24,404 bases of DNA from a virus, in the IMG/VR virus record IMGVR_UViG_3300045240_000123, positions 1-24,404 of that record; one strand, written 5' to 3'. The position numbers were made by a program, and so were the translations under genes. Each line of letters starts with the position of its first letter. The stretch's first letter is position 1. Positions 1 through 24,404 of the stretch are shown piece after piece. The notes beneath the pieces are model-generated. The model did not search any database. It saw only the letters and a list, made by a program, of their open reading frames with translations, and was not told the origin of the DNA.

Positions 1-23
1 GAGCGGCAGCAAGAGGAGCGTCA

Positions 24-233
24 ATGACCCTCGTCACGTGGACGATCTACGACCATCCCAAAGATCGGCCAGACGCTTTTGTCGTGCGCAAGTTTGTTGG
101 CGAGAGTCCGACCGCTGAGGCCTACGCTCATGCCGACATCGAGGTATTGCGTGAGATGATGCTCGACGCCGGCCTCGTCTGCCTGCCCCGGAATGACATC
201 GACGACTCGGTCGTCGTGGAAACCTGGATATGA
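24..233 (+). CDS. small hypothetical protein (69 aa)
   Basis: The start is an ATG preceded by an AAGAGGAG-type ribosome binding site at about 12-18, and the gene ends in TGA. The short acidic protein begins with a WTIYDHPKDRPDAFVVRKF segment and ends with a PRNDIDDSVVVETWI segment. It looks like a family of roughly 70-residue proteins of unknown function that I recall from Bradyrhizobium-type genomes and prophages, where the pattern 'W-T-I-Y-D-H-P...F-V-A-R-K' recurs; that is memory, not a search. No transmembrane segment or catalytic motif is visible. It is co-directional with the broken gene starting 14 bases downstream and runs opposite to the phage late genes, so it probably belongs to a separate transcription unit. 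No function is assigned. Confidence 0.75.
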   Translation: MTLVTWTIYDHPKDRPDAFVVRKFVGESPTAEAYAHADIEVLREMMLDAGLVCLPRNDIDDSVVVETWI

Positions 234-247
234 GAAAGGAGAGACGA

Positions 248-673
248 ATGAACCCCCACGTTGAAATCGCGCTTGCACATCCGGTGTTCGACCCGGATGT
301 GCAGATCACGCAGAGGTTTTTCTGGCTGGCCGAGCGCGATGTCTCGGCTGGATTGACATGCAACATCGGCATGGAATGAACCGTCTATGCCGGCGGGCGG
401 CCCCTGTGGCAGCTCAGTCTCGTCCATCGTGACGCGACAGGAAAGCCGGTGCCGGTGCTCCGTTGGAGCCCGACCAAGTGGCGGAAGGCCGAAGCTCTGC
501 GTGACCGCATCATGCGCGGCGTCGGCACCGACGAGCCGTGGGTGACCGAGGACATGTCGGCCGAGTGGGGCGAGCGCGCCGTCGCGGTGCATTACCGGCG
601 CCCGCTGCGGATCGACGAAATCGCCAGGATGGCGCCGACGCCTGAGGTGCGGGAACGTCCGGGCCGCCCATAA
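248..673 (+). pseudogene. hypothetical protein interrupted by an in-frame TGA
   Basis: An ATG at 248 follows a good AAGGAGAG ribosome binding site at about 236-243. The frame is open for 43 codons, meets TGA at 377-379, then continues open in the same frame to TAA at 671-673. The part after the stop keeps coding-like composition (segments such as GGRPLWQLSLVHRD and VLRWSPTKWRKAEALRDRI), so the simplest reading is one protein of about 141 aa in which a TGG tryptophan codon became TGA. Neither half shows a recognised domain. If it is not a pseudogene, it would be a 43-aa peptide followed by a restart at the ATG at 449. The TGA is followed by A, which is not a classic readthrough context, and TGA is an ordinary stop in neighbouring genes. 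Confidence 0.7.
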
Positions 674-684
674 AAACGCCCCCG

Positions 685-700
685 GGCCGACGGTCGAGCC
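685..700 (-). terminator. weak terminator-like hairpin downstream of the lysis gene
   Basis: Read on the minus strand, GGC plus CGA pair with TCG plus GCC around a CCG loop with one bulged T. Eight bases further on there is a run of five T residues (674-678 as A on the plus strand). The stem is short and the T run is displaced, so this is only a possible terminator for the minus-strand late operon, in the convergent gap between 673 and 756. Confidence 0.25.
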
Positions 701-737
701 TCCCTACCCTACCGGACGATGACCGCTGACGCGCCGC

Positions 738-754
738 GGCCCGTTTCCTGGGCC
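738..754. other. small inverted repeat next to the endolysin stop codon
   Basis: GGCCC at 738-742 pairs with GGGCC at 750-754 around a 7-base loop, directly beyond the endolysin stop codon at 756-758. There is no T run on either side, so it is at most a transcript 3'-end stabiliser. Confidence 0.25.
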
Positions 755-755
755 C

Positions 756-1835
756 CTATGTGACCGGCACGCCGTTGACCAGCACGATCACTTCGCCGAC
801 CACGTCGATGTCGACCCTGACCGTGGGCTGGCGTGCTGGGGGCACCGGCTTCGGTGGCCTCTCGCCTTCCGGCGGTCGCTCGGCCACTTGAGGCGGCCCG
901 CCGAGCACATGGGCAATGGACTCGCAGATCACGTCGAAGTTCGCCTCGTAGAGTTCGGCGTCGGCCGCGCTGTCGACGAAACAGGTTTCGAGTAAAATTG
1001 CTGCGGCGGTCGTGCCGTTTAAAAACGCCAAATCAGCACGTTTTTTTCCGCCGCGGTCGATAAAATCACCTGCATCCGCAATGGCCGCGCTCATCTCGCC
1101 CGCGAGCGCAGACTGGGTGACGTAGAGCACCTCGGTCCCCATCGGCTTCGTTGTTTCGACGTAGGCGTTGAAATGGACGCTCACGTCCAGCTCGCGGTCC
1201 TGCTTGTTGTGCCACGACACGATGGCATCGAGGTTCTGGCTTTGCGTGGTCGAGGTGTCGTCGTGAAACACCACGACATCGACGCCGCGCGCGGCGAGCT
1301 TGTCGGCCACAGCTTCGACTACGCGGCGCGCGGCGTCGACCTCGTCGAGCACCCCGCTGGCGCCTCGCACCAGGGCGCCATGGCCGGAAGATATGGCGAC
1401 GCGATCGTATGGCACGGCAACGGTCTCCCCTCGTTTGACTGGAAAAATAACCTCGACCTCGTCGTCGGTCTGAATGCCGAGCGCATCCATGAGCCCCGGC
1501 GAAATGTCGGCGACGCGATCGGTTGATTCGTGTGGCCCCCAGTCGGCCGGGACGCAGACGAACTCCTTGCCAGTCTTGGGCGCGCGGATCAGCACCTTGA
1601 CGTCGAGCAGATCGTCCTTGGATGTGCCGGGGGCGTCATAGTCCCAGCGGCACGCGATGTAGAATTTCGCCGGATCGAGCCGGCGCGCGAGCCCGGTCGT
1701 GCCGGGCGGCTGCGTCGGCAAAAACAAGTTTGGCGCCATGTCGACGGAGTAGATGAAGGCGAGCCCCTCGCTGGGCGAGACGCCCGTGTCGTTCGGGCCG
1801 CCGAAGTGCGAGACCTTGCCGCGGAGAGTGGTCAT
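756..1835 (-). CDS. endolysin: DPBB-like domain plus N-acetylmuramoyl-L-alanine amidase (Amidase_3)
   Basis: This 359-aa protein is the phage's predicted cell-wall hydrolase. Residues about 147-311 form an Amidase_3 zinc amidase: SSGHG with H152, E165 in the following DEVDAA helix, SVHFNA with H221, and the LLETCF motif with E283, which together match the expected zinc ligands and catalytic glutamate. These enzymes cut the bond between N-acetylmuramic acid and L-alanine. Residues about 1-135 are a separate domain. The segment WGPH..TDRVADISPGLMDALGI..DDEVEV (97-129) resembles the double-psi beta-barrel of RlpA-like proteins. The tail (312-338) is a Pro/Glu/Arg-rich linker. No signal peptide is seen, so export needs a holin. 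The start overlaps the stop of the membrane protein gene by four bases (ATGA), fitting a lysis cassette. The amidase call is strong and the N-terminal fold is inferred. Confidence 0.9.
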   Translation of the reverse strand: MTTLRGKVSHFGGPNDTGVSPSEGLAFIYSVDMAPNLFLPTQPPGTTGLARRLDPAKFYIACRWDYDAPGTSKDDLLDVKVLIRAPKTGKEFVCVPADWGPHESTDRVADISPGLMDALGIQTDDEVEVIFPVKRGETVAVPYDRVAISSGHGALVRGASGVLDEVDAARRVVEAVADKLAARGVDVVVFHDDTSTTQSQNLDAIVSWHNKQDRELDVSVHFNAYVETTKPMGTEVLYVTQSALAGEMSAAIADAGDFIDRGGKKRADLAFLNGTTAAAILLETCFVDSAADAELYEANFDVICESIAHVLGGPPQVAERPPEGERPPKPVPPARQPTVRVDIDVVGEVIVLVNGVPVT

Positions 1836-2134
1836 GGTGGGCCTCTTCCGGTTGGCAAAGTCGGCAGGATGCGAAGCTCTTTGGTCATGATGTCAACGAC
1901 GCGATCGAGGCTATCCTTGTTGGTTCTGGTCACGCTTTCGAGCACCGTCAGGCGGTTGTTGATCTCGGAGAGGTGCGGTGAGCCGCGTGTTTCGAGAGTG
2001 AGCACACGGCTTTCTAATTTCACCATGTAGGAGATTATGCTAACACCAATCCCGGCAAGGGCTAAGGCTTGAGCAAGAAGGAAGTACAGCAACGTGCTGT
2101 TGTCCTTCATCCATGATCTGGCCTGCATCATCAT
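1832..2134 (-). CDS. small membrane protein with coiled coil, holin or inner-membrane spanin candidate
   Basis: The 100-aa protein has a short charged N-terminus, one clear hydrophobic stretch at about residues 14-37 (LLYFLLAQALALAGIGVSII and following), then a heptad-like helix (about 38-90, with LESRVLTLE and INNRLTVLESV) and a Pro/Gly C-terminus. One N-terminal membrane helix followed by a coiled coil, placed immediately before and overlapping an endolysin gene, fits a single-span holin-like protein or an inner-membrane spanin. No lipoprotein-type outer-membrane spanin partner was seen. There are three consecutive ATG codons; the first has a GGAG ribosome binding site about nine bases upstream. 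The topology is seen in the sequence; the lysis role is inferred from position. Confidence 0.7.
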   Translation of the reverse strand: MMMQARSWMKDNSTLLYFLLAQALALAGIGVSIISYMVKLESRVLTLETRGSPHLSEINNRLTVLESVTRTNKDSLDRVVDIMTKELRILPTLPTGRGPP

Positions 2135-2203
2135 TGTTTTTTTCTCCAGCCAAATATGCTGCTGCGGCTACTAGAAACTCCTGCGATCTTCTCCATGCTC
2201 GAT

Positions 2204-2788
2204 TTATAGGCTGGACGAGTAGTTGCAATTTAGCGTGTCCCCGTTAACGACGGCCTTGTCGCCAGTTGCGAACGTACCGGCCGACCATAACGTGCCGGCG
2301 GCCGAGTCCTTGGTGTTGACCGCGCCGCTTCCGAAACACATGAAGGCGCCCTTGACCGTGCCGCTCGATGTGACCGCAAACGACAACGCCGCCGACAGCG
2401 CCTTTGCGCCGGCGCTGGCTGCCGACCACACCGCAGTCTTGCGGTTGCTGGTATAAGTCGGCGCGTTGGTCCCTCCGGCCTCGAGCCAGCCGGGATGCGA
2501 GGCCATGGTATCGCTGCCCGCAACCGCAGTGAAAGAGGTCGCCGCTATTAGCCCCATGAACGGCCCGGTCACGGTATAGGCCGAGCCGGCGAGGAATGTA
2601 TCGAGCGCCAGGTTCTTGCCGACGTCCACGACAACGTTGTCGATCGTCTCGCGCCATTTGAGTTTGCCGTCTGCGCCGATGCATTCGACCTCATAGCGGC
2701 CATGCGCTTCGGCATGCTCGCCGAGTCCGTTGCCACGAATTACGGACGCGTCACTGCTTTCGCGCGCCTGCGCGCGTTCGTCTGTCAT
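2204..2788 (-). CDS. phage tail-region structural protein, hypothetical (194 aa)
   Basis: I do not recognise a named domain. The N-terminal 45 residues are charged (RYEVECIGADGKLKWRE). They are followed by VVVDVGKNLALDTFL, a pattern I associate with a common family of phage virion-associated proteins in which 'N-x-V-V-x-x-G-K-N-x-x-L-D' precedes a beta-rich body. Residues about 65-190 are Gly/Ala/Ser/Thr-rich with alternating hydrophobics, as in trimeric beta fibres. It lies between the SPRY-like protein and the lysis genes, at the end of the tail-appendage run, and begins 12 bases after the upstream stop. A distal appendage or accessory virion protein is the most likely role. Confidence 0.65.
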   Translation of the reverse strand: MTDERAQARESSDASVIRGNGLGEHAEAHGRYEVECIGADGKLKWRETIDNVVVDVGKNLALDTFLAGSAYTVTGPFMGLIAATSFTAVAGSDTMASHPGWLEAGGTNAPTYTSNRKTAVWSAASAGAKALSAALSFAVTSSGTVKGAFMCFGSGAVNTKDSAAGTLWSAGTFATGDKAVVNGDTLNCNYSSSL

Positions 2789-2800
2789 GGTCTTTCTCCG

Positions 2801-3730
2801 TTAGCTCCAGTTGCCAAACCCAGATGGCGCGGCGTTGGCATAGGCAGACTGGCCAAAATTCGCCGTGAAATTATCGCCGACATTACCCGCAGGTGATCCC
2901 CCGAACCCGATGAACGGAGCAAACGACCCCGATGCAGCAATTGTTACCCCGCCGACGCCGGTCGCTGGATCGTCCGTGGGCTGATTATTCCAGGGCGTAG
3001 TCGGCGTCCCGCCAGTGCGGAACCAGCCTTTTCTAGCCGTGAGGTCGACGGCTACCTGAATGATCATCCCCGGTGCAAACGCCGCACCCAGAGCACGGCC
3101 GGAATTAGAGTTATTCGACCAGATCATTCCGCTTGAGCTGCTGTAACAAGTGGTGCAGCTCTGGCCCGACATGACGTTGGCGTAGGTGCCGGTTGAAAGA
3201 ATAATGCCAACATCGTCGAAAGCCCCATTGCTTGCTCCGATGGTGACCTCGAAATAATATTTGCCTGCACTCTTGATCGTAGTGCTGCGCGTCCCGGAAT
3301 TGGTAACCGCTGCATTGTGCGTTGCTTTGAGATTTCCGTTCGACATCGTCACATTAGCCGTGGCGCCATCAAGCGTGGCAAGAACAGTGCCGGCGATCAC
3401 CGTGGAATCCTGCGTAGATGCCGCAGTCACCGTCTCGACCACGGTCCCCACAATAGGCACCAAAGCCGAAGACACGTCGGAGGCACTCGCCGCCTCCGTA
3501 ATCGTGGAGGCGTAGGCAAATCCGGCATTGACGACTTCGTCAGCACTCGCCGTCTCGAGCATGACCTGGCCGAGGAAGGCATCCAGGCTGTCATTGGCCG
3601 AAGCCGGATCATCGATCAGAGCAGCGAACAGGACGCCGCTGTTGGTCAAATCCGCGGCAACTGCCGTCTCCACAACCTCCGTCAGCAACACCACCCCTCT
3701 GGGGCTCTGGACTACGTGACAACTGAGCAT
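2801..3730 (-). CDS. tail appendage protein with Ala-rich repeats and SPRY-like C-terminal domain
   Basis: The 309-aa protein starts at an ATG directly abutting the TAA of the upstream gene. Residues about 17-115 hold about four degenerate repeats of roughly 22-28 residues with the core E-x-A-S-A-x-D (for example ETASADEVVNAG, EAASASDVSSA, ETVTAASTQDS), predicted to form a stalk. Residues about 118-309 look like a B30.2/SPRY-type beta sandwich: LDGATANVTMSNGNLKA, then GKYYFEVTIGA, a VGII strand, a GMIIQVAVDLTARKGWFRTGG segment and a final F.PFIGFG. SPRY-like domains occur in phage tail proteins and bind protein or glycan targets. A receptor-contacting appendage is inferred from the architecture and position. 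Confidence 0.7.
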   Translation of the reverse strand: MLSCHVVQSPRGVVLLTEVVETAVAADLTNSGVLFAALIDDPASANDSLDAFLGQVMLETASADEVVNAGFAYASTITEAASASDVSSALVPIVGTVVETVTAASTQDSTVIAGTVLATLDGATANVTMSNGNLKATHNAAVTNSGTRSTTIKSAGKYYFEVTIGASNGAFDDVGIILSTGTYANVMSGQSCTTCYSSSSGMIWSNNSNSGRALGAAFAPGMIIQVAVDLTARKGWFRTGGTPTTPWNNQPTDDPATGVGGVTIAASGSFAPFIGFGGSPAGNVGDNFTANFGQSAYANAAPSGFGNWS

Positions 3731-4030
3731 TTACGTCGCCCGATTATAGATTCGCTGTTGTACCTCGGCCAACTGTTCTGCCGACATGGCCTGACCGGCC
3801 AGGAGACAATTCACGATGCCCGTGACTCTCTTTAGCAGAGCGGTATCGGTCGCTGAAATGTCTGTGACCCTGAGCAGAGCGGCATCGAGTGCCGAATCGG
3901 TGAACGCGTTCTGGATCTCCAAAATGTAATTGATGTCGATGGCGGTCCCTTGGCCAGAAAAATAATTCACTATTTCGACGAGCTTTTGCTCTCTTGTCAT
4001 GCCCTTGATGTTTTCGATGACGCTGGACAT
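3731..4030 (-). CDS. small helical hypothetical protein (99 aa)
   Basis: No family is recognised. The protein is predicted to be mostly helical: MTREQKLVEIVNYFSGQG, NYILEIQNAFTDSALDAALLRV, and a C-terminal MSAEQLAEVQQRIYNRAT helix. It has no signal peptide or membrane segment. It sits four bases after the LamG-like fibre gene and directly before the SPRY-like gene with no spacing, so it is translated as part of the tail-appendage block. A small accessory or assembly protein for the fibre genes is a reasonable guess from position only. Confidence 0.6.
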   Translation of the reverse strand: MSSVIENIKGMTREQKLVEIVNYFSGQGTAIDINYILEIQNAFTDSALDAALLRVTDISATDTALLKRVTGIVNCLLAGQAMSAEQLAEVQQRIYNRAT

Positions 4031-4034
4031 CGGA

Positions 4035-5843
4035 TCACTTCACGAGTTGGGGATCTGGCAGAAACTGCTCTATCTTGCCGATGACCTGAAACTGCCCGGC
4101 CCTGATAATTACCGGATTGCCGTTTTTGTCGGTAGTGACTCCCAACTTGCCGGTATTCCGTCCGGTTTTCCAATCGTCGGTGCCGTTCAGCAGAATGTCC
4201 GGCTGACCCAACACTTTGGCGGCCACGCTCGGGTCTACCGGCTCCATTGGTTTGGTCTTATCGGGATTGCCGTTCTCGTCGTTCGGGTAGTCAAGGAACA
4301 AACGGCGCATGGTCACGTCGCCGGTGTCCAGTGTCTTGTTTGCCCATATCTGAAGCTCGGCCATCTCAATGCCGGTGTTGTGCTTGAGATGGCGCCGCTG
4401 CACCGGGATGCCGATGGGAAAGCCCGCGGTCGGGAGCACAAAGGGGCCGCCCCGATAGCTTGGCGGATCATAATATGTCATCGGGTTCGGGATATCAGGT
4501 CGAGGCGGATTGAGCGGTATCACCGCCGCCGCTCCGTAATAACTGGTGGCCAGGAGTCCTGCCCAGTTCAATGCCTGAAAATCACCGGCAGGCGACCCGA
4601 GGGGCGCGAGCCCGTTCGATATGCCGGCCGAACTGGTGTAGGTCTCCACGATCCCGCTTCGCGGCGTTCCGGTTGCACCGTACAGCCAGGCATTCTGCGG
4701 AATGATGTCGTTGTTGCCGATGTTCCCGAAATAACGCCTCGGGAAAACGTGCGTCGTTCCAAAAGCGCCATCGAGATTTCCGCCCTGCCCCGGCAGCAGC
4801 GGCAGTCCGTATGTTCCTTGATGTATGAGATACGCTTTCTGCAATGCGGTCCCTGTATAGTTGACATCATCCAGTGCCAACCAAGCTCTGCAAAAGGTGC
4901 TGAATGCCGAAATATAAGGGGTGTTATATGTCGTGCTTTGCTCAAGTTGATCCTCTGTCACCTCGCCGTCGATGTTGAAAGAAAACAATAGATGATGCCA
5001 GCCTGTGCCGGAAACCCGCGGTCCCTCACCACCGTCATTGATATTGGGTGGACCGCTCCCAATGACGAAGCACTCGGGCGCAGCCGCCATGATTTGGTTG
5101 GAAACATCCTTATGCGCGAATTGATAGCCATCCCAGTAGCCGGGCCATATCTGGAGCGGAGGCGCCCCGGCCGGTGGAGGGTCACCTGTATTGGTCGCCG
5201 TCGCCATGATGTTGGTGATCTTGTCGAGTTGGTATGCATATCCCTTATAGTCGGCCTTGGTTTTGGTTTGCAGACAAATCCTTATATAGCCGTCTTGATC
5301 GACGCCGATGAACGACTGCGGAACAATGCCAGCCCGCGGCTGCGGACCGCCAAGCCTGTAGTTGGCGACCTTGAATTTACCCTTGTCGCCGCCGAAGAGA
5401 AAAAAATAATAGGGCGCATAAGGCGCGGGCCAGTTAACCGGATCGAATCCGACGCCGGGAACCGGCGCGCCGGTGTAATGGACGTATTGTAAAACCTCGG
5501 GATATTCCAAAATCCATGGGCAATAGTCATAGCTCTGATCGGTGTCTCCGAACGTGAGCAGCATATGCATCGTGTCGGTCTGCAACGGTGGCGGATACGG
5601 CAGCGTGACCGGCGCGGGGAAAAGCAGAATCCGGCCGAACTGCGGGATCGGAATCCCGTAAGCGTTCCAGAACAACGCCTCGAGCGGATGATTGTCGGCA
5701 TAAGCGAGCGTATCCGGCGGCATCGGAAGTGGCCAATTGTCCGCGACCGGAGCAGGGTTCAGGGTCGGGTCACGAAACCATACCGAAATGATTCCGCTCT
5801 TCATATCGGGAAGCGGAGAGGTCTGCATTTCCAGATAGCTCAA
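4035..5843 (-). CDS. large tail fibre or appendage protein with LamG/concanavalin-like features
   Basis: The chosen start is TTG at 5843 because AGGAGG lies four bases upstream and the codon overlaps the TGA of the small gene before it. The next in-frame ATG is at 5828 but is 19 bases from that ribosome binding site. The product is about 602 aa, rich in Pro, Gly, Tyr and Trp. Features typical of concanavalin/LamG-type beta sandwiches are SGIISVWFR (16-24), GWHHLLFSFNIDGE (281-294), RAWLALDDVNYTG (319-331) and AELQIWANKTL (495-505). The middle carries many aromatic YF/YY motifs and no catalytic triad I can identify. Its neighbours are short appendage genes. Binding to a cell-surface glycan is inferred. 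Confidence 0.75.
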   Translation of the reverse strand: MSYLEMQTSPLPDMKSGIISVWFRDPTLNPAPVADNWPLPMPPDTLAYADNHPLEALFWNAYGIPIPQFGRILLFPAPVTLPYPPPLQTDTMHMLLTFGDTDQSYDYCPWILEYPEVLQYVHYTGAPVPGVGFDPVNWPAPYAPYYFFLFGGDKGKFKVANYRLGGPQPRAGIVPQSFIGVDQDGYIRICLQTKTKADYKGYAYQLDKITNIMATATNTGDPPPAGAPPLQIWPGYWDGYQFAHKDVSNQIMAAAPECFVIGSGPPNINDGGEGPRVSGTGWHHLLFSFNIDGEVTEDQLEQSTTYNTPYISAFSTFCRAWLALDDVNYTGTALQKAYLIHQGTYGLPLLPGQGGNLDGAFGTTHVFPRRYFGNIGNNDIIPQNAWLYGATGTPRSGIVETYTSSAGISNGLAPLGSPAGDFQALNWAGLLATSYYGAAAVIPLNPPRPDIPNPMTYYDPPSYRGGPFVLPTAGFPIGIPVQRRHLKHNTGIEMAELQIWANKTLDTGDVTMRRLFLDYPNDENGNPDKTKPMEPVDPSVAAKVLGQPDILLNGTDDWKTGRNTGKLGVTTDKNGNPVIIRAGQFQVIGKIEQFLPDPQLVK

Positions 5844-5989
5844 GTGTCCTCCTGATCGACGATCGGCGCGGCTGGCTCGAATGGCGGGGCGTCGGTGTCC
5901 TCTTTGCCGAATATCACTGCGAGACCGGATGCCCAATGCACATTGTAGATGCGCGTCAGCAGATCCTGGGAATACGCACCGACCGGCAT
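5840..5989 (-). CDS. very small hypothetical protein (49 aa) between tail genes
   Basis: This short gene fills the gap between the two fibre-region genes. Its ATG at 5989-5987 shares one base with the TGA of the upstream gene, and its TGA at 5842-5840 overlaps the TTG start of the next gene, so all three are translationally coupled. The protein starts MPVGAYSQDLLTRIYNVHW, continues with ASGLAVIFGKEDTD and ends in an acidic, Pro-rich tail. No family is recognised. The double overlap and the lack of any other gene in this stretch are the main support. Confidence 0.6.
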   Translation of the reverse strand: MPVGAYSQDLLTRIYNVHWASGLAVIFGKEDTDAPPFEPAAPIVDQEDT

Positions 5990-6876
5990 CAGATATCCGT
6001 GCGCAGGAAGGGCAGCGTCACCGACAGGCCGGACGGCGCGGCGTTGCCGGATTGAATGACACGGATCGCATAAGTGTCACCCTCGGCAAAGTCCGTCCAG
6101 GCTGGAACGTTGAAAGACCCGGTCTGACTACCATCCGCCGCAATGTCCGCGCCGGCAGCGAAAATGATGGTGCCGATCTCGAGCTGGTTCTTTTCAATTG
6201 ACAGGATGATGTCGGTTGCGCCGGTCGAATTATTGCCGACATCCAGATAAGCGTATGCGTGAGCGTTTCCGCTTCCTAGCCGCAGCGTCCGGTTGGCAAC
6301 TGCCTGGAACAGCAGCTCCTCGGGCGCACGCTGGATGCTGCCAGGCACGAAGATTGCCGCATCGTAGTTGACGTCATAGAGCGGCATCCAGAATGCGTAG
6401 AGCGGGTTGCCGCTGACGTCCGTCGCGGCGGGATCAAAGACCGCCGGAAGCGGCGGTGTCGTATGGTCGACGAGCACCTGATACATGCCGCGAGCCCGCT
6501 CCGAAACCATCTGGCCACGGGTGTATGGGGTGCTGTTCGTCCACTGTCCTATGTAAGTGATGGTCGCAATCGGCAGCGGAATGGTTTGCGATGTTCCATC
6601 GGTAAAATGGAACGTCATGCTGGTGTCTGTATAGGTGACGGAGTCGATGCGCTTGCCTTCGGCCAGATCGGCATTCAGCGAGACAATGCGCTGATCGACG
6701 TCATAGAAATTGCCGTCGACCTGGGCCGCGCTATTTGGCGCTCCAGTCCCGGCGCCCCAGGCGCCAGTAGTAACGTAAACGATGGTCATCTCAGATTGCT
6801 CGGCGTCGAGCGCCGCCTCGCGTTTTTTGAACGACTCAATCTCATTCAGATACCCGGGATGCGCGGGCCAGGTCAC
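5989..6876 (-). CDS. tail fibre or appendage protein with N-terminal assembly segment
   Basis: The product is up to 295 aa. The N-terminal region includes MTIVYVTTGAWGAGTGAPNSA and AAQVDGNFYDVDQRIVSL (about residues 30-67), the 'T-G-x-W-G-x-G...A-A-x-V-D-G-N-F-x-D' arrangement I recall from N-termini of many phage tail-fibre-like proteins. Next come a short beta segment (TYTDTSMTFHFTDGTSQTI), a CBM-like GQWTNSTPYTRGQMVSER stretch (110-127), and a C-terminal beta domain ending in SVTLPFLRTDI. The start is uncertain. GTG at 6876 overlaps the upstream gene by 35 bases; ATG at 6789 gives 266 aa and a natural-looking N-terminus. Neither has a strong ribosome binding site. The assignment is by architecture and position. 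Confidence 0.65.
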   Translation of the reverse strand: MTWPAHPGYLNEIESFKKREAALDAEQSEMTIVYVTTGAWGAGTGAPNSAAQVDGNFYDVDQRIVSLNADLAEGKRIDSVTYTDTSMTFHFTDGTSQTIPLPIATITYIGQWTNSTPYTRGQMVSERARGMYQVLVDHTTPPLPAVFDPAATDVSGNPLYAFWMPLYDVNYDAAIFVPGSIQRAPEELLFQAVANRTLRLGSGNAHAYAYLDVGNNSTGATDIILSIEKNQLEIGTIIFAAGADIAADGSQTGSFNVPAWTDFAEGDTYAIRVIQSGNAAPSGLSVTLPFLRTDI

Positions 6877-7240
6877 GTGCCAACGTTTCTATATTCTCGC
6901 GTGGCGGCGGGTCCTCATAAACAAACCTGAGTGGTCCATCGATGGTTTGAAGCCTTATTTTCTGCACCCGCTCGACATCGACATAGTTCTTCTTATTGAC
7001 GTTGCCCTTGTCGTCCACCTGGTGAACCCTTTCCTTGGTGAACTGCCGCGCGGCTTCCTGGTACGGATTCTGGCGCGAGAGACTCGTGCTCCAGCTCAAC
7101 GAGGTGCCGACGAACTTGCCGCTGCTTCCACCGATCACAGCGATATCTTGAGTAGGATTGTCCTCTGGCATAAGCACGCGCGGCGATGCCGGTCGGATAT
7201 TGGGAAAAACCGCAGGCCGGACGACAACCTCGAACCCCAT
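6842..7240 (-). CDS. hypothetical tail protein (132 aa)
   Basis: The ATG at 7240 shares one base with the TGA of the hub gene and has GGAGG seven bases upstream, which favours it over the in-frame GTG at 7243. The protein has a Pro-rich N-terminus (VVVRPAVFPNIRP), a VIGGSSGKFVGTSLSWSTSL stretch, and a charged helical C-terminus (VERVQKIRL, then PPPRENIETLARDLARASR). No named domain is recognised and there is no membrane segment. It sits between the large hub-type tail protein and the first fibre gene, a position often held by small baseplate or tip proteins. Confidence 0.65.
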   Translation of the reverse strand: MGFEVVVRPAVFPNIRPASPRVLMPEDNPTQDIAVIGGSSGKFVGTSLSWSTSLSRQNPYQEAARQFTKERVHQVDDKGNVNKKNYVDVERVQKIRLQTIDGPLRFVYEDPPPRENIETLARDLARASRVSE

Positions 7241-9201
7241 CACACCGCCTCCAGATCATAGCCGGTCGGAATTTGCAGATCGGTGACTTGTAATTCGTAA
7301 TCGCTCGAGAATTGACGAGTCATGCTCTTGAGCTTGAAGGTGGCGCGGGTTTCGACTTTTTTCAGTTGTTCCGTGACCTGCTCCTGAGTTTTCAAGCCCG
7401 CAACGTTCGACCATTGCTCGTCCGCCCCGAACTCGACAACCAGCGGCGTCTCAATCACATCTTCTGGCCTGAGCACAGACAGGAAGTTAATGCCGTCATC
7501 GTTAGGATCGGCGTTCGGTGGCTGATAGCCGACGGAACTGTCGAACAGCACCACCCGACCGGTGAACTGCTGGTAATCGGCGCCAGTATAGGCAATCTCG
7601 CAATAGGTCGGCAGCCCGCCGGCGGCCACGGCCGAACCACCGCGGCCGATAGCGCAACCGATACGAACCTCACACTTGATCCGACCATCCGAGCCATCAA
7701 GAGCCAACGAATAACCGATGATCTTGCCGAGCGCCTCGCCGACGCGCGGTTCGACCAGAAAGGCGTTCTTACGCAACGTGATTTCCGGCATGCGCGACAG
7801 CTTCGGCACAACCGCTATCTCGACGACGCGCGCCCGTTGCATCAGGTGCGCCCGCGCCAGCGCAATCAGATGCTCGACGCTTTCGTTGCCGCGCTCTGTT
7901 GCGATATAGGATCGCCGCCGCGGGTCTCCGATCGGCACATAGGCGCCCGTGCCTTCGCCGATCGCTTCGCTGAGGTTGACCGATTTGATATCGAGGATGC
8001 TCAGCGCCTCACCATCATCGGGATCAGTCAGAACGGACTGCACATCGGCAAACAGCGAGAACGACACCAGCTCGGAGCATTGCCGATTTGCTGTATAACC
8101 CGCCACCAGGGTCGGCACCGTGTAGTTCAGCGCCAGTACGGGCGTGTTCTGGGAATAGTTTCGACTGAAGGATGCTATGTAGGTCGAGGTTCCGAAAACA
8201 GACTCCTCGCCGATGGCGTCCTTCCACTGCGCGTTATCTACAGGCGGTTCGGGGTATGGAATCGAGCCTGGCGGCTTGTTGAACGTTGTTTCGGTTTGCG
8301 AGAAGGTTGTGGTGTGTGACGACGGGCCGAACCATGAGTCATCTGGGAATGTGACGGTGAGGGTGCTGCCCGTGGTCGTGCTTTTGGTCTGGTAGTCCCC
8401 ATAAACATTGGCGGCCGTGGCGTCCGCGACGGTCCAGCCGGCGCCGATGGTGGCGCCGGCCTTTGGCCAATCGGCGGCCTCGAGCGTGTATGACGTGATA
8501 TAGTTTGGCCCTCCGCTTCCCCAGTGACTGACCAGGTAATGGGTGAGGTCAACATTGCCGTTCGCCAACTGGGTCCAGGTGAATTCTGCCTTGATGTCGA
8601 CACGCGCCAGCGGCCCAGAGGTGAGTGTGAGGCCGAGGCCGTCATAGAGCACCTTGCCGTCTTCGCTGGCGCCATCGAATTCGACGAGGCCGTCTTCGCC
8701 GGTGATCTCGTCCGACACTGTCAGGACGTGGGTCTCGCGGTCATAATGCCAAATCTTGCTGTAACCCTCGAGCACGACCTCCGGATCGGTGCGCCGCGTC
8801 GGATCGATCACCACCTCGTCGTAATATGGCAGCACACGCAACGTGTCGGCGAGCGCAGCCTTCTGCGCCACGAGATCGATCGGCCGCGCGACGAACTCCA
8901 ACGTCACCAGCTCCTCGAAAATGCTGGTCGGAACACCGACGAGCCGACCGCGAAACCTGATCAGGTCCGGTCCACAGTCGAGCGCGAACCACGCCCAGAT
9001 CTTGCGGCCGGGACCGAGAAGGCCGATCGCATTGCCGGCCTCGTTGCGCGGCCGGCGAACAACGATAGTCATGCTCGCCGGATCGCCCTCATCCTGCTTC
9101 ATGCTGAACGAGAAGATGTTCTCGTCCCAGCGCATATGCTCGGGCCCGAATACCGTCTCGCCCGGATCGATCCAGGAAAAATAAACCGTCCCGGCGGGCA
9201 T
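7240..9201 (-). CDS. tail hub / tail-tip structural protein (653 aa)
   Basis: The ATG at 9201 shares one base with the upstream TGA, so the product is 653 aa. An upstream in-frame start at 9255 would overlap the previous gene and add an unlikely basic leader. The N-terminal domain (MPAGTVYFSWIDPGETVF, then ENIFSFSMKQDEGDPASMTIVVR) and the block around VTLEFVARPIDLVAQKAALADTLRVLPYYD followed by KIWHYDRETHVLTVSDEI match a widespread phage tail protein family I recall, found after the tape measure in alphaproteobacterial siphophages and interpreted as a hub or distal tail platform. The C-terminal half is beta-rich. It is likely incorporated at the tail tip and supports the fibres encoded next. 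The family is recognised from memory; the precise hub assignment is inferred. Confidence 0.75.
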   Translation of the reverse strand: MPAGTVYFSWIDPGETVFGPEHMRWDENIFSFSMKQDEGDPASMTIVVRRPRNEAGNAIGLLGPGRKIWAWFALDCGPDLIRFRGRLVGVPTSIFEELVTLEFVARPIDLVAQKAALADTLRVLPYYDEVVIDPTRRTDPEVVLEGYSKIWHYDRETHVLTVSDEITGEDGLVEFDGASEDGKVLYDGLGLTLTSGPLARVDIKAEFTWTQLANGNVDLTHYLVSHWGSGGPNYITSYTLEAADWPKAGATIGAGWTVADATAANVYGDYQTKSTTTGSTLTVTFPDDSWFGPSSHTTTFSQTETTFNKPPGSIPYPEPPVDNAQWKDAIGEESVFGTSTYIASFSRNYSQNTPVLALNYTVPTLVAGYTANRQCSELVSFSLFADVQSVLTDPDDGEALSILDIKSVNLSEAIGEGTGAYVPIGDPRRRSYIATERGNESVEHLIALARAHLMQRARVVEIAVVPKLSRMPEITLRKNAFLVEPRVGEALGKIIGYSLALDGSDGRIKCEVRIGCAIGRGGSAVAAGGLPTYCEIAYTGADYQQFTGRVVLFDSSVGYQPPNADPNDDGINFLSVLRPEDVIETPLVVEFGADEQWSNVAGLKTQEQVTEQLKKVETRATFKLKSMTRQFSSDYELQVTDLQIPTGYDLEAV

Positions 9202-9584
9202 CAGGCGATCACTCGCTGCTCGGCTTCCAATTTCCACGCGGTTTCTGCCGCCCATTCATCGCGTGAGGTACTCCAGGCCGTTACCCTCGCCAAAAGGGTC
9301 AGCACGTCGCCGGTTGTATTCGATGCCCCGAGATAGGGAATGCATTCGATGGTTACGCTCTGACCGGGCCAAATGCCGCTTAATTCCGGCGCCTCGTGAT
9401 CGGTGCAGGTAACCGAAACTTTGTGCTGCCGAAACTGCTCAAGCGAGATGTCGACCAGCTCGCCGCGGCAATCGCGCGCCAGATTGGCCGCCTGCTGAAT
9501 CGGCTCCAACGTCATCGTGATGCCGCGCGCGGCCCAGGGGCTGAAATCGATTCCATCGATCGAGAGCAAAGTCATCGGAGGCAT
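9201..9584 (-). CDS. distal tail-region protein following the tape measure (127 aa)
   Basis: The protein begins MPPMTLLSIDGIDFSPWAARG and has ISLEQFRQHKVSVTCTDHE and IWPGQSVTIECIPYLG segments. These form a beta-rich domain I recall as a conserved small gene between the tape measure and the hub in related prophages. No enzyme motif is seen. The ATG at 9584 is used; an ATG nine bases downstream is also possible, and neither has a strong ribosome binding site (a GAG about 12 bases before the first). The stop overlaps the hub start by one base, so the two are coupled. A role as an adaptor ring between tube and hub is inferred from gene order. Confidence 0.7.
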   Translation of the reverse strand: MPPMTLLSIDGIDFSPWAARGITMTLEPIQQAANLARDCRGELVDISLEQFRQHKVSVTCTDHEAPELSGIWPGQSVTIECIPYLGASNTTGDVLTLLARVTAWSTSRDEWAAETAWKLEAEQRVIA

Positions 9585-9590
9585 CGGCTA

Positions 9591-9620
9591 TCGACTCTGG
9601 TTGCGTTTGTCGGGTAAAAT
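9591..9620 (+). promoter_or_regulatory. putative plus-strand sigma-70-type promoter
   Basis: TCGACT at 9591-9596 (four of six matches to TTGACA) and TAAAAT at 9615-9620 (five of six to TATAAT) are separated by 18 bases in an AT-rich patch that stands out in GC-rich surroundings. It points into the pentamer array and the intrinsic terminator, and away from all nearby coding strands. This is a motif match only. Confidence 0.4.
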
Positions 9621-9626
9621 AAAATC

Positions 9627-9752
9627 GTTCACGGCCCGGCGAGGCATGGCACGGCGAGGTGTGGCTGGGCCCGGTGGGGCCAGGCGAGGCATGGCACGGC
9701 ACGGCATGGAGACGACGAGGGGCCTCAGCTTAACGGCTGAGGCCTTTTCTTT
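9627..9752 (+). ncRNA. candidate small RNA (about 125 nt) antisense to the tail operon
   Basis: A promoter-like pair ends at 9620, a phased pentamer array fills 9631-9710, and a textbook intrinsic terminator ends at about 9753, all on the plus strand. Together they outline a compact untranslated transcript of about 125 nt in the only sizeable gap of the tail module (9585-9751). Plus-strand reading frames through it run past the terminator, so a coding role is unlikely. The RNA would be antisense to the 3' end of the tape measure message and to the leader of the next gene. The parts are visible in sequence; the RNA itself is a prediction. Confidence 0.4.
9631..9710. repeat. 16 phased pentamers of form NNGGC (GCCNN on the other strand)
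   Basis: Sixteen consecutive 5-base units all have GG at positions 3-4. Thirteen end in C, two in T and the last in A. The first two bases vary freely: AC four times, GA and AT three each, CC twice, and GT, TG, GG and CA once each. The core includes an 8-base stem with one mismatch (9665-9672 with 9676-9683, loop GGT). An 18-base stretch is repeated exactly at 9638-9655 and 9683-9700. Confidence 0.9.
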
Positions 9753-9753
9753 T
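9721..9753 (+). terminator. strong intrinsic terminator on the plus strand
   Basis: GGCCTCAGC at 9721-9729 pairs perfectly with GCTGAGGCC at 9736-9744 around a 6-base loop, followed by TTTTCTTTT at 9745-9753. The T tract is on the plus strand only. For the minus-strand tail operon the same hairpin follows the tape measure stop codon but has no T run after it, so it should not terminate that operon efficiently. The T tract overlaps the complement of the tape measure TAA (9752-9754). Confidence 0.8.
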
Positions 9754-12088
9754 AACTGTATCGAGAAGGTTTCCTCCCACCGCTTCTAACCTGCGCCATT
9801 GCGGCGGCCTTGCGTAGTTCGTCGACCACGTCGGACGAGGCGCGCAATCCTGTTATGGCCGGCAATCCGGGGAATTGAATGGTGACGTGGTTCATGCCGC
9901 CCCCGGCGAAGGCCGGGATCGCGATTGGCGCATGCACCAGACCGCCGAGCGCAAAGCGGCCCATGCCGTCGAGCACATCCCGCAGATTACCTCCCGAGCG
10001 CCGCAGCGCCTCGAGGAAGGCCAGCACGCCCGGTTGGCTTACCGCCCCCGCCGGCATGATGTGTTCACCGCGCGAAGCCCAAATCAAATTTGAATCGGAT
10101 GTGCCGCTGCCGCGGCCACCGAGCAACCCACCGCCCGCGTGGCTGCCGATGTCGCCGAGGCCCGCGTCGGCAGCGAGTTTGCCGCCGCCGCCTCCGCCGA
10201 ACAGACTGCTCACTACGCTATTGAACGCATCCTTGATCCATTGCCAGGCGTTGGCGACCGGTTTCGTGACCCAGGTGGTGATGAGCGCCGTAGCCTGATC
10301 TATTGCGGCGCCGAGCGAGCTCACGGTGCTGTTGAACGTATCCACGATCCACTGCCACGCATTCGACACTGGCGTCGTGACCCAGGTCTCGATGGCGGAT
10401 TTCACCTGCGCGATGGAAGCGTCGACAGCGGCCGGAACACGGGCGAAATAATCGACGATGCCGTTGACGAGCCGGTTGAAGGCTTCCAACCCCTGCGCCA
10501 CGAAGTTGATGAAGCCGGCCTCGATATCGTTCAGCAACGAGCCAATGCGCGCGGCGGCCTCGGCGAAGATGGTCGATTGCCACGCCTGCTGTAGCCGCGT
10601 CCACGCGTTCTCGACGTCCTCAATGCTGGTGCGCATCCGGTCGAACGAGGCGCTCGCGCGCGGGCCGATCAGCGCGCCCGACTGTTCCATCCGCTTGAAC
10701 AGATCCGGGATCTTGCCGGCCTCGCCGCCGAACCTCCTGATGCGATCCACATCGGCGTCGGAAAACCCGGCCAGCTTGCCGAACGCGAGCGCATCCTTGA
10801 GCGACGCGGCATTGGCGATGATGCTCACAAAGGCCTGCCGGGCATCTCCGGTCGTGTCCTTGATCTGCTTGAGCCGGGCATTGAGCGCGTCGATCTTGGT
10901 CGCGGCCGTCGTAGCTTCGTCGAAGGTGATGCCCTGCTGCCCCTCCTCGATCGCCTTGATCAGCGGGATGATGCGCGCCAGGTCGTTTGCGAGTGCAGCC
11001 GCACGCGCCTCGCTCGCCTTGCTGGCTGCCTCCTCGGCCTTCGCCCGCTCGCTCGTGGCCGCCTCGAGCTGCCGGTTGATGTCGACGAGCCGAGCCGCCG
11101 CGTCATAGGGGGCGCGCTTACCACCGGCCGCATCGACCGCGAGCTGCGCCTCGAGCAGCGCCTTCTCGGTCTCCAGCAGCTTGTCGGCGGATTCCTTCAG
11201 CTTCGCGCCGACGTCGAAGCCCTTGAGCTGTTCGTCGAGCTTGAGCACGGCGCTACGGGCGGTCTCGGCCTTGATGCCCATCGCCTCCAGCGCCTGTGAC
11301 CCTTTCTGCAGCGACTCAAAGCTCGTCCCCGAGGTCTGCGCCAGCGCCTGAAGCTGTTGATTGAGCACTTGGTACTTATTCGCAAAACCTTGCGCGGCAC
11401 TGGAGAGCGCTTCGATGCCCACCACGGCCGCGCCGACCGCGCCAAGCAGCACGCGACCCAATACCAACGCAAAGGTGCCGACCTGGGCCGCCGCCCCAAT
11501 CGCCGACACTCCGAGCGTCGCCACACCTGTCGCCGCGCCCGCCACCGATGCGCCCGCCGACACTACAGATGCGCCCGTCCGGACCGCCGCAAGCCCGAGC
11601 CCGGCGTAAGACTTCGAAGAATTGTCCGCCGCCTGCGTGGATTGCTGGAGATTGGCTGTGGCCTGCTGGCTGGCCACACTAACTGCTTGAATGGCTTCGG
11701 CAGCCTTGCCGCCTTCGGCCTCGATCTGGGTGAGCTTGTCGGCGACCTGCCCGACGGCGGTGCCGAACTTGTCCGTTGCATCGGCAGCACCAGCGAAGCT
11801 CGCCTGGGCGGTCTCGGCCAGCGCCGAAACCGCGGCCGAAAGCCCCGCAAACGAACCGGTCAGCTCCGAAAGCCTGGCGCCAATCTGCTCGGCCGCCGCG
11901 CCGATTCCGGCGAATGCGTCGGCAGCCTTCGAGGCAGCCTCGGCGACTTTGGTAAAACCGTCGCCGCCGCCCTGTGCAGCGTCCTGGATCTGCTTGACCG
12001 ACTTTTCGCCAGCCTTGCCGATGTCTTCGAGTTGCTTCTTGACGTCATCGCCGCCTTCGATGGTGATGCGCTGGCTTATTGTGCCCAT
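9752..12088 (-). CDS. tail tape measure protein
   Basis: At 778 aa this is the longest tail gene and sits in the expected place between the chaperone block and the hub. It begins MGTISQRITIEGGDDVKKQL, followed by long Ala-rich helices. A hydrophobic Ala/Gly/Val segment lies at about 162-227 (VVSAGASVAGAATGVATLGV and following, then FALVLGRVLLGAVGAAVVGI), and a long Lys/Glu/Ala coiled coil at about 290-380. The C-terminus is Gly-rich (GGGGGGKLAADAG) followed by the SRGEHIMPAGAV motif common near tape measure C-termini. It sets tail length and is threaded into the cell at DNA ejection; by the usual rule of about 0.15 nm per residue it implies a tail near 115 nm. It starts three bases after the upstream stop, behind AAGGG. 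Confidence 0.92.
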   Translation of the reverse strand: MGTISQRITIEGGDDVKKQLEDIGKAGEKSVKQIQDAAQGGGDGFTKVAEAASKAADAFAGIGAAAEQIGARLSELTGSFAGLSAAVSALAETAQASFAGAADATDKFGTAVGQVADKLTQIEAEGGKAAEAIQAVSVASQQATANLQQSTQAADNSSKSYAGLGLAAVRTGASVVSAGASVAGAATGVATLGVSAIGAAAQVGTFALVLGRVLLGAVGAAVVGIEALSSAAQGFANKYQVLNQQLQALAQTSGTSFESLQKGSQALEAMGIKAETARSAVLKLDEQLKGFDVGAKLKESADKLLETEKALLEAQLAVDAAGGKRAPYDAAARLVDINRQLEAATSERAKAEEAASKASEARAAALANDLARIIPLIKAIEEGQQGITFDEATTAATKIDALNARLKQIKDTTGDARQAFVSIIANAASLKDALAFGKLAGFSDADVDRIRRFGGEAGKIPDLFKRMEQSGALIGPRASASFDRMRTSIEDVENAWTRLQQAWQSTIFAEAAARIGSLLNDIEAGFINFVAQGLEAFNRLVNGIVDYFARVPAAVDASIAQVKSAIETWVTTPVSNAWQWIVDTFNSTVSSLGAAIDQATALITTWVTKPVANAWQWIKDAFNSVVSSLFGGGGGGKLAADAGLGDIGSHAGGGLLGGRGSGTSDSNLIWASRGEHIMPAGAVSQPGVLAFLEALRRSGGNLRDVLDGMGRFALGGLVHAPIAIPAFAGGGMNHVTIQFPGLPAITGLRASSDVVDELRKAAAMAQVRSGGRKPSRYS

Positions 12089-12091
12089 AAC

Positions 12092-12628
12092 TCAGCCCTT
12101 GATCCGCTTCTCGTAGAACTCGCCCATGCGCGCCGCCACCTGTGCAAAGATGCGATAGAGTTCGAACCTCTTCCGGATATTGACTCGCCTCACTCCGACG
12201 AACAGCGGCCCCAGCGCGCGATTACCGGCGTCAAACAACAGCGGCGGCCGACCGGCGACGTTTACCGACACGAGCTTGCCCCGATATGCGCGAGGCGTAT
12301 GAATGCCGGTCGGTAAATTCCGCTCGAGCGGCAGCCACAGCAGCGGGCGGCCGCTGATTCTGGCGCCGCGCTCGAATACCCCAACAAACGGGCTGGTATC
12401 GAAGATCAAGGCCGCCGGGTCACCGCCTTCGTTCGGAAAGAACTTGGAGGTTAACGCCTTCTGCCATTGCGCGGGAAATCCGGCTGCGGCGATGTTCGCC
12501 CGACCCTGAATGACCGCCAACTCGGCGAGGTCCTGCACGGCGCCGGCCTTGGCCTCGTCGATCTGGTTCTCAATATCCTCGATCAGCCGCGCCACGGCCG
12601 ATTCCTGCTGCGAAAAGACGAGCTTCAT
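12092..12628 (-). CDS. minor tail protein of the DUF6441-like type (178 aa)
   Basis: The chosen start is ATG 12628 (MKLVFSQQESAVARLIEDIE). The frame is open upstream, but that extension would run through the divergent gene's promoter region and reads as non-coding. The body has an N-terminal amphipathic helix, GFPAQWQKALTSKFFP, FERGARISGRPLLWLPLE, and a C-terminal helical RKRFELYRIFAQVAARMGEF segment. The arrangement resembles phage proteins annotated as DUF6441, encoded just before the tape measure; this is from memory. A role in tail assembly at the tube-tape measure interface is plausible from position. Upstream it faces the plus-strand HNH-like gene. Confidence 0.65.
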   Translation of the reverse strand: MKLVFSQQESAVARLIEDIENQIDEAKAGAVQDLAELAVIQGRANIAAAGFPAQWQKALTSKFFPNEGGDPAALIFDTSPFVGVFERGARISGRPLLWLPLERNLPTGIHTPRAYRGKLVSVNVAGRPPLLFDAGNRALGPLFVGVRRVNIRKRFELYRIFAQVAARMGEFYEKRIKG

Positions 12629-12725
12629 CTCAGAATGGCACCATTGAGCAACTGCGTGGCACGGAATGACAAGACGGCATCGGGGCGGCTCCGGTAGACG
12701 TTTGGTCCAGGAAGGAGAAGTTGTT

Positions 12726-12986
12726 ATGACGAAGTTCGTTTTGGCGCTGGCCATCATAGCTGGCATTACAGCGCCGGCTTTTGCTGACGGACGTTCGTCG
12801 TCTGCCGTGAGGAAGTTCGAACGCGAGAATCCCCCCTCCGGCCCTCGCAGAGATTATGTGATTGACCACATAATTCCGCTCAGGAATGGCGGCACCAACG
12901 ACCAAAAAAACCTTCAATGGCAGACGATACAAGATGCCAAGGAAAAAGACAGAATCGAGTGTGACGGGCATCGGTGCGGGCACTGA
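12726..12986 (+). CDS. secreted HNH-like protein on the opposite strand (moron candidate)
   Basis: This 86-aa gene runs against the tail operon. Its ATG has AAGGAG about nine bases upstream. Residues 1-20 form a signal peptide (basic K3, hydrophobic 4-14, AFA before the predicted cut at 20/21). The mature part carries an HNH-type motif: DYVIDHIIPLRNGG with D47 and H48, then N58 and N62 in GTNDQKNLQWQT, and an AKEKDRIE end. This matches a family of small exported HNH proteins with the pattern D-H-x-x-P-L...G-G...N-x-Q-W-Q-T...A-K-x-K-D that I recall from many proteobacterial genomes. It lies between the chaperone and the minor tail gene, splitting the late operon. Codons are more AT-rich than neighbours. 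Periplasmic nuclease activity is inferred. Confidence 0.8.
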   Translation: MTKFVLALAIIAGITAPAFADGRSSSAVRKFERENPPSGPRRDYVIDHIIPLRNGGTNDQKNLQWQTIQDAKEKDRIECDGHRCGH

Positions 12987-13048
12987 TTGGTGAGTGCGCG
13001 TCATGTTGCGTCGCGAAGTGCGAAAGAAGCAGATAGACGAATCCTGTT

Positions 13049-13201
13049 CTATCCGCCCAACTCCTTGAGCGTCTTCTCGATCGCCTTCTGGTCACCCTGC
13101 GCCGCGATGGCGGTGATGGCGAGGTCGTTCGCCCGCTCCATGCGGTCGAGTTGCTCGCCGAGCTCGAGATAGGCCGCAATCTGGCGCGGCGTCAGCGTCA
13201 T
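13049..13201 (-). CDS. gpT-like tail assembly chaperone segment (50 aa alone, or frameshift extension)
   Basis: The ATG at 13201 overlaps the TGA of the upstream chaperone (ATGA), giving a 50-aa protein MTLTPRQIAAYLELGEQLDR... with a helical AIEKTLKELGG end. The same frame is open upstream through the end of the chaperone gene and reads as good protein there (ALAEIALAIVALGRRGFPPDF), whereas the normal frame ends in low-complexity SHSPSSPSAGADS. That pattern fits a lambda G/GT arrangement in which a -1 frameshift adds this segment to the chaperone. There is no ribosome binding site before the ATG. Both a coupled small protein and a fusion of about 206 aa remain possible. Confidence 0.6.
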   Translation of the reverse strand: MTLTPRQIAAYLELGEQLDRMERANDLAITAIAAQGDQKAIEKTLKELGG

Positions 13202-13668
13202 TGCAAAGTCGGGCGGGAATCCGCGCCGGCCGAGGGCGACGATGGCGAGTGCGATTTCCGCAAGCGCACCTTGATGGTCTTTGCCCCTTCGCCCGCCCCG
13301 CCGATGAGGCTGGTCAGTTCCTCGACGAAGGAGCCGATTCCGTTTGGGAATGTCAGCCCGAAGATGGCCTTCATGAATTTCATCTGGTGCTCGGGCAGCA
13401 GCTTGGCGGCGTGCTGCTCGTAGACGTCGTCGGCGAGATGCCCGCACCCGGCCGCGATGATCGGCCCGACCGCTGCGCCGCAGCCTTGGATCAGGCGCGG
13501 CAGGAAGCTGTCGCCGGAGCCGCCGTCGACCACCGATTTCAGCTCGGGAAACCGGGCCACGATGGACGCGATGGCATCGACCGAGACGCCACGCACGTTG
13601 ACCCGCATCCCATCGATCTTGACGACCTCGACCGCCGTCGAGGGTGCTATGTCCAACAGGTCGGCCAT
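13198..13668 (-). CDS. tail assembly chaperone (gpG-like)
   Basis: The 156-aa protein follows the tail tube gene by 11 bases and precedes the tape measure block, the standard place for the tail assembly chaperone that coats the tape measure. The N-terminus has AVEVVKIDGMRVNVRGVSVDAIASIVARFPEL, a beta segment followed by helix, and residues 60-125 are helical (LLPEHQMKFMKAIFGLTFPNG and IGSFVEELTSL). The ATG at 13668 has AGGA seven bases upstream. The last 20 or so residues are low-complexity Ser/Pro and coincide with an open -1 frame. The family is assigned by synteny and architecture rather than by a strong motif. Confidence 0.75.
   Translation of the reverse strand: MADLLDIAPSTAVEVVKIDGMRVNVRGVSVDAIASIVARFPELKSVVDGGSGDSFLPRLIQGCGAAVGPIIAAGCGHLADDVYEQHAAKLLPEHQMKFMKAIFGLTFPNGIGSFVEELTSLIGGAGEGAKTIKVRLRKSHSPSSPSAGADSRPTLQ
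13279..13288 (-). other. candidate -1 ribosomal frameshift window in the chaperone gene
   Basis: Within the chaperone frame the codons GGG GCA AAG (13287-13279) form a run resembling the GGGAAAG slippery site of lambda gene G, with C in place of one A. A -1 slip on AAG would continue as GAC CAT CAA and join the GALAEIALAIV frame. It is not a canonical X-XXY-YYZ heptamer, because the P-site alanine tRNA would re-pair poorly, so the exact site is uncertain. Confidence 0.3.
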
Positions 13669-13679
13669 GCTAGTTGTCC

Positions 13680-14207
13680 TTATGCTGATGGCGTTTCGTC
13701 GCGGATAGTCCAGACGCCGAAGTCGCCGCCAGGGCTCTTCATCACCTCGGCCTCGAGCTCGATCAGTGTGAAATCGTCGGCGTCGGTGATGAACGAGAAA
13801 TCGCCGGTCGGGACGAACGAGACGGTGGCCAGGAAGTCGACCTGCTGGCCGATATCGTTGGTGCCGACCACCTTTATTTCACCGACGAACTCGGCTTTCG
13901 ACAGGCCGGACAGGGTGGTGTTGCCGTCGCTGTCGGTGTCCGACATAGCGAGCGCGAACATGGCGAGGTTTTTGCCGGTGATCTCGTCGAGCGTCACTTT
14001 GATAGTCGCGCCGATCTGGGTGATGGCGGTGAAGTCCTTGGTCTTGACGCCCTCGCGGGCCGAGAAGTGTTCCTTCTTCGTGACCGCCGGCGTGTAGATG
14101 AACTTCGGCGCGTTGCCGAGGTCGGTGAAGGTCGCGGCACCGGTTTCCTTGAAGCTGACGATGCCTTTGCCGATGTGATAGTTCGCGACGTTGGGTGACG
14201 TGGGCAT
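13680..14207 (-). CDS. major tail tube protein
   Basis: The 175-aa protein has the size and position of a siphovirus tail tube subunit, directly after the tail terminator gene and before the chaperone. It starts MPTSPNVANYHIGKGIVSFK, followed by TFTDLGNAPKFIYTPAV, KKEHFSAREGVKTKDF and ATIKVTLDEITGKNLAMFAL. The 'D-L-G-N-A-P-x-F...E-H-F-S-x-R-x-G' and 'L-D-E-I-T-x-x-N-L' arrangement is one I recall from phage tube proteins. The remainder is beta-rich and acidic near the C-terminus (VPTGDFSFI, FTLIELEAEVMKSPGGDFG). A ribosome binding site AGAGGA lies about 11 bases before the ATG, inside the end of the upstream gene. Confidence 0.82.
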   Translation of the reverse strand: MPTSPNVANYHIGKGIVSFKETGAATFTDLGNAPKFIYTPAVTKKEHFSAREGVKTKDFTAITQIGATIKVTLDEITGKNLAMFALAMSDTDSDGNTTLSGLSKAEFVGEIKVVGTNDIGQQVDFLATVSFVPTGDFSFITDADDFTLIELEAEVMKSPGGDFGVWTIRDETPSA

Positions 14208-14210
14208 GGC

Positions 14211-14675
14211 TCATAAGTCCTCTATTTTGAGTGCGTACTTGAACATGAACTGCGCGCGCAGCGCCCCTTGCAGCGAGCGTCCCTCACCGAGATCGGTCTG
14301 ACAGCCGAGATAGCGGATTGCGCCGTTGCCGTTCCGTCCGGTCTTGACGATCTGCTCGTTGAGCTCGGTATCGGTGAGCACTCGCTTGATCAGCTCCCGC
14401 CGCAAGGTGGTCAGATCCGACCCGACCTCGTCGGCCTGCTGCACGATGACGATCTCCGGATGCATACGAACCATGCTTGGCCGATTGGAGGGCCGCATCG
14501 ACAAGTCGCCGGCGTCGTCGGTTTCCTCGTCGCCGTCGAATACGAGCGCCACCGGCAACAGATCTTCGGGAAGCACGGTATCGTTGCGCCGGGCCGATTT
14601 GATGTTTGGAATGCTGGCGACCACCTCGAACAGCCGCGCCAGGATATCCTCGCGAACGTCAACCAACCGCAGCAC
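14211..14675 (-). CDS. tail terminator / minor tail protein (154 aa)
   Basis: The protein starts at GTG 14675, overlapping the upstream gene by 17 bases; TTG at 14666 is an alternative better spaced from a GAAGAG sequence. The N-terminal helix (VREDILARLFEVVASIPN) followed by DLLPVALVFDGDEE, a beta strand MHPEIVIVQQ, and a long helix SDLTTLRRELIKRVL matches the alpha/beta pattern of tail terminator proteins of the lambda gpU / HK97 gp10 kind. These cap the tube and join it to the head. The order head-closure protein, this gene, tail tube is the standard one. The fold assignment is by pattern and synteny. Confidence 0.65.
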   Translation of the reverse strand: MLRLVDVREDILARLFEVVASIPNIKSARRNDTVLPEDLLPVALVFDGDEETDDAGDLSMRPSNRPSMVRMHPEIVIVQQADEVGSDLTTLRRELIKRVLTDTELNEQIVKTGRNGNGAIRYLGCQTDLGEGRSLQGALRAQFMFKYALKIEDL

Positions 14676-15036
14676 TCTTCAGCGCAAACCGCACCTCGCC
14701 GCAGTCCTCGCCCATTGGGCTGCCGCGCAGATCCCACGAGCGCACGATCCAGGTCCGGCCATTGAAGGCGAGCACTGCGTCGGCGTAATCGGCACGGGCG
14801 ATGCCCTTTTCGGTCATCTCATAGACGCGGGCGAAGGCCCCCGGCCCCACGTTGCTGACATGCGCCGCGACCGTGCTCTGGGTTTGCGTCGAGATCGGCA
14901 CGGCCGCCGGCCGCGTATCATCGATCACGGTGATCTCGACCTCGGCGCCACCGCTAGACGCCACCGTCAGCACCGCCGGCACGCCGATCCGTGCATAGAC
15001 CGGGTCGTACATCAGTGCGCTATAATCGATTGTCAT
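14659..15036 (-). CDS. head-tail joining / head closure-like protein (125 aa)
   Basis: The ATG immediately follows the TGA of the methyltransferase gene. The beta-rich protein (MTIDYSALMYDPVYARIGVPAVLT, then AEVEITVIDD and TRPAAVPIST) ends in a barrel-like stretch, AVLAFNGRTWIVRSWDLRG. Such small beta barrels starting with 'Y-D-P-x-Y-x-x-x-G-x-P-A' occur as head-closure or head-tail joining proteins between the connector and the tail terminator. There is no enzyme motif. The three sugar-related genes separate it from the connector at 17182-17829, so it appears to have been split from its usual partner by an insertion. Confidence 0.62.
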   Translation of the reverse strand: MTIDYSALMYDPVYARIGVPAVLTVASSGGAEVEITVIDDTRPAAVPISTQTQSTVAAHVSNVGPGAFARVYEMTEKGIARADYADAVLAFNGRTWIVRSWDLRGSPMGEDCGEVRFALKSAAVG

Positions 15037-15723
15037 TCAGGCTCTTCTGAATGCGAAGGTGCCGATGTCCTCGCGGCCGAGCTCGGTTTCAACATTGCTT
15101 TCCGACACCATGGTGAAACCGCAGGACTTCATCGCAAACAACAAGCCGTCGCGCGTAAAATGCCAACAATGTTCGGCTGGCTTGAAATGTTTCGAGCGCA
15201 GCACATGCTCGGCATCGCGAAAGATCGGCAGTGACAGGAACAACCATTCGCGGCAGTTGGCGAGCAGCAATCCAAAATCCTCCATGTGCTCGAGCACGTC
15301 CCACATCGTCATGGCTTGAAACGGCACGAGATACGGATCGATCAGCAGCATCCGCGTTTCGAGCCATTTCAATGCGGCCGGATTGATGTCGTAACCCCAG
15401 GTCTTTTCCTGCCGCGCTTGCCGGCATTCGATGAACGCGCCCGAGCCGATGCCGACATCGATTAACGGTCCTCGGTAGTGCTGCTCGACGAAGTCGCAGC
15501 GCGCCGACATCAAAGCGCGGCCGATCGGCGTCCTCGCGTTGCGATCGAACTGGTCGAAATACGCCTGATCGTAGGGCGCGCTTCCCGCCTCGACCGGATA
15601 CCAGCCGATACCGATCTGCGGCCACCATGTCAGCCGGCGGCGCGAAAACTGCTCGACCAGCGGCGGAACTGTCCGATCGGGTCTGCAATCCTCTTCTCGC
15701 AGTCGTGCAACATGTTCGTGCAT
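15037..15723 (-). CDS. class I SAM-dependent methyltransferase
   Basis: The 228-aa protein has the class I methyltransferase signature: motif I PLIDVGIGSGAF (86-97), the acidic end of strand 2 in YDINP (111-115), motif IV MTMWDVLEHMED (139-149) and a strand LFLSLPIF (161-168). It then has H-C-W-H-F-T-R (185-191) and a CGFTMV C-terminal strand, as in Methyltransf_23-type enzymes that act on small molecules or sugars. The ATG at 15723 has GGAGG ten bases upstream and overlaps the end of the glycosyltransferase gene by about 94 bases. The acceptor is unknown; with its two upstream neighbours it may modify a sugar on the virion or the host envelope. No DNA methyltransferase motif (DPPY or PC) is seen. 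Confidence 0.85.
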   Translation of the reverse strand: MHEHVARLREEDCRPDRTVPPLVEQFSRRRLTWWPQIGIGWYPVEAGSAPYDQAYFDQFDRNARTPIGRALMSARCDFVEQHYRGPLIDVGIGSGAFIECRQARQEKTWGYDINPAALKWLETRMLLIDPYLVPFQAMTMWDVLEHMEDFGLLLANCREWLFLSLPIFRDAEHVLRSKHFKPAEHCWHFTRDGLLFAMKSCGFTMVSESNVETELGREDIGTFAFRRA

Positions 15724-16520
15724 CGGCAGAAGGCCTCCGGCATTGCAAAGCCGATCCGGCTCAAGTCGAGCCGCGGATCGGTGACTTTCTCGGGCGCGTT
15801 GTGACCGCCGTGGCCGCCCAGCACCACGAAGGTCTTCGATCTGAGCGCAATCCCCGCCGGCACGATCCAGCCCACGCCGCCGATCACCACGTCGGCTTCG
15901 CGCACCAGCGCGAGCAACTGGCGCACGTTCAACTCGCCCAACACGAAGTAATGGTGCGCCGGCGGCAGCTCGCCGACCGCCCATTCGTGGCCCGCCGCAA
16001 GATCGGCGACCGCGACCGTTGTGTGCGTCGTCATCAGCTCGGCCGCCAGTGCGGCCACATATTCCGGTCGCGGGTTGCGCGCCTCGTTGCGCCATTCGGC
16101 GCGCACCGTCACCGGCCGCACCACCGCGATCGGCCGTTCGGACCTGATTGGCGACGGTCCCATGTCGGGCAGATCGAACAGCGCCGGATCGAAGGCGACC
16201 CGCAGCGCCGACCACTTGCGCTCGAGCGCATGGACGATCGAGGCCGTCCTCAAATTGCCGCCGTAGGAAACCTTGACCTCGCGCATCGGCAACGGCCGCG
16301 ACCATCGCTCTGCGCATTGCCGCGCCATGTTCTTGAGCTGCGTTCGCAACCGGCGCTTCGCGAGAACGAACCTCAGGTCGAGATCCTCGTAAAGTTCCGG
16401 CCACGGCGTTTCGAGCCAGACCTCGTATTGCTCCGCCGCGGCGCGCACGAACGGCCGCGAATAAATGTTGTCGCCGAGCCCCCACATCCCGCGGACCAGG
16501 ACTGCTTCCGCAGGCCTCAA
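15630..16520 (-). CDS. GT9-like glycosyltransferase (heptosyltransferase-type fold)
   Basis: The 296-aa protein starts at TTG 16520, overlapping the previous stop (TTGA). The TTG is preferred because the next ATG (16487) would remove the first beta strand, VLVRG. N-terminal GMWGLGDNIYSRPF (11-24) matches the glycine-rich loop of GT9 ADP-heptose transferases. The C-terminal half has VRAEWRNEARNPRPEY (139-154), LGELNVRQLLALVREADVVI (194-213), GGVGWIVPAGIALRSKTFVVL (214-234) and GGHGGHNAPEKV (236-246), the nucleotide-sugar-binding half of a GT-B fold. It likely transfers a sugar to a host or phage glycan in the cytoplasm. It is the middle gene of a three-gene cassette. The fold is fairly sure; donor and acceptor are unknown. 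Confidence 0.72.
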   Translation of the reverse strand: MRPAEAVLVRGMWGLGDNIYSRPFVRAAAEQYEVWLETPWPELYEDLDLRFVLAKRRLRTQLKNMARQCAERWSRPLPMREVKVSYGGNLRTASIVHALERKWSALRVAFDPALFDLPDMGPSPIRSERPIAVVRPVTVRAEWRNEARNPRPEYVAALAAELMTTHTTVAVADLAAGHEWAVGELPPAHHYFVLGELNVRQLLALVREADVVIGGVGWIVPAGIALRSKTFVVLGGHGGHNAPEKVTDPRLDLSRIGFAMPEAFCRCTNMLHDCEKRIADPIGQFRRWSSSFRAAG

Positions 16521-17185
16521 GCCGCCCGCCGCCGGTCGAGCGTCTCCTCAAGGCCGACCACCGGCCACAGATCCGCATAGGCGCTGCCCGAGCTGGCGTT
16601 GAGCAGCGCAATGCCCATCGACCGCAGCGGCGCCGCCATGGTGGCGATGTCGCCGCGCTGCCGATCGTATCGATCCGGCCTCGGGCCCCACCGGTGCGGC
16701 TTGTGGTGCCAGAGCCGGCCGTCCGCAGCCGCCTTGCCGTCGACGCCGAGCCAGACGATCGTTCCGCCGCGTCCCACCAGATGCGCCGCCAGGTTGGTCG
16801 CCCCGGTGAGCGAGGTCCATTTCTGCGTCAGGCAATCGGGCGCCTGCGCCAATCCCGGTGGATTAATCTTGCGGCAGAGCAGCACCTTGGCATCCCGCAC
16901 CATCTGCGAGGTGGTGACGACACGTCCCGTGAAGCTCCCGACCGCCGCCCGATTTTCCGGCTCGTTCCACCAGCGCCAATCGCCGAAGTAGAGAAAATCG
17001 GCCCACGGCGCCGCATGGACGCTCGAATTGATGACGATCACATGCCGGCCGCGCAACTGCCCGAGGTCGTGCTCGAGCACTGACGGCCCGCCGGCGACGA
17101 TGAACGCCGTCCCGCCCTCCCATTCGCGCGGCACCTCGTAATGTTTCACGTGAAACCCATTACAAATGCAACCGCGTATATTCAC
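16517..17185 (-). CDS. MptE/DUF115-like protein, likely sugar-related
   Basis: The 222-aa protein has AFIVAGGPSVLEHDL (27-41), the phosphate-binding G-G-P-S type loop of the MptE/DUF115 superfamily. It then has HVIVINSSVHAAPWADFLYFG (48-68), LTGATNLAAHL (126-136), IVWLGVDGKAAADGR (143-157), HHKPHRW (160-166) and LLNASSGSAYADLWPVV (194-210). The 'L-x-G-V-D-G-K...H-x-K-P-H' and 'N-A-S-x-G-S-A-Y' motifs recall phage and flagellin-modification (MAF) relatives. The start chosen is GTG 17185, overlapping the connector stop; GTG at 17149 (V13) is also possible. It probably handles a nucleotide-activated sugar or a related transfer. The first 15 codons contain a parS-like palindrome. Confidence 0.7.
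   Translation of the reverse strand: MNIRGCICNGFHVKHYEVPREWEGGTAFIVAGGPSVLEHDLGQLRGRHVIVINSSVHAAPWADFLYFGDWRWWNEPENRAAVGSFTGRVVTTSQMVRDAKVLLCRKINPPGLAQAPDCLTQKWTSLTGATNLAAHLVGRGGTIVWLGVDGKAAADGRLWHHKPHRWGPRPDRYDRQRGDIATMAAPLRSMGIALLNASSGSAYADLWPVVGLEETLDRRRAA
17142..17157. promoter_or_regulatory. parS: parS-like ParB-binding site
   Basis: TGTTTCACGTGAAACC contains the perfect 14-base palindrome GTTTCACGTGAAAC and matches 15 of 16 positions of the chromosomal parS consensus TGTTTCACGTGAAACA, conserved from Bacillus to Caulobacter. It lies inside codons 10-15 of the MptE-like gene (reading G-F-H-V-K-H). No second copy and no parA or parB gene was seen in the window. Chance expectation for a match this good in 24 kb is roughly 3 in 10,000. 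Confidence 0.75.
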
Positions 17186-17829
17186 ACATAGAAGCGCGTG
17201 TATGCGCTGAGCAAGCCAGCCGCGGTATCGGCCGCCGCCTGCAATGGGGCGGTGGGCGCGGCCTTGCCGAGCACCTGCAGCGGATCGTAATACTGCACGA
17301 TGGTATCGCCATGCCGGACCATTCGGACGCCGCCGGTGGCGTTCAAGCGCTGCTGCAATCGCGCCGCCTGGATCAATAGTGTGGCCGCTGCCTTGAGCGC
17401 CGGCGGTGCGGCATCGGGCAACTGGTATCCGCCGCTGTAGGTCACGGTGACCGGCTCGGTCCAGGCGCCTTCGATGCGCATCTTGCCGGATAGGTTCTCG
17501 ATCTCGTAACTCGCCGGGTCGAGGATGTTGCCGCGCGGCGATTCCACCGACACGATGTCGGCGTCGGCGACCGGATAGTGCGTCAGGAACAGGCGCGGAC
17601 TGTCGAACGGCATCGAGTCGCCGCGCCAGGTCTCGGCGACCTGTTCATAGGCGAACACGCGCTGGCACATCGTCGCGATGACATCGCTGTACTGGTCGAT
17701 CCACATCTGCAACTGCGTGTCTTCGCTCGTATTGCTGGGCGGCAGGCCAAGGATGCTTTTGATCTCGTCCAACGTGACGAGCGCATAGCTGTCGGCCGGC
17801 GCCAGCACCTTGACCCAAACGTCGGCCAT
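17182..17829 (-). CDS. head-tail connector protein (gp6-like family)
   Basis: The ATG at 17829 shares one base with the TGA of the collagen-like gene, with a GAGGGG sequence just upstream, giving 215 aa. The N-terminal helical part LVTLDEIKSILGLPPSNTSED followed by TQLQMWIDQYSDVIATMCQRVF is the pattern of the phage gp6-like head-tail connector family (phiE125 gp8 / HK97 gp6 type), which docks below the portal as a dodecameric ring. Next come ETWRGD, RLFLTHYPVADADIVSVES, a beta region (YEIENLSGKMRI, VTVTYSGGYQLP) and a closing helix (PALKAAATLLIQAARLQQRL). Position after the portal fits. The stop overlaps the next gene's GTG. Confidence 0.82.
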   Translation of the reverse strand: MADVWVKVLAPADSYALVTLDEIKSILGLPPSNTSEDTQLQMWIDQYSDVIATMCQRVFAYEQVAETWRGDSMPFDSPRLFLTHYPVADADIVSVESPRGNILDPASYEIENLSGKMRIEGAWTEPVTVTYSGGYQLPDAAPPALKAAATLLIQAARLQQRLNATGGVRMVRHGDTIVQYYDPLQVLGKAAPTAPLQAAADTAAGLLSAYTRFYV

Positions 17830-18812
17830 CACCGCCCCTCGTGAAACTGCTCGAACAGCGCCCGCAACTCCAGCAGCGGCGCCTCGCTGTTGTCTGACAT
17901 GACCGGCTGCGCGGTGTAGGCTTCGCGGTCGATGCGCCAGCCGACGATGGTCGGCCCGGGATCTCCGGTGGGACCACGCTCGCCACGCACGCCAGGAGCC
18001 CCGTGGTCGCCCTTCATCCCGGGCTTGCCCGGCTTGCCGGCCGAGGCGATAAGCTGCCAGCCGTCGCCCGGGCACGGTCCCGGGCCATCCTGGCGGGCAA
18101 TGAAGCTCGACCCGCCGAGCGCCACGATATCGAGCGCCGCATAGGCCTCGCCGTCGCGCCAGGTGCCGCGCACGACGGGGGTTGCCGCGTCCCGGCCGGC
18201 CGCCGCGAGGCAGGCCCAATCCTCGTGCGGCGGCGCTCTGGCGGTATCCTGGCGCGCCTGCCATGTCGAGCCGCCGGCCAATATGATCTGCCCGCGGTAA
18301 TGCACCTCGCCTTCACGGTACGGCAATGCCGCCTCGATCGTGCCCGCCGCGCCGTCCCTCCCAGCGGGGCCCGGGATGCCGTCTTTGCCTGCGGGCCCCT
18401 GTTCGCCGGCCCTGCCGGCCTCACCGGCAGGCCCTGCGGCGCCGGATGGCCCTTGGTCGCCCTTTTCGCCGCACGCACCAGCGGGTCCCGCAGGCCCCAT
18501 GGTGCCGGTTTCCCCACGCTCGCCGACGATGCCCTTTTCGCCCTGCGGGCCGGCCTCGCCACGTTCGCCGGCCGGCCCTGGCGCGCCGTCGGCGCCGTTG
18601 GTGAGCTTGGCGGCGATAGCCTCGACGTATTGCGTCAGCCGCGACCGCAGTTCAGTCGCCTCGGCCTGCAATTGCAGGATCGTCGCCCTGGTCTGCGCCT
18701 CGGTCAGTTCGCGGTGGCGCTCCCATTGCGTGCGCTCGGTGTAGAGCGCCTCGGCGAGCGCCTCGCGCCACGCGTCAAGAAGCAGCGCGTCGTCGTCCGA
18801 TCCGGTCGGCAT
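17829..18812 (-). CDS. collagen-like virion protein with two carbohydrate-binding-like modules
   Basis: From ATG 18812 the product is 327 aa; ATG 18848, with AAGAG nine bases before it, is an alternative. Both overlap the portal gene end. Residues about 10-70 form a coiled-coil helix (LDAWREALAEALYTERTQW and following), a likely trimeriser. G73-G157 is an unbroken Gly-X-Y collagen-like tract (GAPGPAGERGEAGPQGEKG and so on). Two similar modules follow: 164-207 (YREGEVHYRGQIILAGGSTW) and 216-258 (GTWRDGEAYAALDIVALGG), each with the V-x-x-G-x-x-W/F-x-A-R-x-D...P-x-x-x-W pattern of CBM5/12 chitin-binding-like domains. A second Gly-X-Y tract (262-287) and a C-terminal helix end the protein. It may decorate the head or neck. 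Such tracts are also repeat-prone. Confidence 0.8.
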   Translation of the reverse strand: MPTGSDDDALLLDAWREALAEALYTERTQWERHRELTEAQTRATILQLQAEATELRSRLTQYVEAIAAKLTNGADGAPGPAGERGEAGPQGEKGIVGERGETGTMGPAGPAGACGEKGDQGPSGAAGPAGEAGRAGEQGPAGKDGIPGPAGRDGAAGTIEAALPYREGEVHYRGQIILAGGSTWQARQDTARAPPHEDWACLAAAGRDAATPVVRGTWRDGEAYAALDIVALGGSSFIARQDGPGPCPGDGWQLIASAGKPGKPGMKGDHGAPGVRGERGPTGDPGPTIVGWRIDREAYTAQPVMSDNSEAPLLELRALFEQFHEGR

Positions 18813-20181
18813 TGGCAAACAGGTTTCTGACCTCTCGTGCAATGTCATCGCGGTTGCTCTTTTGCGGAGGCTTTGCGGGAGCCGGCGGCGCTGCGGGAGG
18901 AGGCGGCGCCGCCGGCGCAGCTTGGATCTTCCCGACTTGGCTGAGCGGGACGACCTGCTGCTGGACGCGCGGCTCGTCGCCGAATTCGACGCTGTCGAGC
19001 CCTTCGCTATTGCGCGCTTCGTTCGGCGCGAAGATGCCGCCCTGCACGCCGCGGGCCAGGCTCTCGATGCGATCTTTCTGCGCCGAGCGCAAAAGCTCGC
19101 CGGTATCAAACTCGACGTATTCGTCCGGCACGCCCTTGAGCTGGAACAGGTTTCCGATCGCTTCCTCGATATGATTGAGCGCGAAGCCGAGACCGGACGA
19201 GCGCCAGCTCTGCATCAGCGCCTCGGTCGACGAGAATGTCGAGCCGCCGAGACCGAGGATCTGCAACGGAATGCGGTAAGCGAGCGCGATGTTCTCGTTC
19301 GACAGCTTCAATATCTCGGCGGTCGCCGCCTCCTTGCCAGCCGATGTCCATGGCTGGACCTTGAGGCCTGAAGTGAGAATCGGCGTGCCGCCCTGGTGGA
19401 GGCCCTTGGCCTGCTCGTTCCAGCGATCGCGCAGCGCCTGGAGTTGATCCTTGTCGAGCGTGAGGTCGGTGGTGAGCACCGCGCTCGGACGGGCTTCGTT
19501 CATATAGTAGGAATATTGCTGGCGCGTAATCGCGGAAGTCACGCCGATGTCGCTGTATGCGGCGACGATCGGCGATTCGCCAACAAGCGGAACCGGCATG
19601 CGGTGGCGCACCGTATGCAGCTTGATGTGCAGGACATCGCGCTGCGGCACGAGCAGCGCATCGGCGCCGAGGCGCCGCTGAATGATATCGTTGCCGTAGA
19701 GCTGATAGAAAATCTCCCCATTGCTCGCCAGTCGCGGATGGGACGTCATCGAATCCATCAAATGCAGCTCGTCGATCTCGTAGCGATCGTTGCGAAGCCC
19801 GAGCGCAAAGGTGTTGCCGTACAGATAAAGCGACCGTGCCGCATTCAGCATAAAGTCGCTGATCGATTGATAATCGTTTGGATAGCGCAGCAGGCGGGCG
19901 AGCGCCGAATTGCTGACGCGATCGCGCCCGCCCTTGTCGTTCAATCGCCAATGATCGCCGGGCAGCATGGCGATGGTTTGGGCATACGCGGAAATACACG
20001 CCTCTACCATCGCCGAGCGAGGCGCCGAGACCGGATCGTAGCCTTGCTGCCACCAATTCCAGCCGGCGCCATCCGGCAGCCAGCCACCGGTCACCGGCAG
20101 GTAGTATGGGCCAGGGCGAAAGTCGCCCTCGCCCTTGCGCACCAGCTTCGCGATGCGTGACAACCACCCGGTCGCGCTCAT
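18775..20181 (-). CDS. portal protein (HK97 family)
   Basis: The 468-aa protein begins directly after the TGA of the small charged gene. Family features are the N-terminal ATG region with GWNWWQQGYDPVSAPRSAMVEACISAYAQTIAMLPG, then RDRVSNSALARLLRYPNDYQSISDFMLNAARSLYLYGNTFA, DVLHIKLHTVRH, and the central RDRWNEQAKGLHQGGTPILTSGLK. This is followed by SNENIALAYRIPLQILGLGG, the conserved C-terminal wing of phage portal family 1 (HK97 gp3 type), and FAPNEARNSEGLD near the end. The last 80 residues are Pro/Ala-rich. The portal forms the dodecameric vertex through which DNA is packaged. It lies after the capsid gene rather than before it, which is unusual. Confidence 0.92.
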   Translation of the reverse strand: MSATGWLSRIAKLVRKGEGDFRPGPYYLPVTGGWLPDGAGWNWWQQGYDPVSAPRSAMVEACISAYAQTIAMLPGDHWRLNDKGGRDRVSNSALARLLRYPNDYQSISDFMLNAARSLYLYGNTFALGLRNDRYEIDELHLMDSMTSHPRLASNGEIFYQLYGNDIIQRRLGADALLVPQRDVLHIKLHTVRHRMPVPLVGESPIVAAYSDIGVTSAITRQQYSYYMNEARPSAVLTTDLTLDKDQLQALRDRWNEQAKGLHQGGTPILTSGLKVQPWTSAGKEAATAEILKLSNENIALAYRIPLQILGLGGSTFSSTEALMQSWRSSGLGFALNHIEEAIGNLFQLKGVPDEYVEFDTGELLRSAQKDRIESLARGVQGGIFAPNEARNSEGLDSVEFGDEPRVQQQVVPLSQVGKIQAAPAAPPPPAAPPAPAKPPQKSNRDDIAREVRNLFANADRIGRRRAAS

Positions 20182-20499
20182 TCACGGCTTTGCTTTTGGC
20201 TCGTGCTCGTGCGCCGGTGTCGTCGACTTGGGCTGCTCCATCGCCCTGGTCGAATAATCGCCGCGGCCTGCTGCCGGCTTGTTTGCCTCGGCCTGCCGCT
20301 TGACGTGCGGCTCGCCTTCAACCGGCGAGCCGTCGGGTTCATGCTCGGATACATGCACACCAGACGCAGCGAGGTCGTTTTCCTCCTGCGTCGGCGTCGG
20401 CTTGGTTTTCGCCGTTGCCTCGCGATGCTCGGCGTGGCTCTTCTCGCGCGCGGCCCGCTCGTCGGCGAGACGCTTTTTCACGTCTTCATGCTCTGCCAT
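20182..20499 (-). CDS. small charged, probably disordered protein (105 aa)
   Basis: The ATG has a strong AGGAG ribosome binding site eight bases upstream. The protein is very hydrophilic: an N-terminal Lys/Glu/Arg helix (EHEDVKKRLADERAAREKS), then EATAKTKPTPTQEENDLAAS, a GVHVSEHEPDGSPVEGEPHV stretch, and a Pro/Lys/His-rich C-terminus. It has no Cys, Trp or Phe and is predicted to be largely unstructured. I recall similar 'T-Q-E-E-N-D-x-A...E-P-D-G-S-P' proteins in alphaproteobacterial phages, without known function. Lying between capsid and portal genes, a structural or assembly-aid role is possible. It is adjacent to the portal start with no spacing. Confidence 0.7.
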   Translation of the reverse strand: MAEHEDVKKRLADERAAREKSHAEHREATAKTKPTPTQEENDLAASGVHVSEHEPDGSPVEGEPHVKRQAEANKPAAGRGDYSTRAMEQPKSTTPAHEHEPKAKP

Positions 20500-20523
20500 T
20501 TTGCTAACTCCTATGTTGCCAGG

Positions 20524-22656
20524 CTACCAGGTGACGCCCGCCGCCCACGCCACGACGCCCGTGCGTCGCACCGTCCAGTTTATTGGCAATAAAAGCCGCA
20601 GCGCGTAGGAGTTCGTCTGAAACATCGACTTGGCCGGCGCGCCAACAACATTTGGCGACCCAGTCGTGCCGATATCTCCCGGCGCCGTGTCATCGAAAAC
20701 AAGCGTGGCCTGGTCGCTGATTTCGAACCGCGGAGCCTCGCCACCGACCGAGACGAAGTCTGCGGCGTCGATCACGATCACCGTGCCGACCGGCACCGAA
20801 CCGGAGTCGATCACCGGCCATCCGCTCAATCGCTTTTGGCTGATCTCGTCGCGGAACGGGAAAACGCCCGCGCCTGGCGCCGCGGTCAGGCCGATGCTGT
20901 TGACCTGTTGCGGGTTCATGAGCCATGCCGGTTTGCGGACATTGCCCTTGGTTCCCGTCAACAGCGCGCCGGTCAACTGCTTGATGTCGCCGGTCAACGC
21001 CGTAAAGCCGCCGCCGGCCGTTGGCGTCAGTCCGCTGACGGAGTTCAAAATTCCGGCAGGCCGCACCGTCGTCGCCGGATTGGCATCGATCAGGACGCTG
21101 TCGAGCGCAATCGACGTATCCATCTGCACCGCATCGCGCAGCAGGCCCTCGATTGCTGGCTGGCTGTGATCCTCAAGCTCCTGGCTGAAGGTCGTGATGA
21201 CGGCCATCTTTTTCGGCGTCAGCGTCTGCGACGTGAACAAACCTTGACGAACCGGGATGGGAAGTCCTTCACCGACGAACGATCCGGCGATCGTCGGCGT
21301 GTTGGCCCGCGTCGGGATGACGATCTTGCCGTAGGGACCGAAGCTTAGCGACAAGCCCAGCGCCGACAATCGTGGAAAGATCGACGACGGATAGAGCGCG
21401 TCCATAAACGCCGTATAGGTCGTCTGCGCGAGTTCCGCCGCCCATCCGGTCAGGGTAGTCGTCGCCGGCACGGTCGAGGCGCGCATATGCCAGGCGAGCG
21501 CCGCCCTATGCAGTTCGTCGTCGCCGTAGATTTCGCGCATGACGACGTCGAGCGGCTTGTGCTGCCGGTGCGCAAACAATTGCACGACGCCCATTCGCAC
21601 GAGCAGATCGAGCGGGTCGATCTTTTTCGCCGGCGCAAGGCTGAAGGGCCGCGGCGTGGCCTTGTCTCTCTGCGGCACGGGAACGGCGGGCGCCTGATGT
21701 AGAGCCAGCGACCTCCCGGGCGAATGGCCACCATCGGATTCGGCACCGAGATTGCGCTCGGATTCCCGCAACGAAGCGAGCGCGCGCTCCTCCTGCCTGA
21801 TCTTCTGGTTGATATCGTCGGAAACCCCGAGCTGCGTGTCGCTGACATTGCTGTCGTCGAGTTTGTCGTAATGGTCCTGAAGCTGGTCGCGAAGCGCATT
21901 GAGGCGCTGCTCGCAAGCAGTTATCCGTTGAGCAAACGACGTCATTGTCGTGCCCTTTCCTGTTCGTGATCGCGTATCGGCTTGCCCGCCGGTGTTCCCG
22001 CGCCGTGCGATCCCGCGTCCTTTGCCTTTCCCGGCGAAAACGAGATCGATCGTCGTGGGCGAAATCTTGAGCGACTTGGCGATGGCCAGCGCATTCGGGT
22101 TTGCCGGCACCGAGACCAGGCTGGTCTCGACCAATTCAGCCTTGGTGAAGAACATGCCGTAATCGGATTCCGGCCGCGGCCTGGATTCCTTCGGGCGGAA
22201 ACCGACGCTGACGGCGCGCAGAATGCCAGCGTCGATCAGCTTGCGGATTTCGTCGATGCGGTCGCTGGTGCCGGCGGGCGCCAGCTCGAGGTGTCCGCGC
22301 AACTGCTTGTCGATGACGCGAACGCCCGTCCATTTGCCGATCGGCGCGTTGCTGTTGTGGTTGAACAGGGCAATCGGGTTTTTCTGGAACGACGCCAGAT
22401 CCCAGGCGCTCGCCATGATGACGTCGTCCATGCGGTCGGGCGTTTCGTCCGACAGCACGAACTCCAGGCCGTTGACCTGGCCGGCGTGGGTCTTGTAGCA
22501 GACGTCCTTTGCAGCGCCCTTGTCCTCGTCCCAGGCGTCCTCCCAGATCAACTGGCATACGTCCTGGTCGCCGAGCTCATCGCCGCAGCGGCTCATGAAA
22601 TCGATGTAGGACTCGTCGAGATCGGGATAGAGGTCTTGGCGCTGCAACTTTCGCAT
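20524..22656 (-). CDS. fused prohead protease and major capsid protein (HK97-like)
   Basis: The 710-aa product joins two usually separate proteins. Residues about 55-200 form an S78-type prohead protease: IALFNHNSNAPIGKW with H100, GILRAVSVGFRP with S150, and ELVETSLVSVPANPNA with E177, consistent with the His/Ser plus acidic catalytic set. Residues 205-237 are a Gly/Arg/Lys linker. Residues about 238-303 are a coiled coil like the scaffolding delta domain, followed by a Pro-rich stretch (310-345). The HK97-fold capsid runs from about 346, with the hallmark TTLTGWAAELAQTTY, PTRANTPTIAGSFVGEG, PKKMAVITTFSQELEDHSQP and PAWLMNPQQVNSIGL. The protease trims the delta region during maturation. The main ATG has AAGGA upstream. 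Confidence 0.9.
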   Translation of the reverse strand: MRKLQRQDLYPDLDESYIDFMSRCGDELGDQDVCQLIWEDAWDEDKGAAKDVCYKTHAGQVNGLEFVLSDETPDRMDDVIMASAWDLASFQKNPIALFNHNSNAPIGKWTGVRVIDKQLRGHLELAPAGTSDRIDEIRKLIDAGILRAVSVGFRPKESRPRPESDYGMFFTKAELVETSLVSVPANPNALAIAKSLKISPTTIDLVFAGKGKGRGIARRGNTGGQADTRSRTGKGTTMTSFAQRITACEQRLNALRDQLQDHYDKLDDSNVSDTQLGVSDDINQKIRQEERALASLRESERNLGAESDGGHSPGRSLALHQAPAVPVPQRDKATPRPFSLAPAKKIDPLDLLVRMGVVQLFAHRQHKPLDVVMREIYGDDELHRAALAWHMRASTVPATTTLTGWAAELAQTTYTAFMDALYPSSIFPRLSALGLSLSFGPYGKIVIPTRANTPTIAGSFVGEGLPIPVRQGLFTSQTLTPKKMAVITTFSQELEDHSQPAIEGLLRDAVQMDTSIALDSVLIDANPATTVRPAGILNSVSGLTPTAGGGFTALTGDIKQLTGALLTGTKGNVRKPAWLMNPQQVNSIGLTAAPGAGVFPFRDEISQKRLSGWPVIDSGSVPVGTVIVIDAADFVSVGGEAPRFEISDQATLVFDDTAPGDIGTTGSPNVVGAPAKSMFQTNSYALRLLLPINWTVRRTGVVAWAAGVTW
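21943..21961 (-). promoter_or_regulatory. internal ribosome binding site and start for capsid-only product
   Basis: Inside the protease-capsid gene, AGGAAAGGG (21961-21953) lies seven bases before an in-frame ATG at 21945-21943, codon 238. The product from here would be 473 aa: the delta-domain coiled coil plus capsid, without the protease. It is a better Shine-Dalgarno arrangement than most genes in the window have, and it falls exactly at the domain boundary. Confidence 0.6.
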
Positions 22657-22721
22657 GGCTATTCCTTCCCGCGGGGATGCAGGTTCGGCAGACTCGGTGG
22701 TTCGGTTAGGCGCGTTGCGGT

Positions 22722-22750
22722 GGCCCGCTGGGGGCGAAACCCAGCGGGCC
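22722..22750 (-). other. strong hairpin in the capsid gene leader
   Basis: GGCCCGCTGGG at 22722-22732 pairs perfectly over 11 bases with CCCAGCGGGCC at 22740-22750 around a 7-base loop. It sits in the 142-base gap between the decoration-like gene (22799) and the capsid gene start (22656), 66 bases before the capsid ATG. There is no T run, so it is more likely a transcript-stabilising or processing structure than a terminator. No other gene was found in this gap. Confidence 0.7.
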
Positions 22751-22798
22751 GGGAGAGCCGCTGACCGCGAGGGTAATCACGGCCAGTGGCAACAAGAA

Positions 22799-23143
22799 CT
22801 AGGCAGCGGTCTCGACAGCAATCGCGAATTTGCAGTCCTCGCGCTGCGCGACCGGGTGACTGCGCGAGCCCGAGCGGAACTTCACGAAGGCGATCGACTT
22901 CGTCCAGCGCTCGCCGATCACGATGCCGGTGCTCGGCTTCGCGGAGACCGTGATCTCGGTGCCGTCCGGGCCGAACAGATCGTTGTAGAGGTCGCCGTTG
23001 CTCGACACCTGGAACGTGAGATTTGCCGGCGTGAACTCCTGCGGCACGGTGATCCGCACGATGCTGCCGCCCGAGCAATCGGCACCGTCGGAAAGCGACT
23101 CGCCGGCCCTGATGGTGGGTCCACCCACAATTGCAAGCGCCAT
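22799..23143 (-). CDS. hypothetical virion-region protein, paralogue of 23451-23828 (114 aa)
   Basis: The 114-aa beta-rich protein includes ITVPQEFTPANLTFQVSSNG, DLYNDLFGPDGTEITVS, FVKFRSGSRSHPVAQRED and CKFAIAVE. It aligns end to end with the neighbouring gene: P-x-E-F/W-T-P-A, then V-S-x-x-G-D-x-Y-x-D-L-F, G-x-E, R-F-R-S-G-x-R-S, and Q-E/R-x-D-x-x-F. No named family is recognised. It lies directly upstream of the capsid gene, and a surface or neck role is conceivable from position. It starts four bases before the HNH stop codon and ends 142 bases before the capsid gene. Confidence 0.72.
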   Translation of the reverse strand: MALAIVGGPTIRAGESLSDGADCSGGSIVRITVPQEFTPANLTFQVSSNGDLYNDLFGPDGTEITVSAKPSTGIVIGERWTKSIAFVKFRSGSRSHPVAQREDCKFAIAVETAA

Positions 23144-23146
23144 GGC

Positions 23147-23458
23147 TCAACTCCTGTTTGCCGGATGGTTTGGGTCTATCGGCCAGCCGTCGTCGCCGAC
23201 CTCGATGCTGTGGCCGCGGGTTTCGATGAAACGCTTTTGCCTGTCGTGACAGCTCGCGCACAGCGATTGCAGCTCGCCGAGCACGAACTTGTTCCAGTCG
23301 CCGCGGTGGGGCTTGACGTGATCGACCACGGTTGCCCGGGTAACCGCGCCGCGTTTCGCGCAGAATTTACAAAGCGGATGCTCGCGTAATTGAAGCTTCC
23401 GTCGGCGCAGCCAATAACGGCCGGTGTAGAAATGATGCCAGGACCCTGGATCACGCAC
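23147..23458 (-). CDS. HNH endonuclease
   Basis: The 103-aa protein has a classic phage HNH layout: a basic N-terminus (YTGRYWLRRRKLQLREHPLC), a zinc-binding C30-x-x-C33, VVDHVKPHRGDWNKF with the DH pair at 46-47, and a second C67-x-x-C70 followed by H71 in LQSLCASCHDRQKR. Such proteins are commonly encoded beside terminase genes and support DNA cleavage at packaging termini in HK97-like phages. Here it is inserted between two paralogous genes rather than beside the small terminase subunit. The start is GTG 23458, overlapping the upstream gene by eight bases. The C-terminal tail (DDGWPIDPNHP) is typical of this group. Confidence 0.9.
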   Translation of the reverse strand: MRDPGSWHHFYTGRYWLRRRKLQLREHPLCKFCAKRGAVTRATVVDHVKPHRGDWNKFVLGELQSLCASCHDRQKRFIETRGHSIEVGDDGWPIDPNHPANRS

Positions 23459-23828
23459 CTTGCGACGCCGCTATGCTCTGCTTGGTGACGAGGTAGAACC
23501 GCCGGTCGTGTTCCTGCAGCACCTCAGCACTGCGTCGACCGGAACGAAATCTGAGATGAGCCGCCATCATCAAGAGATTGGGATCGACATTGATCATCGT
23601 GCCCGGCACGACATTGAAGCTGAACTCGTTACCCTTGCCGTCGAACAGGTCGTAGTAATTGTCGCCCTCTGTGGACACCAGAACCGACACGACGGCGGGA
23701 GTCCACTCGTCCGGCGTGATCAGGCCGACAACGTAGGAGCCAGCCAGCGACAACACCGCTGAATAGGCTTGACCGGCATCAAAGATCGGGCCGTACAGCG
23801 TATTGAGCGGCGGACTGCGTTCGGCCAT
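23451..23828 (-). CDS. hypothetical virion-region protein, paralogue of 22799-23143 (125 aa)
   Basis: The 125-aa beta-rich protein has LITPDEWTPAVVSVLVSTEG, DNYYDLFDGKGNEFSFNV, AHLRFRSGRRSAEVLQEHD and RRFYLVTKQ, aligning with the neighbouring gene over most of its length. There is no membrane segment or catalytic motif and no recognised family. It begins three bases before the terminase stop codon region and overlaps the HNH gene at its end, so it is part of the same transcript. Two diverged copies either side of an HNH gene indicate an old duplication. A small structural protein of the head or neck is possible. Confidence 0.72.
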   Translation of the reverse strand: MAERSPPLNTLYGPIFDAGQAYSAVLSLAGSYVVGLITPDEWTPAVVSVLVSTEGDNYYDLFDGKGNEFSFNVVPGTMINVDPNLLMMAAHLRFRSGRRSAEVLQEHDRRFYLVTKQSIAASQGA

Positions 23829-23831
23829 GGG

Positions 23832-24404
23832 TTATCCAATCAACGACATGATATCGATCGGCTTCGCCTGGCGATCGCGTGCCCGCAGTCCCATGAGCAT
23901 CGCGAGAGCCACCGCGCCGTCGATGCGAAACCGGGACTTGTCCTTGTCGAGCTTACGGTTGCCAGCCGGGTCGAGCACCGTGACGGCATTCGCCATGTTC
24001 CAATTCAGAATCGGATTGCCGGGATGGACGAGCTTACGCTCCATCACGGCGATTTCGAGCGCGTCGATCGCCGGCCCCATGTCCTTGAACCCCTGGCCCC
24101 ACGGTATCAACCGCAAGCCGTCGCCGCCTTTGTCGCCGTCCTCGTAGGCCTGCAAGCCGACGCGATCGAACTCGCGCAACAGATCGTTGATCCGCCAGCG
24201 GTCATAGGCCATGCCGCGGACCTTGTAGCGGCGCGTCAGCTCCGCGATGAAACGCGCAATAGTTTCGGGATCGATCGTCTTGCCAGGACTGATATGCAGG
24301 TTACCGGTTTCCGCCCATTCCCTATAACGATGCGACCCCGAACCAAAATCACGACCGGAATGCTCGGTGAGCCACTCGCTCGGCTTCCAGAAGTGCGGCA
24401 TGAC
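23832..24404 (-). CDS. terminase large subunit, C-terminal part (cut by window edge)
   Basis: Only the last 190 or so residues are in the window and the frame stays open at the right edge, so this is a partial gene. The segment has KVRGMAYDRWRINDLLREFD, LIPWGQGFKDMGPAIDALE, KLVHPGNPILNWNMANAV and KSRFRIDGAVALAMLMGL. This is the conserved nuclease-domain end of Terminase_1-type large subunits, including the D in RIDGAVAL used for metal binding. The enzyme cuts concatemeric phage DNA and pumps it through the portal with ATP; the ATPase half lies outside the window. It is first in the visible late operon. Confidence 0.92.
   Translation of the reverse strand, partial: VMPHFWKPSEWLTEHSGRDFGSGSHRYREWAETGNLHISPGKTIDPETIARFIAELTRRYKVRGMAYDRWRINDLLREFDRVGLQAYEDGDKGGDGLRLIPWGQGFKDMGPAIDALEIAVMERKLVHPGNPILNWNMANAVTVLDPAGNRKLDKDKSRFRIDGAVALAMLMGLRARDRQAKPIDIMSLIG

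Follow-up and report, generated by a model that had tools for sequence, protein, structure and literature searches.

We found that the fused prohead protease/capsid gene of a soil phage very likely uses a second start codon in its own reading frame, at codon 238, from which a capsid precursor lacking the protease would be translated. The start codon and its Shine-Dalgarno sequence (SD) are conserved among fused relatives, and relatives with split genes use the homologous codon, in support of the first-pass annotation, which had proposed such a product. Upstream of this start, inside the coding region, lies a conserved two-hairpin RNA element. The window, that is, the whole stretch analysed, is the virus record IMGVR_UViG_3300045240_000123 of IMG/VR (24,404 nucleotides). 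The features of the gene are as follows.

20524..22656, minus strand: fused prohead protease/capsid ORF, 710 aa, a single open frame in nearly all relatives
22663..22670, minus strand: SD of the full-length start, GGGAAGGA, scored against the Bradyrhizobium 16S tail (−9.8 kcal/mol); ATG at 22656
22066..22449, minus strand: Peptidase_S78 prohead protease domain, residues 70-197, Pfam match
21953..21961, minus strand: internal SD, AGGAAAGGG, 7-nt spacer to the ATG
21943..21945, minus strand: internal ATG, codon 238, A at 21945
20524..21945, minus strand: predicted capsid precursor from the internal start, 473 aa
21739..21942, minus strand: delta (scaffold-like) domain, predicted helices 239-265 and 273-306, AlphaFold model
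20746..21330, minus strand: HK97-type capsid domain, Pfam Phage_capsid, residues 443-637

The 710-codon frame (22656..20524) has no internal stop and holds an S78 protease and an HK97-type capsid protein in one ORF, as in the PHROG 617 fusions, whose profile matches residues 64-710 (E=2e-77); the NCBIfam model for protease/capsid fusions, NF045541, gave 41 bits against a cut-off of 525, in a match limited to residues 81-223. The protease residues H100 and S150 are invariant in 26 relatives. In the AlphaFold model (26 relatives) the N-terminal domain is folded, residues 209-238 are disordered and helices begin at 239; mean pLDDT was low overall (55), so this local pattern alone was used, and the structure neighbours, HK97 proheads and herpesvirus proteases, were all weak. 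The predicted disorder and the helix start at 239 would place the codon-238 ATG at the boundary between protease and delta domain. The fused frame is open far upstream in L049-L051 and L120 (1140 and 1682 codons), possibly by GC-rich chance or through a further fusion.

The first-pass annotation had described a protease/capsid fusion with an in-frame ATG at codon 238, an SD 7 nt before it and a position at the domain boundary, and all of this was confirmed. The GAAAGGG block before the ATG matches the alphaproteobacterial 16S tail CCTCCTTTCT, and AGAAAGG is fully complementary in Bradyrhizobium elkanii, because the 16S genes of this species contain GGATCACCTCCTTTCT. The internal SD scores −9.1 kcal/mol, the best among 12 other in-frame ATGs −7.8. 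Viewed in this single sequence, equal or better complementarity to the 16S tail occurs upstream of 6.4% of codon positions, and the match is mildly unusual. It is conservation, namely the invariant Met and an SD contrast seen in two clades, that lifts the site above chance.

Among the near relatives (78 IMG/VR loci fetched), the fusion frame is open in all 66 loci examined except L055. Met238 is the aligned residue in 47/47 non-redundant relatives, within a hypervariable linker whose flanks differ in sequence and length, and the main group has GAAAGGG, or a sequence close to it, before this codon. In this clade an SD energy of −8 kcal/mol or lower was found for 77% of internal starts vs 9% of other in-frame ATGs (means −8.1 and −4.7 kcal/mol), and the RNA around the internal start is less structured than synonymous permutations (mean z +1.7). 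About a dozen deep members of the near clade, L047, L048, L052, L054, L056, L058, L060, L063 and L065 among them, have the ATG and a weak SD; the internal SD, whose conservation the first-pass annotation had put forward as a check, is thus retained in most homologous fusions, not in all. In nine relatives (L014, L016, L019, L020, L024, L036, L041, L044 and L074) the internal ATG is followed directly by another delta-domain sequence (SLAQKIKERENLILEK...), as though modules had been swapped at the start codon.

A deeper scan of 80 further loci gave the same picture: nearly every fused locus, down to 27% identity, has a linker ATG at the protease/delta boundary, mostly with a good SD, often AGGAGG, and the distant fusions with an ATG at this place include PAJU2, JLK-2012, FSL SP-016 and RHph_X2_26. 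As a test set picked after the idea had formed, we fetched independently 77 loci of the PAJU2 clade (~27% identity), 70 of which are fused. The homologous site holds a start codon in 71/71 sequences (the 70 fused loci and PAJU2), 67 times ATG and four times GTG, the latter preceded by AGGAGG, AAAGGA, GGAG or AAGGAG, and the SD contrast recurs (75% of internal starts vs 9% of other in-frame ATGs); with many close relatives in the sets, these counts, like those for the near clade, overstate independence. A conserved in-frame start with its SD inside a longer gene, as in the lambda C/Nu3 type, is therefore present in the family.

The RNA element lies ~30-110 nt upstream of the internal start and ends ~17 nt before the SD and ~32 nt before the ATG.

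21973..22071, minus strand: two-hairpin RNA element, span of covariance model R1, conserved
22008..22048, minus strand: hairpin 1, long stem with a 3-nt bulge on the 3′ side, apical GCC[GGGAAA]GGC
22024-22035, minus strand: apical part of hairpin 1, codons 208-211
21978..21991, minus strand: hairpin 2, CGGC[GGGCAA]GCCG, codons 223-226

In a scan of 43 relatives, synonymous change was almost absent from two 12-nt blocks, codons 208-211 and 223-226 (observed/expected 0.005 and 0.004, respectively), which read GCC-RRGNNN-GGC and GGC-RRGNNN-GCC. In L047, L052 and L055 block 1 is GGC..GCC, a two-sided change. RNAalifold on the codon alignment gave −58.8 vs −20.7±3.8 for column shuffles; the named structure was paired in 77% of cells vs 34-42% when slid, with a covariation score of 0.268 that none of 500 shuffles reached (slid controls 0.06-0.12). 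When arms of hairpin 1 were exchanged among diverged sequences, the hairpin became weaker in 21 of 22 cases (Wilcoxon p=2e-6). The PAJU2-clade sequences were anchored on their codons, independently of pairing; here hairpin 1 is paired in 68/71 sequences and hairpin 2 has all four pairs in 66/69, with 47 two-sided changes vs 16.5±2.3 (maximum 25) in shuffled data. Stem positions thus change together across relatives, and the pair is strongly supported as a structure at the nucleic-acid level. The element is not more stable than synonymous permutations (mean z about 0); folding energy being unexceptional, the case for RNA rests on conservation and covariation. Rfam gave no match at gathering score in the window or 20 relatives, nor up to E=5 within 21880-22160.

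An overlapping gene was rejected as the source of the synonymous constraint, since the other frames have stops in some sequences and the constraint consists of two 12-nt blocks. A frameshift site in the linker was not favoured either: there is no conserved stop in the alternative plus-strand frames (28/44 and 12/44 with a stop).

Model R1, built from 18 close sequences, recovers relatives withheld from it at the corresponding position; a search of 266 Bradyrhizobium genomes gave 16 matches, 15 of them in homologues of the fused gene. A hairpin-pair detector, which demands G as the third loop letter, was positive in 99/102 fused relatives vs 7.9% of other windows in the same genes; pairs with identical first three loop letters were found in 88/102 vs 0.75%, counts that, like those of pairing and loop agreement, take no account of relatedness. 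After thinning of the set, both hairpins share their first two loop letters in 86% vs 25% when shuffled, and within one phage the letters are GG/GG, AA/AA, GA/GA, GC/GC or sometimes GT/GT. Each hairpin carries a hexaloop with a conserved third G, a claim that rests on detector-free alignments because the detector required that G; in the PAJU2 clade hexaloop positions 1-3 are G, C and G, each kept in >90%. L149, L156 and L168 are fused and have the start codon, and lack the hairpin pair, which is also absent from all eight deeply split relatives. L259/L260, in contrast, are split and retain the two hairpins, with a new stem, and a strict tie between hairpins and fusion was dropped for this reason. 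A weak R1 match at window 3538-3631 (plus strand, E=3e-4) is probably chance. In L187 the element has no following capsid match and the open frame is broken, which we read as a degraded prophage.

Could the linker motifs be protein-level autocleavage sites, with the hairpins as a by-product? This reading competes with the RNA part only and is compatible with the internal start. Similar peptides do occur twice in the linker and change together (A-G/K/E-x-G with T-G-G/K/E-x-A; A-A-S-G with P-G-A-S-G); S78 proteases have been compared with herpesvirus proteases, which cut between A and S, and herpesvirus proteases are among the weak structure neighbours. Against it, synonymous change is nearly nil in both blocks; L027, L030 and L032 keep the nucleotides of block 2 in a shifted reading frame that encodes a different peptide; and the stems covary through amino-acid changes (P..G, A..A, T..V). 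We therefore consider it unlikely: autocleavage may add a constraint on the linker, and it does not explain the synonymous constraint, the shifted-frame copy or the hairpins retained in L259/L260.

Split relatives also bear on the internal start. The Moraxella phages Mcat7 and Mcat9 encode protease and capsid in two genes with an ATGA overlap, and the capsid starts at the homologous Met; in L152, L153, L154, L157, L159 and L160 it likewise starts at the homologous codon. L199 has a stop two codons before the internal ATG and L259/L260 a TAA immediately before it, so that the capsid must start at that codon. Indeed, the homologous codon is the only possible capsid start in the split relatives, and the split capsids tested (L152, L259 and Mcat7) begin their match to PHROG 617 at about profile position 190-193.

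These observations weigh against the reading in which all capsid is made as a protease-delta-capsid chain that cleaves itself and codon 238 is an ordinary linker methionine. A 1:1 fusion is physically possible, the long fused gene of Gifsy-2 is comparable, and for PAJU2, whose protease is fused to its capsid protein, an autocatalytically cleaved 'capsid polyprotein' has been proposed (cited in PMC8306868). Such an ordinary methionine would have to be invariant within a hypervariable linker, behind a conserved SD with synonymous bias; moreover, the four exceptions to ATG are GTG, and split genes start at that very codon. We regard the polyprotein-only reading as improbable. That the protease stop was lost and the old capsid start lingers idle is scarcely credible, even though split relatives exist, the fused/split state changed at least two times on the capsid tree, and L199 and L259/L260 differ from the fusions by one stop codon near the start, because a relic should decay, whereas start codon and SD persist down to ~27% protein identity.

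With a nested capsid start in use, one mRNA would yield two in-frame products. Translation from 22656 would give protease, delta domain and capsid as one chain, and translation from codon 238 the delta domain and capsid without the protease. The two products would co-assemble, so that only part of the shell subunits would carry the protease inside, and the protease would then remove itself and the delta domains by cutting. That both products are made we infer from sequence. The SD energies of this gene are −9.8 kcal/mol for the full-length start and −9.1 for the internal one, and the internal SD is the stronger in 9/41 relatives, a comparison tilted toward the full-length start, for which the strongest candidate within a window was used. 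Neither ribosome site looks stronger than the other, and the idea of a minor full-length and a major capsid product, also advanced in the first-pass annotation, finds no support in the sequence.

The simplest reading is that the nested start is a new variant of the lambda C/Nu3 arrangement (Shaw and Murialdo 1980, cited in PMC8508860). Both would have a protease gene with an in-frame start that yields a protease-less assembly protein from the same message. In lambda, however, the nested product is the scaffold alone and capsid protein E has a separate gene, whereas here it would be the whole delta-capsid precursor; the proteases also belong to different families (S49 for lambda C, S78 here). 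PAJU2 and the other PHROG 617 fusions share the gene family, the fused order and the head-operon position, and PAJU2 also has an internal start with AGGAGG; in the open-access literature we found neither a conserved internal start nor an RNA element reported for these fusions. Gifsy-2 likewise has protease and capsid in one long ORF, a fused protease-scaffold-capsid gene, although its protease is annotated as ClpP-type; in the one sequence examined (L190 22471-24561) codon 221, close to the border of protease and scaffold, is an ATG with a GAGG-type SD. The RNA element, which we consider the more novel part, can be likened by description to the HK022 put RNA, a phage element of two stem-loops (PMC9378689). 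That RNA, however, has RNA polymerase as its target and is located downstream of early promoters, whereas the element described here is inside the coding region of a capsid gene.

The place of the element just upstream suggests control of the internal start or message processing, and its most likely role would be to control use of that start as a protein-binding site, a processing site or a site of ribosome pausing. The agreement of the two loops suggests a single ligand. More tentatively, the paired hexaloop hairpins could be cis-acting RNAs of a new class, located in capsid mRNAs and bound by one co-evolving ligand, perhaps the capsid or protease, that sets the amount of capsid made from the internal start; such control would parallel, among head genes, the autogenous control of coat proteins. 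The usual reading of protease-capsid fusions is that of 1:1 polyproteins. A nested start would explain how a phage could produce additional capsid while retaining both proteins in a single frame, and the annotated capsid starts and stoichiometry of a widespread fusion family would need revision. If the element controls the internal start, it offers a case in which control of tailed-phage head assembly at the RNA level can be tested, and its relatives occur in phages of Escherichia, Salmonella and Pseudomonas.

Several minor observations concern the surroundings of the gene. In two Bradyrhizobium genomes a second capsid-like stretch, ~30% identical, adjoins the fused gene (L182, 3083-2301; L183, 26-808). 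Upstream of the fused gene, the window has a small ORF resembling HNH endonucleases (23147-23458, minus strand), and a similar one is found near the RNA element in L187. Downstream of a portal-like gene, the ORF at 17829-19109 (minus strand) contains collagen-like GPAGPAGE repeats, and between head and tail genes (15037-17185, minus strand) are ORFs that look, on inspection, like glycosyltransferase and methyltransferase genes.
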